64,000 bases of DNA, taken from Algoriphagus chordae (lineage in GTDB: Bacteria; Bacteroidota; Bacteroidia; Cytophagales; Cyclobacteriaceae). The translations under genes were made by a program, and so were the position numbers. The notes under the pieces are model-generated. The model was not told the DNA's origin. It was given only the letters and a program-made list of their open reading frames with translations, and did no database searches. The stretch's first letter is position 1, and each line of letters starts with the position of its first letter. The DNA is taken from positions 62,001-126,000 of the forward strand of contig NZ_QKZT01000004.1 of assembly GCF_003254055.1 (NCBI RefSeq). The letters are read 5' to 3'. This document shows, in pieces, positions 1 to 64,000 of this stretch.

Positions 1-1
1 C

Positions 2-1126
2 GCGCTGGGTCTGGCAGTCTCACTCGTTTCCTTTATGGTTTTGGGTGGTTTTCAGAGCACTGTGTCGGAGAAGGTCTACGGTTTTACGGGTCATTATCAG
101 GTGCAGCGATTCACCATGAGTAATGATTTTGAAGAGTCGCCTTTCTCCTTGAATTCTCAATTCAGCCAAACGCATCAAATCCTTCCTTTTATTACCAAAG
201 TTCAGTCCTTTGCGCACAAAGCCGCACTGATCAAAGGGGAGGAAGAAGTACAAGGAGTGCTGATGAAAGGAGTAGGGCAGGATTTTGATACGCTGGGATT
301 CAAAAAATATCTGATCGAAGGACGGATGCTGCGAATTCCGGATGAAGGAACTAGCAATGAAGTGCTGCTAAGTAAGTACATCGCAAACCAGCTATTGCTG
401 AATGTAGGAGATAAAATTACCCTTTACTTTGTGCAAGATCCACCAAGATATCGGCGAGTGGAAGTAGTGGGTATCTTTGAAACCTACCTGGAAAATTTCG
501 ATCAAAAGATCATAATCGGCGAATTGCAGACGATCAGAAATCTAAATGATTGGACCAAAGATCAAATCGGTGGCTTGGAGATTTTTGTCGATGACTTTGC
601 TAAAATCGATTCATATACTCCTAAAATGGAGGAGCTTATGGATTACGATCTAAAGTTGATCAGTAGCCAAGATAAATTTTTGGAGATCTTCGATTGGCTC
701 AAGCTTTTGGATAATAATGTCTATGTATTTATAGGTTTGATAGGTTTCGTAGCGATCTTCAACATGGGAGCAATTCTCTTTATTTTGATTATGGAGCGAA
801 CCCAAATGATCGGTTTGCTAAAAGCGCTGGGATCAACAAATAAACAGATCAGAACCATCTTTTTTTGGAATGGTATCAATATCCTTCTGAGGGGCTTGGT
901 AATCGGGAATGCACTGGGACTTGGCATCGGATTTCTGCAAGATCAATTCAAATTGATTCCGCTTGATGCAGCGAGTTATTACATGAGTTATGTGCCGATT
1001 GATTGGAACTGGCCAGCATTTATAATGATAAATGTGGGAATTACGCTGATGACTGCAGCGGTGTTGCTGATACCAGTGATGGTGATTTCTAGAGTTGATC
1101 CTATTCGGTCAATCCGCTTTGATTAA
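2..1126 (+). CDS. FtsX-family ABC transporter permease (5'-truncated)
   Basis: Membrane subunit of an FtsX/LolC/MacB-type ABC transporter; this family uses ATP hydrolysis to work on lipoproteins, exported molecules or the envelope rather than forming a classical import channel. The reading frame is open from base 2, so the N-terminus and first membrane helix lie outside the window. What remains is a periplasmic MacB-PCD-like domain (to about base 700), then three hydrophobic segments near bases 721-830, 880-940 and 1010-1100, the usual C-terminal FtsX arrangement, including the family-typical 'ERTQMIGLLKALG' stretch in the cytoplasmic loop. It ends with TAA at 1124-1126 and overlaps the convergent glycosyltransferase by 26 bp. 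The LolC/E-type assignment is inferred; the ATPase partner is not in view. Confidence 0.85.
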   Translation, partial: ALGLAVSLVSFMVLGGFQSTVSEKVYGFTGHYQVQRFTMSNDFEESPFSLNSQFSQTHQILPFITKVQSFAHKAALIKGEEEVQGVLMKGVGQDFDTLGFKKYLIEGRMLRIPDEGTSNEVLLSKYIANQLLLNVGDKITLYFVQDPPRYRRVEVVGIFETYLENFDQKIIIGELQTIRNLNDWTKDQIGGLEIFVDDFAKIDSYTPKMEELMDYDLKLISSQDKFLEIFDWLKLLDNNVYVFIGLIGFVAIFNMGAILFILIMERTQMIGLLKALGSTNKQIRTIFFWNGINILLRGLVIGNALGLGIGFLQDQFKLIPLDAASYYMSYVPIDWNWPAFIMINVGITLMTAAVLLIPVMVISRVDPIRSIRFD

Positions 1127-1856
1127 GCTGGTATGGGCTGAAAATACTTTTGATTTTCATGGAGATCACTCCAAAACCTGCTTCTTTAAAAATCCCGCGA
1201 CTCATTTTAGATGTGCCTTTGGTGCGGTCTGTGAATATTATTGGTATTTCCACTAGTTTGAATCCGAGCTTCCAAGAGGTGAATTTCATTTCAATCTGAA
1301 AAGCATAGCCAACAAATCGAACTTCATCCAATTTGATTCCTTCAAGAACAGATCTGTGGTAACATTTGAAACCAGCAGTAGCATCTTTTATAGGCAATCC
1401 AGTAATGAATTTCACGTAAATACTCGCACAATAAGACATCAAAACTCTTCCCATTGGCCAGTTTACCACATTTACTCCTGTGATATATCGAGAGCCAATA
1501 GCTAAGTCATAACTGCGGTCTGCACATGCATTGTATAGTCGGATCAGGTCATCAGGATTATGTGAAAAGTCAGCATCCATCTCGAAGATGAAGTCATACT
1601 CTCGCTCTAAAGCCCACTTGAAACCCGTGATATAGGCTGTTCCCAAACCTAATTTTCCCTGTCGCTCTATTAGATGAAGTCTATCAGCAAAGCTTAGTTG
1701 CAATGCCTTTACCAGGTTCCCTGTACCATCAGGACTACCATCGTCTATGACCAAAAGCTCAAACCCACCATCAAGATTCATCACCGCTTGGATGATCTCT
1801 TGGATGTTTTCTTTCTCATTGAAAGTAGGGATTATGACGAGTTTTCTATGGTTCAT
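1101..1856 (-). CDS. Polyprenol monophosphomannose synthase-like GT2 glycosyltransferase
   Basis: Family 2 glycosyltransferase of the dolichol-phosphate mannose synthase type: it would transfer a hexose from a nucleotide sugar to a polyprenyl phosphate at the inner face of the cytoplasmic membrane. Visible motifs are the N-terminal 'PTFNEKENI' loop, 'VIDDGSPDGT', the DxD-like 'MDADFSHNP' (metal/nucleotide-sugar site) and 'GSRYITG'. The 251-residue length fits soluble or peripheral DPM1-like enzymes without C-terminal membrane helices. I chose the ATG at 1856 because the protein then starts MNHRKLVIIP directly before the Rossmann strand; an in-frame ATG at 1874 would add six residues. The 3' end overlaps the convergent permease gene by 26 bp. 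Sugar specificity cannot be read from the sequence. Confidence 0.88.
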   Translation of the reverse strand: MNHRKLVIIPTFNEKENIQEIIQAVMNLDGGFELLVIDDGSPDGTGNLVKALQLSFADRLHLIERQGKLGLGTAYITGFKWALEREYDFIFEMDADFSHNPDDLIRLYNACADRSYDLAIGSRYITGVNVVNWPMGRVLMSYCASIYVKFITGLPIKDATAGFKCYHRSVLEGIKLDEVRFVGYAFQIEMKFTSWKLGFKLVEIPIIFTDRTKGTSKMSRGIFKEAGFGVISMKIKSIFSPYQLNQSGLTE

Positions 1857-2011
1857 ATTTTGAGCAAAAGCCAAAAGTAAGCTTAAAGACCGATTTTAGA
1901 AGAACGGACTATGTAAATTTTGGTTAAACTGTATTGTTGCTCGAAATATATAGTTGACTAAGAATGACTTAACTAAGAAAAAGAGTTTACGTTTCTTTCA
2001 ACTGGTTTTGA

Positions 2012-2812
2012 TTATGAATTGCAAAAGGCAAGTTGGTCTTTCGCGTATTGACTTCCTTTGTTCGCCGCAGTTTGTATCAATTGGCAGCCCTCAGAATTAC
2101 CCATTGCGGCCATAAGCAGGCCTTTGTGCGCCATAGCTTCTATATGATTTGGGTTTTTCTTCAAGACTGTGTCAAAATCCTCTATCGCCCATTCTACATA
2201 GCCTGCATTCATATAAGCAAAGCCACGGTTGTAAACTCCTATCAGATTATCGGGCTCACGGTTGACATAGGCATTGAATAAAGCAGCACATCCCAAAGCA
2301 TCTCCCTGGTAAGCTACAGCCAAGCCAGTATAGAAATAAACCTTAGGATAATCAGGATTCAAATCGGTAGCTAGTCTGAGGAATTCCTCTGCTTTCATGA
2401 ATTTGCCAGTCATAATCATTGTGCGGCCAAGCAAATATAAAATATCAAAGTCATTGGAATCGAGTGAGGCAGCTCGAAGAAGCTTAAGCTCAGCTTGATC
2501 ATATTCTTTTTGCTCGAACAATAACTTTCCAAGTCCTGCATAAGCCTGTGCGTATTGATCGTCAATTGAAATAATACGCTCGTAATCAGCTTTTGATTGC
2601 TCGATTTTACCGATTTCTTCATAGCAGCGAGCTCGCAAATGGAGCGCCTTGACATCAGTCACATGAAAAAAGAGATATTGATTCAGATCTGAGATTGCAT
2701 CCTCATACTTCTTATTATTGAAAAGTTGCTCAATATTTTGGATGTTGCTTGAGCAGGAGCTACTTGCAATTATTAATAAAAGAATAGTCAGGGTACGTAA
2801 AAGTCGTTTCAT
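2012..2812 (-). CDS. TPR-repeat lipoprotein
   Basis: A 266-residue exported protein with a lipoprotein signal peptide: basic start MKRLLRTL, hydrophobic stretch, then a lipobox ending at Cys20 (ASSSC). The rest is a run of tetratricopeptide repeats of 34 residues, recognisable from spaced Ala/Gly/Tyr positions such as 'AYAGLGKLLFEQKEYDQAE' and 'VYNRGFAYMNAGYVEWAIEDF'. TPR solenoids bind other proteins, so this is probably a periplasmic or outer-membrane adaptor; no partner is evident. It stands alone between the convergently ended glycosyltransferase and the his operon terminator. No catalytic motif is present. Confidence 0.8.
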   Translation of the reverse strand: MKRLLRTLTILLLIIASSSCSSNIQNIEQLFNNKKYEDAISDLNQYLFFHVTDVKALHLRARCYEEIGKIEQSKADYERIISIDDQYAQAYAGLGKLLFEQKEYDQAELKLLRAASLDSNDFDILYLLGRTMIMTGKFMKAEEFLRLATDLNPDYPKVYFYTGLAVAYQGDALGCAALFNAYVNREPDNLIGVYNRGFAYMNAGYVEWAIEDFDTVLKKNPNHIEAMAHKGLLMAAMGNSEGCQLIQTAANKGSQYAKDQLAFCNS

Positions 2813-2831
2813 GACTAAATGAACAAAAAAA

Positions 2832-2876
2832 TAAGGATTAGGAAAAATATTTCATGTGAAATTTTCCTAATCCTTA
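2832..2876 (-). terminator. Terminator of the his operon
   Basis: Arms TAAGGATTAGGAAAA (2832-2846) and TTTTCCTAATCCTTA (2862-2876) are perfect inverted repeats, and the loop holds a nested repeat ATTTCA/TGAAAT. Read on the minus strand the stem is followed by a T-rich run (positions 2831-2825), as expected for an intrinsic terminator. It lies between the hisB stop and the TPR gene start. Confidence 0.8.
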
Positions 2877-2886
2877 TAATATTCCT

Positions 2887-2917
2887 GATCATTTCGATTT
2901 TCGAGATAGAAATGATC
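2887..2917 (-). repeat. Second inverted repeat after hisB
   Basis: Perfect arms GATCATTTC (2887-2895) and GAAATGATC (2909-2917) separated by 13 bp, directly after the hisB stop and before the main terminator. No T-run follows it on the minus strand, so it may stabilise the 3' end of the transcript rather than terminate it. Confidence 0.55.
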
Positions 2918-2932
2918 CTAATCTACTGATGA

Positions 2933-4030
2933 TTAGAGAACTCCCTTGGTACTCGGAAGTTGATTTATATTTCTAGGATCTCTCATTACAGCCATTTTAA
3001 TAGCTCTTGCAAGAGCCTTGAAAATGGCTTCAATCTTATGATGTTCGTTGGCACCTTCAGCTTTGATATTCAGATTACATTTGGCAGTATCCGAGAAAGA
3101 TTTGAAGAAATGGTAAAACATCTCAGTAGGCATATCACCAACTTTTTCTCGTTTGAATTCCGCATCCCAAACGATCCAGGGTCTCCCTCCAAAATCAATC
3201 GCAGCCTGCGCCAATACATCATCCATAGGCAATAGGAAACCATAGCGATAAATACCTTTTTTGTCTCCCAAAGCTTTCAAATAAGCCTCGCCAAGTGCTA
3301 GGGCAGTGTCTTCAATTGTATGATGTTCATCTATATGCAAGTCACCATTTACCTTGATTTCCAGATCTGTGCTACCATGTTTTCCTAGTTGTTCCAGCAT
3401 ATGGTCAAAGAAATGCAAACCTGTCTTGATATCGCAGTGGCCGTTTCCGTCTAAGTTTAGCTTGATATAGATATCAGTCTCAGAAGTTTTGCGACTTACT
3501 TCAGCAGCACGAGGAGGCATTTTCAGAAACTCATAGATCTCATCCCAATCTGTAGTGCTCAAAGCAGCGCTTTCATTTGGCTCTCCGATGAAAATGGCTT
3601 TTGCCCCAAGATTCTCAGCAAGCTTCACGTCGGTCAATCGATCTCCGATTACAAAGGAGTTTGCAAGATCATACTCTTCAGAAAAGTAAGCTGTCAAAAG
3701 GCCAGTATTAGGCTTTCTGGTAGGAGCATTTTCACTTACAAAGGTCTTGTCTACATGGATTTCCTTGAAGAAAATATTCTCCTGCTCCAGCGTTTTCAGC
3801 ATCTTAAATTGTGCTGGCCAGAAGCTGCTTTCAGGAAATGAATCTGTTCCCAAACCATCTTGATTTGTCACCATGACCAGTTCATATTCAGTCTCTTCGG
3901 CGATCTTTCGAAGGTTAGAAATAGCCTTCGGCAAAAACTCTAACTTCTCTAGGCTATCAACCTGATAATCAGTTGGTGGTTCTTTAATAATCGTACCATC
4001 CCGATCTATAAAAAGTACTTTCTTTTGCAT
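2933..4030 (-). CDS. hisB: HisB: histidinol-phosphatase / imidazoleglycerol-phosphate dehydratase
   Basis: Bifunctional enzyme for steps 6 and 8 of histidine biosynthesis. The N-terminal HAD phosphatase part (about residues 1-165) carries 'DRDGT' with Asp9 and Asp11, and the later '[12 protein letters not shown]' motif. The C-terminal dehydratase part has the metal-binding signatures '[13 protein letters not shown]', '[11 protein letters not shown]' and '[13 protein letters not shown]'. The 365-residue length matches the fused enterobacterial-type HisB. It is last in hisG-hisD-hisC-hisB, starts 3 bp after the hisC stop, and is followed by a terminator, so hisH, hisA, hisF and hisI must lie elsewhere. 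Confidence 0.97.
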
Positions 4031-4033
4031 GGT

Positions 4034-5101
4034 TTATAGGTTAAAACTTTCGGTGTATATTTTTTTCAAGGCTTGTAAAAAAGCCTCATTTTCTGGTCTT
4101 GTACCAACAGAGATTCTTAGGCATTCCTCACATAGTTGCACTTTCGATCTATTTCTAACGATGATTTTTTCTTCGATCAGATCATCATAGACATGACTTG
4201 CATTTGGGATTTTCACCAAAAGAAAGTTTGCATGGGAAGGATAGATCTTTTCCACAAAATCAAGAGCTGTCATTTCCTTCCTCAGGTATTCTCTTTCTTG
4301 TAGCATATCCGCAATCATAGCATTGACTTTAGCAACATTTCGTACTGCTGCCAAGACTGTTTGCTGAGTTAGACCAGAGATATTATATGGAGGCTTAATA
4401 CGATTGAGGACTTTGATCATCTGCTTTGACGCGAATGCCATGCCCAAGCGCAAGGATGCTAGTCCCCAAGCCTTGGAGAAGGTCTGCATCACGAGCAGAT
4501 TACCATAGTCGTTTATATAATTGGTAAAACTTGGCTCATCGCTAAAATCTATGTAAGCTTCATCTACGACTACTAGGCCTTTGAATTCTTGAAGTAATCG
4601 CAGGATATCCTCACGGTTCACCTTATTCCCACTAGGGTTGTTGGGTGAGCAGACAAATATGATCTTGGTATGCTCATCCGTAGCGCCTAGGATTTTGTCT
4701 GTCTGAAGCTGGAAATCTGCTGTAAGTGGAATCTTGCGAGTTTCCACATCATTGATACCGGCACTTACCTCATACATTCCATAGGTAGGAGGTAGGAGTA
4801 TCACATTATCTTTTCCTGGATTGCAAAATGCTCTGAATAGAAGGTCTATCGCCTCGTCAGAACCATTTCCTAAGAAAATCTGAGAGGATTTCACATTCTT
4901 TATTTCAGCTATTTCAGCCTTTAGTTCAAGCTGATATGGATCAGGATAGCGATTGTAATCCTCGTCTGTGACTGATCCATAAGGATTTTCGTTTGCATCC
5001 AGAAATATGCCTTCCTTGCCTGTATATTCATCACGAGCGGATGTATATGGCAAAAGATTCACTATGTGTGGTCTAAGTAATGGGGTTATGTCAAACTTCA
5101 T
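4034..5101 (-). CDS. hisC: HisC: histidinol-phosphate aminotransferase
   Basis: PLP-dependent class I/II aminotransferase converting imidazole-acetol phosphate and glutamate to histidinol phosphate and 2-oxoglutarate. Visible signatures are 'LDANENPYG' near residue 35, 'GNGSDEAIDLL' near 79, 'SPNNPSGN' near 152, 'VVDEAYIDF' near 178 and the PLP-binding Lys210 in 'TFSKAWGLASLRLG'. Length 355 residues is normal. The gene overlaps the hisD stop by 4 bp (ATGA type) and is followed 3 bp later by hisB, so it is translationally coupled within the his operon. Confidence 0.97.
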   Translation of the reverse strand: MKFDITPLLRPHIVNLLPYTSARDEYTGKEGIFLDANENPYGSVTDEDYNRYPDPYQLELKAEIAEIKNVKSSQIFLGNGSDEAIDLLFRAFCNPGKDNVILLPPTYGMYEVSAGINDVETRKIPLTADFQLQTDKILGATDEHTKIIFVCSPNNPSGNKVNREDILRLLQEFKGLVVVDEAYIDFSDEPSFTNYINDYGNLLVMQTFSKAWGLASLRLGMAFASKQMIKVLNRIKPPYNISGLTQQTVLAAVRNVAKVNAMIADMLQEREYLRKEMTALDFVEKIYPSHANFLLVKIPNASHVYDDLIEEKIIVRNRSKVQLCEECLRISVGTRPENEAFLQALKKIYTESFNL

Positions 5102-6393
5102 TTGTTCTGTTTATTAAGATGTTTGAGTCTTATAGTAACGGCATTTTTGTGCCCTTCCAGTAGTTCATTTTCCGCCATGATTTCTATGGTCGGCCCTATG
5201 TTTTTCAATCCCTCTGGTGTAATTTTTTGATAAGTGATTTTCTTCACAAAACTGTCTAGCGATACTCCGCTATAATTTCTTGCGTAGCCGTAAGTAGGCA
5301 AGGTGTGGTTAGTGCCAGAGGCATAATCTCCTGCTGATTCAGGGGTGAAGTTGCCTATGAAGACTGAACCTGCGTTGTACACGGCATTCACGGCTTTGTC
5401 TTCTTCCTCTACACTGATAATTAAGTGCTCAGGAGCATAGAAATTGATCAGCTCCATAGCTTCCTCAGCATTGTCCATTAATACAGCTCGGGAATTTGCT
5501 AAAGCTTTTTTGGCGATATCCTTTCTAGGTAAATTCTCCAGCTGTTCATCAATTTTTTTGATGACCTTCTTGGCAAATTTCTCAGTTTCGGTGACCAAAA
5601 TAACCTGGCTGTCTACGCCATGCTCTGCCTGAGAAAGCAGGTCTGCAGCTACGAAAGATGCATTTGCGGAAGCATCAGCGTATACCAATACCTCCGATGG
5701 TCCTGCTGGCATGTCAATAGCTACGCCGTATTTAGTGGCTGTTTGCTTGGCTGCGGTTACGAATTGATTTCCAGGGCCAAAGATCTTATCAACTTTGGGC
5801 ACACTTTCAGTTCCAAAAGTCATGGCCGCAATAGCCTGAGCACCGCCCACTTTTACGATTTTGCTGATGCCAATCAAATTAGCAGTGTAAAGTATTGCTG
5901 GGTGGATTTTACCTTCTTTGTTGGGAGGGGAGCAAAGCACTATTTCCTTGCATCCAGCCAATACTGCAGGTATTCCCAACATCAATACGGTACTGAAGAG
6001 TGGGGCAGTTCCCCCTGGAATATATAATCCAACCTTTTGGATGGCTACGCTTTTTCTCTTACAAACTACTCCAGGCATCACTTCATCCACCAATTCAGGC
6101 GTTTCTTGTGCCTTATGGAATCGTTCAATATTTGCTTTAGCGACCTGGATCGCTTCTTTTAATGCTGGATCAAGTGCCTCTGATGCAGATTGTATTTCTA
6201 TTTCAGAAGGGAAAAGTGAATCTAACTCAACATGATCGTATTCCATTGCGAATTTGAAAAGGGCTTTGTCGCCATTTCTTTTCACTTTTCGCAGAATTGG
6301 TTTCACGATCTTATTGATCTCCTTGGTTTTGAACACTGGACGAGCCAATTGTTTCTTCCAAGAATCCTTAGCGGGGTTGTCAAGGATTTTCAT
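5098..6393 (-). CDS. hisD: HisD: histidinol dehydrogenase
   Basis: Zinc- and NAD-dependent enzyme oxidising histidinol to histidine in the last two steps of the pathway. The 431-residue protein shows the family landmarks 'GLYIPGGTAPLFST', 'GPGNQFVTAAKQ', 'DMPAGPSEVLV', 'SQAEHGVDSQ' (zinc site Gln/His) and 'YAPEHL' (catalytic Glu-His pair), and ends with the typical 'EGHKNAVTIRL'. It is second in the operon, 40 bp after hisG, and overlaps hisC by 4 bp. Nothing looks unusual or truncated. Confidence 0.97.
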   Translation of the reverse strand: MKILDNPAKDSWKKQLARPVFKTKEINKIVKPILRKVKRNGDKALFKFAMEYDHVELDSLFPSEIEIQSASEALDPALKEAIQVAKANIERFHKAQETPELVDEVMPGVVCKRKSVAIQKVGLYIPGGTAPLFSTVLMLGIPAVLAGCKEIVLCSPPNKEGKIHPAILYTANLIGISKIVKVGGAQAIAAMTFGTESVPKVDKIFGPGNQFVTAAKQTATKYGVAIDMPAGPSEVLVYADASANASFVAADLLSQAEHGVDSQVILVTETEKFAKKVIKKIDEQLENLPRKDIAKKALANSRAVLMDNAEEAMELINFYAPEHLIISVEEEDKAVNAVYNAGSVFIGNFTPESAGDYASGTNHTLPTYGYARNYSGVSLDSFVKKITYQKITPEGLKNIGPTIEIMAENELLEGHKNAVTIRLKHLNKQNK

Positions 6394-6433
6394 AGGTAGT
6401 AGAATCTAATGTGGAGAATACTGCTTATTTCGA

Positions 6434-7294
6434 TTAAAGAATCATCTTCTCAATAGGAACGACTAGGATGCCTTCTGCACCAGCAGCTCTGAGTTCCTCA
6501 ATGTTTTCCCAGAATTGATCCTCGTTCAAAACGGAGTGCACAGAGGACCAACCTTCTTGCGCCAGTGGAAGTATAGTAGGGCTACGCATACCAGGAATCA
6601 ATGAGATGATTTTGTCTATAGATTCGTTTGGGGCATTGAGCAATACGTATTTACTGCTTTTTCCTTTTTGGACGGCGTTGATTCTAAAGAGGAGCTTTTC
6701 GGCTATTTCCTTCTTCCAGTCTGGAAGATCGTTGTGCGCTATTAAAACAGCTTCGGATTTGAAGATTTCTTCCACTTCCTTCAGACCATTCATCATTAGC
6801 GTAGAGCCAGAGCTTACGATATCGCAAATTCCTTCTGCCAAACCTATGCTTGGAGCGATCTCTACTGAACCTGAGATTTCGTGAATATCAGCCTTGATAT
6901 TTTGGGCTTTAAGGTAATCACCAAGGATCTTTGGGTAGGAGGTCGCAATGTTTTTCCCTTCGAAAAAGGATACGCCAGAATATTCCTGTCCTTTGGCTAC
7001 GGCTAGCGAAAGTCGGCATTTAGAAAAGCCTAAAGCCTTCATCGTAGTGACATTCTTGTCTTTCTCTACGACTTCATTTTGTCCTACTATTCCAAGATCT
7101 GCAACACCATCGGCCACGTAGCCAGGGATATCATCATCGCGAAGGAATAAGAATTCGATTGGGAAATTGGTGGAAGTAGACTTGAGTTTGCCTGTTCCGT
7201 TATAAAATTTAATACCACATTCTTTGATGAGGCTAAGTGAATCGTCTGATAGTCTGCCGCTTTTTTGCACGGCAATACGGATTATTTTTTCCAT
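6434..7294 (-). CDS. hisG: HisG: ATP phosphoribosyltransferase (long form)
   Basis: First and feedback-controlled enzyme of histidine synthesis, joining ATP and PRPP. The 286-residue length is the long form that carries its own C-terminal ACT-like regulatory domain (about residues 210-286), so no HisZ partner is required. Recognisable motifs are the N-terminal 'IAVQKSGRLSDDSL', 'ADLGIVGQNEV' and the PRPP-binding region 'EGICDIVSSGSTLMMNGL'. It heads hisGDCB. A promoter and a short His-rich leader peptide lie upstream, so the operon may be controlled both by feedback on this enzyme and by attenuation in the leader. Confidence 0.97.
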   Translation of the reverse strand: MEKIIRIAVQKSGRLSDDSLSLIKECGIKFYNGTGKLKSTSTNFPIEFLFLRDDDIPGYVADGVADLGIVGQNEVVEKDKNVTTMKALGFSKCRLSLAVAKGQEYSGVSFFEGKNIATSYPKILGDYLKAQNIKADIHEISGSVEIAPSIGLAEGICDIVSSGSTLMMNGLKEVEEIFKSEAVLIAHNDLPDWKKEIAEKLLFRINAVQKGKSSKYVLLNAPNESIDKIISLIPGMRSPTILPLAQEGWSSVHSVLNEDQFWENIEELRAAGAEGILVVPIEKMIL

Positions 7295-7347
7295 GGTCGC
7301 AAGTTACGCTAAGAAGTAAAAGATTGTAATAAATGTTGGCGAAAAGC

Positions 7348-7408
7348 GGAATCCCTATCATCGGCTTCACCGGGTTTGTAAAAATATTCCTCAGGAGGAA
7401 TGATGGAA
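7348..7408 (-). promoter_or_regulatory. Candidate his attenuator (alternative hairpins)
   Basis: On the minus strand, AUUCCU (7401-7396) pairs with AGGAAU (7391-7386) in a hairpin spanning the leader stop codon and followed by five U (7384-7380). A competing pairing joins GGAAU (7390-7386) to AUUCC (7352-7348). A further one pairs CCAUCAU (7406-7400), which contains two His codons, with AUGAU(A)GG (7361-7354). Mutually exclusive stems involving the codons where a ribosome would stall are what an amino-acid attenuator needs. The pairings are read by eye, with no energy calculation, and the assignment as attenuator is inference. Confidence 0.5.
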
Positions 7409-7474
7409 ATGGTGCACCAAGTTGCCCTGATGTGCTGTTGCCAAAAAATCAATATTTCTATTGTTGTTTTCCAT
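7391..7474 (-). CDS. His operon leader peptide (HisL-like)
   Basis: A 27-codon ORF from ATG at 7474-7472 to TGA at 7393-7391, just upstream of hisG. Its C-terminal half holds five His codons, four of them in the cluster HHFHH (7414-7400) three residues before the stop. Such clusters are the hallmark of leader peptides at which ribosomes pause when charged His-tRNA is scarce. The ATG lies only about 10 bp after the -7 box of a consensus promoter, so the transcript would be nearly leaderless. The peptide has no other recognisable function. The start could also be set further upstream by in-frame codons, but the promoter position argues for 7474. Confidence 0.7.
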   Translation of the reverse strand: MENNNRNIDFLATAHQGNLVHHFHHSS

Positions 7475-7483
7475 TATCGTTGG

Positions 7484-7514
7484 CAAAGATAGACTTCGAT
7501 TAATAAAATGCAAA
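7484..7514 (-). promoter_or_regulatory. Promoter of the his operon
   Basis: On the minus strand: -33 element TTTG (7514-7511), 19-bp spacer, -7 element TATCTTTG (7491-7484). This is a full match to the Bacteroidota primary-sigma consensus TTTG-N19-TAnnTTTG. Transcription would start near 7479, a few bases before the leader-peptide ATG. Confidence 0.75.
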
Positions 7515-7597
7515 TTGAGATAAACTTTTTTGCAGTATTTTTTATCTTGTAACTGTACTATCCTGTAATAGCCTTTCACAAAAAGTATCGCTCCAGC

Positions 7598-8698
7598 TTA
7601 ATCTTTTTGAATGATTTCATCCAATTCTTCCCAGTCTCCTGCAAGTGCTTGAGTTATGACTTGATTCCATTTGGATTGCATCCCGCTATTAATGCCATGT
7701 TTCGTTTGGCTGTCATACAATTCCTGCAAGCGATTCATCTCTCTGTAAGCATCCAGATATATGTCATTGAGCTTCGCTTCAAAAAGATCTGGTTCCAATT
7801 CAGTAGCATTCAACCTAGCTATCATACGATCTGCAGCAATTCGAGTCAAATCAAAATGTCTTTGCTCATGATTGTTGGCATAAGCATTTGCATCCTTTAC
7901 CCAAGATTGGCTAGGGAGCATATATACTTTTACCTTGATGGTCTGTACGATTTCTCCAGCTTCTATACTGGCATTTCCCTCTATCGCCAAACTGCTGAAG
8001 ATCGTCGCGTTGAATGTACTTAGTGGATTGGGAGAATCCCTGAAGTCATCCCAAGTCAGCGGTTGTGCTGGATCATAGAATACCGTGTCTCGGCTACTTT
8101 CTCTTGTAGGGTCGAGGATATTCAATTTGACTTTTTTCACCAGGGATCTGTTGCTTTGATATTGGGTGCTGATCCATGCATCGAAATATTCCCAGCTATT
8201 CTCAAATAGCGTCTGAATGGAAGATTCTACATAATGCATCTGTGTGGCAGGTCTGCTATATTCAAGTTTGCCATTGAAATCGACAAGATGAACAGGTTCT
8301 TGTTTTCCGAGTAAAAAGAAGCCTAAGCTTAACTGTAACTCGCCTTTATATGCTCTTCTGTCAGCTTGAAAAACCTCTTTTAGGTCTAGGTTATAGATTT
8401 TTACTTCCAACTCATGGGAGATATTTTGGCTTGGACTGACCATAGCTTTGTAAAAAGCTAGTGCTTCTTGAGCTAGCTCTTCCTCAAAGCTTAGCTCGTT
8501 CTTTTCCCGCTGAGGATCATAGATTTGTCCAATGGATTTGTCGACACGAGAATCCAATACTTGCTTGAAAATGTAATTTCTTTCTTGAGGAGCTTTTTCC
8601 GCAGGCTGAAGTTTTACAATTACTTTTTGTGCAAAAGTATTCTGAGTGCCAATAGCCATTGCTAGTAGAAGAACAACTGATGACAGGATTCGAATCAT
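7598..8698 (-). CDS. Secreted DUF922-type putative zinc peptidase
   Basis: A 366-residue exported protein with a type I signal peptide (cut near 'TFA-Q', residue 23-24). The C-terminal third matches the DUF922 pattern: 'LTWDDFRDSPNP' near residue 214, then an HExxH-like 'HEQRH' at 277-281 inside 'NNHEQRHFDLTRI', and near the end 'YDSQTKHGINSGMQSKWN'. HExxH normally binds zinc and supplies the catalytic Glu in metallopeptidases, so a periplasmic peptidase is plausible; activity is unproven for the family as far as I know. The N-terminal 200 residues are unassigned. It is a single gene with its own likely promoter at 8748-8779. Confidence 0.75.
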   Translation of the reverse strand: MIRILSSVVLLLAMAIGTQNTFAQKVIVKLQPAEKAPQERNYIFKQVLDSRVDKSIGQIYDPQREKNELSFEEELAQEALAFYKAMVSPSQNISHELEVKIYNLDLKEVFQADRRAYKGELQLSLGFFLLGKQEPVHLVDFNGKLEYSRPATQMHYVESSIQTLFENSWEYFDAWISTQYQSNRSLVKKVKLNILDPTRESSRDTVFYDPAQPLTWDDFRDSPNPLSTFNATIFSSLAIEGNASIEAGEIVQTIKVKVYMLPSQSWVKDANAYANNHEQRHFDLTRIAADRMIARLNATELEPDLFEAKLNDIYLDAYREMNRLQELYDSQTKHGINSGMQSKWNQVITQALAGDWEELDEIIQKD

Positions 8699-8747
8699 TG
8701 GGGATAGGAGTATGAAAAAGGGTGTTTTACAAAGACTTGAGGATAGA

Positions 8748-8779
8748 CAAAACTAACCAAATGCTAGGGAATGATACAA
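8748..8779 (-). promoter_or_regulatory. Candidate promoter of the DUF922 gene
   Basis: Minus strand: TTG (8779-8777), 21-bp spacer, TAGTTTTG (8755-8748), which fits the TAnnTTTG -7 consensus exactly. It would give a 5' UTR of roughly 45 nt. The -33 part is a weaker match. Confidence 0.45.
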
Positions 8780-8953
8780 GCCTTTAGCCATGACAACGAA
8801 CAAATAGGATTAGATGTTTTTGGCTGTAAATGATCATAGAATTAAATATGGTTGACTCGCTTATCCTGAGTAAAAAGAAGAATATTTGGTAGGGTAAATA
8901 TTGCTTTTAAATTTAAATATCACTATTTTGAAGTGGTTCTAAATCAGTTGGTT

Positions 8954-9370
8954 ATGAAAAGGCGTGGTTTTTTATGGATTTTTATACTCCTTATTATTTC
9001 GGCAATATTGTTCTACGTTTGGCCATGGGAGGATGTTGACGATTTAGGAGAGCTTAATCCAGTACCAGCACCACCAAAGGGATCAAATAAAAGGTTTTGT
9101 AAGTATAAGATCAAAAAAGTAACCTGCGAAAACCCTCAATATAAAGTAGGACAAACAATATGCATTGAATGCTGCAAAGACGAAGAGGACAAAGAAAAAC
9201 GATGGCCTAAATCGCATGAGCAGAGTTCTACAGATATTTGCCCTAGATGGATAGAATTCCATATCACTGAGGCTAATCCATGTACCATTAGAGCAGAAAG
9301 AATTACTGAGCTTTGTGATGTTTGCACTGCCCAAGAAGCAGTGGCATTTTTTCCATGTCCGGTGAAATAA
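8954..9370 (+). CDS. Hypothetical membrane-anchored Cys-rich protein
   Basis: I do not recognise this 138-residue protein. It starts MKRRGF, followed by one hydrophobic segment (about residues 5-24, 'FLWIFILLIISAILFYVW') that could be an uncleaved anchor or signal peptide, then a Pro-rich linker and a soluble domain with about ten cysteines. They include a CIECC cluster, 'LCDVC' and 'FPCP', so disulfides or metal binding outside the cytoplasm are likely. An in-frame ATG at 8933 would add seven residues; I prefer 8954 because it places the basic residues next to the hydrophobic stretch. It faces the convergent esterase gene. Confidence 0.6.
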   Translation: MKRRGFLWIFILLIISAILFYVWPWEDVDDLGELNPVPAPPKGSNKRFCKYKIKKVTCENPQYKVGQTICIECCKDEEDKEKRWPKSHEQSSTDICPRWIEFHITEANPCTIRAERITELCDVCTAQEAVAFFPCPVK

Positions 9371-9542
9371 ATTATTACTCCTTATTAAGGTAGACAGAAT
9401 TTGCTAATTGAGACAATAGGTAAAATGACATTATCAGTTTTTAGCTTCCCTTGAAGAGTCTTTCTTGATTAAAATGCATGTGTCCAGTAGAGTTGACTTG
9501 TTGAACTAAGAGACTCAGCTTTATTTATTTATTGTTCAAAAT

Positions 9543-9571
9543 TTGAAGTGTAGCCAAAAAGCACACTTCAA
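9543..9571 (-). terminator. Hairpin between convergent genes
   Basis: Perfect 9-bp arms TTGAAGTGT (9543-9551) and ACACTTCAA (9563-9571) with an 11-nt loop, 22 bp after the esterase stop on the minus strand. The following minus-strand bases are moderately T-rich (AATTTTG), so it is a plausible but not classical terminator for the esterase. Confidence 0.5.
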
Positions 9572-9592
9572 TTATAGCTATGCCATCCTTAT

Positions 9593-10762
<1,170 letters not shown>

Positions 10763-10975
10763 TTAAGTTGGATTGGGCAGAACACAAGTAGTATCTAATG
10801 TGTCATCATGATAATTAAGCTAATTATTGGATGATTTCCTAAGATGAGTAAGACAAGTCAATTTCCTTTCTTCTGTAAAAGCTCGCCGAAACTTATGTTT
10901 TGACCTTAGTTATTCCTCTCAACCTTGAATTAATCAAAAGAACTTCCTTCAAATTCCTAGAAAACCTAGCATGAA

Positions 10976-11014
10976 TTGAATCCTATCGGACGAAGTGTGT
11001 TCGGAACTGTACAG
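10976..11014 (+). promoter_or_regulatory. Conserved upstream block A, copy 1
   Basis: 39 bp that match positions 12324-12362 at 32 positions without a gap. Shared parts are TTGAATCCT, CGGACGAA and GAACTGTACAG; the last includes the 8-bp palindrome CTGTACAG (11007-11014), which looks like a protein-binding site. Confidence 0.65.
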
Positions 11015-11141
11015 CTGCTCATTTGGCACAGGCTAAGAAATCACAGATTTGAAATTTTTTCAAGATTAAATTTGGTTAACATGTGAGAATTGGTGCAACC
11101 CTTGAAAAGTCTAAAATAGGCTGAAACTGTCCGCTGTCAAT

Positions 11142-11181
11142 ACAACCGAACAAGGATGTGACCATATATTGTACAGGTTTT
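11142..11181 (+). promoter_or_regulatory. Conserved upstream blocks B and C, copy 1
   Basis: Block B is ACA..CCGAACA (CGAACA at 11147-11152) and block C is TTGTACAGGTTTT (11169-11181). The same two blocks stand before the second paralogue at 12494-12499 and 12517-12527. Distances: A to B is 140 versus 139 bp, and B to C is 22 versus 23 bp. Confidence 0.6.
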
Positions 11182-11346
11182 GTTAAAAAATCATGTTTCT
11201 TTCGGAATTAAATTCTGAATATCTGTTAAAAAATTAATGCTTTGAGATTTTTGTGCTCATCTGGAGGAGATTGTTTTTTGAGTTGGTACGCGCTTAGCAA
11301 TAGAGTAGGCAGAACAGAAAATCAAAAAATTTTAAACCAACATATT

Positions 11347-11934
11347 ATGAAAACTTTATTAACAGTAGCATTAGCCAGCGCATTATCTTTTAGCTCATTA
11401 GTAGCAAACGCAAGTGAGGATTTGAGAGCACTTTCCTCTGTAAATTCTAACTACAAGAAAATCAATATCACACTTACGGAAGGACTTGGCAATGCCAAAG
11501 TGTCTATTCTTAGTGCAGATGGTAAAAGCCTTAGTAGCAGAAATGTTAATGTTAAGAATGAAAATTTGATGGTTCCTTATGACTTGAACAATTTGCCAGC
11601 AGGTGAGTATCAGGTGAAAATTGAGACAGATCAAGAGGAAGTAATCTATACCGTGGAAACTGAGGAAAAACCTATTGATCCAGCAGATTTGCCTTTGATG
11701 GCTTACGGTAAACTTGTAGATGATAATACAGTAAGCCTTGCAGTAGTAGGTTTGCTTAGCCCAGGAGTGGATGTAGAAGTTTTATCTGCAGAGTCTGGAG
11801 ATGTGATCTACACAGATCATGTAAACCAAGCCGAAGGTTTCAAAAAGAATTACTCTTTCAAGAATGTTTCATCTGAGGATATTTACTTGAAAGTAACCGA
11901 TGCACAGGGAAGAACTAAAACACTATTCTTCTAA
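11347..11934 (+). CDS. Secreted Ig-like-fold protein, paralogue 1
   Basis: A 195-residue exported protein of unknown function. Signal peptide MKTLLTVALASALSFSSLVANA, cut near residue 22, with no lipobox Cys. The mature part has alternating beta-strand patterns and ends in KTLFF; segments such as 'YDLNNLPAGEYQVKIETD' and 'PGVDVEV' resemble beta-sandwich (Ig-like) modules, probably two. It has a close paralogue at 12679 with roughly half its residues identical, and both share upstream DNA blocks. I chose the ATG at 11347 because the frame upstream is not signal-like and because both paralogues share AAACCAACA(t/a)ATTATGAAAAC around this start. No T9SS C-terminal signal is evident. Confidence 0.7.
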   Translation: MKTLLTVALASALSFSSLVANASEDLRALSSVNSNYKKINITLTEGLGNAKVSILSADGKSLSSRNVNVKNENLMVPYDLNNLPAGEYQVKIETDQEEVIYTVETEEKPIDPADLPLMAYGKLVDDNTVSLAVVGLLSPGVDVEVLSAESGDVIYTDHVNQAEGFKKNYSFKNVSSEDIYLKVTDAQGRTKTLFF

Positions 11935-11956
11935 TAATTAAACCAACTATTACCAC

Positions 11957-11988
11957 AAGCCTTGATTTTCGGATCAGGGCTTTTTTTT
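11957..11988 (+). terminator. Terminator of secreted paralogue 1
   Basis: Stem AAGCCTTGAT (11957-11966) with ATCAGGGC+TT (11973-11982), one G-T wobble, followed by a run of T to 11988. Confidence 0.85.
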
Positions 11989-12323
11989 GTGATTTTTTTG
12001 AAAATAGTAAAGTTGACTGATGTTCATTTGGAGGGTATTAACAAGGCTTATTTAGCTGATTATGCCCAAGAGTAGAATACAAATACTGGCATCTTATATA
12101 GGTGCTTATTTTTCATCTACAGCTGTATTTCAGAGAAGGGTTTGAGTAGTGCTGCTTGATTAGGTTATTCTTAAACTTTCCATATCCATTATCTAAGCAT
12201 GCAACCCTTAGAGTCAGCAGTCTCTTCTGAATGATAAAAGGATAAATGCAGTTGACTTTCAGATTATAAGCTTTTTTTCATCTAGGTGCTAATGAAAATT
12301 TAGCTAAACTTATTCTTTGATTT

Positions 12324-12362
12324 TTGAATCCTCACGGACGAATGATGTACAGAACTGTACAG
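12324..12362 (+). promoter_or_regulatory. Conserved upstream block A, copy 2
   Basis: Counterpart of 10976-11014 (32 of 39 positions). Here the palindromic part is extended: GTACAG (12347-12352), AA, CTGTAC (12355-12360) form a 6-bp inverted repeat with a 2-bp spacer, overlapping CTGTACAG (12355-12362). Confidence 0.65.
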
Positions 12363-12482
12363 TGCCATAATTCCAACATGGAGCATTTTAATCAAGTTGA
12401 ATTTTTTTCTGAATTAATGTTTCAAAAAATATTGCGTTTACTGTAACCTAGAATTTTTTGGATACTGAGAAATCTGCTCGAA

Positions 12483-12527
12483 TACAGTACAGTCGAACAG
12501 AGAATTGCACTAAAACTTGACAGTTTT
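12483..12527 (+). promoter_or_regulatory. Conserved upstream blocks B and C, copy 2
   Basis: TACAGTACAG (12483-12492) runs into block B with CGAACA (12494-12499); block C is TTGACAGTTTT (12517-12527). Order and spacing match the upstream region of paralogue 1. Confidence 0.6.
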
Positions 12528-12678
12528 ACCAGTTTTTAAGGAAGCTTACCAAATATTATTGCGCGATTCTAGTAATTCAAAAACTCATAGAAATCTAGAT
12601 TAGCTAATTAATAAGTTGTCGATTTGATTTTGGTATAAGATTGGTCTTAAGGTGATTACACTTCTAAACCAACAAATT

Positions 12679-13263
12679 ATGAAAACTTTAATAACAACTT
12701 TAGCAATCGCAAGTGCTCTGTCATTTAATGCCTTCGGGGCAGAAGAAGATTTGAAGGATCTTTCTACAGTCCATACAAACTTTAAGAAAATATCGGTTTC
12801 ACTTTATGAAGGAGTAGGGGTTGCCAAAATCGCTATCCTCGATATGAAAGGCAAAAAGCTACATATCCGAAAAGTGAATGTCAAAGATGTCAACCTAGTG
12901 GTGCCTTATGATATGGAAGATCTTCCAGAGGGTGAGTATCAAGTTAGAATTACCACGGATGTCGAGGAAGTCACTTACAGAGTAGAGACTATAGAAAAGC
13001 CTGCTCCCGTAAAGGACTTTCCCCTAATGGCTTACGGTAAAGCATTGAATGGAAACAAGATTAATTTGGCTGTAATCGGCTTGACCGAACCAGGAGTGAA
13101 TGTAAAAATTCGTTCTGTAGACAACGGGAAATTAATTTATGAAGAGGATATCGATCAAGCAGAAGGCTTTAAAAAAGACTTTGTTTTGAAAAGTATGAAT
13201 TCTAAAGATGTCTATATGGAAGTAACAGATTCCTTAGGAAGGAGCAGAGTGCTTTTCTTCTAA
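12679..13263 (+). CDS. Secreted Ig-like-fold protein, paralogue 2
   Basis: A 194-residue paralogue of the protein encoded at 11347-11934, also of unknown function. Signal peptide MKTLITTLAIASALSFNAFGA, cut near residue 21; no lipobox. Shared segments include EEDLxxLS, 'KKIS', 'VNVK', 'VPYD', 'LPxGEYQV', 'PLMAYGK', 'DQAEGFKK' and the C-terminal LFF. Conservation runs the full length, so this is a duplication rather than a shared domain. The gene has its own long upstream region and its own terminator, so each copy is a separate transcription unit. The short codon run before ATG 12679 is not signal-like and is excluded. Confidence 0.7.
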   Translation: MKTLITTLAIASALSFNAFGAEEDLKDLSTVHTNFKKISVSLYEGVGVAKIAILDMKGKKLHIRKVNVKDVNLVVPYDMEDLPEGEYQVRITTDVEEVTYRVETIEKPAPVKDFPLMAYGKALNGNKINLAVIGLTEPGVNVKIRSVDNGKLIYEEDIDQAEGFKKDFVLKSMNSKDVYMEVTDSLGRSRVLFF

Positions 13264-13285
13264 AATTGATCTAAAGATCTTAAGG

Positions 13286-13313
13286 AAGCCTTGACCCAAA
13301 ATCAAGGCTTTTT
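13286..13313 (+). terminator. Terminator of secreted paralogue 2
   Basis: Arms AAGCCTTGA (13286-13294) and TCAAGGCTT (13302-13310) followed by TTT. The same stem sequence is used in the terminator of paralogue 1. Confidence 0.8.
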
Positions 13314-13390
13314 CCTGTTATAGGAATGATATCGGAAGTACAAATTGCTGACTTTCAAGAAAATTGCTGCTTTAGCAATTAGCCATAAGT

Positions 13391-14344
13391 CTAAAACCAC
13401 TTTTTCCTTTTGAAATAAATAAATGGCAGGATCGCTGAACAAATCATAGCAACCAATACAATCGGATAACCATAGTCTAGCTTGAGCTCCGGCATTATTT
13501 CAAAGTTCATCCCATATACCCCAGCAATGAATGTGGGTAGAGAAATACATACGGTGACTACAGTGAGCATTTTGAAAATGTGATTTTGCTCAAGATCTAT
13601 CTTATTAGAGACATTTTCTTTCAGATCGTCCAAGCGATCGAAATTGAATTGAATATAGTCGGAAATCACATTTAGGTCATTTAATTCCGCACGAACACTT
13701 TCCTTCAAGTCTTCATTTTTTTCCCAGTCACTCCGTAAATACAGCCTTAAAACACGGGTTGTTTCTAATAGAGATTCCTTGATAAGAAGGTTGTTGAAAT
13801 TATAAGTGGTGATGATGTCCATCACACTACTGGAAAAGTCCTTTTTTATCAGAATGTCGTTGGCTAAAGCTTTTACTTTCCGACTTAGATTTTCAGTAAT
13901 ATCAGCAAAATAGTCAGAGATAAACTCAAATTGAAACTTGAAAATCCCCTTCAAATCTGTGATTCGGAGTAAGGAGTTTATTTTTGATGGGTAGGTTTCA
14001 TTGAAATAGGTATCAAGATTGATGCTGCTAAAAAGAAAAAGGCCAGCTTGAGAAATGATAATAAACAAAGGCTCTTCGACCATCCTCTTTTCCTTGCTAT
14101 AGTAAGGGATAGAAAAGTGAAATGCTGCCTGGGTCTCATTCTCTAAAAAGTGTGAACTGATTTCTATATCCTCGAAATGCTTCATGATGGTGAAGTCCAT
14201 CTCATAGTTCTCTTCCAGCCAGCGCAAATCTGACTGCTTGTAATCCAGAAACTGCATGACATGAAAGTCAAGCTCAGAAACCGAAAGCTCACCTACAGTT
14301 TGCGCTTTAAAGGACTTTTTGTTTTTGAGGAGGATTTCGATCAT
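13391..14344 (-). CDS. CorA-family magnesium/divalent cation transporter
   Basis: Inner-membrane channel of the CorA superfamily, taking up Mg2+ (or Co2+/Ni2+, in some members Zn2+ efflux). The 317-residue protein has a long cytoplasmic alpha/beta and helical domain and two C-terminal membrane helices, with the diagnostic GMN selectivity motif at about residues 278-280 ('YGMNFE') between them and a basic C-terminus KRKKWF. The 'TFIAGVYGMNFEIMPEL' context is typical. It lies 37 bp after the DUF2306 gene on the same strand, so the two may be cotranscribed. Ion specificity cannot be told from sequence. Confidence 0.92.
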   Translation of the reverse strand: MIEILLKNKKSFKAQTVGELSVSELDFHVMQFLDYKQSDLRWLEENYEMDFTIMKHFEDIEISSHFLENETQAAFHFSIPYYSKEKRMVEEPLFIIISQAGLFLFSSINLDTYFNETYPSKINSLLRITDLKGIFKFQFEFISDYFADITENLSRKVKALANDILIKKDFSSSVMDIITTYNFNNLLIKESLLETTRVLRLYLRSDWEKNEDLKESVRAELNDLNVISDYIQFNFDRLDDLKENVSNKIDLEQNHIFKMLTVVTVCISLPTFIAGVYGMNFEIMPELKLDYGYPIVLVAMICSAILPFIYFKRKKWF

Positions 14345-14381
14345 CGGCCTAATTCAGAATGATAAATAATATGATTGTTTT

Positions 14382-15026
14382 TCACTCCAATTCAAATTTT
14401 AATGTCTGTACTTTTTTTCTTCTCCTCACTATCCATAACGCTATTAGAATATTAGGAACCCAACACAGCCAAGCTACTATACGATAAGCTGGGATAAAGT
14501 CTCCTTGATACCATGTTATGAGCAGAGGAAGCCAGATTCTCAACGTTACTGCTGCGAAACATGCAGCGTAGCTAAAAATCATCCAGTTTTCGTGAGCATC
14601 AAAATCCTGCTTCTTCGCAGTAAGCCAACCCATCATCGTAGTGCCAAACCAGACAAGGCCCAAGAATACAAATCCGAGAATGCTGACAATTCCACCAGTG
14701 GCATGTGTTCCAATGTATATGCCTGCCAGACTACTGAAGAATACAGCAGTGACGTATGCCATTCCGATTTTCCTATGGAGCTTTCTATTCTTGTTGCGAA
14801 ATTTCGTCGGAAATTGTGACCAACCGATCAGAAGAGCCAAGCCGCCAAGAATAATATGTGTGTAAAAGCCTATGTTCCAAACTGGGTTGCTCAGGAGTTC
14901 TGCAGATTTCGACTGAAGCAAACCAAAATCCCTCTCTAAGAGAAAGTATAAAATTGGATAAAGTCCTATGACGATACAAAGGAAGGCAAATATCCACCAG
15001 CGGACCCTTTTTAAAACAGATTTCAC
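14382..15026 (-). CDS. DUF2306 membrane protein
   Basis: A 214-residue integral membrane protein with about six hydrophobic segments (near residues 10-30, 52-67, 86-106, 110-133, 145-170, 180-200). Conserved-looking 'HIILGGLALLIGWSQF', 'HRKIGMAYV' and 'HENWMIFSYAACFAAVTLRIW' place several His within or next to membrane helices, the pattern of the DUF2306 family. Function is unknown; the paired His could bind haem or metal, but that is a guess. It precedes corA by 37 bp on the same strand. Confidence 0.75.
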   Translation of the reverse strand: MKSVLKRVRWWIFAFLCIVIGLYPILYFLLERDFGLLQSKSAELLSNPVWNIGFYTHIILGGLALLIGWSQFPTKFRNKNRKLHRKIGMAYVTAVFFSSLAGIYIGTHATGGIVSILGFVFLGLVWFGTTMMGWLTAKKQDFDAHENWMIFSYAACFAAVTLRIWLPLLITWYQGDFIPAYRIVAWLCWVPNILIALWIVRRRKKVQTLKFELE

Positions 15027-15069
15027 GTAGGTTTCATTTTAGTTCAACTGTTATTTTATGAAGGCACTA

Positions 15070-15564
15070 TTACTCCGCTAGGTATTTCTCCAACTGGTCA
15101 AACGTACCAGCAAATCCCTGCTCCATATTTCCGATATTATCAGAAAACACCTGTTTAGAAGCGTCAGAAGCATTGTGCGGCAAAGAAACTAGGTCAATTC
15201 TGGTTTTACCATCTTCCTCATAAAACTCCAGATCTAAAATCATTTCCTTAGGCCAATCAGCTCCAAAAGGGACTTCGGGAGCTTTTACTGTTTCTCCGGC
15301 TTCATTAGAAAAGCAATTGATCACTTGAAGTTTGGAAGACTCCTTGATGTCTTTGATTATCCATTTGGCCCACATTTCATTGCCGTCTTTATCTCTGAGG
15401 ACAAAGTGAAAGATGCCTTCAGGATAAAATTCGAAGGTTTTTACTTTCATCTCATATCCTGTCGGTCCCCACCATTGTTGTAGGCTTTCGGCAGTTGTGA
15501 AAGCATTGTAAACTTCATCTTTGGATTGGGTAAAGTAGCGCGTGATTTCGAGTTGTGCGGACAT
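15070..15564 (-). CDS. AHSA1/START-type SRPBCC protein
   Basis: A 164-residue cytoplasmic protein of the activator-of-Hsp90-ATPase-1-like (AHSA1) group in the SRPBCC fold, which forms a deep hydrophobic ligand pocket. Typical features: N-terminal 'ITRYFTQSKDEVYNAFT', then 'LQQWWGPTGYEMKVKTFEFYPEGIFHF' around residues 29-55, and a late 'MEQGFAGTFDQLEKYL' helix. Bacterial members are mostly of unknown function; the ligand is unknown. It lies downstream of the Nudix gene on the same strand with a gap of 68 bp. Confidence 0.85.
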   Translation of the reverse strand: MSAQLEITRYFTQSKDEVYNAFTTAESLQQWWGPTGYEMKVKTFEFYPEGIFHFVLRDKDGNEMWAKWIIKDIKESSKLQVINCFSNEAGETVKAPEVPFGADWPKEMILDLEFYEEDGKTRIDLVSLPHNASDASKQVFSDNIGNMEQGFAGTFDQLEKYLAE

Positions 15565-15632
15565 TTGGCTGAAATATGGTTTATAAAGTAAGTATAGGGA
15601 ATTATGCTCTTTTTCTTAAAGCGAGCTTTAAG

Positions 15633-16211
15633 TTAAATAATCCCCTGCAACCTCAAATGCTGAATAAGCATAATCGTCTTTGCGTCTTTGATCTCACCTG
15701 TATTTATCATCTTCAGTGCTTCTTCAAAAGGCATTTCCAATACCTCAATATTTTCTTCTTCGTGTTCTACGCCACCGCCCTCACTGACTTTCATGTCCTT
15801 TGAGTAGGCGGCGATAAAGAAATAAAGTATCTCAGTTACTGAACCTGGTGACATATAGGCTTCAAAAACCTTTTTCACATCTTTGACCACATAGCCAGTT
15901 TCTTCCTCTGTTTCTCTACGAATGCAATCCTCAGCATTATCCTTGTCCAGAAGTCCAGCACAGGATTCGATCATCATGCCTGTTTCATTACCATTGGTGT
16001 AGGTTGGTAGGCGGAATTGACGAGTGAGAATGACGGTTTTCTTGTCTTGGTTGTACAAGAGGATGGTGGCTCCATTTCCACGATCATAAGCTTCACGATC
16101 TTGAGTGATGATCTCCCCGTTTTTCTTGGTGAACTGAAAAGTGATTTTGCGAAGTGTATACCAATTGTCTGAAAGTACTTGGGTTTTTAAGATTTTGATG
16201 TCTTTGATCAT
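15633..16211 (-). CDS. Nudix hydrolase, NudK/ADP-ribose pyrophosphatase type
   Basis: A 192-residue Nudix enzyme hydrolysing a nucleoside diphosphate linked to another group; overall length and the 'QFRLPTY' element before the box resemble GDP-mannose pyrophosphatase NudK and ADP-sugar pyrophosphatases. The Nudix box spans about residues 86-108 with '[12 protein letters not shown]' as the REx2EExGx core; two extra residues sit in the first half compared with the standard spacing. The C-terminal part has the usual '[17 protein letters not shown]'. There is no C-terminal winged helix, so it is not an NrtR/XylR-type regulator. Substrate is uncertain. Confidence 0.85.
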
Positions 16212-16232
16212 GGTATAGTCATGTGTTAAAAA

Positions 16233-16259
16233 TAAACCCAGAGTTATGGTCTGGGTTTA
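16233..16259 (-). terminator. Terminator after the D-threonine-aldolase-like gene
   Basis: Perfect 10-bp arms TAAACCCAGA (16233-16242) and TCTGGGTTTA (16250-16259). On the minus strand the stem is followed by TTTTT, between the stop at 16341 and the Nudix start at 16211. Confidence 0.8.
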
Positions 16260-16340
16260 AATGATTTTCTAAATATTGTTCGGAGTGAATAATAACTACT
16301 TTTTACGATTTCACTTCTTACTTCTTACAAATTTTACTAC

Positions 16341-17450
16341 TTACTTTTCTAAAGAGCCTTCCGCGTGATCCACCATCTTTCCATCGAGTGTCATGTATTC
16401 CCCCATACAGTCAGCAGTCATGCAGGAGTGAACAGGAAGGATTCCCAGAATGTCACCAACTTTCACTTTTGCCAGTAGTTCGTCCGAAGCTTTGATAATG
16501 CCATGTTCTTGGGAAATGCTTTTGAGGAAAGATTTCTCCTCAGGAATGCTCCAACCGTTTTCATTCAGGTAAACTACCTCACCAAAGTTTTTAAGGCCAT
16601 TTTCTCCTACCAGAACATCCTTCGCCAGATGCACTCCTCCACCATGAACCAAAATTTCCTTGCGGTCTTTTTTGATGTCCACTACAGGCACTGCCAGGCA
16701 TACAGCAATGTCTTCTTTGTCACAGCCACCCAATTCCGCTTGCATCAAGTCATAGAAAACGAAATTTCCAGGCCCCATTTCATCTATATCTCCAAAATCC
16801 TCCATCACAGCACAGCCTGGCGTATCACCAGTTCGGGTTACAAGCTTTGGATATTCAGAATTGTATTTATGCTTCAGCATGCTCAGGGCATTTCGGGTTT
16901 GCTCATAGAGTGCGGGGATATCCGGCATATAGTAGGAGTGACCGGCATGTAGGTAAAAGCCTTTGAAGTTGAGCTTGTCAGACTTCTGCGCAATTAATAA
17001 AATTTCCTCAATCAAGCCGAAATCAGATACCTCAACGCCCGTTCTGCCGTAGCCAGCATCTATTTCAATAAAGAATCCTACAGGGTTTTCCAATTGATCC
17101 ACTAGCATTTGAGCAGTTGTTGCATTGATAACTTGCACTGATATGGATTGCTTTTCTGCAATTTTATTGAGTTTTGGGATCTCAAGTGGGTTAAATGGAA
17201 AAGCTATATGAATATTCACCCAGCCTTGTCCACTAAGATATTCGGCCATTTTAACGGAAGAAACAGTCACTTCTGTGATGTTGTATTGTTTAGCCCAGCC
17301 TCCGATTTGGTGAGATTGTGCTGTTTTGAAATGTGGAACAAGCTTCATGTCATGTCTGGCAGCTTTGTCCGCCATTCGTTTGATATTAGCTCGGCAGATT
17401 TTTTCGTCCAGAAGTAGCGTGGGGGAGGTTATTAGATCTAGGTAGCTCAT
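16341..17450 (-). CDS. D-threonine aldolase / D-serine dehydratase-like PLP enzyme
   Basis: Fold-type III PLP enzyme (alanine-racemase-like N-terminal barrel plus a metal-binding C-terminal domain) of the DSD1/D-threonine aldolase family, acting on D-amino acids such as D-threonine or D-serine. Visible features: 'SPTLLLDEKICRANI' at the N-terminus, Lys42 in 'PHFKTAQS' as the PLP lysine, 'IEIDAGYGRTGV', 'HAGHSYY', and C-terminal 'PVHSCMTADCMGEY', where His and Cys are the expected metal ligands. With the ATG at 17450 the protein has 369 residues; a start at 17471 would add seven. It is a monocistronic gene followed by a terminator. Aldolase versus dehydratase cannot be decided by eye. Confidence 0.82.
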   Translation of the reverse strand: MSYLDLITSPTLLLDEKICRANIKRMADKAARHDMKLVPHFKTAQSHQIGGWAKQYNITEVTVSSVKMAEYLSGQGWVNIHIAFPFNPLEIPKLNKIAEKQSISVQVINATTAQMLVDQLENPVGFFIEIDAGYGRTGVEVSDFGLIEEILLIAQKSDKLNFKGFYLHAGHSYYMPDIPALYEQTRNALSMLKHKYNSEYPKLVTRTGDTPGCAVMEDFGDIDEMGPGNFVFYDLMQAELGGCDKEDIAVCLAVPVVDIKKDRKEILVHGGGVHLAKDVLVGENGLKNFGEVVYLNENGWSIPEEKSFLKSISQEHGIIKASDELLAKVKVGDILGILPVHSCMTADCMGEYMTLDGKMVDHAEGSLEK

Positions 17451-17561
17451 TAGGTAAAATTGAGGTGTCAAAAATTTTATTGAAAGTAAGAAACATTTAC
17501 GAGGTGAGAAATACGATTTACGAGTTTCCCGAGGAGTTGAGGTTTGGTTACTCTCGCAACG

Positions 17562-17580
17562 GCGCGACGACGCAACGAAA
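17562..17580 (+). repeat. GC-rich inverted repeat, left copy
   Basis: GCGCGACGACGCAACGAAA. Its partner at 17668-17686 on the opposite strand matches at 15 of 19 positions, and all four differences are transitions. Pairing of the two could form a long imperfect stem about 125 bp across. Confidence 0.55.
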
Positions 17581-17667
17581 ATAGATTTTTGAAATTTACC
17601 TTATCTCTTCTCTATTTTGTTCCTTAATGAGGTTTTCTCCTTTAAGCTAAAGGATCGATGTTTTATC

Positions 17668-17686
17668 TTTCGCTGCACCGTTGCGC
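17668..17686 (-). repeat. GC-rich inverted repeat, right copy
   Basis: Read on the minus strand: GCGCAACGGTGCAGCGAAA, the degenerate inverted partner of 17562-17580. The adjacent bases (GCGCCGCCGCG on the plus strand) extend the GC-rich patch. Confidence 0.55.
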
Positions 17687-17771
17687 CGCCGCGAAAATAT
17701 TTTTTACTGTTGCGGGAGATATGACCGAAGAGAAATTCTCACCCCTATGCAGGTAACACCGCCAATTCTGT

Positions 17772-17779
17772 TAATTTTG
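17772..17779 (+). promoter_or_regulatory. Candidate -7 box of alaS
   Basis: TAATTTTG fits TAnnTTTG exactly, 62 bp before the alaS ATG. No TTTG is present at the -33 distance, so this is only a partial promoter match. Confidence 0.35.
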
Positions 17780-17841
17780 TCACCCAATTAAAATGGCTGT
17801 GAAACGGCCTAAATAGCATTATTAATTGCCTCAAAACCTTC

Positions 17842-20466
17842 ATGGAAGCAAAGAAAATACGGAGCACCTTTATTGAGTTTTTCCAATCCAAGCAGCATCA
17901 CTACGTTCCCTCATCACCGATTGTGGTCAAAAATGACCCAACCTTGATGTTTACAAATGCGGGAATGAACCAATTTAAAGACGCATTTCTAGGTAATGAA
18001 CTCGCCAAATATTCCCGTGTAGCCAATTCTCAAAAATGCCTTCGGGTAAGCGGTAAGCACAATGACCTCGAAGAAGTGGGTGTGGATACCTATCACCACA
18101 CCATGTTTGAGATGCTGGGCAACTGGTCTTTTGGAGATTACTTCAAAAAGGAAGCGATCCAATGGGCTTGGGAATTATTGACTGAAGTTTATGGCTTGGA
18201 TAAAGACAGATTGTATGTGTCGGTATTCCAAGGCGATGCTGGTGATAACTTAGGTCTTGATCAGGAAGCCTATGATCTTTGGAAAGCCATCGTGCCTGAA
18301 GATCGTATCATCATGGGGTCCAAAAAGGATAATTTTTGGGAAATGGGTGATGTAGGACCTTGCGGACCTTGTTCGGAGATCCACGTTGATTTGAGACCAG
18401 ATGCTGACCGCGCTTTAATAGAGGGCAAGGATTTGGTGAATATGGATCACGAGCAAGTAATCGAGATTTGGAACTTGGTATTTATGCAGTTCAATAGAGT
18501 CTCAGACGGATCTTTGAAGCCTTTGCCGGCAACACATGTAGATACTGGGATGGGTTTTGAGCGTTTGGTGAGAGCTATTCAGCACAAATCTTCCAATTAC
18601 GATACAGATTTGTTTGCGCCATTCTTGACTGCTTTGGCAAAGAAATCAGGCAAAGTTTACGGTGAAGATCTACCGACAGATATTGCTTTCCGCGTAATAG
18701 TGGATCACATTCGTGCGATTTCATTTACTATCGCTGATGGACAATTACCTTCCAATAATAAGGCTGGCTATGTAATTCGCAGAATCCTGAGAAGAGCGGT
18801 TCGTTATGGATATACCTTCTTGGGTTTCCAAGAGCCATTTTTATATGAGTTGACAAGTTTGATTGCTGATAATTTCGGGGATATCTTCCCTGAGGTGAGA
18901 CAGCAGCAGGAGTTTATAGCCAAAGTGATTTTCGAAGAAGAAACTTCCTTCCTTCGCACACTTGATAATGGCCTGAAAATGCTTGATCAGATTAAAGCTG
19001 AGTTGAGTGAAAAAGGCGAAAAAGTAATACCAGGCAAAACAGCCTTTGAATTATACGATACCTTCGGATTCCCACTGGATCTTACATCTTTGATCGCTCG
19101 TGAAAGCGGACTTTCTTTGGATGAAAAAGGTTTTGTGCAGGAAATGGAAGCTCAAAAGACTCGCTCTCGTGCAGCTTCCGAATCTGAAACTGGCGATTGG
19201 GTGATCGTAAATGAGGATAATGGAGTTGAATTCGTAGGATATGATTTCCTAAAGGCTCATGCACATATCATTAAGTATCGTGTGATTTCTGATAAAAAAG
19301 GGGACAAATACCAATTAGTTTTGGACAAAACACCTTTCTATGCAGAAAGCGGCGGACAGGTAGGAGATACTGGCTGGTTGATCTCGGACACTGAAAAAGT
19401 CAAAGTAATCAACACTAAAAGAGAGAATGATCTGATTGTTCATTTTGTAGAAAAACTTCCTGCTAATCCAGAAGCTGCCTTCGGAGCAGAAGTAGATGCT
19501 GAAAAACGTTTTCTGACTGAGAACAACCATACTGCTACGCACTTACTTCAGTCAGCTTTGAAAGAAGTTCTGGGAGATCATATACAGCAGCGTGGTTCCT
19601 TGGTGAATCAGAACCAGCTTCGCTTTGATTTTTCTCATTTCAGCAAATTGTCTGATGCAGAAATTGCTAAAGTGGAGGATATTGTGAATGAGAAAATCAG
19701 ACAGAATATCCCGCTTTCCGAACAAAGAAATGTGCCCATAGAGGAGGCTAAGAAACAAGGAGCTACAGCGCTTTTTGGAGAGAAATACGGTGATTTCGTT
19801 CGTGTGATCACATTTGATAAGGATTTCTCAGTAGAACTTTGCGGTGGAACACACGTACCTCAAACCAGCAAAATCGGTTTGTTTAAGATTATTTCAGAAG
19901 CATCTAGTGCATCTGGTGTTCGTAGAATCGAAGCGATCACTGCTAAGTCTGCAGAGGATTATTTCCGCAAGCAAGAGAGCCTGGTGAAGGAAATTCAGGA
20001 ATTGCTGAAGAATCCTAAGGACCTGATGAAGTCTATAGAGTCTTTGTTGCAGGAAAAAAACGAACTAAAGAAAGAACTTGAGGCCTTACACTTGGAGAAA
20101 GCTTCAGGTGTAAAAGTGGAGTTGCTTAAACAGTTTGTAACTGGAGAGGGAATCAATACCCTTATAGCACAGCTGGAATTGCCAAATGCTGATTCCTTGA
20201 AGAAGCTGGCCTATGAATTGAAAAATGAAACTGAGAATGCTTTTGTGATTTTGGCTGCCAATATTGATGGTAAACCACAGATTGCTGTGATTATTGATGA
20301 AGACTTGATCAAAAGTAAAGACCTGAATGCAGGTCAAATTGTAAGAGAATTGGCTAAGGAAATTCAAGGTGGAGGAGGAGGACAGGCCTTTTTTGCCACT
20401 GCTGGAGGGAAAAACCTGGCTGGACTAGAAAATGTAGTGACTAAGGCAAAGGACTTATACCTTTAG
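17842..20466 (+). CDS. alaS: Alanyl-tRNA synthetase
   Basis: Charges tRNA-Ala with alanine and edits misacylated products. The 874-residue length is standard. Domains in order: class II catalytic core (about residues 1-250, with 'TFIEFFQSK', 'FTNAGMNQFKD' and 'HHTMFEMLGNWSFGDYF'), tRNA-recognition helices, the editing domain with the HxxxH zinc motif at residues 563-567 (HTATH) and the Cys-xxx-His motif at 667-671 (CGGTH), a coiled coil (about 710-760, Lys/Glu rich), and the C-Ala domain ending in 'IQGGGGGQAFFATAGG'. It starts a plus-strand unit with gatB 21 bp downstream. Confidence 0.98.
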   Translation: MEAKKIRSTFIEFFQSKQHHYVPSSPIVVKNDPTLMFTNAGMNQFKDAFLGNELAKYSRVANSQKCLRVSGKHNDLEEVGVDTYHHTMFEMLGNWSFGDYFKKEAIQWAWELLTEVYGLDKDRLYVSVFQGDAGDNLGLDQEAYDLWKAIVPEDRIIMGSKKDNFWEMGDVGPCGPCSEIHVDLRPDADRALIEGKDLVNMDHEQVIEIWNLVFMQFNRVSDGSLKPLPATHVDTGMGFERLVRAIQHKSSNYDTDLFAPFLTALAKKSGKVYGEDLPTDIAFRVIVDHIRAISFTIADGQLPSNNKAGYVIRRILRRAVRYGYTFLGFQEPFLYELTSLIADNFGDIFPEVRQQQEFIAKVIFEEETSFLRTLDNGLKMLDQIKAELSEKGEKVIPGKTAFELYDTFGFPLDLTSLIARESGLSLDEKGFVQEMEAQKTRSRAASESETGDWVIVNEDNGVEFVGYDFLKAHAHIIKYRVISDKKGDKYQLVLDKTPFYAESGGQVGDTGWLISDTEKVKVINTKRENDLIVHFVEKLPANPEAAFGAEVDAEKRFLTENNHTATHLLQSALKEVLGDHIQQRGSLVNQNQLRFDFSHFSKLSDAEIAKVEDIVNEKIRQNIPLSEQRNVPIEEAKKQGATALFGEKYGDFVRVITFDKDFSVELCGGTHVPQTSKIGLFKIISEASSASGVRRIEAITAKSAEDYFRKQESLVKEIQELLKNPKDLMKSIESLLQEKNELKKELEALHLEKASGVKVELLKQFVTGEGINTLIAQLELPNADSLKKLAYELKNETENAFVILAANIDGKPQIAVIIDEDLIKSKDLNAGQIVRELAKEIQGGGGGQAFFATAGGKNLAGLENVVTKAKDLYL

Positions 20467-20487
20467 AAAATAGAAAAATACGCGCGG

Positions 20488-21948
20488 ATGCTAAGTGAAG
20501 AATTAAAGAATAAATACCAGTTGATCATCGGACTTGAGGTGCATGCGCAGCTTATGACCGAGAGCAAAATGTTTGCTGCTGATGCTAATGAGTATGGTAA
20601 GTCACCGAACACGCAGATATCAGCGATTACTCTTGGCCATCCAGGCACCCTGCCTAAGGTCAACAGGAAGGCTATAGCATATGCTATCAAGATGGGATTG
20701 GCTTGTAATTCTGAGATTACTCGCCACAATGTCTTTGCGCGCAAAAATTACTTTTATCCAGATCTTCCAAAGGGCTATCAGCTTACGCAGGACAAGGGAC
20801 CTATCTGCGTAGGAGGGACTGTGCCTATTCAACTTGCTGATGGAAGTAAGAAAGAAGTGATCTTGAACCGTGTGCATATGGAAGAAGATGCTGGTAAGTC
20901 TATTCACCTAGCAGAAGAGGCAGATACCTTGGTTGATTTCAATCGTGCAGGTACGCCTTTGATCGAGATTGTAACTGAGCCAGATTTGCACAGTCCAGAG
21001 GAAGCTTATGCGTTCTTGGCTGAAGTGAAAAAGCTGGTGAAATATCTCGATATCTGCGATGGCAATATGGAAGAAGGTTCGCTACGCTGTGATGCCAATG
21101 TCTCTGTGATGCTGAAAGGAGCGACAGAATTGGGAAAAAAGGTAGAAGTGAAGAATATGAATTCTTTCCGAAATGTGTTTCGTGCTATCGAGCATGAGCA
21201 TGAACGCCTGATTGGTTTGATAGAGGCGGGTGAAGAGGTGATTTCCGAAACCAGAACTTTTGATGCGAATACAGGGCTTACAGCCAGCATGCGTACCAAG
21301 GAAGATTTGAATGATTACCGCTATTTCCCTGAGCCTGACTTGAGTCCAGTGGTGGTTTCGGACGAGTGGCTGAATGCTGTGAAAGCTACCATGCCTATTT
21401 TGCCTCGAGAACTTCACAAAAAGTTTGTAGAGGAATTTGGCTTGCCTGATTACGATGCGAGCTTTTTGACCGAATCGAAGGATGTGGCGCTCTGGTTCAA
21501 TGAACTTTGTAGCAAAACAAAAAACTATAAAGCAGCGTCTAACTGGATGATGGGTCCTGTGAAATCTTCCTTGAATGAAAATTCTCTGGACATGAAGGAT
21601 TTCCCGATCAGCACTGATTCTTTCGTGGCTTTGATCGCTTTGGTGGATGATGGCAAGGTGAGTTATACGGCAGCCTCGCAGAACTTGTATCCGGCGATGT
21701 TGAACTCTACTGCAGAAAGTCCATTGGAAATTGCTCAGCGGCTGAATTTGATTCAAGAAAGTGATGAATCATCTTTGAAACCAATTGTAGAAGAAGTTTT
21801 GGCTGCCAATGCAGCAAAAGTGAAAGAATATAAATCTGGCAAAAAAGGCTTGATGGGTTTGTTTATGGGGCAAGTGATGAAACAGTCTCAAGGCAAAGCT
21901 GACCCAAAAGTTGCAACAAAATTATTAATTGAATTACTGAAGAATTAA
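20488..21948 (+). CDS. gatB: Aspartyl/glutamyl-tRNA amidotransferase subunit B
   Basis: Subunit B of the GatCAB amidotransferase, which converts Glu-tRNA-Gln (and Asp-tRNA-Asn) to the amidated forms. The 486-residue protein begins 'YQLIIGLEVHAQL', continues with the kinase-like cradle 'RKNYFYPDLPKGYQ' and 'RVHMEEDAGKSIH', and has the signature 'DYRYFPEPDLSP'. The C-terminal YqeY-like helical domain, used to grip tRNA, ends in 'GKADPKVATKLLIELLK'. It lies 21 bp after alaS and 3 bp before a thioredoxin-like lipoprotein, so all three are probably one transcript. gatA and gatC are not in the window. Confidence 0.97.
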   Translation: MLSEELKNKYQLIIGLEVHAQLMTESKMFAADANEYGKSPNTQISAITLGHPGTLPKVNRKAIAYAIKMGLACNSEITRHNVFARKNYFYPDLPKGYQLTQDKGPICVGGTVPIQLADGSKKEVILNRVHMEEDAGKSIHLAEEADTLVDFNRAGTPLIEIVTEPDLHSPEEAYAFLAEVKKLVKYLDICDGNMEEGSLRCDANVSVMLKGATELGKKVEVKNMNSFRNVFRAIEHEHERLIGLIEAGEEVISETRTFDANTGLTASMRTKEDLNDYRYFPEPDLSPVVVSDEWLNAVKATMPILPRELHKKFVEEFGLPDYDASFLTESKDVALWFNELCSKTKNYKAASNWMMGPVKSSLNENSLDMKDFPISTDSFVALIALVDDGKVSYTAASQNLYPAMLNSTAESPLEIAQRLNLIQESDESSLKPIVEEVLAANAAKVKEYKSGKKGLMGLFMGQVMKQSQGKADPKVATKLLIELLKN

Positions 21949-21951
21949 TCC

Positions 21952-23064
21952 ATGTTGAATCGAATGAACGGAGTCGCTTTACTAGTCTTACTAGCCTTTT
22001 TTTCCTGTGAGGAAAAGAATGTTGTTGTTGATGGAAAAGTTGAAATCTCTGGAAAAATAGAAAATGCCCGTGATGGCGCTGTGGTACTATCTCAATTCAC
22101 AGATAGTCGTCCGATAGTTTTGGATACAGTTGAGTTGGATAATAAAGGGGAATTCAGCTATGAAGTAGCAGTGGATGCACCTACTTTCTTTGAATTGAAT
22201 TTCTATGGAGAAAAAATAGTACGTCTTGCCTTATTCAAGGATGATGTGGAAGTAGACTATAATTTTGCGGATCCTGAAAGCCTAGTTATCAACGGCTCAA
22301 AAGATTCTCAGGAGATGTTGAAAATCGAGGAATTGATGGAGGCCTATCAGACCAAAGTTAATCAGCTCAATGAGGCTTATTATAAAGCGATGGGTGATAA
22401 CGATACAGAGACCATTAAGCAAATTCAGATTGATGCCATGGCGTTGGAGAGCAACCAATCTTCAGAGGTGAAAAAGGTCATCAATAGTATGGGAGATAGT
22501 TTTGCATCTTTAGCGGCTATTGGCTTATTGAACCCTAAGAATGAATTTCAGTTTATGGACAGTTTAGTAGCCAAGCTAGATGAGAAGTACCCTGAGACTA
22601 AAACTATTATCCAGTTAAAGCAGCAATTAGACGATATGAGAGCACTTTCTATGGGGCAAGTAGCGCCAGAAATTGAGCTACCTAATCCTGCTGGTGAAAC
22701 GGTAAAGCTTTCAGATTTGCGTGGAAAGTATGTTATGATAGACTTCTGGGCAGCTTGGTGCAAGCCTTGTCGTGAGGAAAATCCAAATGTAGTGAAGCTA
22801 TACAATGAATATAAGGACAAAGGTTTTGAGGTATTTGGCGTTTCGCTAGATCGCACCAAGGAAGCTTGGGTAGATGCTATTGCCGAAGATGGCTTGGAAT
22901 GGACTCAGGTTTCTGATTTGCAATATTTCAATTCTGCAGCTGCAGAGCTTTATCAAATCAATGCTATTCCAGCTACCTACTTGATAGATCCAGATGGCAA
23001 AATCATTGGTAAAGACCTTCGAGGACCTAGTTTGAGAGTTAAACTGGAAGAGATCTTCGACTAA
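21952..23064 (+). CDS. Thioredoxin-like (TlpA/ResA) lipoprotein with DUF4369-type N-domain
   Basis: A 370-residue periplasm-facing thiol-disulfide protein. It has a lipoprotein signal ending at Cys19 (AFFSC), an N-terminal DUF4369-like beta domain (about 25-130, 'EISGKIENARDGAVVLSQF'), a helical linker and a C-terminal AhpC/TSA-Redoxin domain. The last has the redox pair Cys270-Cys273 in WCKPC, preceded by 'GKYVMIDFWAAW', with the cis-Pro region 'INAIPATYLIDPDGKI'. Bacteroidota have many such proteins; they probably reduce or reshuffle disulfides in envelope proteins. It starts 3 bp after gatB and ends before a perfect terminator. The precise substrate is unknown. Confidence 0.9.
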   Translation: MLNRMNGVALLVLLAFFSCEEKNVVVDGKVEISGKIENARDGAVVLSQFTDSRPIVLDTVELDNKGEFSYEVAVDAPTFFELNFYGEKIVRLALFKDDVEVDYNFADPESLVINGSKDSQEMLKIEELMEAYQTKVNQLNEAYYKAMGDNDTETIKQIQIDAMALESNQSSEVKKVINSMGDSFASLAAIGLLNPKNEFQFMDSLVAKLDEKYPETKTIIQLKQQLDDMRALSMGQVAPEIELPNPAGETVKLSDLRGKYVMIDFWAAWCKPCREENPNVVKLYNEYKDKGFEVFGVSLDRTKEAWVDAIAEDGLEWTQVSDLQYFNSAAAELYQINAIPATYLIDPDGKIIGKDLRGPSLRVKLEEIFD

Positions 23065-23086
23065 TTTCCAGACAGTTTATTACATC

Positions 23087-23123
23087 AAAAAAGCCTTCCC
23101 ATTTTGAATGGGAAGGCTTTTTT
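23087..23123 (+). terminator. Strong bidirectional terminator
   Basis: Perfect 17-bp inverted repeat (AAAAAAGCCTTCCCATT at 23087-23103, its complement at 23107-23123) with a 3-nt loop and A/T runs on both sides, between the thioredoxin lipoprotein gene and convergent proC. Confidence 0.92.
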
Positions 23124-23138
23124 GTGAGTATAAATATG

Positions 23139-23176
23139 AAAGGAAGGAAGAAAAAGTACCAAACAGTCCTTCCTTT
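23139..23176. repeat. Second inverted repeat between convergent genes
   Basis: Perfect 10-bp arms AAAGGAAGGA (23139-23148) and TCCTTCCTTT (23167-23176) with an 18-nt loop. There is no strong T-run on either side. The remaining bases to the proC stop (23177-23350) show nothing recognisable. Confidence 0.6.
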
Positions 23177-23350
23177 AAAAATCGTGTCATTGAAAAAGGA
23201 ATAGCAAAAGTTGTTTATCACCCGGGACAAATCTACTGAAAAGATTCAAAAGAAAAACAATCCTATAGTTATTCTTATGGAATTAAATATTAATTTTTCC
23301 TGATTTAGATTTAATATTCCTTGAAAATTAATAATTCATTATCAAATCAA

Positions 23351-24151
23351 TTATTTGGCGATTTTCTCGTAACTGGCGATCACTCCTCTTACCATCGCAG
23401 AACTGAATCCTTGATGTTCCATTTCATTTAGGCCTACGATCGTACAGCCTTTTGGGGTGGTTACCTTATCTATAGCAGCTTCTGGATGCATGTTTTTTTG
23501 GATCATCAGTTCGGCTGCTCCTTTTACAGTTTGGTTGACAATCTTGGATGCAGTATGCGAATCAAATCCGATTTGAATTCCTCCTTGGATCATCGCTCGC
23601 ATAAACCTCAATACATAAGCAATTCCACAAGCCCCCAACACAGTTGCCGCTTCCATCAGACTTTCGTCAATTGGGATCGTAAATCCAATTCCATTAAACA
23701 GTTCAGTCACTAAGTTGACCTGATCTGCATCTGCATTTTGGGAGCAAACACAGGTTACAGACTCTTGGATATCCGCAGCGATATTAGGCATAGCACGGAA
23801 GGCAATACTAGCAGGGTTTATCACCTGATACATTTCAGCAAGAGAAATTCCGGTTGCCAAAGAAATGATGATTTGCTCTTTTGGATCCAGAGATGGCTTG
23901 ATTTCGGCTAGAATAGGAGCGATGTTGAACGGCTTTACACCCAAGATGATGATGTCGGCATTGGCCGCTGCTGAGATGTTATCAGTTTGGATATGCACTC
24001 CTAGTACAGCAAAACCACTAAGGCTATCTGTATTTCTTTTGGTAAGGGTTAGATTCTTTGGATCAAATTCATCCCGTTTTAGCAATCCATTTGCTATAGA
24101 TGCTCCCAGATTACCACAGCCTATGATGGCTATTTTTACTTTCGAAATCAT
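23351..24151 (-). CDS. proC: Pyrroline-5-carboxylate reductase
   Basis: Last step of proline synthesis: NAD(P)H-dependent reduction of pyrroline-5-carboxylate. The 266-residue protein begins with a Rossmann motif 'KIAIIGCGNLGASIANGL', has 'ILGVKPFNI' and 'RAMPNIAADIQESVT', and the C-terminal dimerisation/active-site helices 'LGACGIAYVLRFMRAMIQGG' and 'VTTPKGCTIVGLNEMEHQG'. In canonical ProC the last motif is VxSPGGTT; here TTPKGCT replaces it, a modest deviation. The ATG at 24151 puts the Rossmann strand at the usual distance from the start, so the 15 codons upstream are not used. It is monocistronic. Confidence 0.93.
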   Translation of the reverse strand: MISKVKIAIIGCGNLGASIANGLLKRDEFDPKNLTLTKRNTDSLSGFAVLGVHIQTDNISAAANADIIILGVKPFNIAPILAEIKPSLDPKEQIIISLATGISLAEMYQVINPASIAFRAMPNIAADIQESVTCVCSQNADADQVNLVTELFNGIGFTIPIDESLMEAATVLGACGIAYVLRFMRAMIQGGIQIGFDSHTASKIVNQTVKGAAELMIQKNMHPEAAIDKVTTPKGCTIVGLNEMEHQGFSSAMVRGVIASYEKIAK

Positions 24152-24272
24152 ATAAAATATAATTTTTGATTGGATTCGTTGATTAAAGGTAAACAAATAG
24201 GCTGTTTTAATACGAATTCATAAAATTTTATGATAGTTGAATGCCTTAAGGCAATAGAATAGAAAAAAATAT

Positions 24273-24306
24273 TTTGACGTAATAACTTGACATAAAGTTA
24301 AGTTTG
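24273..24306 (+). promoter_or_regulatory. Candidate promoter of the membrane protein/Xre pair
   Basis: TTTG (24273-24276), 22-bp spacer, TAAGTTTG (24299-24306). The -7 box fits TAnnTTTG exactly; the spacer is slightly long. Transcription would start near 24312 and give a leader of about 140 nt that includes the structured element. Confidence 0.5.
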
Positions 24307-24330
24307 TTTTACATTTAGACAATAATACTT

Positions 24331-24428
24331 GTCCCTGGGTCAAGCATGGTAATAAAAGAATTCAGTTGAGATCAATAAAAACCATGCTAGATTCCTCCCG
24401 CTAGTTCAGGATATTATCGGGGCAGGAC
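24331..24428 (+). ncRNA. Candidate structured 5' leader RNA
   Basis: Pairings read by eye: P1 GUCC(C)UG (24331-24337) with CAGGAC (24423-24428); P2 AGCAUGGU (24343-24350) with ACCAUGCU (24381-24388), perfect; P3 CCCG (24397-24400) with CGGG (24418-24421). P1 encloses P2 and P3, giving a compact multibranch shape in an otherwise AT-rich 300-bp gap. An alternative hairpin CUUG/CAAG (24328-24331 with 24341-24344) would disrupt P1. It lies just after a candidate promoter and 23 nt before the start codon of the downstream gene, as a cis-regulatory RNA would. I cannot assign it to a known riboswitch class. Confidence 0.4.
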
Positions 24429-24450
24429 GTAACTATAAATCAATAAACAG

Positions 24451-24867
24451 ATGAAAGAAAAATCAATTTTACATGTGCCTTTACTTTCTCCGGGATGGAA
24501 GAAGTTGGCTTTTGTGTTTTTTCCCTTGCCAGTCATGTTGGTCATTGGAATGGCAATCACCAGGATGGATATTACCCCTGATGATTCTGCTCAAATAATT
24601 TATGGATTTTGGGCTATAGGATTCGGCTTATTGAATCTCTCTAGAGAAAAAGATGAAGATGAGATGATCAAATCCTTCAGACTTCAGGCTTTTCAAACAG
24701 GCTCTTATTGGCTTATTTGGGGTTTGGGAGCTTTGATGCTGATCAATTATCTACGCTTTGACAGAATTACCTCAGAGATATTTACTGCCTATCTGGTCTT
24801 GTTTCTGTTAAATGCATACATCTATGCGGCATTTAAGTATCAGATCTATATGGCTACTAAAGATTGA
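24451..24867 (+). CDS. Small four-helix membrane protein
   Basis: A 138-residue protein with about four hydrophobic segments (residues 20-37, 46-63, 84-101 and 108-130), separated by the acidic/basic loop 'REKDEDEMIKSF'. The family is not recognised with certainty. The layout (small polytopic membrane protein followed by a stand-alone Xre regulator of about 66 residues) is a common pair in bacteria, often with DUF2178-like proteins, and suggests that the membrane protein and the regulator act together in sensing or autoregulation. The gap to the regulator gene is 79 bp. A long structured leader precedes it. Confidence 0.65.
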   Translation: MKEKSILHVPLLSPGWKKLAFVFFPLPVMLVIGMAITRMDITPDDSAQIIYGFWAIGFGLLNLSREKDEDEMIKSFRLQAFQTGSYWLIWGLGALMLINYLRFDRITSEIFTAYLVLFLLNAYIYAAFKYQIYMATKD

Positions 24868-24946
24868 TCTAAGTCAAATCTAATACAACAAGGAACTAAC
24901 TGGTAATTTATACCCAGCCAGAGCGATTTTGGCTAAAAATACCATT

Positions 24947-25147
24947 ATGAAAAATACCATTAAAGTCGAGCGAGCACGGCATAATTTGACCCAGCAGGAT
25001 CTGGCAGAAAAAGTCAGTGTTTCCAGGCAAACTATCAATAGTATAGAGGCGGGGAAGTATGTGCCTTCCACGGTTCTTGCTTTAAAGATTTCGAAGATTT
25101 TTGGCCTGGCTTTAGAAGAGATTTTTGAATTGGAGGAAGAGGATTAG
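24947..25147 (+). CDS. Xre-family minimal transcriptional regulator
   Basis: A 66-residue DNA-binding protein consisting almost only of a helix-turn-helix of the Cro/CI (Xre) type: 'ARHNLTQQDLAEKVSVSRQTINSIEAGKYVPSTVLALKIS', where QQDLAEKVSVSRQTINSIE is the two-helix motif, followed by 'IFGLALEEIFELEEED'. This matches the YozG/SinR-like short regulators often paired with membrane proteins. The ATG at 24947 is preferred over the TTG at 24929. The DNA around the start repeats AAAAATACCATTATG/AAAAATACCATTAA at 12-bp spacing, which may be coincidental. It probably autoregulates the gene pair. Confidence 0.85.
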   Translation: MKNTIKVERARHNLTQQDLAEKVSVSRQTINSIEAGKYVPSTVLALKISKIFGLALEEIFELEEED

Positions 25148-25309
25148 AACGGGAAAAGTGTAGGCTGCCAAGCGTGATTGAAATAATTATGTGTTGGTAT
25201 CTAGTCTAGAATTATTAATAGAAGCTTTTTTGGAATACCATTTGCGTTTTTGCAGGGATAAAAGACGCAAAAGTCTTAACTTCGATCTTTTATATAGAAA
25301 CTCTTTTTG

Positions 25310-26476
25310 ATGCCAAAACTCATACGAATCACCACCGTTCCGATTTCTTTGAAATTACTGCTCGCAGGGCAAATGAAGTTTGTGCGGGAACAAGGTTGGG
25401 ATGTATTGATGCTGAGTGCTGATGGCAGAGAACTTCCGCAGGTAATCAAAGCAGAAGGGGCTAGGCATGAAGTCATCCCTTTTACACGTAAAATCACTCC
25501 ATTTCAAGATCTGAAATGCCTTTGGCAGCTATATCAGCTGATCAAAAAAGAGCAACCTGATATTGTACACACGCATACTCCTAAAGCCGGATTGTTGGGA
25601 ATGATCGCAGCCAAATTTGCTGGAGTCAAGGTGAGGATTCACACGCTTGCAGGTATTCCATTTATGGCTGCTGAAGGCGGAAAAAGGTCTCTTTTGGAAA
25701 AAATGGAGAAGATCACCTATAGTTATGCTACTGAGGTTTGGCCTAATTCCAATGGTTTGAAAAACTTTGTGATCGAGAATAATCTTTGTCCTGCAGAGAA
25801 ACTTCATGTGATCGGTAAAGGCTCCTCCAATGGAGTTGATCTTGCAAGGTTCAACCGTGGTGTTTTGAAAGAAAATCACTTGGTGGCTGCCACTATGCGT
25901 ATTCTTCCTGGAGAAGATGATTTTATCATTTTGTCGGTGGGTAGACTAGTCAAAGACAAAGGAATACACGAATTGGTTGATGCTTTTTTGAGCTCTAAAA
26001 TTGTAGGAAAATCAAAGCTCGTTTTGTTGGGGAGTTTTGAGCAGGACCTCAATCCGCTTGATCCTGAGACAATTAAAATAATAACTGATCACCCTAGAAT
26101 CGTACAGATAGATTGGTCGGATCATGTGGCACATTATTTTGCTTTGGCAGATGTGTTGGTTCATCCTTCGCACCGTGAAGGTTTTCCAAATGTGATTTTG
26201 GAGGCTGGAGCTATGGAAGTGCCTGTGATCTGTTCGGATATTATTGGCAATACAGATATCATTACACAGCAAAAAACGGGTTTGATTTTCCCTGTCAAAA
26301 ATGTAGAAATACTCAAAGAAGCAATGGAATTTGCCTTTGTAAAACGTGATAAGATGGCTGAGATGGCGGCTAAATTATATCAGGAGGTTTGTGAGAATTA
26401 TGAACGCAGCCAAGTTCAACATGAAATTTTTGCTCAATACCAGCTTGATTTGAGCAAGCATGATAGCGCGGAATAA
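25310..26476 (+). CDS. Family 4 glycosyltransferase
   Basis: A GT-B fold glycosyltransferase of 388 residues, transferring a sugar from a nucleotide donor in capsule, O-antigen or exopolysaccharide assembly at the cytoplasmic membrane. The N-terminal half resembles GT4 subtype domains with 'DIVHTHTPKAGLLGMIAA' and 'VRIHTLAG'; the C-terminal half has 'LSVGRLVKDKGIHELVDAF' and the donor-site 'HPSHREGFPNVILEAGAMEVPVI' with the EGFP..E motif. The start is the ATG at 25310. The neighbours, a UDP-glucuronate epimerase and RmlB, provide nucleotide sugars, so the three belong to one surface-polysaccharide module. Acceptor and donor are unknown. Confidence 0.9.
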   Translation: MPKLIRITTVPISLKLLLAGQMKFVREQGWDVLMLSADGRELPQVIKAEGARHEVIPFTRKITPFQDLKCLWQLYQLIKKEQPDIVHTHTPKAGLLGMIAAKFAGVKVRIHTLAGIPFMAAEGGKRSLLEKMEKITYSYATEVWPNSNGLKNFVIENNLCPAEKLHVIGKGSSNGVDLARFNRGVLKENHLVAATMRILPGEDDFIILSVGRLVKDKGIHELVDAFLSSKIVGKSKLVLLGSFEQDLNPLDPETIKIITDHPRIVQIDWSDHVAHYFALADVLVHPSHREGFPNVILEAGAMEVPVICSDIIGNTDIITQQKTGLIFPVKNVEILKEAMEFAFVKRDKMAEMAAKLYQEVCENYERSQVQHEIFAQYQLDLSKHDSAE

Positions 26477-26478
26477 CT

Positions 26479-26486
26479 TATATTTG
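26479..26486 (+). promoter_or_regulatory. Possible -7 box before the epimerase gene
   Basis: TATATTTG fits TAnnTTTG, 29 bp before the start codon of the epimerase. The nearest TTTG upstream (26449-26452) is 26 bp away, too far for a normal spacer, so this is weak. Confidence 0.25.
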
Positions 26487-26514
26487 GTCATCAATAAAAC
26501 ATGAATTTTTATCT

Positions 26515-27567
26515 ATGAAATACCTGGTTACCGGAACTGCCGGATTTATTGGATTTCACGTTGCAAAACAATTGTTGGAGAGAGGGGATGAGGTCATTGG
26601 TCTGGATATTATCAATGATTATTACGATATCAATCTGAAACACGCCCGGCTTGCCAACATGGGTATTCAGCGAGATAAAGTAAAAAATGGTGAAATGGTC
26701 CAATCGGAAAGTTTTTCTGGCTATAGATTTATTCAGTTAGACCTTTCTCACAAAGACCCATTAGTGGCCCTTTTTGCTCAGGAAAAATTTGACGTAGTCA
26801 TTCATCTTGCTGCACAAGCTGGCGTTCGCTATTCTTTGACCAATCCAGAAGTTTACATAGAGAGTAATATTGTTGCTTTTCTGAACATATTGGAATCCTG
26901 CCGCTTTCATCCGGTTAAGCATCTGGTGTATGCTTCTTCAAGTTCTGTTTATGGTGCAAATGAAAAGATGCCATTCTCAACTTCAGACTCTGTAGATCAT
27001 CCGATCAGCTTGTACGCAGCTTCTAAGAAGTCTAATGAACTAATGGCCCATACTTATAGTCATCTTTTTAAAATTCCTACCACAGGTTTAAGATTCTTTA
27101 CGGTCTATGGACCATGGGGAAGACCAGACATGGCATTGTTTCTGTTTACAGAAGCCATATTGAAAGGCGAAGCTATTCAGGTGTTCAACTATGGTAATAT
27201 GAAGCGTGACTTCACCTACATAGATGATATAGTGATGGGAGTGATCAAAGTAGCAGATAGACCAGCAAGTCCAAATACTGATTTTGATAAGTTAAACCCA
27301 GATCCTGGAAGTTCCACTGTTCCTTACAAGGTGTATAATATTGGAAACTCTTCTCCAGTTTTACTGATGGATTACATTCATGCAGTAGAAAAAGGATTGG
27401 GTATGGAAGCCAAAATGAACATGCTACCATTGCAACCAGGTGACGTGCCAGCTTCTCATGCGGAGGTTTCTGATTTGGTTCGTGACACAGGTTACAAGCC
27501 TGATACGCCTATAGATCAAGGAGTGAAGTCTTTCACTGATTGGTATTTAGATTACTACAAAAAATAA
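26515..27567 (+). CDS. UDP-glucuronate 4-epimerase-type SDR
   Basis: Extended short-chain dehydrogenase/epimerase of 350 residues, interconverting UDP-glucuronate and UDP-galacturonate or a similar pair. It has the NAD-binding 'GTAGFIGFHVAKQL' at residues 7-20, the characteristic 'DIINDYYDINLKHARLANM', 'HLAAQAGVRYSLTNP', the catalytic Ser region 'YASSSSVYG', the YxxxK pair in 'LYAASKKSNELM', and 'RFFTVYGPWGRPDMA'. These segments are characteristic of the GAE/LpsL group rather than generic GalE. It follows GT4 by 38 bp and precedes rmlB by 1 bp, so it is certainly cotranscribed with rmlB. Confidence 0.9.
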   Translation: MKYLVTGTAGFIGFHVAKQLLERGDEVIGLDIINDYYDINLKHARLANMGIQRDKVKNGEMVQSESFSGYRFIQLDLSHKDPLVALFAQEKFDVVIHLAAQAGVRYSLTNPEVYIESNIVAFLNILESCRFHPVKHLVYASSSSVYGANEKMPFSTSDSVDHPISLYAASKKSNELMAHTYSHLFKIPTTGLRFFTVYGPWGRPDMALFLFTEAILKGEAIQVFNYGNMKRDFTYIDDIVMGVIKVADRPASPNTDFDKLNPDPGSSTVPYKVYNIGNSSPVLLMDYIHAVEKGLGMEAKMNMLPLQPGDVPASHAEVSDLVRDTGYKPDTPIDQGVKSFTDWYLDYYKK

Positions 27568-27568
27568 G

Positions 27569-28621
27569 ATGAGCAAATCAATTCTGATTACAGGTGGTGC
27601 CGGTTTTATCGGTAGCCATGTGGTACAATTATTCGTAGAAAAGTATCCTGACTATACCATTGTCAATCTAGACGCTTTGACCTATGCTGGGAATTTGGAG
27701 AACTTGAAGGCTGTAGAAGGAACTTCCAATTATATCTTTGAAAAGGCTGATATTCAAGATGAATCGGCACTTAAAGCAATTTTTGCAAAGCATGCTATCA
27801 CAGATGTAATCCATTTGGCAGCAGAATCTCATGTGGACAGATCGATTACAGATCCTTTGGCTTTTGTGAAAACGAATGTATTTGGTACGGTTAATTTACT
27901 CAATGCCGCGAAGGAATTTTGGAAGGATAAGCTATCGGATCATTTGTTCTATCATGTTTCGACGGATGAAGTTTACGGATCCCTGCATGATGGTGGATTC
28001 TTTTTGGAAGACACTCCATACGACCCACAGTCGCCTTATTCAGCATCCAAGGCTTCTTCAGACCATTTTGTGAGAGCATATGCCAATACTTACAAAATGA
28101 AAACGGTGATTTCTAACTGTTCCAACAATTACGGACCAAATCACTTTCCTGAGAAACTGATTCCACTTTGTATTCATAATATCAAGACGAATAAACCGCT
28201 TCCTGTCTATGGAAGAGGGGAGAATGTGCGTGATTGGCTTTTTGTAAAAGATCATGCTAGAGCAATTGACACTGTTTTTCACAAAGGGAAAGAAGGGGAA
28301 ACATATAACATTGGCGGCTTCAATGAGTGGAAAAATATCGATATCGTAAAGTTGCTTTGTTCCAAAATGGACGAGAAGCTGGGAAGGGAAGCTGGTACAT
28401 CTGAAAAGCTGATCACTTATGTAAAAGATCGTGCTGGACATGACTTGCGCTATGCGATTGATGCTACCAAGATCCAGCAGGAGCTAGGCTGGGAACCAAG
28501 TCTGCAATTTGAAGAGGGAATAGAAATTACCATCGATTGGTATCTCAACAATCAAGACTGGCTAGATCATGTGACTTCTGGTGCCTATCAAAAGTATTAT
28601 TCTGAGCATTACGGAGATTAG
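27569..28621 (+). CDS. rmlB: dTDP-glucose 4,6-dehydratase
   Basis: Second enzyme of the dTDP-L-rhamnose pathway (also leading to other 6-deoxysugars), making dTDP-4-keto-6-deoxyglucose. The 350-residue protein shows 'GGAGFIGSHVV', 'DALTYAGNLENL', 'HLAAESHVDRSI', the catalytic 'STDEVYG' (Asp-Glu pair), 'YSASKASSDH', 'NCSNNYGPNHFPEKLIPL' and 'RDWLFVKDHARAI', all diagnostic of RmlB. rmlA, rmlC and rmlD are not in the window, so it either makes a shared intermediate or its partners are elsewhere. It ends the GT4-epimerase-rmlB group and is followed by a terminator. Confidence 0.96.
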   Translation: MSKSILITGGAGFIGSHVVQLFVEKYPDYTIVNLDALTYAGNLENLKAVEGTSNYIFEKADIQDESALKAIFAKHAITDVIHLAAESHVDRSITDPLAFVKTNVFGTVNLLNAAKEFWKDKLSDHLFYHVSTDEVYGSLHDGGFFLEDTPYDPQSPYSASKASSDHFVRAYANTYKMKTVISNCSNNYGPNHFPEKLIPLCIHNIKTNKPLPVYGRGENVRDWLFVKDHARAIDTVFHKGKEGETYNIGGFNEWKNIDIVKLLCSKMDEKLGREAGTSEKLITYVKDRAGHDLRYAIDATKIQQELGWEPSLQFEEGIEITIDWYLNNQDWLDHVTSGAYQKYYSEHYGD

Positions 28622-28647
28622 TTTTTCGTCAACCCATAATTATTTAT

Positions 28648-28668
28648 AAAGCCCTTTTGGGCTTTTTT
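28648..28668 (+). terminator. Terminator after rmlB
   Basis: Stem AAAGCCC (28648-28654) with GGGCTTT (28659-28665), 4-nt loop TTTT, T-run to 28668. Confidence 0.9.
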
Positions 28669-28787
28669 ACTTTGTAGTCCATCCTCCTCAAAAACCAATA
28701 AGGATCACCTAGTTTACTCTTCCTTTTTTTGACTGGTGGTTTGGGAAGGATTTTCAATTTGGTTTTCTTTGTGAAAACTACATTACT

Positions 28788-30632
28788 ATGCATATTAACC
28801 TGGCTAAGCCTTTTTATGGGCTTTTTCTTTTAATGGTACTTAGTAGCGAATCCTTTGCCCAAACAGGGAGATTCCAACAAGCTGCAGACTACCAAATGGA
28901 CGTCGATATGGACGTCAACACCAATCAATACAGCGGTACTCAAGTATTGATTTACACCAACAATTCACCTGATACTTTAGATCGGGTATTCTATCACCTG
29001 TATTACAATGCTTTCCAGCCAGGTAGTATGATGGATGAGAGATCTAGAAGTATCGCTGATCCAGACCGTAGAGTAGGGGATCGTATCAGCAAATTGACGC
29101 CAGACGAGATTGGATACTTGAGAGTATCTAGCCTTACGATGAATGGCAAAGCAGTTGTGTACAACGAGGTAGGGACGGTATTGGAAGTTGAGCTTTCAGA
29201 ACCGATTTTGCCAAATTCCAACGCCAAATTTGAAATGTCTTTCAACGGCCAAGTACCATTACAGATCAGAAGATCTGGAAGAGACAGCAAGGAAGGCGTG
29301 CGCTATTCTATGTCGCAGTGGTACCCTAAGATGTCAGAATATGACGAGCAGGGCTGGCATGCCAACCCATATATTGGTCGTGAATTCTATGGCATTTGGG
29401 GAGACTTTGATGTGAAGATCTCAATTGACAAAACTTACGTGCTAGGTGGTACGGGTTATTTACAAAATCCAAATGAGATCGGTCATGGCTATGAGGACAA
29501 AGGGGTGAAGGTAGCTCCAGCCAAGGGGGATAAACTTACTTGGCATTTCAAGGCTCCTAAGGTTCATGATTTCATGTGGGCAGCAGATCCAAAATATCGT
29601 CATGACAAATTTCTAATGGATAATGGGGTGACTGTTCACCATCTATATATCCCTTCTGACGACGAAGTGACCGAGAACTGGGTGAAGCTGATGGACTATA
29701 CTCCAAAGGCGATTGAGTATATGTCTGAGCACTTTGGTCAGTATCCATATAAGCAGTTTTCTGTAATTCAAGGTGGAGACGGCGGAATGGAATATCCAAT
29801 GTCCACATTAATCACTGGCGGTAGAAATCTCAATGGACTTGTGGGCGTGATGGTTCACGAATTGGGACATAGCTGGTATCAGGGAGTAATTGCTACCAAT
29901 GAGGCACTTTATCCATGGATGGATGAAGGATTTACAAGCTATGCATCTGCGCTGACTATGGCGGCTATTTACAGACCAAGTGAGATGCCATTGAGAGGAT
30001 CTTATGCAGGTTATTATAGATTGGTGAAGTCTGGCAAAGAAGAACCTATGAGCACTCATTCAGATCATTATCATACCAATTCTGCTTACAGTTCTGCAGC
30101 ATATTCCAAAGGAGCAGTATTTATGGCTCAAATGGGCTATATCATTGGGGAAGAAGCAAGGGATAAAGGAATATTGAGCTACTGGAACACTTGGGGCTTT
30201 AAGCATCCAAATGTAAATGACTTTGTCCGAATCATGGAGAAGCAAAGTGGTATGGAGTTAGATTGGTACAAGGAGTATTTTGTGAATAGCACCAAGACTA
30301 TTGATTATGGAGTGAAGGAGATGAAAGCACAGGGGAATCAAACTGAAATCACACTGGAACGCATAGGCTTGATGCCAATGCCTATAGACTTGGTAATCAC
30401 GTACAAGGATGGAACTTCTGAGATGGTGTATTTGCCACTGGAAATCATGAGAGGTGAAAAAGCTCCTGAAGCTGGTGCAGCTAATCGTATACTATCTGAA
30501 GATTGGCCATGGACTAATCCTACCAAGACAATTACAATCAATAAAAAATCCGATACGATCAAATCCATAGAGATAGATCCTAGTAAAAGACTAGCGGATA
30601 TAAATCAAGAAAATAATAAAGTGGAGTATTGA
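28788..30632 (+). CDS. Secreted M1-family zinc metallopeptidase
   Basis: A 614-residue exported aminopeptidase-type enzyme of family M1 (gluzincin). Signal peptide to about residue 25 ('SSESFAQ'). An N-terminal beta domain is followed by the catalytic domain with the GAMEN-equivalent 'GGMEYPMSTL', then the zinc site His357-Glu358-x-x-His361 with the third ligand Glu380 in 'WMDEGFTSY', the exact HExxH-x18-E spacing. The following Tyr-containing helices are as in other M1 enzymes. It probably degrades peptides in the periplasm or outside the cell. It is monocistronic and ends just before tandem hairpins, with no adjacent functional partner. Confidence 0.93.
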   Translation: MHINLAKPFYGLFLLMVLSSESFAQTGRFQQAADYQMDVDMDVNTNQYSGTQVLIYTNNSPDTLDRVFYHLYYNAFQPGSMMDERSRSIADPDRRVGDRISKLTPDEIGYLRVSSLTMNGKAVVYNEVGTVLEVELSEPILPNSNAKFEMSFNGQVPLQIRRSGRDSKEGVRYSMSQWYPKMSEYDEQGWHANPYIGREFYGIWGDFDVKISIDKTYVLGGTGYLQNPNEIGHGYEDKGVKVAPAKGDKLTWHFKAPKVHDFMWAADPKYRHDKFLMDNGVTVHHLYIPSDDEVTENWVKLMDYTPKAIEYMSEHFGQYPYKQFSVIQGGDGGMEYPMSTLITGGRNLNGLVGVMVHELGHSWYQGVIATNEALYPWMDEGFTSYASALTMAAIYRPSEMPLRGSYAGYYRLVKSGKEEPMSTHSDHYHTNSAYSSAAYSKGAVFMAQMGYIIGEEARDKGILSYWNTWGFKHPNVNDFVRIMEKQSGMELDWYKEYFVNSTKTIDYGVKEMKAQGNQTEITLERIGLMPMPIDLVITYKDGTSEMVYLPLEIMRGEKAPEAGAANRILSEDWPWTNPTKTITINKKSDTIKSIEIDPSKRLADINQENNKVEY

Positions 30633-30642
30633 TCTCCACTTT
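30618..30642 (+). repeat. Hairpin over the M1 peptidase stop codon
   Basis: AAAGTGGAG (30618-30626) and CTCCACTTT (30634-30642) form a perfect 9-bp stem with the TGA stop in its loop. It stands directly before the main terminator. Confidence 0.6.
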
Positions 30643-30658
30643 AAATTGAATTTTACAT

Positions 30659-30690
30659 AAAAAAAGGTGACTATTTAGTCACCTTTTTTT
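30659..30690. terminator. Bidirectional terminator
   Basis: GGTGACTA (30666-30673) and TAGTCACC (30676-30683), loop TT, flanked by seven A on the left and seven T on the right. It serves both the M1 peptidase and the convergent histone-H1-like gene. Confidence 0.93.
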
Positions 30691-30697
30691 GTTGGAA

Positions 30698-30874
30698 TCA
30701 TCCTTCGTTCTTCTTGTCTTGAACCTCTTTTCGGATTTCTTGAGCTAAGTTTTTCAAGTCTTGCATTCCTTTTCTAACTCTTGTACCAGCGGCTGAATTT
30801 CCCTTTTCGTAGAACTTCTCAAAATCGTCTTTAAGAGAATTAACCAGTGTGCTTACTTCACTAAATTTGCTCAT
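30698..30874 (-). CDS. Histone H1-like (Hc1-type) small protein
   Basis: A 58-residue, Lys/Glu-rich helical protein: MSKFSEV at the start, then 'DDFEKFYEKGNSAAGTRVRKGMQDLKNLAQEIRKEVQ'. The KGNxAAGTRVRK signature is that of the bacterial histone-H1-like Hc1 family, found in chlamydiae and in many Bacteroidota, and thought to bind DNA or condense the nucleoid. Compared with chlamydial HctA it lacks a long Lys-rich tail, so a DNA-condensing role is less certain. The start is ATG 30874; the upstream TTG is not needed. It ends 8 bp from the shared terminator and lies downstream of an alpha-oxoamine synthase on the same strand. Confidence 0.85.
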   Translation of the reverse strand: MSKFSEVSTLVNSLKDDFEKFYEKGNSAAGTRVRKGMQDLKNLAQEIRKEVQDKKNEG

Positions 30875-30976
30875 AGTCAAAGTGTTTTTATTAAAGTTGA
30901 TGATAAGTTTATTTTAATTCAATATAGCCCAAAAACTTGCCAAATCAATCCTGAGGGGCATATTTTTGACTTTTTT

Positions 30977-32227
30977 TTACTCACTAAAAGAATTGGCCAA
31001 CTTAGAATTCTTATAAACTCCCGTCAGTAATTTTTCTTTGATAGCAGCAAATGCTGTGATCGTTTCTTCTACATCTTCTAGGGTATGTACAGCTGTAGGG
31101 ATTAATCGCAAGATTATCATTCCTTTAGGAACTACAGGATAGATTACTACGGAACAGAAAATACTATAATTCTCTCTTAGATCATGAGTTAATGCCGCAG
31201 CTTCACCTACAGTTCCATTAAGTACTACGGGGGTCACTGGGGTGTTGGATTGTCCAGTGCTGAATCCATTATCATGTAGTCCTTTTCTAAGTGCTCCGAC
31301 TATTTTCCAAAGATTATCCTTCAGTTCCGGCTGTGTTCTCAACAACTCAAGACGCTTCAAGGCACCTACTACCAATAGCATCGGTAGTGACTTGGCGAAA
31401 ATCTGTGAACGCATATTATATCTCAAATACAATATCACTTCTGGATCTCCAGCGATAAATGCGCCGATGCTTGCCATAGATTTGGCGAAGGTGGAGAAGT
31501 AAAGATCTACTTGATCTTGTACACCTTGCTCTTCATCTGTACCAGCACCAGTTTTGCCCAATGTACCGAAACCATGTGCATCGTCAATAAGTAATCTAAA
31601 GTCAAACTTCTTCTTCAACTCAACGATTTCTTTCAACTTGCCCTGATCTCCAGTCATTCCGAAAACACCTTCAGTGATCACAAGGATTCCGCCTCCAGTT
31701 TCATTGGCTAGTTTAGTCGCTCTTTCTAACTGCTTTTCACAGTTTGCGATATCATTATGTGGGAAAACGTATCTTTTGCCCAAGTGCATTCTTAGTGCAT
31801 CAATGATACAAGCGTGACATTCTGAATCATAGACTACCACATCTTTTCTATCTAGTAGTGAGTCAATCACAGACATGATTCCTTGGTAACCGTAATTCAA
31901 TAAATATGCTTTCTCTTTCTTGACAAAGGCTGCCAATTCATCCTCTAATTGTTCGTGAAGTGTGGTTTGTCCTGACATCATACGTGCGCCCATTGGATAG
32001 GCAGCGCCATATTGTGCAGCTGCATCCGCATCAGCTTTACGTACTTCAGGATGATTTGCTAGTCCTAGGTAATTATTCAAACTCCAGGTTAGAACATTCT
32101 TCCCCTGAAATTTCATTCTCGGAGCAATTTCGCCTTCTAGTTTGGGAAAGGAGAAATAGCCGTCTGCAAACTCAGAGTGTTTGCCCAAAGGGCCCATGTT
32201 CATTTTTAATTTTGCAAATAGATCCAA
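30977..32227 (-). CDS. Alpha-oxoamine synthase, probable serine palmitoyltransferase
   Basis: A 416-residue PLP enzyme condensing an amino acid with an acyl-CoA. The family comprises serine palmitoyltransferase (SPT), 2-amino-3-ketobutyrate-CoA ligase (KBL), BioF and ALA synthase. Visible features: 'NNYLGLANHPEVRKA', 'GARMMSGQTTLHEQLEDELA', His138 in 'SECHACIIDALR', 'IDDAHGFGTLG' with Asp215-His218, and the PLP Lys249 in 'STFAKSMASIGAF'. The absence of biotin or threonine-dehydrogenase neighbours and the known sphingolipids of Bacteroidota favour SPT, the first step of sphingoid-base synthesis, but this is an inference. A clean promoter lies at 32282-32313. Confidence 0.82.
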   Translation of the reverse strand: MDLFAKLKMNMGPLGKHSEFADGYFSFPKLEGEIAPRMKFQGKNVLTWSLNNYLGLANHPEVRKADADAAAQYGAAYPMGARMMSGQTTLHEQLEDELAAFVKKEKAYLLNYGYQGIMSVIDSLLDRKDVVVYDSECHACIIDALRMHLGKRYVFPHNDIANCEKQLERATKLANETGGGILVITEGVFGMTGDQGKLKEIVELKKKFDFRLLIDDAHGFGTLGKTGAGTDEEQGVQDQVDLYFSTFAKSMASIGAFIAGDPEVILYLRYNMRSQIFAKSLPMLLVVGALKRLELLRTQPELKDNLWKIVGALRKGLHDNGFSTGQSNTPVTPVVLNGTVGEAAALTHDLRENYSIFCSVVIYPVVPKGMIILRLIPTAVHTLEDVEETITAFAAIKEKLLTGVYKNSKLANSFSE

Positions 32228-32281
32228 AGCGTTTCGAATTTAAGTGATATGGGGTTTAATGATCTGTTCATTAAAATCCGA

Positions 32282-32313
32282 CAAAAATAAAACTTATATG
32301 CCTGCCAAGCAAA
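32282..32313 (-). promoter_or_regulatory. Promoter of the alpha-oxoamine synthase gene
   Basis: Minus strand: TTTG (32313-32310), 20-bp spacer, TATTTTTG (32289-32282). It matches the Bacteroidota consensus at every defined position and gives a 5' UTR of about 50 nt. Confidence 0.7.
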
Positions 32314-32406
32314 AAACAGGGCTGAAACAAACGATTCTTAACAAAACTCGGATAATTTTCTTTATTTCGCTTAAACCCAAAATTCTAACTTTTAATATCA
32401 GAGAGC

Positions 32407-33903
32407 ATGGCAAAAATCAAAAAACTACTAGTAGCAAACCGCGGGGAGATCAGCTTGCGTATTATGAGAACTGCTAGGGAAATGGGAATAGCTACTGTAG
32501 CAGTTTATTCTGAGGCAGATAGACTATCTCCTCATGTACTTTTTGCGGATGAAGCTGTGTGTTTGGGTCCTCCAGCATCATCTCAGTCCTATTTGCTGGG
32601 AGACAAAATAATTGCTGTGTGTATGGAATTGGGAGTAGATGCAATTCATCCAGGCTATGGCTTTCTTTCAGAAAATGCTGATTTCGCCAGAAAAGTAAAT
32701 CAGGCAAATTTGATTTTTATTGGTCCGTCTCCGGAAGCAATAGAAGTGATGGGATCCAAGTTGGCAGCCAAGCAGGCTGTAGCCAAGTATGAGATTCCAT
32801 TAGTTCCAGGTACTGAGGAAGCGATTTCTGATATTGTTGTAGCAAAAACTCGGGCAACTGAGATTGGCTATCCTATCCTCATAAAAGCAAGTGCTGGTGG
32901 CGGGGGCAAAGGGATGCGAGTGGTAGAGAATGAAGGGGAGTTTGAAGAACAAATGCAGCGTGCTGTGAGTGAAGCTCAATCTTCCTTTGGCGACAGTGCT
33001 GTATTTATAGAAAAGTACATCAGTTCCCCGAGACATATAGAAATCCAAGTTTTAGGAGATCAGCAGGGAAATATTGTTTATCTGTTTGAGCGGGAGTGCT
33101 CTATTCAGAGAAGGCATCAGAAAGTCATAGAGGAGGCTCCCTCAGCTGTTGTATCGCCTAAGATGAGAAAGGCTATGGGCGAAGCAGCGGTAGGCGTAGC
33201 CAAAGCCTGTGACTACTATGGGGCTGGTACGGTGGAATTCATCGTCGATGCAGATTTGAATTTCTTTTTCTTAGAAATGAATACCCGGCTACAGGTAGAG
33301 CATCCGGTGACAGAAATGATCACTGGTAAAGATCTGGTACGTGAGCAAATTCTAATTGCTGAAGGAAAAGCGCTTTCTTTCACGCAAGATGAGCTGAAAA
33401 TCAATGGGCATTCTCTTGAAGTTCGTGTCTATGCAGAAGATCCAAAAAATAACTTTCTTCCTGATATAGGTAAACTCGAAACATATAGGCGTCCTCAAGG
33501 TGCTGGAGTTCGAGTGGATGATGGATTCGAAGAGGGAATGGACATTCCAATCTATTATGATCCCATGATTGCAAAACTAATCACCCATGCAGAAAACCGT
33601 GATGCCGCTATAGGTAAAATGCTGCGTGCAATTGATGAGTATAAGATTGTAGGAATTCAGACTACTCTTGACTTTTGTAAATTCGCTATCACTCACAAGG
33701 CTTTTGTAAGCGGTGATTTTGACACCAAGTTTGTAGAGAATTATTTTACTCCTGATGTGCTCGAAGAGGAAGTCTCTGATGTAGAAAGGGAGTTATTAGC
33801 AGCTTTGGCTGTTGAGTTTTTTACACAAAATAAGTCTTCTGGAAAGTTACAATCTGAATCCACGATGAAGCAAGAGTCAGGATGGAGAAATAGACTTCAG
33901 TAA
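32407..33903 (+). CDS. accC: Biotin carboxylase subunit of acyl-CoA carboxylase
   Basis: ATP-grasp enzyme that carboxylates biotin on its carrier protein, the first half-reaction of acetyl-CoA or propionyl-CoA carboxylase. The 498-residue protein has 'KLLVANRGEISLRIMRTAREMG', 'IHPGYGFLSENADFA', 'IKASAGGGGKGMRVV' (glycine-rich ATP loop), 'ERECSIQRRHQKVIEEAPS', 'FLEMNTRLQVEHPVTE' and 'EVRVYAEDP'. All key residues are present. It is somewhat longer than E. coli AccC, with a C-terminal extension of about 45 residues. No biotin carrier or carboxyltransferase gene is adjacent. It is followed after 1 bp by a DUF1015 gene and then maf. Confidence 0.93.
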   Translation: MAKIKKLLVANRGEISLRIMRTAREMGIATVAVYSEADRLSPHVLFADEAVCLGPPASSQSYLLGDKIIAVCMELGVDAIHPGYGFLSENADFARKVNQANLIFIGPSPEAIEVMGSKLAAKQAVAKYEIPLVPGTEEAISDIVVAKTRATEIGYPILIKASAGGGGKGMRVVENEGEFEEQMQRAVSEAQSSFGDSAVFIEKYISSPRHIEIQVLGDQQGNIVYLFERECSIQRRHQKVIEEAPSAVVSPKMRKAMGEAAVGVAKACDYYGAGTVEFIVDADLNFFFLEMNTRLQVEHPVTEMITGKDLVREQILIAEGKALSFTQDELKINGHSLEVRVYAEDPKNNFLPDIGKLETYRRPQGAGVRVDDGFEEGMDIPIYYDPMIAKLITHAENRDAAIGKMLRAIDEYKIVGIQTTLDFCKFAITHKAFVSGDFDTKFVENYFTPDVLEEEVSDVERELLAALAVEFFTQNKSSGKLQSESTMKQESGWRNRLQ

Positions 33904-33904
33904 G

Positions 33905-35203
33905 ATGGCTGAGATAATACCACTAAAAGCTTGGCGATATGCTGAAGCTTTGACTCCCAAAATGGAGGAATTGACTGCACCACTTTTCGATGTGGTTTCG
34001 GAGCGACAGCGACTGCTACTTTATGAGAATCCATTGAACAGCATCCATCTATCCGTTCCGATGGGAGAGAATCCTGCTCAAAATGCCTTGGCAACTCTCA
34101 ACAAATGGAAATCTGAAGGCATCATTCAGCAGGATAAGCAACCTGGTATCTATGTGTATTATCAATATTTCCGACTTCCTGGGGAACATGATGAGCGCTG
34201 TAGAAAAGGATTTATCGCACAGATTAAAGCTTATGAATGGAGTGATGAGGTTATTTTGAGACATGAGAATACCATTGTCTCTTCTGTGAATGATAGAATT
34301 GAGCTTTTGCAAACCTCTCAGATGCAGGCTAGTCCAACGCATGGGTTATATGTGGATACCGAAGAATTGCTAGAAAAATATATGGATGAAGCCATCGCTG
34401 AGCCGCTATATGAACTGGAAGATTATCAGGGAGTAAGGGAAGTGATGGGCTTGATTCAGGATCCAGACATCATCAGCAGGTTTCTAGAAGTTTTGAAAGA
34501 CAAGCAGGTAATCTTGGCTGACGGACATCACCGACTCGAGGGAGCAATTGAATATCGTAAGTCAATGCATGGACAATTGCCAGACACGAGATGGAAGGGA
34601 CATGATTATCATCTGATGTATTTGACTAATACCTTTGGGAATCACTTGAAAATCCTTCCTACTCATCGCCTGTTTTATGGACTAGAACTCTCGCGGGAAG
34701 TGCTGCTAGAAAAGATCAGAGAATGGTTTGAGGTGAAAAAATTTGCTGATCCTGAAGAATTAGGTGGCTACGCTTTCCATAAACCTCATACCTTTGGATT
34801 AGTAATGGGAGAGGAGAGCTATATGCTTGAATTGAAAGTAGGGAAGTTTGATCAGATCAATCTGCACCTACCTGAAAGTATCAGGCAACTGGATCTGGCA
34901 ATTCTTCACGAACTGCTATTTGCAAGGATTCTAGGCATAGCGATACCTGATCAAAGGAACTCGGATCAGCTTGTCTATGAACGTAATTTCTCAAGATGCT
35001 TGCAGGAAGTACGTTCTGGAAAGGCAAGTTTTGCTGTCATTACTCGAGAATTAGAGATGAAACAAGTATTAGAAGTATGTAGAAGTGGACATTTGATGCC
35101 ACAGAAATCTACCTATTTCTATCCTAAAGCGCTGGGTGGATTACTTTTCGCCAGCATTAAACAAGATGAATTTGAATTCGACTATGAAGCCTTTTTTAAG
35201 TAA
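33905..35203 (+). CDS. DUF1015 family protein
   Basis: A 432-residue cytoplasmic protein of the DUF1015 family, function unknown. Typical motifs are visible: 'IIPLKAWRYAEAL' at the start, 'YENPLNSIHLSVPMG', 'YQYFRLPGEHDERCRKGFIAQIKAYEW', 'RHENTI', 'LADGHHRLEGAIEYR' (the most conserved, with a His pair) and 'QVRSGKASFAVIT'-like 'EVRSGKASFAVITREL'. It starts 1 bp after accC and its end overlaps the maf start by 20 bp, so accC-DUF1015-maf is one transcript. The Asp-Gly-His-His motif could be a metal or phosphate site, but no activity is established as far as I know. Confidence 0.88.
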   Translation: MAEIIPLKAWRYAEALTPKMEELTAPLFDVVSERQRLLLYENPLNSIHLSVPMGENPAQNALATLNKWKSEGIIQQDKQPGIYVYYQYFRLPGEHDERCRKGFIAQIKAYEWSDEVILRHENTIVSSVNDRIELLQTSQMQASPTHGLYVDTEELLEKYMDEAIAEPLYELEDYQGVREVMGLIQDPDIISRFLEVLKDKQVILADGHHRLEGAIEYRKSMHGQLPDTRWKGHDYHLMYLTNTFGNHLKILPTHRLFYGLELSREVLLEKIREWFEVKKFADPEELGGYAFHKPHTFGLVMGEESYMLELKVGKFDQINLHLPESIRQLDLAILHELLFARILGIAIPDQRNSDQLVYERNFSRCLQEVRSGKASFAVITRELEMKQVLEVCRSGHLMPQKSTYFYPKALGGLLFASIKQDEFEFDYEAFFK

Positions 35204-35771
35204 GCTGAGCGATAAGAACATTATACTCGCTTCTAATTCCCCAAGGCGTCAAGAGTTATTGAAGGGCTTAGAGGTGGAGTTTGAGGTAAGAGTCAATTCG
35301 GTGGATGAAACTATTCCCAAAGATATTCAGGCGGAATATGTAGCGGCTTACCTTTCCAAACTGAAGTCTGAGGCTTTTGTAGATGAACTTTCAGAAAATG
35401 ATATTCTTATTACTTCAGATACTGTGGTAATAGCCGATGGCCATGTCTTAGGGAAACCTAATACAGAAGATGAAGCTTTTGATATGCTCAAGAGTCTATC
35501 TGGTTCTACTCATACCGTGATGACGGCTGTTACTTTTAGAGATAAGACTAAGCAAATCACGCTGGAGGATGAGACTATCGTAACCTTTAGATTTCTGGAA
35601 GAGGAGGAAATCTGGCACTACATTCATCAATACAACCCCATGGATAAGGCCGGAGCATATGGTATTCAGGAATGGATTGGTTTTATGGGCGTAGAAAAGA
35701 TCGAAGGTTCCTACTATAATGTGATGGGTTTTCCATTACATCTAGTCTATGCTCAGCTGAAAAAATGGTGA
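35184..35771 (+). CDS. maf: Maf-family nucleoside triphosphate pyrophosphatase
   Basis: A 195-residue Maf/HAM1-like house-cleaning enzyme hydrolysing dTTP/UTP or modified nucleotides to monophosphates; older annotation calls it a septum formation inhibitor. The N-terminal 'IILASNSPRRQELLKGL' is the family signature (SxSPRR), 'SDTVVIADGHVLGKP' contains the catalytic Asp, and 'PMDKAGAYGIQEWIG' and 'GSYYNVMGFPLHLVY' are further hallmarks. I chose the ATG at 35184, which gives the normal length and overlaps the DUF1015 stop by 20 bp; an earlier in-frame start would add an unrelated 16-residue segment. It ends before a perfect terminator. Confidence 0.93.
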   Translation: MKPFLSKLSDKNIILASNSPRRQELLKGLEVEFEVRVNSVDETIPKDIQAEYVAAYLSKLKSEAFVDELSENDILITSDTVVIADGHVLGKPNTEDEAFDMLKSLSGSTHTVMTAVTFRDKTKQITLEDETIVTFRFLEEEEIWHYIHQYNPMDKAGAYGIQEWIGFMGVEKIEGSYYNVMGFPLHLVYAQLKKW

Positions 35772-35793
35772 GCTTAGCTTCAAGTCTTTAGCC

Positions 35794-35831
35794 AAAAAAG
35801 CCCTGTGAAATTAAATTCACAGGGCTTTTTT
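35794..35831. terminator. Bidirectional terminator between maf and the efflux genes
   Basis: Perfect 16-bp arms AAAAAAGCCCTGTGAA (35794-35809) and its complement (35816-35831) around a 6-nt loop, with A/T runs on both sides. Confidence 0.94.
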
Positions 35832-35883
35832 GGTATGCGTAATTAGGAAGAATTAAGTTCGAAAGAACTTTCGCACTTAGCTA

Positions 35884-37197
35884 TTAATCCTTTTTGACGG
35901 CTATGATTTTGCCTTCTACCGGCGCTATTTTATCTCCTTCTTTCAATTCCTTACTTACGATGAAGTAAGGGCCTGAGATGATTTGCTCACCTTCAGTCAG
36001 TCCTTCCAATACTTCAATATTTTGGAAGTCAGAAATACCTGTTGTGATTTCCTTCAATTTGGCAACTCCACCATCATTCACAAATACCAATTCTTTGGCG
36101 CGGGTCGCACCTGCTACCAAGGTATCTCGCTTGTGCTCTCTGGTCGTTACAGCTGCTAGAGGAACTGAAAGAGCGTTGTTTTTAGAATTCGTGATAACTT
36201 CAACAGAAGCAGTCATTCCAGGTCGGAAAGGGTATTTCTTTCCTTCATCTACCAAGTCTTGGTATGAATCATTTAAGATCCTGATTTTCACCTTGAATTC
36301 TGTAACTGCATCTGCTGATGCTTTTACGTTGGCTGTATTGGCAATACTAGTTACTACTCCTTTAAATGTCTTTCCTGTGTAAGCATAAGAATCAACATCA
36401 ATAATAGAAGTGTCACCCAAACTCAATCTTACGATATCATTTTCGTTTACATCCACTCTTACTTCCATTTTAGAAAGATCAGCGATAGTCAACATTTCTG
36501 TACCTGCCATTTGCTGAGTTCCCACCACTCGTTCTCCTTGCTCTACCAAGAGGTTGGATACTATTCCATTTACTGGAGAATATACATTGGTCAATCTCAA
36601 GTTTTCAGAGGCTTCATCTACAGATGCTTGCGAGCTTTTCACTACAAATTCAGAGGCACGAACACTTTGTTTTGCTGCTTCCAAATCCTTCTCAGCAGTA
36701 ATGTAAGTAGACTGTGCTTGCTCGTAATCTGCCTCAGAAATGGCTTTTTGCTCATAAAGACTTTTTTGTCTATTGTAGTTTTGCTGAGCCTGCGTGAATT
36801 GAGCCTCAGATCTCTGCAATGCTGCACGAGATTGTGACAAATTAGCTTCCTGCTGATTGAAGTTTGCTTTGGTTCTATCCAATGCAGAGATAAAGTTGTC
36901 TGGTCTGATTTTCACCAACAGCATACCTGCGGCGACAGAATCACCTTCTTGTACATGCAAAGCAATAATTTCACCAGCTACATCTGGACTTAGATTTACT
37001 TCTACTTCAGGTTGAATCTCACCCGATGCACTTACTTTTTCTATAATTGATACCTTTTTTACGGTAGCGACCTCTACTTGAGTTTCTTTGTCACCGCCTA
37101 CCCATCCAGCATTTCGAGCGATTACTGCAAAAATGATTAGGACTACAATTCCTCCTAGGAGGTAGTACAATAGCTTATTTGATTTCTTATTGGCCAT
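35884..37197 (-). CDS. HlyD/MacA-type efflux periplasmic adaptor
   Basis: A 437-residue membrane-fusion protein linking an inner-membrane pump to a TolC-type channel. It has one N-terminal membrane helix (residues 9-27, after MANKKSNK), a lipoyl/barrel-sandwich half-motif 'SPDVAGEIIALHVQEGDSVAAGMLLVKI', a long coiled coil (about 105-210, rich in Gln/Ala/Glu), the second half 'VYSPVNGIVSNLLVEQGERVVG', then beta-barrel and membrane-proximal domains ending with 'EGLTEGEQIISGPYFIVSKELKEGDKI'. It starts 3 bp after tolC. No RND, ABC or MFS pump gene follows before the terminator, so the pump must be encoded elsewhere. Confidence 0.93.
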   Translation of the reverse strand: MANKKSNKLLYYLLGGIVVLIIFAVIARNAGWVGGDKETQVEVATVKKVSIIEKVSASGEIQPEVEVNLSPDVAGEIIALHVQEGDSVAAGMLLVKIRPDNFISALDRTKANFNQQEANLSQSRAALQRSEAQFTQAQQNYNRQKSLYEQKAISEADYEQAQSTYITAEKDLEAAKQSVRASEFVVKSSQASVDEASENLRLTNVYSPVNGIVSNLLVEQGERVVGTQQMAGTEMLTIADLSKMEVRVDVNENDIVRLSLGDTSIIDVDSYAYTGKTFKGVVTSIANTANVKASADAVTEFKVKIRILNDSYQDLVDEGKKYPFRPGMTASVEVITNSKNNALSVPLAAVTTREHKRDTLVAGATRAKELVFVNDGGVAKLKEITTGISDFQNIEVLEGLTEGEQIISGPYFIVSKELKEGDKIAPVEGKIIAVKKD

Positions 37198-37200
37198 GGT

Positions 37201-38550
37201 TTAGTTAAGATTAATTGGATTACCCAGGTAAAAATCGAGAACTTTTACTCTGAAAATATATGTGTATTTGGCATTAAGTAAATCTGCCTGTGCGTTGAAA
37301 AGGTTGTTTTGTGCAACTTGAAAATCTACTGAATTGATTGCTCCGAGGTCAAATTGCTGCTGTGCTATTCTGAAAGACTCTTGCAAACTTGTTACTTGAA
37401 CTGTAGATGCTTCATAAGTTAGCTGTGATGCTAATGCAGAATTATAGGCAGTTTCGATATCATTTCTTAGTTGATTCTCTGCCTCCAAAGCAGCAACTTC
37501 AGAAATTCTGTACTGTACTCTTGCACGTTGTACACCAGCCTTATTGCTCAATCTAGAAAATAGAGGAATGTTCAAAGATAAACTTACTGCCTCTGAAAGG
37601 TTATTTTCAATCTGTGTACCGAAGCTGGGTCTTTCAGTTCCATAAACTTGATCTACGTAATTGGAGAAAATATTTGCTCCAACTCCTAGAGTAGGGTAGT
37701 AACCTGCCTTAGCAAGTTTCACTCCATATTCAGCGCTTTCTATATTTGCTTGAGCAGCTTTGATCTCAGGCATAGTTTCCAATGCCGTCATGTAGATAGC
37801 TTTCGGGGTTTCTGTGGCCATTAGTGATTCGTTGATTTCGAATTCAGGCTCAATCACAGAGAACTCTGGAGTATAAGGAATCTGCAATGCTTGGGCTAGG
37901 TTTAGCTTAGCAATATTGTAATTGTTTTTGGCATTGATCAGATTCACTTCATTCGTAGCATTTTGAGCTTGTATATCTAATTGATCAGAAAAAGCCAAGG
38001 AGCCAGCATCCACCAATTTGGTAGTTCTGATCAGTTGATCTTTGGTAGTTGATAATTGATTTTCAGCCACATTTACCTGCTCCCTATTAAACACCACATT
38101 GATAAACAAATTAATGATGTTTAGGGTAATGTCATTTTTTGTTGCTTCAATATTGTGCAAACCTGCTTCCAAATTCACTTTGGATTGCTTAATAGAATTA
38201 TTGATCTGGTTACCTGCAAATAAGGTAAGGTTGGAAGATGCCGATAGGTTAATGTTACCAATCCTTGCTGTTTCAAAAAGGTTGGTTACCGGGTTAATAG
38301 ATCGACCCCATCTATAGCCAGAACTAGCCCCAGTAGTTAGATTAGGATATCGCTGTCCTTGATTTTGTAGAAGGGTAGCTTCATTGGAGAGTTGGTTTAG
38401 TTCACTTCTTTTCAGTGTTAGGTTGTTTTCCAACGCAATATTGACAGCTGTCTCTAGGTCGAGAGGGCCTGAAGGAACAACTGTTTCTTGTGCAAAAGTT
38501 GAAAAACCAATCCCAGCAGCTAATGTAAAGCTTAGTAGGAATTTTTTCAT
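37201..38550 (-). CDS. TolC-family outer-membrane efflux protein
   Basis: A 449-residue outer-membrane factor that forms the exit duct of a tripartite efflux or type I secretion system. Signal peptide MKKFLLSFTLAAGIGFSTFAQ (cut near residue 20). The mature protein has the internal duplication of OEP domains: helical repeats such as 'LDLETAVNIALENNLTLKRSELNQLSNEA' and 'ETPKAIYMTALETMPEIKAAQANIESAEYGVKLAKAGYYPTLGVGA'. The ATG at 38550 starts the signal peptide; one at 38568 would overlap the serine dehydratase gene and add six residues. It lies 7 bp after that gene and 3 bp before the adaptor, so the three are probably cotranscribed. Confidence 0.93.
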   Translation of the reverse strand: MKKFLLSFTLAAGIGFSTFAQETVVPSGPLDLETAVNIALENNLTLKRSELNQLSNEATLLQNQGQRYPNLTTGASSGYRWGRSINPVTNLFETARIGNINLSASSNLTLFAGNQINNSIKQSKVNLEAGLHNIEATKNDITLNIINLFINVVFNREQVNVAENQLSTTKDQLIRTTKLVDAGSLAFSDQLDIQAQNATNEVNLINAKNNYNIAKLNLAQALQIPYTPEFSVIEPEFEINESLMATETPKAIYMTALETMPEIKAAQANIESAEYGVKLAKAGYYPTLGVGANIFSNYVDQVYGTERPSFGTQIENNLSEAVSLSLNIPLFSRLSNKAGVQRARVQYRISEVAALEAENQLRNDIETAYNSALASQLTYEASTVQVTSLQESFRIAQQQFDLGAINSVDFQVAQNNLFNAQADLLNAKYTYIFRVKVLDFYLGNPINLN

Positions 38551-38557
38551 AGTGTAG

Positions 38558-39235
38558 TTAAAGGTCAATGTCTGGTATATATATTAATTCGGAAATCCAG
38601 GATAAGGATTTTAGGTATTCTATAGTGATGTCCCTGATTCCAGAGTCCATTTCTATCACGTGACAAGCTAGGTCGTGTTTGCCTTTCCTTGAGACAGACA
38701 TGGTGGCGATATTGGCTTTGGACTGAGCGAGTACAGCGGAAATAAAGGCAATAGCTCCAGAGATATCCTCTGCTTTGATAATTAAGGTGTGGTCAGCAGC
38801 TGAGAAATTTGCTACAAAACCATCTACTTCTGAGATGTTGATTACGCCTCCACCTAAACTTTCTCCTACGACCTCTACCGTTCTTTCTCCTTTTTTGAGA
38901 TTAAGCTTAATGGTATTTGGATGGTGAATAGAGGAATTAGCAATAGATTTAAACTGGAAGTTGAATCCCTTTTCCTTGGCAATATCAAGTGCTGTTTTGA
39001 TGTTGGGATCATCTGTTTTGAAATCCATCAATCCACCAACTATTGCTCGATCACTTCCGTGCCCTTCGTAAGTTCTGGCAAAGGAATTATAAAAGGTGAT
39101 AACAGCTTCGTCAGGTATGCCACCCAAAACACGAACAGCGGCTCTTGCGATTCGTACAACTCCTGCAGTATGGGAAGAAGATGGGCCGATCATAATGGGT
39201 CCAATCATATCAAAAACACTACTTTTATTTGCCAT
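38558..39235 (-). CDS. L-serine dehydratase, iron-sulfur-dependent, beta subunit
   Basis: The beta chain of the [4Fe-4S] L-serine ammonia-lyase, which converts serine to pyruvate and ammonia. 225 residues: SDH-beta domain with the signature 'MIGPIMIGPSSSHTAGVVRIARAAV' at residues 9-33, 'ITFYNSFARTYEGHGSDRAIVGG', and a C-terminal ACT-like regulatory domain ('HTLIIKAEDISGAIAFISAVLAQSKANIATMSVSRKGK'). The alpha chain with the Fe-S cysteines is not next to it. It stands at the head of a minus-strand unit with tolC and hlyD, a functionally odd combination. Upstream it is divergent from the class IV aminotransferase gene. Confidence 0.92.
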   Translation of the reverse strand: MANKSSVFDMIGPIMIGPSSSHTAGVVRIARAAVRVLGGIPDEAVITFYNSFARTYEGHGSDRAIVGGLMDFKTDDPNIKTALDIAKEKGFNFQFKSIANSSIHHPNTIKLNLKKGERTVEVVGESLGGGVINISEVDGFVANFSAADHTLIIKAEDISGAIAFISAVLAQSKANIATMSVSRKGKHDLACHVIEMDSGIRDITIEYLKSLSWISELIYIPDIDL

Positions 39236-39390
39236 CTGGGTTTAATATTCCAATTTTGATGCTAAGGTAAAATCGTTCTTACGATTTCATGCAAAAATTC
39301 TTATTTATTGTATTGAATGCGATTTAAATGGTGACATGTTTAGATAGTTTAACATCATCTACATTCTACAAAATTGATATTTGACCGATT

Positions 39391-40215
39391 ATGAACAGTA
39401 TAATGACCGAAATCGAAACAATCTATCAAAAATCCTCTCCTAGCGAAACTTGGTTCTGCGAAGATACAATAAAGTTGCCAAACCGTGCCAGTAGCTATGG
39501 TGACGGTTTGTTTGAGACTATGGTCTGGGATCAGGATCATATACGTTTTTTTGACAAGCATCTCCTGAGGCTAAGCGGGGGAATGGAGCTGCTAGGCTTG
39601 GATTTTTCGATGATTAATTCAAATGAACTCATTTCCCTATTAGCAAGTAAATTCCCTAAAGAACGCAAGCGAATTAGATGGTCCGTGTTTCGTGCTGGTG
39701 CTGGAAAATATACCCCAGAGGAATCTGATCTAATCCAAGTTTTGCAAATAGCAGAGGCTACTCTTGTGAGTCCTATTAAAAAGCATGTAGCTGTCTCCAA
39801 AAATGTACAGCTGTATCCTAGTTTATGGTCTCAATTTAAGACTCTCAATGCTATGCCTTATATACTGGCTAATAAAGAGAAAAAGGAAAGAGGCTTGGAT
39901 GAACTTATTCTGCTGGATCATCGAGGTTATATATCTGAAGCCAGTATTGCTAATATTTTTTGGATTAAGTCAGGTGAATATTTCACGCCTTCTCTAAGCT
40001 GTGGATGTATCAATGGCATAAGTCGGCAGGTCTTGATAGACTATTTAGATTCAAAAAATATTCCTATTCATATAGGAGAGTTTAAACTAGAAGAATTGGT
40101 GAATTCGGAGCAGGTTTTTGTCACTAACTCATCGGGTGTCAGTTATTTAGAAAATTACCAGGATAAGAAATTTTCAATTGTGCCAATTGCATTTTTAAAA
40201 GAATTGTTTAATTGA
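39391..40215 (+). CDS. pabC: Class IV aminotransferase, probable aminodeoxychorismate lyase
   Basis: A 274-residue fold-type IV PLP enzyme. The family contains branched-chain aminotransferases, D-amino-acid transaminases and 4-amino-4-deoxychorismate lyase (folate synthesis). Visible motifs: 'RASSYGDGLFETMVWDQ' near the N-terminus, the Lys region 'NAMPYILANKEKKERGLDELILLDHRGYISEASIANIFWI', and 'CGCINGISRQVLIDYL'. The lack of typical branched-chain residues and the length favour aminodeoxychorismate lyase, but by eye alone this is a moderate call. Alternative starts exist at 39391 and 39403. It is a single gene divergent from the serine dehydratase gene. Confidence 0.75.
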   Translation: MNSIMTEIETIYQKSSPSETWFCEDTIKLPNRASSYGDGLFETMVWDQDHIRFFDKHLLRLSGGMELLGLDFSMINSNELISLLASKFPKERKRIRWSVFRAGAGKYTPEESDLIQVLQIAEATLVSPIKKHVAVSKNVQLYPSLWSQFKTLNAMPYILANKEKKERGLDELILLDHRGYISEASIANIFWIKSGEYFTPSLSCGCINGISRQVLIDYLDSKNIPIHIGEFKLEELVNSEQVFVTNSSGVSYLENYQDKKFSIVPIAFLKELFN

Positions 40216-40334
40216 ACTAGAAATAGCGAGTTATTTTTACGGACGTTATCTTGAAAATATTATCTTTATCGGGCTATTCTAACAAGATTAGTCGATTACC
40301 CAAACTAACTGCCCAAAACCTAACCTAACAATTT

Positions 40335-41978
40335 ATGCTTTTAGAACCTTTAGACTTAGCTGTATTTATTGGCTATTGTCTGCTCATCGTCGGAATGGGC
40401 TTATTTGTGTCCCGAGAGAAAAAAGGACACATCAAAGATTCCTCAGATTATTTTCTTGCCTCAAAAGCACTTCCATGGTGGGCTGTAGGAGCATCATTAA
40501 TTGCATCCAATATTTCAGCAGAGCAATTTATAGGGATGTCAGGTTCTGGCTTTGCGCTCGGACTTGCGATCTCTACCTATGAGTGGATGGCAGCTATCAC
40601 CTTACTAGTGGTAGCCATATTTTTCTTACCCGTCTATATCAAAAAGGGGATCTATACCATGCCTGGTTTTTTGGCAGATAGATATGATTCACGTGTAAGA
40701 ACCACAATGGCCGTATTCTGGCTGTTACTTTATGTATTCGTGAACTTGACTTCAGTATTGTACTTAGGTGCCTTGAGTCTAAATACCATTATGGGTATTC
40801 CGCTAGGATATGGCATTGCAGGATTGGCCGCTTTCGCCATGCTTTATTCTATTTATGGAGGTTTGAAAGCGGTGGCTTGGACTGATGTGATCCAGGTGGT
40901 ATTCCTTATAGCAGGTGGTTTGGCCACTACTTATATCGCATTGCAGATGGTAGGTAGTGGAGATGCGTGGGAAGGATTGGGATTATTGAGAAGAGAAGTT
41001 CCAGGACACTTCTCGATGATTTTATCCAAAGGTGAAATGATGATTCCGGATGGATCTGGTGGTACTCGTGATGCTTACTTGGATCTTCCAGGTATCTCAG
41101 TATTAGTTGGAGGTATGTGGATCACAAACTTGAGTTACTGGGGTTTCAACCAATACATCACCCAACGTGCCTTGGCTGCCAAAAGCCTAGATGAAGCGCA
41201 GAAAGGGATGATTTTCGCAGGTTTCTTGAAATTGTTGATGCCTTTGATCGTAGTAATTCCAGGTATTGCAGCTTATGTGATCGTCACCAATGGAATAGAT
41301 ACAAGCTTTATTGATTCTATGAAGGACCCCGTCACTGGACTGATCAAATCCGACAGAGCTTATCCTACATTGTTACATTTACTTCCAGTAGGCTTGAAAG
41401 GACTTGCTTTTGCAGCATTAACTGCAGCGATAGTGTCATCCTTAGCATCGATGGCAAATAGTACTTCTACTATTTTCACCATGGATATTTTCAATAAGCA
41501 CTTTGATAAGAATGCCAGCCAGACGAAGCAGGTAAGAGTAGGTAGAATTACCGCAGTACTTGCATTTGTTATTGCATCAGTAGTAGCTCCAGCGCTTGGC
41601 CAGCTGGATCAGGCATTTCAGTTTATACAGGAATATACAGGATTCATTAGTCCAGGAGTATTTGCTATTTTCTTCTTTGGCGTATTCTGGAAGAAGACCA
41701 CTTCAAACGCTGCTCTGACTGGTGCGGCATTGAGTATTCCGCTTTCTGTAGTATTGAAAATTATTTTCCCGGCACTGCCATTCATTGATAGAATGGGAGT
41801 TGTTTTCTTGATTCTTGCAGCTTTGATGATTATTATTTCTTTGGTAGAAGGCAAAGGAAAAGATCATCCAAACAGCATAGAAATAAACAAGGAACTATTC
41901 AGTACGAGTACCACATTTAAAATCGGTGCTATTCTAATTACAGGAATTACTGCCGCACTTTATATCGTATTCTGGTAA
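40335..41978 (+). CDS. Sodium/solute symporter (SSS family), probably for a sugar
   Basis: A 547-residue integral membrane protein of the SSS family, using the sodium gradient to take up a sugar, with about fourteen transmembrane helices. Diagnostic segments: 'DYFLASKALPWWAVGASLIASNISAEQFIGMSGSGFA' (TM2 and the sodium-site region), 'GGLKAVAWTDVIQVVFLIAGG', 'FNQYITQRALAAKSLDEAQKGMIFAGFLKLLMPLIVVIPGIAAYVI', and 'LTAAIVSSLASMANSTSTIFTMDIF', as in SglT-type sodium/glucose or sodium/xylose carriers. The downstream xylB and xylA (10 bp gap to xylB) make xylose the likely substrate. It is the first gene of the xylose operon. Confidence 0.92.
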   Translation: MLLEPLDLAVFIGYCLLIVGMGLFVSREKKGHIKDSSDYFLASKALPWWAVGASLIASNISAEQFIGMSGSGFALGLAISTYEWMAAITLLVVAIFFLPVYIKKGIYTMPGFLADRYDSRVRTTMAVFWLLLYVFVNLTSVLYLGALSLNTIMGIPLGYGIAGLAAFAMLYSIYGGLKAVAWTDVIQVVFLIAGGLATTYIALQMVGSGDAWEGLGLLRREVPGHFSMILSKGEMMIPDGSGGTRDAYLDLPGISVLVGGMWITNLSYWGFNQYITQRALAAKSLDEAQKGMIFAGFLKLLMPLIVVIPGIAAYVIVTNGIDTSFIDSMKDPVTGLIKSDRAYPTLLHLLPVGLKGLAFAALTAAIVSSLASMANSTSTIFTMDIFNKHFDKNASQTKQVRVGRITAVLAFVIASVVAPALGQLDQAFQFIQEYTGFISPGVFAIFFFGVFWKKTTSNAALTGAALSIPLSVVLKIIFPALPFIDRMGVVFLILAALMIIISLVEGKGKDHPNSIEINKELFSTSTTFKIGAILITGITAALYIVFW

Positions 41979-41988
41979 ATCAAATTAA

Positions 41989-43488
41989 ATGAGACGTTTA
42001 TTATTAGGAATTGATATAGGAAGTTCATCCGTCAAAACCTCCTTACTTGATGCAGATTCAGGTAAGTCTATTTTATCAAAGGCATTTCCCGAGGAGGAAA
42101 TGATCATAGATTCTCCCGAAAAGGGCTGGGCTGAGCAGGATCCAGAAATGTGGTGGAAGTATGTGCAACATTCTATCCGCTATGTACTGAACAAGACTGC
42201 GGTAAAGAAGGGTGAACTGAAAGGAATCGGTATTGCCTACCAAATGCATGGATTGGTGTTGGTCGATAAGGAGCAAAATGTTCTGAGACCATCTATTATA
42301 TGGTGTGATAGCCGAGCAGTGGGCATAGGGGAAAAAGCATTCAGAGATCTTGGGGAAGAATATTGCCTCAAGAACTTATTGAATTCTCCTGGGAATTTCA
42401 CTGCCTCCAAACTTCGCTGGGTGATTGAAAATGAACCTGCACTTGCTGCGAAAGTTCATAAGATGATGCTTCCGGGAGATTTTATTGCGATGAGATTGAG
42501 CGGTGAGATATGCACTTCCGAGACAGGATTGTCTGAAGGTATTTTCTGGGATTTTCAGAAAAACGGTTTGAGTGATCAGGTTTTAGATAACTATAAGATT
42601 TCCAAATCTTGGATTCCTGAGGTTGTCCCTTCTTATTCTATTCAGGGTCGTGTTTCCGCGATAGCTTCTGAAGTCACAGGTATAGAAGAAGGAGTTCCTA
42701 TTTCATACCGGGCTGGTGATCAGCCTAATAATGCATTTTCACTTCAAGTGTTGAAGCCAGGTGAATTGGCAACTACTGCAGGTACCTCAGGTACGGTATA
42801 TGGAGTTACGGATAAGCCACTTCACGACCCCTTATCTAGGGTAAATACTTTTGTCCATGTAAATCATACCGAGGAAAAGCCATCTTATGGAGTTTTACTT
42901 TGTGTTAATGGTACTGGTATTTTGAACAGTTGGTTGAAAAAAATCATGGGCGCTGCTCATATTGAATACAACGAAATGAACAACCTGGGAGGTTCTGCAC
43001 CGATAGGATCAGAAGGGTTGACTTTCATTCCCTTTGGAAATGGAGCTGAACGTATATTGCAAAACCAGTATGTAGGAGCACATTTGCTTGGCTTGGATTT
43101 GCTCAAGCATGATAAGAAACATATGATTCGTGCAGCTCAAGAGGGAATTGTTTCTGCATTGACCTTTGGGTTCCGTATTATGCAGGATATGGGACTTGAC
43201 CTCAATACTGTAAAAGCAGGCAAAGCTAATATGTTCTTGAGTCCTGTGTTCCGTAAGACTTTTGTTCACATGAACAAAGTAGTGCTGGAACTGTATGATA
43301 CAGATGGAGCGCAGGGAGCTGCAAGAGGAGCTGGCATTGGAGCAGGGGTGTTTTCTACAGAGACAGAAGCATTTGAAGGCTTGGAATTGCTAGAAACTAT
43401 TGAGCCTAATGAGCATTTCTTTGAGCCATATGAAGAAGTTTATTCCTATTGGAAAACTCAACTAGAGGCTATCCAAAAAATGAATTAA
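41989..43488 (+). CDS. xylB: Xylulokinase
   Basis: FGGY-family carbohydrate kinase of 499 residues, phosphorylating D-xylulose to D-xylulose 5-phosphate. N-terminal ATPase motif 'LLLGIDIGSSSVKTSLLD', then 'GWAEQDPEMWW', 'GIGIAYQMHGLVLVD', 'RPSIIWCDSRAV', 'LPGDFIAMRLSGE', and the C-terminal glycine-rich 'TTAGTSGTVYG' and 'DGAQGAARGAGIGAGVF'. The DSRA and YQMHG motifs favour xylulokinase over other FGGY kinases. It lies 10 bp after the symporter gene and 45 bp before xylA, forming a three-gene xylose utilisation operon. Confidence 0.95.
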   Translation: MRRLLLGIDIGSSSVKTSLLDADSGKSILSKAFPEEEMIIDSPEKGWAEQDPEMWWKYVQHSIRYVLNKTAVKKGELKGIGIAYQMHGLVLVDKEQNVLRPSIIWCDSRAVGIGEKAFRDLGEEYCLKNLLNSPGNFTASKLRWVIENEPALAAKVHKMMLPGDFIAMRLSGEICTSETGLSEGIFWDFQKNGLSDQVLDNYKISKSWIPEVVPSYSIQGRVSAIASEVTGIEEGVPISYRAGDQPNNAFSLQVLKPGELATTAGTSGTVYGVTDKPLHDPLSRVNTFVHVNHTEEKPSYGVLLCVNGTGILNSWLKKIMGAAHIEYNEMNNLGGSAPIGSEGLTFIPFGNGAERILQNQYVGAHLLGLDLLKHDKKHMIRAAQEGIVSALTFGFRIMQDMGLDLNTVKAGKANMFLSPVFRKTFVHMNKVVLELYDTDGAQGAARGAGIGAGVFSTETEAFEGLELLETIEPNEHFFEPYEEVYSYWKTQLEAIQKMN

Positions 43489-43533
43489 TACTTGAATTTC
43501 AAACCTATAAATAACTAATAAACCAAAGTAAAC

Positions 43534-44847
43534 ATGTCAAAAACTTATTTTCCATCTATCGATAAAATCCCTTTCGAGGGTAAGGAAAGTGATAATCCTT
43601 TTGCTTTTAGATATTACGACGAGAATCGTCTAATCGCCGGTAAGACCATGAAGGAGCACTTCAAATTCTCTATTGCCTACTGGCATTCCTTCTGCGGTAC
43701 TGGTGGAGATCCATTTGGGCCAGGTACCATCGTTCATCCTTGGGATGCAGCAGCGGATCCTATCCAGAGAGCCAAAGACAAAATGGATGCTGCTTTCGAA
43801 TTCATCACCAAAATAGGAGCACCTTATTATTGCTTCCATGATATTGACTTGGTCGATGAAGGTCCAACTTTAGGTCACTATGAGAAAAACATGCATATCA
43901 TCACTGATTATGCTAAGCAAAAGCAAGCTGAAACTGGAGTAAAACTTCTCTGGGGTACAGCTAATGTCTTTAGCCATCCAAGGTATATGAATGGTGCTTC
44001 CACCAATCCAGATATGAGTGTTGTGGCTAGGGCAGGAGCTCAGGTGAAAAATGCCATAGATGCTACCATCAAATTGGATGGAGAAAATTACGTGTTCTGG
44101 GGAGGTCGTGAAGGCTATATGTCTTTGCTCAATACAGATATGAAGCGTGAGACTGAGCACCTAGCTCAATTCCTGACTATGTCACGTGATTATGCTAGAA
44201 AGAACGGTTTCAAAGGAACATTCTTCATCGAACCTAAGCCAATGGAGCCTACCAAGCATCAGTATGATTACGATGCAGCTACGGTAATTGGATTCCTGAG
44301 ACAGCATGGTTTGGACAAAGATTTCAAATTGAACATTGAAGTAAACCACGCTACCTTGGCTGGACATACCTTCCAGCACGAGCTTCAAGTATGTGCTGAT
44401 GCAGGTCTGCTTGGAAGTATCGATGCGAATAGAGGTGACTATCAAAATGGCTGGGATACTGATCAGTTTGCGATGAACTTACAGGAAATGACTGAAGCAA
44501 TGCTTGTGCTCCTGACTTCTTCAGGAATTCAAGGAGGAGGAGTAAACTTTGATGCTAAAATCAGAAGAAACTCCACAGACATGGATGACTTATTCCATGC
44601 ACATATCGGTAGTATGGATGCATTTGCGAGAGGTATGTTGATCGCTCAGGATATTTTGGACAAGTCTGATTATTTGGAAAGAAGAAAGAATCGCTACGCG
44701 AGCTTTGATTCAGGTAAAGGCAAGTCATTTGAATCTGGGCAACTTACACTCGAAGATTTGAGAAACTATGCCGCTGAAGTAGGAGAGCCTATTCAGACCT
44801 CTGGTAAACAAGAGTACTTTGAAAATCTATTGAATAGATTTATCTAA
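43534..44847 (+). CDS. xylA: Xylose isomerase
   Basis: Converts D-xylose to D-xylulose (and glucose to fructose) with two divalent metal ions. At 437 residues it is a class II (long-form) enzyme with an N-terminal extension of about 50 residues. Motifs: '[17 protein letters not shown]', '[12 protein letters not shown]' (catalytic His-Asp), 'VFWGGREGY' and '[17 protein letters not shown]' with metal-binding Glu and Asp, and 'HDLDANRGD'-type '[18 protein letters not shown]'. The order symporter-xylB-xylA differs from E. coli xylAB but is common in Bacteroidota. A strong terminator follows. Confidence 0.97.
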
Positions 44848-44869
44848 GCATCTTTTATAAATTATTTTC

Positions 44870-44905
44870 AAAAGTCCGGTTGATCTTATTCAATCGGACT
44901 TTTTT
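44870..44905 (+). terminator. Terminator of the xylose operon
   Basis: AAAAGTCCGGTTGA (44870-44883) with TCAATCGGACTTTT (44890-44903), one G-T wobble, loop of 6 nt, T-run to 44905. Confidence 0.9.
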
Positions 44906-44998
44906 AGTGAAAAACTTTCGATGAATTTGTAAAATATCTAGATGGGAATAAGATGTCTCCTTTAAATCTCATAATTTGGCATCTATAGTTGCTAGTGT

Positions 44999-47900
44999 AT
45001 GAAAGGATATGTTGTTTGTGGAATAGCTTGTTTGTTGATGCTTTGGTCTGGGACAGTGGTCGCCCAAAGCGAAGTAGAAAAGCTGGTTTTCCGAAATTTG
45101 GATGAAAGTCTAGGTTTATCCAATTCCAATATCCTGAGTATAATCAGAGATGCTGATGGAATGATGTGGTATGGTACAGCCTATGGTTTGTATCGATACG
45201 ATGGCACGAGAACAAAGATTTTTTTAAATACGAAAGACTCCACTTCTATTTCTCATAATGATATCCAGAAGATGTTTGTTGGCCCAAAAGATGAGCTTTG
45301 GGTGAAAAGCGTAAATGGAGTTTTTGATATCTATAATCCTGAAGAAAATCACTTTTCAAGAGGTGTAACAGTTTTTTCTTCCACTTACCACTTAGCTTCA
45401 GATTCAGTAGGTATGCTGATGAAGGACCGCCAGAATAGGTTTTGGTTTACCCATCCTGCCAAGGGTATCAGCATCTATGATGAGTCTACTGGAGAAACAG
45501 CTTATGTCAAAAAAAATGAAGAGAAGGGTAGTCTGACTTCTAACCAGGTAGTAGCTATTTCCGAAGCACCAGATGGATTGATATGGGTTGTTCACAGTTC
45601 TGGAGCAATCGATCTATTGGATCCAAATCGCTTGATTGTAACCATGACCTTGAGGCTTCCTAAGGATGAAATTCCAGTAGCTGCTTCATATGAGATCATG
45701 ATTGATTCAGATGGAGATGCCTGGATCATAGACCCAGAGCGAGATTTGGGCGTTTTTTTCATAGATGGTTATACGCACGAGATTGAAGTCAATCAAGAAG
45801 AGCGAGGACAGTTTCGGTTAAATAATAATATGGTCAAAACCATTATTGAAGCCAAGAAGGGACAAATATGGCTAGGTACTGACCATGGAGGGATAAATGT
45901 TCTTGATAAAAATACGGGTAGCGTCAAATACCTGAATGGTGAAAATGTTCAGGATAATTCTATGCCTCATAATGTGGTCTATTCCTTATACAAAGACAAT
46001 GAAGACATTATTTGGGTAGGCACTCATAAGAAAGGTGTGGCTTATTATCATCAGGGTTTGCTGCGTTTTTCTCATGTACGCAAAAATTTTTCTGACATTA
46101 ATTCACTTCCATTCAATGACGTTAATGCATTTGCTGAGGATAGTTTAGGCAACTTATACATAGGCACTAATGGAGGGGGACTTTACTACCATAATAGAAA
46201 AACGAATACCTATAAACATTATAAGCACAATCCAGACACTAAGAATAGTCTAACTGGCGATGTCATCGTAGACTTGATGATTGATCATGATGGTATATTA
46301 TGGATAGGTACCTATTTGAATGGTTTGGGAAGCTTTAATGGCAAGGATTTTAAGAATTACCATTATCAACCAGAGGATGTGTCAGGTATCCCAGGCCCTA
46401 GTATTTGGAAGCTTTTTGAGGATAGTACAGGCAAAATCTGGATAGGCACATTAAGATCTGGGATTTCTATGCTAGATGTAGATAGAAAGGTTTTTCATAA
46501 TTACCCTGCTGGAAGTCCTCCATTTTTCACCAACAACCAGTACATCACTGGCTTCGCAGAGGATAAAGCTGGGAATATTTGGGTTTCTGGAGGATCTGGC
46601 CTGAATATGTTGAATTACGAAACTGGTCAACACGCATTTTATTCGGAGAGTCAGAGTAATGGTCTTTTAAATTCGAATACCACTGATTTGTTTATGGATT
46701 CAAATGGAATATTGTGGGTGACAGCTTTGGATGGCCTATACTATTTCAATACCACTGATAGCTCATTTGTGCATTATGGTGAAGCTGAAGGATTGCCTAC
46801 ATCATATCTTGTTGATTTGGTGGAAGATGATGCGAGTAATCTGTGGATTAGCTCCCAGATGGGTTTGAGTTATGCTGAGATTAATAGAGATGTAAATCCT
46901 TTCTCTATTACGTTTCAGAATTTTGATCAGAAGGATGGACTTCAGGCGGCTTTATTTAATAAAAATGCTGCTCTCAAAACGAGTAAAAATGAATTCATCT
47001 TCGGTGGACCTAATGGCTATAATATATTCAAAACCGAAAATTTCGCCTTTGAAAGAAACAATCCAAAAGTAGTCTTCACAGATTTCCAGCTTTTCAATGA
47101 GGACGTCAATGTAGGAGATGAGTTAAGTAATAGAATACTCCTGCCCAAGGCTTTAGAAAAAATGGATCAGCTTGTGCTTAAGCATGATGAAAATATTTTC
47201 TCAATTGGTTTCTCTGCCTTGAACTTTCTTTACCCAGAAAAAAACAAGTATCGCTATAAGTTGCTGGGCTTCAATGACGACTGGATATATCTAAATGATG
47301 ATCTGGCAAAAGTGACCTTCACTAACCTTGATCCAGGGAATTACACCTTGGTAGTGCAGCCTGGGACGGTTTTGGATGGCTGGAGTTTGTATGAATACAA
47401 ATTGGATATTAAGATTCTAGCTCCTTTTTGGAAGACTCCAATTGCCTATTTCCTATACCTGATTGCAGTTCTAGCCATCATATTCTATTTCAGGCATCAG
47501 ATGTTGACTAGACAAAGAGAGAATTTTGATAGAGAGCAGGCTCTTCGTGAATCAAAGCGGGTACAGGAATTGGACAGGCTTAAAACCAAGTTCTTCACCA
47601 ATCTAAGTCACGAATTCAGAACGCCTCTTTCCTTGATTTTAACGCCTACCGAGCACCTGATTTCTGAGACCGAAAACACAGGCTTATTAAGTCAATACAA
47701 GATCATTCAGCGAAATGCCAGACGCTTACTCAAGTTGATTAACCAATTGCTAGATGTGAAAAACATAGAAAATGGAGGTTTGGCATTCCATCCTTCAGAA
47801 GGCGATGTGGTACAATTCATCAAGGACTGTGTGGCAGACTTCCATGAGCTATCCGAAAACAAGCATATTCACCTGAACTTCGAAACAAATACCCATGGGC

Positions 47901-49096
47901 AGCAGGCGATTTTTGATCCTGACAAGTTGGAGAAAGTCCTGTTCAATTTGCTATCCAATGCCTTCAAATTCACTCAGGAGGATGGTGCAATCACAGTTGC
48001 ATTAGAGCTACAGCAGGAAAATGAGGAGAATGGCATTTTGATTCTTTCTGTATCCGATACTGGCGTTGGGATCTCTAAGGAAGACCAAGAGAATATCTTC
48101 GAAAGATTTTATACCACAGAAGGACATAAACAGCAGTTGAATCAGGGTAGTGGCATTGGCTTGTCTTTGGTTCAGGATTTTGCACGAACGATGAAAGGAG
48201 AGATCAGGGTAGAATCTGAGCCAGGTATGGGTTCAGTTTTTAGTTTGATTATACCATTGGTGTTGATTATTCCGGATGATTGGGAGGAAGAGGATGAAGT
48301 CGTTGTCAATGAAGGCGGAGATTTGAAAGAAGTGATTCTTCTCGCTGAGGATCATGTGGAATTCAGAAATTATTTAAAGGACTGTCTTTCCAAAAATTAC
48401 CAGGTTCTTACGGCTAATAATGGGTTACAAGGTTGGGAACTAGCACAGCAGCATATACCAGACTTGATTATTTCTGATTTCATGATGCCCCAAATGGACG
48501 GAAAGGAATTTTGTCAGAAGGTGAAAGGTGATATTAAAACTTCCCACATTCCAGTAATCTTGCTTACCGCCAAAAAGTCCGAAGAAACGATGGTTCAGAG
48601 TTTGGATTCTGGCTGTAACCTTTATCTCACAAAGCCATTCAATCTTGAGATTTTGCAACTTAACGTCAAGAATCTCTTGCGTGAGCGAAACCTGATCCAA
48701 GAGCAAAATCGTAACAAAATTCAAATAAACGCTTCGGAAGTGAAGGTGACATCCCTTGACGATCAGTTGATTCAGAAAGCAGTGGCAGTTGTGGAGAAGT
48801 ACATGGAAGACCCTCAGTTGTCAGTAGAATTTCTGAGTAAGGAATTGGGGATGAGTAGAGTTCATTTGTACAAAAAACTCCAGTCCATCACAGGAAAAAG
48901 CCCGATTGAATTTATTCGCCTCATCAGATTGAAACGAGCGTCTCAGCTATTGGCAAAAAGCCAGTTGAATATCTCAGAGATTGCCTATATGGTGGGCTAT
49001 AATAACGCAAAGTATTTCGCGAAACACTTCAAAGCGGAATTCTCTATGCTTCCTTCAGAATATGCGGCAAAACAGCAGGAAATTGCTGCTGAGTAG
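44999..49096 (+). CDS. Hybrid two-component system regulator (HTCS)
   Basis: A single-chain sensor kinase/response regulator that detects a glycan breakdown product in the periplasm and activates the adjacent polysaccharide locus. 1365 residues in order: signal peptide (1-22), about 14 two-component propeller repeats ('GMMWYGTAYGLYRYDG', 'GQIWLGTDHGGINVLD', 'GILWIGTYLNGLGSFNG') to about 690, a Y_Y_Y domain (about 735-790), one membrane helix (about 810-832), HisKA with phospho-acceptor His871 in 'NLSHEFRTPL', HATPase ('DTGVGISKEDQENIFERFY', 'GSGIGLSL'), a receiver domain with Asp1160 in 'IISDFMMPQMDG', and a C-terminal AraC helix-turn-helix ('SRVHLYKKLQSITGKSPIEFIRLIRLKRA'). All phosphotransfer residues are present. 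It lies directly before GH5-susCD, which it probably controls. Confidence 0.97.
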   Translation: MKGYVVCGIACLLMLWSGTVVAQSEVEKLVFRNLDESLGLSNSNILSIIRDADGMMWYGTAYGLYRYDGTRTKIFLNTKDSTSISHNDIQKMFVGPKDELWVKSVNGVFDIYNPEENHFSRGVTVFSSTYHLASDSVGMLMKDRQNRFWFTHPAKGISIYDESTGETAYVKKNEEKGSLTSNQVVAISEAPDGLIWVVHSSGAIDLLDPNRLIVTMTLRLPKDEIPVAASYEIMIDSDGDAWIIDPERDLGVFFIDGYTHEIEVNQEERGQFRLNNNMVKTIIEAKKGQIWLGTDHGGINVLDKNTGSVKYLNGENVQDNSMPHNVVYSLYKDNEDIIWVGTHKKGVAYYHQGLLRFSHVRKNFSDINSLPFNDVNAFAEDSLGNLYIGTNGGGLYYHNRKTNTYKHYKHNPDTKNSLTGDVIVDLMIDHDGILWIGTYLNGLGSFNGKDFKNYHYQPEDVSGIPGPSIWKLFEDSTGKIWIGTLRSGISMLDVDRKVFHNYPAGSPPFFTNNQYITGFAEDKAGNIWVSGGSGLNMLNYETGQHAFYSESQSNGLLNSNTTDLFMDSNGILWVTALDGLYYFNTTDSSFVHYGEAEGLPTSYLVDLVEDDASNLWISSQMGLSYAEINRDVNPFSITFQNFDQKDGLQAALFNKNAALKTSKNEFIFGGPNGYNIFKTENFAFERNNPKVVFTDFQLFNEDVNVGDELSNRILLPKALEKMDQLVLKHDENIFSIGFSALNFLYPEKNKYRYKLLGFNDDWIYLNDDLAKVTFTNLDPGNYTLVVQPGTVLDGWSLYEYKLDIKILAPFWKTPIAYFLYLIAVLAIIFYFRHQMLTRQRENFDREQALRESKRVQELDRLKTKFFTNLSHEFRTPLSLILTPTEHLISETENTGLLSQYKIIQRNARRLLKLINQLLDVKNIENGGLAFHPSEGDVVQFIKDCVADFHELSENKHIHLNFETNTHGQQAIFDPDKLEKVLFNLLSNAFKFTQEDGAITVALELQQENEENGILILSVSDTGVGISKEDQENIFERFYTTEGHKQQLNQGSGIGLSLVQDFARTMKGEIRVESEPGMGSVFSLIIPLVLIIPDDWEEEDEVVVNEGGDLKEVILLAEDHVEFRNYLKDCLSKNYQVLTANNGLQGWELAQQHIPDLIISDFMMPQMDGKEFCQKVKGDIKTSHIPVILLTAKKSEETMVQSLDSGCNLYLTKPFNLEILQLNVKNLLRERNLIQEQNRNKIQINASEVKVTSLDDQLIQKAVAVVEKYMEDPQLSVEFLSKELGMSRVHLYKKLQSITGKSPIEFIRLIRLKRASQLLAKSQLNISEIAYMVGYNNAKYFAKHFKAEFSMLPSEYAAKQQEIAAE

Positions 49097-49120
49097 ATTT
49101 TTTATCTTTAGTTAACGATC

Positions 49121-49178
49121 ATTACCCTAATCGGAAACAATTGATACCCAGGTTTGAAATTCTGTAGTTGTAAAATTG
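49121..49178 (+). promoter_or_regulatory. Candidate HTCS operator and promoter of the GH5 gene
   Basis: Two half-sites, ATTACCC (49121-49127) and GATACCC (49143-49149), are in direct orientation with their ACCC cores 22 bp apart. Twenty-one bases after the second comes TAAAATTG (49171-49178), one mismatch from the TAnnTTTG -7 box, with no good -33 box. The same layout stands before susC. A direct repeat replacing a weak -33 is typical of an AraC-type activator site. An inverted repeat AGTTGT/ACAACT (49166-49171 with 49178-49183) overlaps the -7 region. Confidence 0.5.
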
Positions 49179-49203
49179 ACAACTCAATTAACAAACCCAC
49201 AGA

Positions 49204-50208
49204 ATGAAAAGATTTTTAGTCATTGCATGCCTGCTATTAGTGTCATGTTCGGAAGCTTCTGCTCCCGATCCAATTGCCAATCCCCCTGTCGCAACACCAG
49301 ATCCTGAGCCAGTTGGCGAAGTGAAGTACTTTGGACAGCTTAAAGTAACTGATGGAAAGTTGACAGACAGCGAAGGAACAGCTGTTATGCTTCGCGGAGT
49401 AAGCTTCGGCTGGCATAATTGGTGGCCTAGATTTTATAATACTTCTGCTGTCAAGTGGCTAAAAAACGACTGGAATGCCAACTTGGTAAGAGCAGCAATG
49501 GGAGTGGACCCAGCTGGTGCATATTTAGAAAATCCAGAATTCGCCATCGAGAAAATCAAAGCAGTAGTAGATGCCGCCATCGCTGAGAATATGTACGTGA
49601 TCATAGACTGGCATAGTCATGACTTATATCCAGAACAAGCGAGGGAATTTTTTATAGAAATGGCGCAGACGTATGGAGATAGCCCACATGTGATTTATGA
49701 GCTTTTCAACGAACCAGATTATGAAACATGGGAAGAGGTGAAGGCATATAGTGAGGAGATCATCAAAGAAATCAGAAAGTACGATCCAGATAATTTGATT
49801 CTTGTTGGTTCTCCTACTTGGTCTCAGGATATACATCTGGTAGCTCAGAATCCCATTTTGAATCAGGAGAATATTATGTATGTTTTGCATTTCTATGCGG
49901 CTACGCATAAAGACTATTTGAGAGATAGAGCTGAGAAAGCTTTTCAGGCTGGACTTCCACTTTTCGTGACCGAGTGTGCAGGGATGGAAGCTACGGGAGA
50001 TGGTCCTATTGATACCGCTTCTTGGAATGCTTGGTTGAGTTGGATGGAAAGTAGAAAAATCTCTTTTTCGGCTTGGTCCATTGCTGATAAGGATGAGACA
50101 TGTTCTATGCTTTTGCCTGCGGCATCTTCTGAAGGAAACTGGACAGATTCTCAGATTAAGCCCTGGGGGGAAATTGTAAAAGGAGCACTTGAAAAGAATC
50201 TACAATAG
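49204..50208 (+). CDS. GH5 endo-beta-1,4-glucanase lipoprotein
   Basis: A surface or periplasmic endoglucanase of glycoside hydrolase family 5, probably subfamily 2 (cellulase-type). 334 residues: lipoprotein signal with the lipobox ending at Cys15 (LLLVSC), a Pro-rich linker (about 20-40), then the TIM barrel with 'LRGVSFGWHNWWPRFYN', 'VRAAMGVDPAG', 'VIIDWHSHDLYP', the acid/base Glu170 in 'YELFNEP' and the nucleophile Glu257 in 'FVTECAG'. Both catalytic residues and the barrel residues around them are present. The VTECAG version (Cys after Glu) is not the more usual VTEWG. It is the first enzyme of the locus, between the HTCS and susC genes. It probably cuts beta-1,4-glucan or glucan-backbone hemicellulose. 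Confidence 0.93.
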   Translation: MKRFLVIACLLLVSCSEASAPDPIANPPVATPDPEPVGEVKYFGQLKVTDGKLTDSEGTAVMLRGVSFGWHNWWPRFYNTSAVKWLKNDWNANLVRAAMGVDPAGAYLENPEFAIEKIKAVVDAAIAENMYVIIDWHSHDLYPEQAREFFIEMAQTYGDSPHVIYELFNEPDYETWEEVKAYSEEIIKEIRKYDPDNLILVGSPTWSQDIHLVAQNPILNQENIMYVLHFYAATHKDYLRDRAEKAFQAGLPLFVTECAGMEATGDGPIDTASWNAWLSWMESRKISFSAWSIADKDETCSMLLPAASSEGNWTDSQIKPWGEIVKGALEKNLQ

Positions 50209-50320
50209 TTAGTTAGTAAGCTTTTCGAAAATATTTCTTCTTTTTCAGGACTTTTCTCTTGATTTAAAAAGCGTTAAAACAGCCAAAAAACGATGTTTTC
50301 AAACGATTTCGTGTGGGTTA

Positions 50321-50384
50321 ACATTTGATACCCCTATTAAAAACATTTGGATACCCTCTAGCGAGAATACTAAAACTACATTTA
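50321..50384 (+). promoter_or_regulatory. Candidate HTCS operator and promoter of the susC operon
   Basis: Direct repeat ACATTTG-ATACCC (50321-50333) and ACATTTGGATACCC (50343-50356): the ACATTTG parts are 22 bp apart and the ATACCC parts 23 bp apart. Twenty bases after the second copy is TACATTTA (50377-50384), one mismatch from TAnnTTTG, without a -33 box. The arrangement matches that before the GH5 gene. The transcript would carry a leader of about 250 nt including the small ORF at 50546. Confidence 0.55.
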
Positions 50385-50545
50385 TTCGGATCAAACCAAT
50401 AAACCCAAAAACCTGATCCAATTCTTTTTTAGATTGTGTCTTTCTGACTTCAGTCGTCATCGAAAAAATAAGTTCGATGTTAAGAATGCTTCTCAGTTTT
50501 TGGTGTTTGAAGGAATGATTTTTTATTAACACAAACCCAAACTGT

Positions 50546-50647
50546 ATGAAACACTTCCACCCAAACAACACTATGAGTACAAGCTCAGGAAATCCTTTTC
50601 CTGCTCAAAACCTATATACCAATTTCTTACAATTAAACCCTTCATGA
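50546..50647 (+). CDS. 33-codon upstream ORF overlapping the susC start
   Basis: A small ORF (MKHFHPNNTM... to ...NFLQLNPS) from ATG 50546 to TGA 50645-50647. Its stop overlaps the susC start ATG at 50644 as ATGA, and a second susC ATG is at 50647. Such overlap allows translational coupling: ribosomes ending the small ORF would reinitiate at susC. The peptide has no signal sequence or known domain; its sequence may be irrelevant. I cannot confirm that it is translated. Confidence 0.45.
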   Translation: MKHFHPNNTMSTSSGNPFPAQNLYTNFLQLNPS

Positions 50648-53600
50648 TGAAAAAACTATTACCGCTTTGGCTTATGCTTTTGGCAGGTGTAGTCCACGCT
50701 CAAGTCACCGTAAAAGGTAAAGTGACAGGCTCAGGCGACGGACTCTCACTCCCAGGAGTAACCGTGCTGGTGAAAGGCACCACCACAGGAGTAGCATCAC
50801 AGGAAGACGGATACTATTCGATTTCCGTGCCTTCCCCCAACTCAATTCTTGTTTTTAGCTTTATTGGCTTTGAATCGCAAGAAGTGACTGTTGGTAACCA
50901 ATCTATTATTGATATTATCCTACAGGAAGATTTAGCTTCTTTAGATGAAGTCGTGGTCGTAGGATATGGTACCATGAAAAAACGTGACATGTCAAGTGCA
51001 CAGGTTTCTGTGACTTCTGAAGACATAGAACGAACGGTGAACACAACAGTGGAGCAGGCCTTACAAGGACGTGCTGCTGGTGTATATGTGACACAAAACA
51101 CGGGTGCTCCAGGAGGAGGTGTTTCGGTAAACATTCGAGGTGTTAACTCAATTGGTGGGACAAATCAGCCACTGTATGTGATCGATGGAGTCCAGGTACA
51201 GCCTGCCGCAGTATCCTATGGTAACACTTCTTCTACTAATCCATTGGCGGGTATTAACCCCAGTGATATAGAATCGATGGAAGTACTACAAGGACCATCT
51301 GCAACGGCTATCTACGGATCCAGAGGTACTAATGGAGTTATCATGATTACCACTAAGCGTGGTAAGTCCGGTGAAACCAAAATAACTTATAATTACCTCT
51401 ATTCACTTCAGGATAAACCAGAAAATCTAGATGTAATGTCATTGAGTCAATATGCAACAATGACTAATGATATTCGCGAAATCACTGGCGGTGATCCTCC
51501 AGCAGCTTTTCTTGATCCAACACTTTTAGGTGAGGGAACAAACTGGCAAGACGCGTTATTTAAAACGGCACCACTGAACAAGCATAATATTACCCTTACC
51601 GGTGGAGATGAAAAAACAAAATTCTATATCTCTGGTGAATATTTCAACCAGGAAGGTGTGGCGATTGGATCCTCATTTGATCGTTATTCTTTGAGAACAA
51701 ACATCGATAACCAAACTAGGAAATGGTTGAAAATCGGGTTGAACTTGCAGCTTTACCACACAGATGAGCAATTGGCTACTGGTAGTTCTGATGTAATCAA
51801 TAATGCGATCCAGATGGCTCCAAATGTACCAGTAACCAACCCAGATGGGTCTTGGGGTGGTGCGGATCCTGTAAACGGTTCAAGCTTACAATTTACTCCT
51901 GCCAACCCAATTGCTTTGGCTAATCTATTGGATAGAAGCTATAAAAGAAGAGGAGCTCAGGGTGGTTTCAATGTTGAAATAGACATCGTTAAAGGTTTGA
52001 AGTTCCGTACTATGGTGAACACCAACATCAACTATAACAACGGCCACTTCTTCACACCAACCTACACCTTAGGCGTAGTGACTAATGATACCAATAGTTT
52101 GACTGAGGATGCTAGTAATAGTTTCTATTGGAACTGGAACCAGATGCTTACTTATAATGCAATTTGGGGCAAGCATGCCTTGGATGTCATGGCCAGCCAT
52201 GAGGCTCAAGAATCTCAATATGAATTCTTAAGAGGTGGTAGAGTGAATTTCCCATCCAATGATCTTCAAGAACTTGGTCTTGGTTCTGCGCAAGGTGCTA
52301 CTAACAGTGGTGGAGCAAATCATTGGGCGATGGAATCTTTCTTTGCTAGAGTGAACTATACCTTCAATGAGAAATACATCCTTTTGGGTGCATTTAGAGC
52401 TGATGGTTCTGCCAACTTTGGTCCTGAAAATAGATGGGGCTATTTCCCTTCTGTATCTGCAGCATGGAGAGTGTCAGAAGAAAACTTCCTACAGGATGCA
52501 ACCTGGTTAGATGAATTCAAAATTCGTTTTGAAACTGGCCTTACGGGCAACCAAGGTGATGCAAATGCAATTTATGCACCGCTTAGCTCACCTAGTATTC
52601 CTACTCCATGGGGTGGTGGTTTCTTAGTATCTAGATTTGGTAACCCAAATTTGAAATGGGAAGAGACTTCTACTGTGAATCTTGGTTTTAACTTGAATAT
52701 GTTAAATAATAGAATTCAGATTGAAGGAGATTTTTACATTAAGAAAACTGATAACCTACTTCTGCCAAATCCGCTTCCATGGTACATGGGTACATCTGCA
52801 GAAGGAAGTATAGGTACTCCAACTGTAAACATTGGAGCTTTGCAAAATAAAGGCTACGGAATCACGATCAACACGATCAATATTGATAATAGAGCTAGCG
52901 ATTTTACTTGGAGTTCTAATTACAACTTCTCAGGTTTCAAAACTGAAGTAACCAAGTTTTTCTCTGAAACTGCTTTCATCGATCGTACAGCATGGTGGTT
53001 GAATAACTTTACCTCCAGAGCAGTTCCAGGTCAAGCACCGTGGTTGTTTTATGGATATCAATCTGAAGGTTTGTTCCAAAGTGTAGAAGAAGTAGAGTCT
53101 AGCCCTAGACCAGTGGATAATTCAGGTAATCCACTTCCAGTAGGTGAAGATGGTATCTATGTAGGTGATATCAAATACAAAGATATCAATGAAGACGGTG
53201 TGATCGATGAGCGTGATCAGACTTTCATCGGCAACCCTTGGCCTAAATTCACCTTTGGTATGACGCAGCAATTTACGTATAAAGGTTTCGCCCTGGATAT
53301 CTTATTTACAGGAGCTCTTGGTGTAGATATTTATAACTACAATAGATTCCTAAACATCAACCCAAACAATGTGAACTTGGGTAGAAACATGTTGTTGGAA
53401 ACTTACGATTATGCTAGGATCGAAATGGATGGTTCGGGCAATCCTTACATCGCTAATGCCGGAACTGATATCCCTAGGATTACAGCTACCGACTTGAATG
53501 GTAACGGAACTAGAATCTCTGACAAATTTGTAGAGGATGGCTCTTACGTTAGACTTAAAAACATCAACCTGTCCTACATATTTCCTAATGAAATACTCGG

Positions 53601-53802
53601 GAAGCAAAATGTTGTGAGAGGTTTGAAGTTGTCTGTAGGTGTACAAAATGCATTCACATTCACTAAATATAAAGGCTATGATCCTGAAGTTGGTGCTGCT
53701 GTTGGTAACAACGTGTCTGCGGGAAATCAGCTGATCGGTGTAGACTATGGTAGATATCCACAGACGAGAATGTATACATTCAGCTTAGGTGTTGACTTCT
53801 AA
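50644..53802 (+). CDS. SusC/RagA-family TonB-dependent oligosaccharide transporter
   Basis: Outer-membrane importer for large oligosaccharides, working with the SusD lid and energised by TonB. 1052 residues: signal peptide ending near residue 20 (VHA-Q), a carboxypeptidase-regulatory-like beta domain (about 22-100, 'VKGKVTGSGDGLSLPGVTVLVKGTTTG'), the SusC signature and plug domain (about 103-230, 'LDEVVVVGYGTMKKRDMSSA' and 'LQGRAAGVYVTQNTGAPGGG'), and the 22-strand barrel ending 'RMYTFSLGVDF' with a terminal aromatic residue. It starts at ATG 50644 or 50647. It is followed 18 bp later by susD and lies in an operon with the glycan-binding protein. The DNA upstream holds a candidate HTCS site and a small ORF. 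Confidence 0.97.
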   Translation: MMKKLLPLWLMLLAGVVHAQVTVKGKVTGSGDGLSLPGVTVLVKGTTTGVASQEDGYYSISVPSPNSILVFSFIGFESQEVTVGNQSIIDIILQEDLASLDEVVVVGYGTMKKRDMSSAQVSVTSEDIERTVNTTVEQALQGRAAGVYVTQNTGAPGGGVSVNIRGVNSIGGTNQPLYVIDGVQVQPAAVSYGNTSSTNPLAGINPSDIESMEVLQGPSATAIYGSRGTNGVIMITTKRGKSGETKITYNYLYSLQDKPENLDVMSLSQYATMTNDIREITGGDPPAAFLDPTLLGEGTNWQDALFKTAPLNKHNITLTGGDEKTKFYISGEYFNQEGVAIGSSFDRYSLRTNIDNQTRKWLKIGLNLQLYHTDEQLATGSSDVINNAIQMAPNVPVTNPDGSWGGADPVNGSSLQFTPANPIALANLLDRSYKRRGAQGGFNVEIDIVKGLKFRTMVNTNINYNNGHFFTPTYTLGVVTNDTNSLTEDASNSFYWNWNQMLTYNAIWGKHALDVMASHEAQESQYEFLRGGRVNFPSNDLQELGLGSAQGATNSGGANHWAMESFFARVNYTFNEKYILLGAFRADGSANFGPENRWGYFPSVSAAWRVSEENFLQDATWLDEFKIRFETGLTGNQGDANAIYAPLSSPSIPTPWGGGFLVSRFGNPNLKWEETSTVNLGFNLNMLNNRIQIEGDFYIKKTDNLLLPNPLPWYMGTSAEGSIGTPTVNIGALQNKGYGITINTINIDNRASDFTWSSNYNFSGFKTEVTKFFSETAFIDRTAWWLNNFTSRAVPGQAPWLFYGYQSEGLFQSVEEVESSPRPVDNSGNPLPVGEDGIYVGDIKYKDINEDGVIDERDQTFIGNPWPKFTFGMTQQFTYKGFALDILFTGALGVDIYNYNRFLNINPNNVNLGRNMLLETYDYARIEMDGSGNPYIANAGTDIPRITATDLNGNGTRISDKFVEDGSYVRLKNINLSYIFPNEILGKQNVVRGLKLSVGVQNAFTFTKYKGYDPEVGAAVGNNVSAGNQLIGVDYGRYPQTRMYTFSLGVDF

Positions 53803-53820
53803 TCCAAAAATCATAAACAA

Positions 53821-55485
53821 ATGAAAACAAACACGAAATTCCAAAAATTAGTCCTTGGAGCTACTTTGCTACTTGGAGGAATGGTGGGCTGTTCAGAAGA
53901 TTTCTTGGATAGGCCGCCATTGGACGCGATAGTAGATGCTAACTTCTACAAAACTGATGATCAGATTTTGGCAGCATCTGCACCGCTATATAACATGGTG
54001 TGGTTTGCTTACAATGATAAAGCAAGTCACGGTATCGGGGATGCCAGAGGAGGTACACTTACCTCTGGATCCTATCAACTTGAAAATGTTCGATTCAATA
54101 CTACTGGGGAAACTGCTGAAAACGGAAGCTCATGGAGAGCATTTTATAATGTGGTAGCTCAGTCAAATTCCTTGATCAACAATATCGAAGCCTATGCTGG
54201 TGAAGATGTGACAGATCGAATCAAAAATCACGGCCTAGCAGAAGGTAGATTTATGAGAGGTTTGGCTTATTCCTATTTGGTTCAAAATTGGGGCCCAGTT
54301 CCAATTATCACAAACAATACGGCTCTATTGCAGGATACTACTATTGCTAGAAATACTGAAGAATCAGTATGGCAATTTATTATCAAGGATTTCCGATTTG
54401 CAGTTGATAATCTCCCTGAGAGTTCAGTTTTGAATGGTCGTTTGACTAAATGGTCCGCTGAAGGTATGCTTGCCAAGATGTACTTGACCAAAGCAGGCGT
54501 TTCTGGAACTAGAAACCAAAGCGATCTGGATTCTGCAGCATATTTTGCTAAAAGAGTTATTGATAATAGTGGAGCAGAATTGATGGAAGATTATGAAGAT
54601 CTCTTCAAGACTGCTAACAATAATAATAAGGAAACGCTAGCTGCTTTGCAGTGGGTTTATAACGCTGGACAGGCTGGTCAGTGGGGTGCTCAAAACTCAG
54701 TACAGGCATTTCTTGCTTTCGGTTCTGAAATTACCGGATTCGGTGATGGATGGGGTGGAGACATCGGAGCTTCCAAATGGCTACTTGATCTATATGATGA
54801 CCTAGTATTTGATAAGAGAAGAAAAGGTAGTTTCATGTTCCCAGGTGAGCATTATTCTTATATAACTCAAGTTCCTCCAGGAGGATCCGCACAACCTCTT
54901 GAAGTGCCAGCACGAAGTCTTGATGGGAGTAGACCATACAATTCTAGAGCTTGGGTGAAAAAGTATGTAGTAGGACGACCTGAAGATAACGATGGTAAAG
55001 TCGTTCAGCAGGGGACTGAGATTAATACTTATATTCTTCGACTGGCAGATGTTTACTTAACTTATGCAGAGGCAGTTTTAGATAAAAACCCTGGGGAGGC
55101 TTTGACATATGTAAACCTAGTTAGAACAAGAGCTGGTGTAAATGCATTGACTTCTGTGACTTGGGAAGATGTGTTTGAAGAGCGTATCAAGGAATTTGCT
55201 ATGGAAGGACAGGCTTGGTATGAATTTACCAAACTAGAGTATTACGATCCTGCTAAAGCTTACAGTATCCTTTCTAACCAAGATCGTGGAACATTCAGAA
55301 TTTATGCCGATCAGATTCCAGACCCTACTTTATGGGAAATTGAGATTCCTGAGAGTGATACTTCTCCAAGATTCTTTGATGTAAGTGAATCTAACTTTAA
55401 GATTCCAATTCCATCTTCAGAATTGTCAAGAGCACCGAACTTGAGAAAGCCAGCGGTACCGTATGATTTCTCAGTAGAAAATTGA
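53821..55485 (+). CDS. SusD/RagB-family outer-membrane lipoprotein
   Basis: Surface glycan-binding lid of the SusC transporter. 554 residues: lipoprotein signal MKTNTKFQKLVLGATLLLGGMVGC with the lipobox Cys24, then 'SEDFLDRPPLDAIVDANFYKTDDQ', the usual SusD start. The helical TPR-like core includes 'EGRFMRGLAYSYLVQNWGPVPIITN' and 'AKMYLTKAGVSGTRN', and the C-terminal part has 'ILRLADVYLTYAEAVLDKNPGEALTYVNLVRTRAG' and 'FKIPIPSSELSRAPNL'. It follows susC by 18 bp. The exact ligand cannot be read from the sequence, but the neighbours (GH5, GH9) point to beta-glucan. Confidence 0.97.
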   Translation: MKTNTKFQKLVLGATLLLGGMVGCSEDFLDRPPLDAIVDANFYKTDDQILAASAPLYNMVWFAYNDKASHGIGDARGGTLTSGSYQLENVRFNTTGETAENGSSWRAFYNVVAQSNSLINNIEAYAGEDVTDRIKNHGLAEGRFMRGLAYSYLVQNWGPVPIITNNTALLQDTTIARNTEESVWQFIIKDFRFAVDNLPESSVLNGRLTKWSAEGMLAKMYLTKAGVSGTRNQSDLDSAAYFAKRVIDNSGAELMEDYEDLFKTANNNNKETLAALQWVYNAGQAGQWGAQNSVQAFLAFGSEITGFGDGWGGDIGASKWLLDLYDDLVFDKRRKGSFMFPGEHYSYITQVPPGGSAQPLEVPARSLDGSRPYNSRAWVKKYVVGRPEDNDGKVVQQGTEINTYILRLADVYLTYAEAVLDKNPGEALTYVNLVRTRAGVNALTSVTWEDVFEERIKEFAMEGQAWYEFTKLEYYDPAKAYSILSNQDRGTFRIYADQIPDPTLWEIEIPESDTSPRFFDVSESNFKIPIPSSELSRAPNLRKPAVPYDFSVEN

Positions 55486-55514
55486 TTTGTGGACTTCTTT
55501 AGAACTATAAACAA

Positions 55515-56783
55515 ATGAAAATCATAAAAAATATAAGATCATCTCACTCACTTCTAGTAGCATCTGCATTGGTAATGGTACTTGTGCTAGGTGCTTGTAA
55601 GGATGAAGATGAAATAAACGTAGGCCCGCCAACTATAGAGCGGGTGCGCAATACAGATCCTACCACAGCAGATAGTTCTTTTACTTCTGCTACACTAGGA
55701 AGCACACTGGCAATTTTAGGTAATAATCTATTGGGTACACAACAAGTATATCTGAACGATTATCCACTAGGAGTAAACACAGCCTATGTGACCAATAGTA
55801 CAGTGATCGTGACTGTAGGTGATTCAGTTCCTACTGTAGCTACAGATCCAAATGTGCCAAATACCTTGAGATTGGTTAATAAAGCTGGTGAAGCTATCAT
55901 GGAATTCCAGACGCTTCCTCCAGCTCCTCAGGTATTACAAGTGAAGAACCAGTATGTGAAACCTGGTGATGATTTGACGCTTTTGGGTAGATATTTCTAC
56001 TTTATAGATACAGTTTACTTCCCTGGAGAAGATGTATTTGTGACCTCTGGAATTACAGCAAACAGTGCTGGATCTTCTCTTACTGTAAAAGTTCCTGACA
56101 ACGTTGATTTCTCTGAAGGGCAATCTATTAGAGTCGTGACCAAGTCAGGTGGATCAGCTACCAACAGAAATACGCAGATCTATGCTGATAAGGGCATGGT
56201 TGCTGATTTCGATACGAATGGTGCCTTAGAATGGCCATGGAATTGGGGATGGGGAATATCAGGGGATATGATCCAGCCTTCACAGCCAGGTATCTCTAGT
56301 TTGGAAGGAAGCTTCGGTGGAATGAATCAAGCATTTCCTGCTAATTATGGATGGAATAATGACAAGGTTATCAATTTAGCTAATTGGGGCGGGGTTCAAA
56401 TCTTCCCTGAAGGCGATGGTTACGAGCCTAGTACACCAGCAGCAAATTATGATATTCGATTTGAAGTAGCTATCAATACTACGGTCTCTATTGCAGGACT
56501 GGAAATGCAGATCTGGTATCCAGATAGTCAAGGTAATGAGCTGAGCTACAATATTCCGATGAGTGATTTCATCAGCAATACCGATGGAAGTTGGTACACC
56601 TTGTCAGCCAATATGAGCAGACTGACCAACGGATCTACTCGACTAAATACTTATGGTGACTTCTTGAAAGGAGATTCTGGGGGGGTTAAGCAACTTAGAT
56701 TGGTTGTCATTAACACTACGGGAAATGATATCCAAGCTGTACTTGGTGTCGATAATATCAGAGTAATTAGAGCAGTTAATTAA
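55515..56783 (+). CDS. Surface glycan-binding lipoprotein with IPT/TIG domains
   Basis: A 422-residue surface protein without an enzyme motif that follows susC and susD, the position of SusE/SGBP-type proteins. Lipoprotein signal to Cys28 (VLGAC), a Lys/Asp-rich linker (KDEDEINVG), then two tandem IPT/TIG Ig-like domains, as in 'GSTLAILGNNLLGTQQVYLND' and 'GDDLTLLGRYFYFIDTVYFPG', and a C-terminal Trp-rich domain ('NGALEWPWNWGWGISGDMIQP') that looks like a glycan-binding module with solvent-exposed Trp residues. It probably grips the polysaccharide at the cell surface next to SusCD. It starts 29 bp after susD and ends before a terminator. Confidence 0.85.
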   Translation: MKIIKNIRSSHSLLVASALVMVLVLGACKDEDEINVGPPTIERVRNTDPTTADSSFTSATLGSTLAILGNNLLGTQQVYLNDYPLGVNTAYVTNSTVIVTVGDSVPTVATDPNVPNTLRLVNKAGEAIMEFQTLPPAPQVLQVKNQYVKPGDDLTLLGRYFYFIDTVYFPGEDVFVTSGITANSAGSSLTVKVPDNVDFSEGQSIRVVTKSGGSATNRNTQIYADKGMVADFDTNGALEWPWNWGWGISGDMIQPSQPGISSLEGSFGGMNQAFPANYGWNNDKVINLANWGGVQIFPEGDGYEPSTPAANYDIRFEVAINTTVSIAGLEMQIWYPDSQGNELSYNIPMSDFISNTDGSWYTLSANMSRLTNGSTRLNTYGDFLKGDSGGVKQLRLVVINTTGNDIQAVLGVDNIRVIRAVN

Positions 56784-56812
56784 ATAGTATAGCATAAGAG
56801 GTTTATTAATTC

Positions 56813-56849
56813 AATCTCCGGGGCAGAACGTTTTGCCTCGGAGATTTTT
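56813..56849 (+). terminator. Terminator after the susCD-SGBP operon
   Basis: AATCTCCG-GGGCA (56813-56825) pairs with TGCC-T-CGGAGATT (56834-56846), followed by TTT. It separates susCD-SGBP from the downstream genes. Confidence 0.85.
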
Positions 56850-56874
56850 CTAAAATCTAGATAGTCTCTTTAAC

Positions 56875-56909
56875 CGCAGAGAGCGCAAAGATTTCGCAGA
56901 GAGCACAAC
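56875..56909 (+). repeat. CGCAGAGAG direct repeat
   Basis: CGCAGAGAGCGCAAA (56875-56889) and CGCAGAGAGCACAAC (56895-56909) are repeated 20 bp apart. Short CGCAGAGAG-type intergenic repeats of this kind are scattered through many Bacteroidota and other genomes; their role is unknown to me. Confidence 0.5.
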
Positions 56910-57053
56910 TAATTAAATTCTCTTTTGTTGCAGTGAAATTGGGCTACAAATCGAGAATGACCTAGTCAGCTCCAACAGCTTTTAAATGATCAGGGGCGAT
57001 AGAACTCCACAGGTAAGGGTAATTCGGTCAACTTTCATCTGTCTTTCTGCCCG

Positions 57054-60000
57054 ATGAACAAAGAAATTATGGTCACTTTCCCCATTATGGGAAATCACAA
57101 AATCAATAAATCACTGAGCTTGATCCCCCAACTCACATTTAGAAAGAATACAATAGTAAAATCACTCCAAGTCATTGCACTAGGAGCAATATTTCTTGTT
57201 GCTGCTTGTCAGGGAAAAAAGGAGGAAATTACACCTACACTTTTTGAGGAACTAAGCGCAGATTCTACCAAACTCTCCTTCATCAATCAGATCCAAGAAA
57301 CTGAAGTTGCAAACATTCTTACCTATCAATATTTCTATAATGGGGGTGGTGTAGCTGTTGGCGACCTCAATAATGACGGTTTGGAAGATCTGTACTTCAC
57401 TGCCAATCAAAACCAAAACAAGCTTTTTTTGAATCAGGGAAACCTGAAATTTAGAGATATCACCTTAGCAACAGGAACTGCCGGAAGGGATAACTCATGG
57501 ACCACAGGCACGGCAATCGTTGATATCAACGGGGACGGGCTAAAGGATATTTATGTCTGCTATTCTGGTGATTTGCCAGCTGAGCAGCGAAGAAATCAAT
57601 TGTTTGTCAATCAAGGTTTGGATAAGCAAGGGATTCCATTTTTTAAAGAAATGGCCTCTGATTATGGATTAGATGATGCTGGCTTCAGCACTGCAACCTA
57701 TTTTTCTGATTTAGATCTGGATGGTGATTTGGATATGCTTCTGCTCAATCACAATCCACGACTTTTCAATAATCTAAATATCAATGCTTTCGAGGCGATG
57801 TTGAACACAGCGGATTCGATGAGTAGCACAAAGATTTACAAGAATGAAAATGGAGTTTTCAAAGACCGAACCGCTGAGTCTGGACTTAGCCAGACAGGTT
57901 TAAGTTATGGTTTGGGAGCTTCTATTGCTGATTTCAATGGAGATGGCTTGCCAGATATTTATCTTGGCAATGACTATTCTGCACCAGACTACCTATATAT
58001 CAATCAAGGTGGTGGCACTTTTTCGAATAAGATAAATGAAGCCATGGGTCATACCAGTCTCTACACCATGGGTGTGGATGCCGCGGATGTCAATAGAGAT
58101 GGCAAACTTGACTTGATTAGTCTGGACATGCTTCCAGAGGATAATACCAGACAAAAGTTGCTTTTCAGCCCAGAGAATTACGAGCATTACAACCTCTTTC
58201 TTAAAGCTGGGCTTCATCATCAGCTCATGCGCAATATGCTGCAGCTGAATCTTGGGGATGGAACATTCTCTGAGATCGGTCAACTGGCAGGAATAAGCGC
58301 TACAGACTGGAGTTGGGCGCCATTGTTTGCTGATTTTGATAACGATGGCTTGACGGATCTATTTATCAGTAATGGCTTTTTGAAGGATTTCACCAATCTG
58401 GATTTCATCAATTATAGAAATGAATTTCTTCAAAACTCTAAAGGTTCAGCTGCGGGGATCAATGAATTGATCAAGAAAATGCCTGCGACGAAAGTTGGCA
58501 ATTATGGATTCAAAAATATCAATGGAATTCAGTTTGAAAATCAATCTAAAAGTTGGGGGCTGGATAAACCGGGAAATTCCAATGGTGCTGTTTATGCGGA
58601 TTTGGATCTGGACGGAGACTTGGATTTGGTGATTAATAATCTGAATGAGCCTGCTCAAATTTTTGAAAACAGAACTTCAGAAAGCAGTAATTCTAATTTT
58701 CTTCAGCTTAGACTAATAGGCCTGGAAGGAAATCCAGATGGTGTGGGAGCAAAAGTGATTGTCTATCAAAACGGTCAAATCAATTATCAGGAACAGCAGA
58801 TTTACAAGGGCTATCAGGGAAATGTGAGTGCGCTCATGCACTTTGGTTTGGGAGATGGGAAGGTCGATTCAGTGGAAGTTCGTTGGAAAAATAGAAAATC
58901 ATCTCTTCTGGTCAATCCATCCATAAATCAAATCCATGAAATAGTAGAAGCAGATGCAGGTTCGAGAAGATTCGAAGAAAATCTACTTCTATACAAGTTC
59001 ACAGAAATTGGAAATTATTTGAATACAGACAGCACTGTACTTCCCAATGATTTCAAGCGTCAGTCTCAGTTACTCTATAGCCTTTCGCAAGCTAAGATTT
59101 CAATGATATCCGCTGATTTGAATGGGGATGATAGTACAGAAGTAATTATAGCTAATGGAAAAACAGTGATTTCTATCTCGAAGGAAGGAATTGCAATGGA
59201 TAAAGATGATTACCTGATATATAGCTCAGATTCTCCAACCATTACTTCTATAGCGGCTTTGGATGCTGATGGTGATTCTGACTTAGATCTATATGTGGCG
59301 AAGGGCGGATATTATGATTTGGACAAAGATGACTCCAGACAGAAAGATGTGCTGTTGATCAATGAGGGAAATGGAGTTTTTACCGAATCTAAAATGGATT
59401 TTGGAGTATTTCCTTCAGAGAATGTGACAGTTTGGGATGCAAATGGTGATGGGTTGGATGATCTGTTTGTAGGTGCAGGTTATGTGCCTGGAAGATGGCC
59501 AGAATCTCTTCCTAGTCAAGTTTGGATTAATGAAGGCAAAGGTGATTTTTCTCTGATTTCCTTAGGAAATATTTCCAGAGTCAAAGCTTCTCAAGCTTAT
59601 GATATTGATAATGATGGCGTAGATGAATTGATCGTAGCATCTGAGTTTGATAGGATCCGAATCCTAAATCTTAAAGATGGAAAAGTAATAGATCGCTCAG
59701 AGGAATTTTTACCTGGAAGAAAATCTGGACTTTGGTCATCTATCCTTATTCAGGATCTGGATGAAGATGGGAACCCCGAATTGCTGGCAGGGAATTGGGG
59801 CTTGAATTCTAGGATGCAAACTGATGTCAATAATCCTGTACGAGTTTATTATGAGGACTTTGATAATAATGGATCAATCGATCCTCTGATGACTTTTCCT
59901 GTAATGGGCGAGGAGTTTCCATTCTTTTCAAGGGATGAGCTCGCTGCTCAGTTATATAAAAAGAAGGCCCTCTTCCCGACACATGAAGAGTTCTCCAAAG

Positions 60001-60416
60001 CCAAAATCCAAGACATCCTAAACCCACAAGAACTTGAAAAAGCCAAGAGGGTAGATGCTCAAGTGCTTGAAACAAAGATGTACACGTTGAAGGATGGAGT
60101 GTTTGAAGAAGTAAACTTACCAACGCTTGTCCAATCTTCTCCTATTCAGGCGATTACTGCACTGAAATCTGCCAAAGGTTTTGATCTCCTGCTACTCGGA
60201 AATCAAGAAAATGCTCGATTGAAAATCGGTAGAATGGATGCTAATCCTGCTTTGGTTTTACACAAAAATGAGCAAGGGAATTGGGAAATATTGGAGCAGG
60301 AAACAACTGGGCTTAACCTTAGAACAAATGTGAACTCTGTGGTTGAAATTGACAATATTCTCTGGATTGGAATTCCAAATCAGGGAGCATATAAATATGC
60401 GTATTGGTTGAAGTAA
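57054..60416 (+). CDS. Giant VCBS/FG-GAP repeat and ASPIC/UnbV-domain lipoprotein
   Basis: A 1120-residue exported protein (CRTAC1-like). The hydrophobic stretch ends with 'LVAAC', a lipobox at about residue 52, preceded by an unusually long N-terminus; a later start such as the ATG near 57087 may be the true one. The body is a beta-propeller of FG-GAP/VCBS repeats with calcium-binding loops (DLNNDGLEDLYF, DINGDGLKDIYV, DLDLDGDLDMLL, DFNGDGLPDIYL, DVNRDGKLDLIS, DFDNDGLTDLFI, DLDLDGDLDLVI), followed by an ASPIC/UnbV domain (about 545-635, 'LIGLEGNPDGVGAKVIVYQNG') and further VCBS repeats ('ADLNGDDSTEVIIAN', 'DLDEDGNPELLAGNWGL'). Such proteins often sit beside SusCD genes in Cytophagales; function is unproven, possibly substrate binding. 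Confidence 0.88.
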   Translation: MNKEIMVTFPIMGNHKINKSLSLIPQLTFRKNTIVKSLQVIALGAIFLVAACQGKKEEITPTLFEELSADSTKLSFINQIQETEVANILTYQYFYNGGGVAVGDLNNDGLEDLYFTANQNQNKLFLNQGNLKFRDITLATGTAGRDNSWTTGTAIVDINGDGLKDIYVCYSGDLPAEQRRNQLFVNQGLDKQGIPFFKEMASDYGLDDAGFSTATYFSDLDLDGDLDMLLLNHNPRLFNNLNINAFEAMLNTADSMSSTKIYKNENGVFKDRTAESGLSQTGLSYGLGASIADFNGDGLPDIYLGNDYSAPDYLYINQGGGTFSNKINEAMGHTSLYTMGVDAADVNRDGKLDLISLDMLPEDNTRQKLLFSPENYEHYNLFLKAGLHHQLMRNMLQLNLGDGTFSEIGQLAGISATDWSWAPLFADFDNDGLTDLFISNGFLKDFTNLDFINYRNEFLQNSKGSAAGINELIKKMPATKVGNYGFKNINGIQFENQSKSWGLDKPGNSNGAVYADLDLDGDLDLVINNLNEPAQIFENRTSESSNSNFLQLRLIGLEGNPDGVGAKVIVYQNGQINYQEQQIYKGYQGNVSALMHFGLGDGKVDSVEVRWKNRKSSLLVNPSINQIHEIVEADAGSRRFEENLLLYKFTEIGNYLNTDSTVLPNDFKRQSQLLYSLSQAKISMISADLNGDDSTEVIIANGKTVISISKEGIAMDKDDYLIYSSDSPTITSIAALDADGDSDLDLYVAKGGYYDLDKDDSRQKDVLLINEGNGVFTESKMDFGVFPSENVTVWDANGDGLDDLFVGAGYVPGRWPESLPSQVWINEGKGDFSLISLGNISRVKASQAYDIDNDGVDELIVASEFDRIRILNLKDGKVIDRSEEFLPGRKSGLWSSILIQDLDEDGNPELLAGNWGLNSRMQTDVNNPVRVYYEDFDNNGSIDPLMTFPVMGEEFPFFSRDELAAQLYKKKALFPTHEEFSKAKIQDILNPQELEKAKRVDAQVLETKMYTLKDGVFEEVNLPTLVQSSPIQAITALKSAKGFDLLLLGNQENARLKIGRMDANPALVLHKNEQGNWEILEQETTGLNLRTNVNSVVEIDNILWIGIPNQGAYKYAYWLK

Positions 60417-60455
60417 TGGATTCTAAAAAAATTGAAATACAACTTGTTAAGTAAA

Positions 60456-62198
60456 ATGAAAAGTATACTCTTCTTTAGTCTTATTTTGACTCAGTTGGCA
60501 TGTAAAGCTCCAATGATAGATGAAAGTCTAGCTGAGGACGATTCTATTCGCCTCAACCAGATAGGCTTTTATCCCGATCAGCGGAAAATTGCTGTGATCT
60601 TGAATCATGAGGATATAGAAGACTTTCTGATTTGGGATACAGACAAAAAGGATATTGCTTTTGAGGGGAAATTGGAAAAGCAGATCAAAAAAACTCGTTC
60701 TGGTCATATTTCAAGAATTGCTGATTTCTCTCAGTTTCGTAAAGCTGGAAATTATGTGTTGATCTTGGATGGAGTTGGGAAATCCTACCCTTTTGAGATT
60801 GAGTCACATATCAATCAAAACCTTGGAATGGCTAGTATTAAGGCCTTCTATTACCAGCGAGCTAGCGTAGAGCTGGATAAAGCATACGCTGGAATTTGGG
60901 CTAGATCTATGGGGCATCCAGATGATCAAGTAATGATTCACCCTTCAGCAGCTTCGGAAACTAGAAAAGCTGAGGAAATGGTTTCTTCGCCTTACGGCTG
61001 GTATGATGCTGGAGATTACAATAAATATGTGGTCAATTCGGGAATAACTGTTGGGACATTACTCTCTCTTTTTGAGGATTATCCAGACTACTTTCAAAAT
61101 CTTGATTTGAACATTCCTGAATCTGGAAATCAGATACCAGATTTACTGGATGAAATCCGCTGGAACCTGGACTGGATGATCTCTATGCAGGATCCTGGAG
61201 ATGGGGGAGTTTATCATAAACTAAGCACCGCCAAATTTGAAGGAATGGTGGAGCCACATTTGGCAATTTCGCAGCGATATATGATAGCGAAGAGTACCAC
61301 AGCAACTTTGGACTTTGCAGCAGTAATGGCACAAGCGTCTAGAATTTATAAGTCCTATTACCCGGAAGAGTCGGTTTCTTATTTGAAAGCGGCCGAAAAA
61401 GCATGGGGCTGGGCGAAAGCTAATCCGAACGTGCTTTACAATCAAAATGAGATGAATAAGGCATTCGATCCAGATATACAAACAGGTGCTTATGGAGATT
61501 TTTCTGCTAACGATGAACGTATTTGGGCAGCTTCAGAACTCTTTATTACGACGCATAACTTGATCTACTGGGATGAATTGGCGGATGCAGATCAAAGCTT
61601 CAAACTACCTTCATGGAATCAGGTGTCTTGGCTAGGATTTTATTCTTTGCTTAGGCATCAAGACAAGATCACACTTCTGCCACTAGAGTGGATGGCAGTA
61701 CTTAAAATCAATTTGCTCACAGCTGCAAGAAGCCAAATAGAAGCTGTTGCTGAGCAGCCCTTTCAAAGTCCCATTGAGACCAATGTGAAGAATTTCATTT
61801 GGGGTTCAAATGCAGTAGCTGCTAATCAGGGGATTCTTTTGTTGTACGCGTATAAGCAAAATGGGGAACGTGCATTTTTGGAGGGAGCCTATGACAACCT
61901 AGATTATATTTTGGGAAGAAATGCAACTGGATATTCATATGTCACTGGTTTTGGAACTAAATCACCTCAGCATCCACATCATAGACTCGCCGTATCAAGA
62001 CCTGATTTACCTCCTTTGCCGGGCTTTATAGTAGGCGGGCCTAATCCTGGGCAACAAGATGGATGTAACTACTCAAGTTCCTTTGCAGATGAATCTTATA
62101 CAGATGAAAGTTGTAGCTATGCATCCAATGAAATTGCGATTAATTGGAATGCACCTTTTGCCTATTTAGTAAATTCACTAGAAGCGGTTAATAAGTAA
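60456..62198 (+). CDS. GH9 endoglucanase lipoprotein
   Basis: Inverting endo-beta-1,4-glucanase of glycoside hydrolase family 9. 580 residues from ATG 60456: lipoprotein signal with lipobox Cys (LTQLAC, about residue 14), an N-terminal Ig-like CelD_N domain ('RLNQIGFYPDQRKIAVI', about 25-120), then the (alpha/alpha)6 barrel. The catalytic base is in 'GWYDAGDYNKYVV' (Asp184 and Asp187), the conserved His region is 'SPQHPHHRLAVS', and the acid Glu559 lies in 'YASNEIAINWNAPF'. All catalytic residues are present. The GTG/TTG alternative at 60432 is less likely because the ATG gives a clean lipoprotein signal. It follows the VCBS gene by 39 bp and probably shares its transcript. It complements the GH5 enzyme. 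Confidence 0.95.
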   Translation: MKSILFFSLILTQLACKAPMIDESLAEDDSIRLNQIGFYPDQRKIAVILNHEDIEDFLIWDTDKKDIAFEGKLEKQIKKTRSGHISRIADFSQFRKAGNYVLILDGVGKSYPFEIESHINQNLGMASIKAFYYQRASVELDKAYAGIWARSMGHPDDQVMIHPSAASETRKAEEMVSSPYGWYDAGDYNKYVVNSGITVGTLLSLFEDYPDYFQNLDLNIPESGNQIPDLLDEIRWNLDWMISMQDPGDGGVYHKLSTAKFEGMVEPHLAISQRYMIAKSTTATLDFAAVMAQASRIYKSYYPEESVSYLKAAEKAWGWAKANPNVLYNQNEMNKAFDPDIQTGAYGDFSANDERIWAASELFITTHNLIYWDELADADQSFKLPSWNQVSWLGFYSLLRHQDKITLLPLEWMAVLKINLLTAARSQIEAVAEQPFQSPIETNVKNFIWGSNAVAANQGILLLYAYKQNGERAFLEGAYDNLDYILGRNATGYSYVTGFGTKSPQHPHHRLAVSRPDLPPLPGFIVGGPNPGQQDGCNYSSSFADESYTDESCSYASNEIAINWNAPFAYLVNSLEAVNK

Positions 62199-62345
62199 GT
62201 TTCAACGGGAAGATGCTCGAAATCGACTTGCCCTTTTTATTCATTTCTGCAACAATCATCCTCCTATATTGAACAGGTATAATCATATAATACTTAGATG
62301 TTTCAGATTTTTTCGGCAATTTCCCATAAGAATTAACCAAGCCCT

Positions 62346-64000
62346 ATGAAACATACCTGGAAACTATTCGTCCTCTTTATTTTTTTCTCCTGTGAGTCAT
62401 CAAAATTTAATTCTCAAGTAGATCTCCCAAGGCTCTTTAGCGATGGAATGGTTTTACAAAGAGACGTAGCCATTTCAGTTTGGGGCAAAGGAATCCCTGG
62501 CAAAATTGTACGTGTTAGTTTGGCTGGTGCTGTAACTAGTGGCACTGTTGAGCCAGATAGTACTTGGGCAATGAAACTGCCGAAATTACCAGCTGGAGGA
62601 CCTTATGCGATGGAGGTGAATCAGCAAAAAATCAATGATGTCTATATTGGAGATGTATGGGTCGCAGGTGGACAATCCAATATGGAGTGGAGACTGAAAT
62701 CACAAGTGATTGGTGCTGAAAAGGAATTTGCTGAAGGAGGTAATCCTCAAATTAGATTTTTCAAAATTCCGAATTCATACAGCGCTGTGAAACTGGAAGA
62801 TGTAGTAGGAGGTGAATGGAAAGTAGCTGATTCAGTCAATTTGAAAGACTTCTCAGCTGTAGCATGGTTTTTTGCGAAGCGCAATAATCAGGAAAAGAAA
62901 GTGCCAGTAGGTATCATAGAATCAAACTGGGGAGGAACACCAGTAGAAGGATGGACAGATGCTGAGATCTTGGCAGAATTGGAAGGTTCTTTCAATGAAC
63001 AAGCGACAGATATTACTGAAAATAATGCGAGCTGGGAAGCTAAGTTAAAAGAGAATGAAGCTAATCGTCAGAAGCGTGACTCTATGATGAGCAAGCCAGA
63101 TTCGTTAACAGCCTTTAATGCCTCGGCGCTTTCTTATGATGATTCAAAATGGAATAGAATTAGTCTTCCTCAGGCAAATCCTTTGCAACATATCGCCTGG
63201 GCTCGAAAGAAGTTTAGGCTAACTAATACAGATGATGTAAGCCTACATTTGCCCAATTTGGATCAAATGGCTTATGTGTACCTGAATGGCAAATTACTGC
63301 ATTACAAAGACTGGGGAGTGGCGATGCCAGATATAGAAATCCCAGATGAGATGCTTCTGAAAGGAGAAAATGTGCTTTCTGTTCGTGCGATCAATTCCTG
63401 GAATAATCAGCCGAGAATAGGTCAAGAGGATGAAATGTATCTGCTAGAGTCAGGGAAGAAAATTTCTCTGGAAGGCACTTGGGCTTATTCTAATTCTGCG
63501 GTAGAACCACAACTGCCAAAAGTTGAGTGGTACAACTGGATGCCGGGGATGATGTATAACGCCATGATTGATCCGATTAGCAAGTATTCGATCAAAGGAG
63601 CGATTTGGTATCAGGGAGAAAGTAATGCTGGCCGTCATGAAGAGTATAAAATGCTTTTCTCTACCATGATTACCAATTGGCGTGAGAACTGGGGTATTGG
63701 TGATTTTCCTTTCTTATTTGTCCAACTGGCGAATTACATGGAGCGTCAGGAAGTTCAAGCGGATAGTGACTGGGCATTTTTGAGAGAGGCTCAGACGCAG
63801 ACCTTGGATCTGCCAAAAACAGGCATGGCAACGATCATAGATATAGGAGAAGCAGGTGATATACATCCTAAAAACAAAAAGGATGTTGGCGAGCGACTTT
63901 GGCTGCAAGCGCGAAAAGTTGCTTATGGAGAGAAAAATGTCGCGTCTGGTCCAGAGTTTGATTCACTCTCAAGAAATGGAAATGAGCTAATCCTTAAATT
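62346..64000 (+). CDS. Sialate O-acetylesterase-family esterase (3'-truncated)
   Basis: SGNH-type esterase removing O-acetyl groups from sugars; in plant-polysaccharide loci such enzymes act on acetylated hemicelluloses. The frame runs open from ATG 62346 to the window end (551 residues seen). There is a lipoprotein signal (FVLFIFFSC, Cys16), then 'LPRLFSDGMVLQRDVAISVWGKG', the catalytic Ser block 'GDVWVAGGQSNMEW', 'VGIIESNWGGTPVEGW', and later 'IKGAIWYQGESNAG'. An inserted beta-sandwich (about 255-360, 'ARKKFRLTNTDDVSLHLPNLDQ' to 'GENVLSVRAIN') splits the SGNH domain. The Asp-x-x-His region 'DIHPKNKKDVGERL' lies near the cut end, so only the C-terminal tail is missing. It is the third degradative enzyme of the locus. 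Confidence 0.93.
   Translation, partial: MKHTWKLFVLFIFFSCESSKFNSQVDLPRLFSDGMVLQRDVAISVWGKGIPGKIVRVSLAGAVTSGTVEPDSTWAMKLPKLPAGGPYAMEVNQQKINDVYIGDVWVAGGQSNMEWRLKSQVIGAEKEFAEGGNPQIRFFKIPNSYSAVKLEDVVGGEWKVADSVNLKDFSAVAWFFAKRNNQEKKVPVGIIESNWGGTPVEGWTDAEILAELEGSFNEQATDITENNASWEAKLKENEANRQKRDSMMSKPDSLTAFNASALSYDDSKWNRISLPQANPLQHIAWARKKFRLTNTDDVSLHLPNLDQMAYVYLNGKLLHYKDWGVAMPDIEIPDEMLLKGENVLSVRAINSWNNQPRIGQEDEMYLLESGKKISLEGTWAYSNSAVEPQLPKVEWYNWMPGMMYNAMIDPISKYSIKGAIWYQGESNAGRHEEYKMLFSTMITNWRENWGIGDFPFLFVQLANYMERQEVQADSDWAFLREAQTQTLDLPKTGMATIIDIGEAGDIHPKNKKDVGERLWLQARKVAYGEKNVASGPEFDSLSRNGNELILK

Follow-up and report, generated by a model that had tools for sequence, protein, structure and literature searches.

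The enterobacterial hisL is an attenuator with a His-rich leader. How, then, is a his operon controlled when it is preceded by a leader of this kind and by no recognisable intrinsic terminator? This question is raised by the hisGDCB operon of Algoriphagus chordae, which is located in the 64,000-nucleotide stretch of DNA analyzed here, referred to as the window. All coordinates given below are those of the window, and all the features described at this locus lie on its minus strand.

The his operon and its leader ORF

Comparison with NCBIfam profiles identified an operon in the order hisG (ATP phosphoribosyltransferase, the first gene, 6434–7294; TIGR00070, 1e-54), hisD (5098–6393; TIGR00069), hisC (4034–5101; TIGR01141) and a bifunctional hisB (2933–4030; NF003937), the same gene order that had been proposed in a preliminary description of the locus. 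The gene found 5′ of the leader (7598–8698) had no NCBIfam match at 1e-5. The consensus promoter noticed earlier upstream of hisG was also correctly read: a −33 element, TTTG (7514–7511), is separated by 19 nt from a −7 element, TATCTTTG (7491–7484), and 9 nt further on is the leader ATG, at 7474. The leader ORF, hisL (7391–7474), consists of 27 codons plus the stop codon (7393–7391) and encodes MENNNRNIDFLATAHQGNLVHHFHHSS. Near its end, the codons CAC CAT TTC CAT CAT (HHFHH, 7400–7414) are followed by two Ser codons and the stop. The spacer between the hisL stop and hisG (7295–7390) has 96 nt and, as judged by a terminator scan and a hairpin threshold, no recognisable intrinsic terminator.

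Among the 131 rows with the type II architecture described in the next section, a promoter box was found in 119, with a median distance of 9 nt between its end and the leader ATG. In 104 of the 119, a TTG is located approximately 15–24 nt before the box. The median distance in type I was 12 nt with a wide spread (48 of 74 rows boxed). Promoters of this Bacteroidota type have their start site a few bases past the box. If this rule applies, type II leaders would be near-leaderless, and the hisL of the window is probably near-leaderless as well. Leaderless mRNAs amount to 5.5% in F. psychrophilum according to an excerpt of PMC9723704. Another box, TAACTTG (7300–7306), is located 5 nt 5′ of the hisG ATG and resembles the −7 box minus one T, which is missing from the box before hisG in most rows. 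This TAnnTTG box may be a second promoter, from which transcription would skip the leader. Near −7 boxes before hisG were also seen in relatives, such as TATATTTG in L021 and L033.

The best HisG matches came from Algoriphagus, with identities of up to 98%. A close set of 79 rows was assembled from the best 80 of 128 related HisG loci (Cyclobacteriaceae and relatives), minus two duplicates and plus the window. The 27-codon ORF with HHFHH near its end, as originally described, is not peculiar to the window: a His-rich leader was found before hisG in 78 of the 79 rows, and the sole miss, L068, has just 68 nt of upstream sequence. These leaders have 25–34 codons, except in one cut-off contig, and most commonly end in HHFHHSS or a similar sequence. 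Of the 78, 74 have their last His codon within three codons of the stop, and the N-terminal half of the peptides is variable.

Order, class and family genome samples were added to the close set to form a wider set. Six loci with no recognisable hisG start (L180, L189, L190, L207, L210 and L218) and five duplicates (L028, L030, L139, L152 and L155) were excluded. Of 238 Bacteroidota rows classified, 205 had a His leader and 33 did not; the counts are over rows, and rows from one genus are not independent. Leaders were picked automatically, with L229, L238, L242, L255, L260 and L282 as doubtful rows. In L260 (G380), there are two short ORFs with His codons, one ending 9 nt and the other 64 nt upstream of hisG. 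Of the 205 preselected His-leader rows, 199 passed an ATG-only test, 136 of them with a TAnnTTTG box no more than 20 nt away. The 2050 dinucleotide-shuffled controls yielded 77 passes, 2 with a box, and the 205 reverse strands yielded 8, none with a box. With a His-rich ORF behind a promoter before the operon and a conserved codon run, hisL has the sequence features of a his leader-peptide regulator. The leader ORF might instead be a relic, or a translation enhancer that does not sense histidine, and the missing terminator is the only point in favor of this reading. It is highly improbable, however, given that across dozens of genera the His run has retained its position toward the end of the ORF, in peptides that are otherwise divergent.

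An Rfam scan of the window matched no family, and there was no covariance-model match at the gathering score for the Rfam his leader, which we take to be RF00514. In matching no Rfam family, the window differs from Bacteroid-trp (RF01692), presumably a trp leader. The available extract of PMC2864571 presents Bacteroid-trp as a cis-regulatory motif of Bacteroidetes.

Two leader architectures

The preliminary description had stated that no terminator is placed as in E. coli, and a scan of positions 7200–7600 indeed found none. Neither hallmark of a classical attenuator, the GC hairpin with a U-tract or the mutually exclusive antiterminator, was recognisable in the his leader of the window. The trp genes provided an internal control. 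In the window's own genome, the region upstream of trpE (L289, contig C17) includes the leader MKTIANKYWWWHSYSFQKEV and, after its stop, the terminator AAAAGGCTTACTGGATTTCCGGTAAGCCTTTTTT. This is a classical trp attenuator, with a WWW leader and a T6 terminator. Leaders with WW or WWW plus a hairpin with a T-run, the terminators being judged by eye, were found upstream of trpE in 18 of 18 same-genus genomes, the window's included. Since a textbook attenuator is present at trpE in the same genome, the absence of a terminator at his is locus-specific. No noteworthy Phe leader was seen upstream of the PDT gene (pheA) in Algoriphagus.

The His-leader rows were divided into two types. Those with a hairpin of −10 kcal/mol or better and at least five T were assigned to type I and the others to type II, which makes the lack of a strong hairpin with a T-run in type II a matter of definition; L184, at −9.7 kcal/mol, is only just type II. 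This threshold produced 74 type I and 131 type II rows, the window among the latter. Type I leaders are classical attenuators with hairpins of −11.5 to −26.4 kcal/mol (median about −16.4) followed by at least five T. The types were unequally represented in the samples: type I, type II and rows without leader numbered 56, 7 and 9 in the class sample (72 rows), 16, 40 and 4 in the family sample (60 rows), and 2, 6 and 19 in the order sample (27 rows). The position of the His codons also separated them: 115 of the 131 type II leaders had their last His within three codons of the stop, versus 15 of the 74 type I leaders. The spacer skew, (C−G)/(C+G), had a median of 0.20 in type II versus 0.00 in type I.

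A tree built by a quick search from 83 hand-chosen HisG proteins requires three changes of type, as compared with a shuffled mean of 27. These are one deep split, with an SH-aLRT value of 90 that is below the tool's star level, plus L161 and L132. As the types come close to a single split on this tree, the association between late His codons and terminator absence represents about one event, long kept, and the Fisher value obtained for it does not stand for many independent cases. L132, from the order-level genome G088, groups with the type II rows on the tree. Its leader ends in HHSS with a stop hairpin seen by eye, and a GC-rich hairpin with U5 lies 92 nt before hisG. Both architectures are thus found in one leader.

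The stop-codon hairpin and the spacer

A best-hairpin search with shuffle controls located H1, AUUCCU-CCUG-AGGAAU (7386–7401), at the end of the window's leader ORF. Its stem begins inside the last His codon, two of the three bases of the stop codon are in the loop, and its energy is −3.9 kcal/mol, with 14 of 200 shuffles equally good. Across the wider set, the best stop-overlapping hairpin in 117 distinct type II rows had −4.71 kcal/mol versus −1.80 kcal/mol for controls in which the sequence 3′ of the stop was shuffled, and 56 of the rows were at the 5% level or better. The corresponding values in 72 type I rows were −1.29 versus −1.30 kcal/mol, with 3 rows at 5% or better. Because the search was confined to hairpins overlapping the stop, their position follows from the method, and what counts as evidence is the excess over shuffles. 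Among the 131 type II rows, 89 had an H1 hairpin of −3 kcal/mol or better, and a hairpin this stable was also present in 12 of the 72 type I rows. In 73 of those 89 type II rows the stem starts 1–2 nt inside the last His codon, with the stop wholly or partly in the loop. The arms are diverse yet complementary, as in TTCCTCC/GGAGGAA, ATTGCT/AGCAAT, ATCTCTC/GAGAGAT and TGTGC/GCACA. In L045, L120 and L254 the stop is located beyond its usual place and the hairpin, by eye, is seemingly kept. The 3′ arm of H1 had no partner downstream in 76 loci (−5.73 kcal/mol observed versus −6.28 kcal/mol shuffled). There is consequently no classical antiterminator, and a 2:3 antiterminator formed by this arm was rejected.

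The other candidate hairpin, H2 (7338–7371), has the form GGUGA..UCGCC in the window, with an imperfect inner stem, and belongs to the Algoriphagus group. There it covaries (GGUGA..UCACC), with eight cells changed on both sides and a score matched by none of 500 shuffles. It was not, however, more stable than shuffled sequence, and H2 was rejected as a stable structure across type II, where spacers were no more stable than their shuffles (mean z between −0.22 and −0.44 in five groups).

Do H1 and H2 conceal an unusual intrinsic terminator that scans miss, and hence a classical attenuator? The preliminary description had noted a hairpin followed by U5. The hairpin does exist, in the form of H1 followed by AU5, and 11 of 39 aligned rows of the Algoriphagus group have TTTTT at the post-stop place. 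The covariation of H2 in Algoriphagus and the GC-rich hairpin with U5 that accompanies a type II leader end in L132 would also suit a hidden terminator. However, H1 is weak at its −3.9 kcal/mol, its 3′ arm is partnerless, TTTTT was found in just 21 of 131 type II rows, and no U-tract directly 3′ of H2 was seen in the alignment. The negative scan and the rarity of TTTTT deprive the earlier hairpin of credibility as a terminator, and both H1 and H2 were rejected in this role. With a textbook trp terminator in the same genome as a further argument against it, a hidden intrinsic terminator is improbable.

A sequence motif was detected in the spacers of many type II leaders. Within the first 40 nt past the stop, 33 of the 131 type II rows carry the motif ATA[TC][CT]G[CT]C (AUAUYGCC in the RNA), as compared with none of 74 type I rows and 27 of 6550 type II shuffles. 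For 31 of these 33 rows, it lies 16–18 nt past the stop. The carriers are 20 Belliella/Echinicola-group loci within L021–L080, L015, L231–L234, L243, L261 and others; the motif is absent from the window. A covariance model, R1, built with 19 sequences chosen partly for this motif, matched once in each of 25 genomes out of 98 from the family, in every case just 5′ of hisG. With the stricter filters of the tool there were no others at E 0.05, and R1 had no match in the window's own genome, where such filters were applied as well. An alternative pairing seen by eye in the Belliella group, AUAUCGCCC with GGCUGUUGAUAU, was discarded because it is not kept in several rows, such as L065 and L066. The pattern GGAGG-N-ATATCGCCC produced only scattered matches in 145 genomes and none were used.

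Pairing between the His codons and the spacer, one of the alternative base-pairings proposed initially, was above chance in the named set of 76 loci (−9.57 versus −7.10 kcal/mol shuffled; 29 of 76 at the 5% level). By group, though, it was clear only in Algoriphagus (17 of 48 at 5%), with a small excess in type I rows (9 of 74) and none in the groups of Belliella, Cyclobacterium/Lunatimonas and the wider family. In swap controls, Algoriphagus spacers complemented the His codons of other groups equally well, which argues that there is no coevolution between His codons and spacer. These stems were therefore rejected as a general switch. The first half of the leader paired with the spacer at −12.70 versus −11.17 kcal/mol shuffled, with 10 of 76 loci at 5%. 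The fold of positions 7474–7291, recommended in the preliminary description as a check, was not above chance (z 0.18). Of the features expected to recur in relatives, the His-rich ORF did so, an outcome in favor of the earlier interpretation, and the stems did in part: H1 recurs, and the stems formed by the His codons are not general.

Proposed control by a ribosome at the end of the leader

Leader-peptide attenuation is not new in Bacteroidota, and a comparative attenuation study by Vitreschak et al. in 2004 reportedly touches Bacteroidetes. Such attenuation was inferred for amino-acid operons of F. psychrophilum in excerpts of PMC9723704, where an element located 5′ of hisG appears as conserved in other genera of Flavobacteriaceae and as having no Rfam family. 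That element is like hisL in its place and could be of either type; type I predominates in the class sample analyzed here. Leader-like short ORFs of B. thetaiotaomicron are mentioned in a portion of PMC7366714. The open-access literature searched contained no description of a terminator-less his leader for Bacteroidota, PMC9723704 being the one relevant match. Enterobacterial hisL and the Bacteroidota type I leaders are similar to the window in that a short His-rich ORF stands directly before hisG in the same operon. They differ in that the window has no recognisable intrinsic terminator or antiterminator, and in that its His codons come last in the ORF but for two Ser codons, with a hairpin overlapping the stop, whereas those of hisL and type I precede a tail.

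The preliminary description also suggested that translation could be the process controlled. A stalled ribosome would then free the hisG start from structure with transcription unchanged, as for the cysteine-run ORFs of mycobacteria. Leaderless polycysteine ORFs of these bacteria were reportedly the subject of Canestrari et al. in 2020. In their near-leaderless start and run of the sensed amino acid, as outlined in passages of the review PMC9031893, they are like type II leaders, and this probable likeness of the start favors translational control. They differ in the amino acid and the phylum, and type II shows no coevolution of the leader with the hisG start. Indeed, the His codons paired with the hisG start better than with shuffled sequences (−7.10 versus −5.94 kcal/mol; 9 of 76 loci at 5%), but native pairs were no better than swapped ones (−7.10 versus −7.11 kcal/mol, p 0.86). 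Folding of 68 sequences left an unpaired fraction of 0.50–0.56 at the hisG start with no ribosome, with a ribosome at the His codons or with one at the stop. Some type II spacers, furthermore, have only 39–60 nt, the shortest being the 39 nt of L239. Neither folding nor the swapped-pair test supported sequestration of the hisG start, and we regard translational control as unlikely.

A ribosome stalled near the 5′ end could also shield the mRNA from decay under starvation. The near-leaderless start and the short spacers would suit such a 5′-proximal roadblock, but both H1 and the terminal position of the His codons would be left unexplained, and this explanation seems to us quite unlikely.

As neither intrinsic termination nor sequestration of the hisG start was supported, the remaining option is control by way of a ribosome positioned where the ORF ends. 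Because a leader with His codons is conserved before hisGDCB, the natural reading would be that histidine supply acts by stalling the ribosome, as originally put forward. We consider it reasonably probable, on the strength of these sequence comparisons, that hisL is a histidine-sensing type II leader of hisGDCB that has no intrinsic terminator and acts through an agent left unspecified. Taken separately, histidine sensing by the leader is very probable and control without intrinsic termination is likely.

According to the proposed mechanism, transcription would start a few bases 5′ of the leader AUG. When His-tRNA is ample, the ribosome would read the terminal His codons, terminate at the stop and depart; H1 would then close around the stop, the spacer would be bare, and hisG expression would be lowered. 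When it is scarce, the ribosome would stall on the terminal His codons, hold H1 at least partly open and stand at the edge of the spacer, and transcription would continue into hisG. The likeliest OFF step would be Rho-dependent termination in or just past the bare spacer. The model is E. coli tnaC, in which, according to an extract of PMC10941005, the rut site is immediately beside the leader stop and the arrested ribosome blocks Rho. In tnaC as in type II the critical position is the end of the leader ORF, where a ribosome would mask the region adjacent to the stop, and the regulatory codons of the 115 type II rows counted above adjoin the leader stop in the manner of tnaC. The two differ in that tnaC senses free tryptophan via the nascent peptide, whereas in type II the codons themselves specify histidine, the trigger would be uncharged tRNA, and Rho is only proposed.

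The evidence on Rho itself is mixed. Both the window's genome and 115 of 118 family genomes contain a rho gene, and two different models found no match in the remaining 3. Two genomes that lack rho by model have type II leaders: G397 (99% complete, 220 contigs), with L258, and G406 (91%, 740 contigs), with L250. Both are drafts, so the missing rho could reflect a lost contig; nonetheless, because of these two type II drafts we slightly lowered our already modest expectation for Rho. Although type II spacers are C-rich as a group, the skew in the 100 nt before hisG of the window was 0.12, which is the median for the 25 upstream regions measured in the window (this one among them), and composition does not single out the window. 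The shortness of some type II spacers, down to 39 nt, also speaks against Rho, and neither H1 nor the AUAUYGCC motif would be accounted for by it. Rho as the OFF agent is a tentative proposal.

Type II could, somewhat speculatively, be a distinct and long-lived class of amino-acid leaders without intrinsic terminator. It would be defined by a near-leaderless start, terminal sensed codons, a covarying stop hairpin and, in many genera, the AUAUYGCC motif, with the types exchanged about once among the HisG rows studied and the terminator retained at the trp operon of the window's genus. The hairpin and the motif could then be a pause site or a factor-binding site that has no described counterpart. 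The two types amount to a natural experiment, in which the same operon, amino acid and phylum are found with and without a terminator and the classical trp attenuator serves as an in-cell control. If type II responds to histidine, stalling at the end of the leader would suffice for control by Rho, pausing, translation or decay, and dozens of genera would be available for its dissection. Searches for attenuators that require a terminator would miss this large Bacteroidota class.

A further pairing was observed within the leader itself. Its first 30 nt paired with its own His-codon region at −5.81 kcal/mol, as compared with −4.80 kcal/mol for the His-codon regions of other leaders (p 6e-5, 76 loci), and this pairing may affect translation of the leader. 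An example is the pairing of AUGAACAG with CUGUUCAU.
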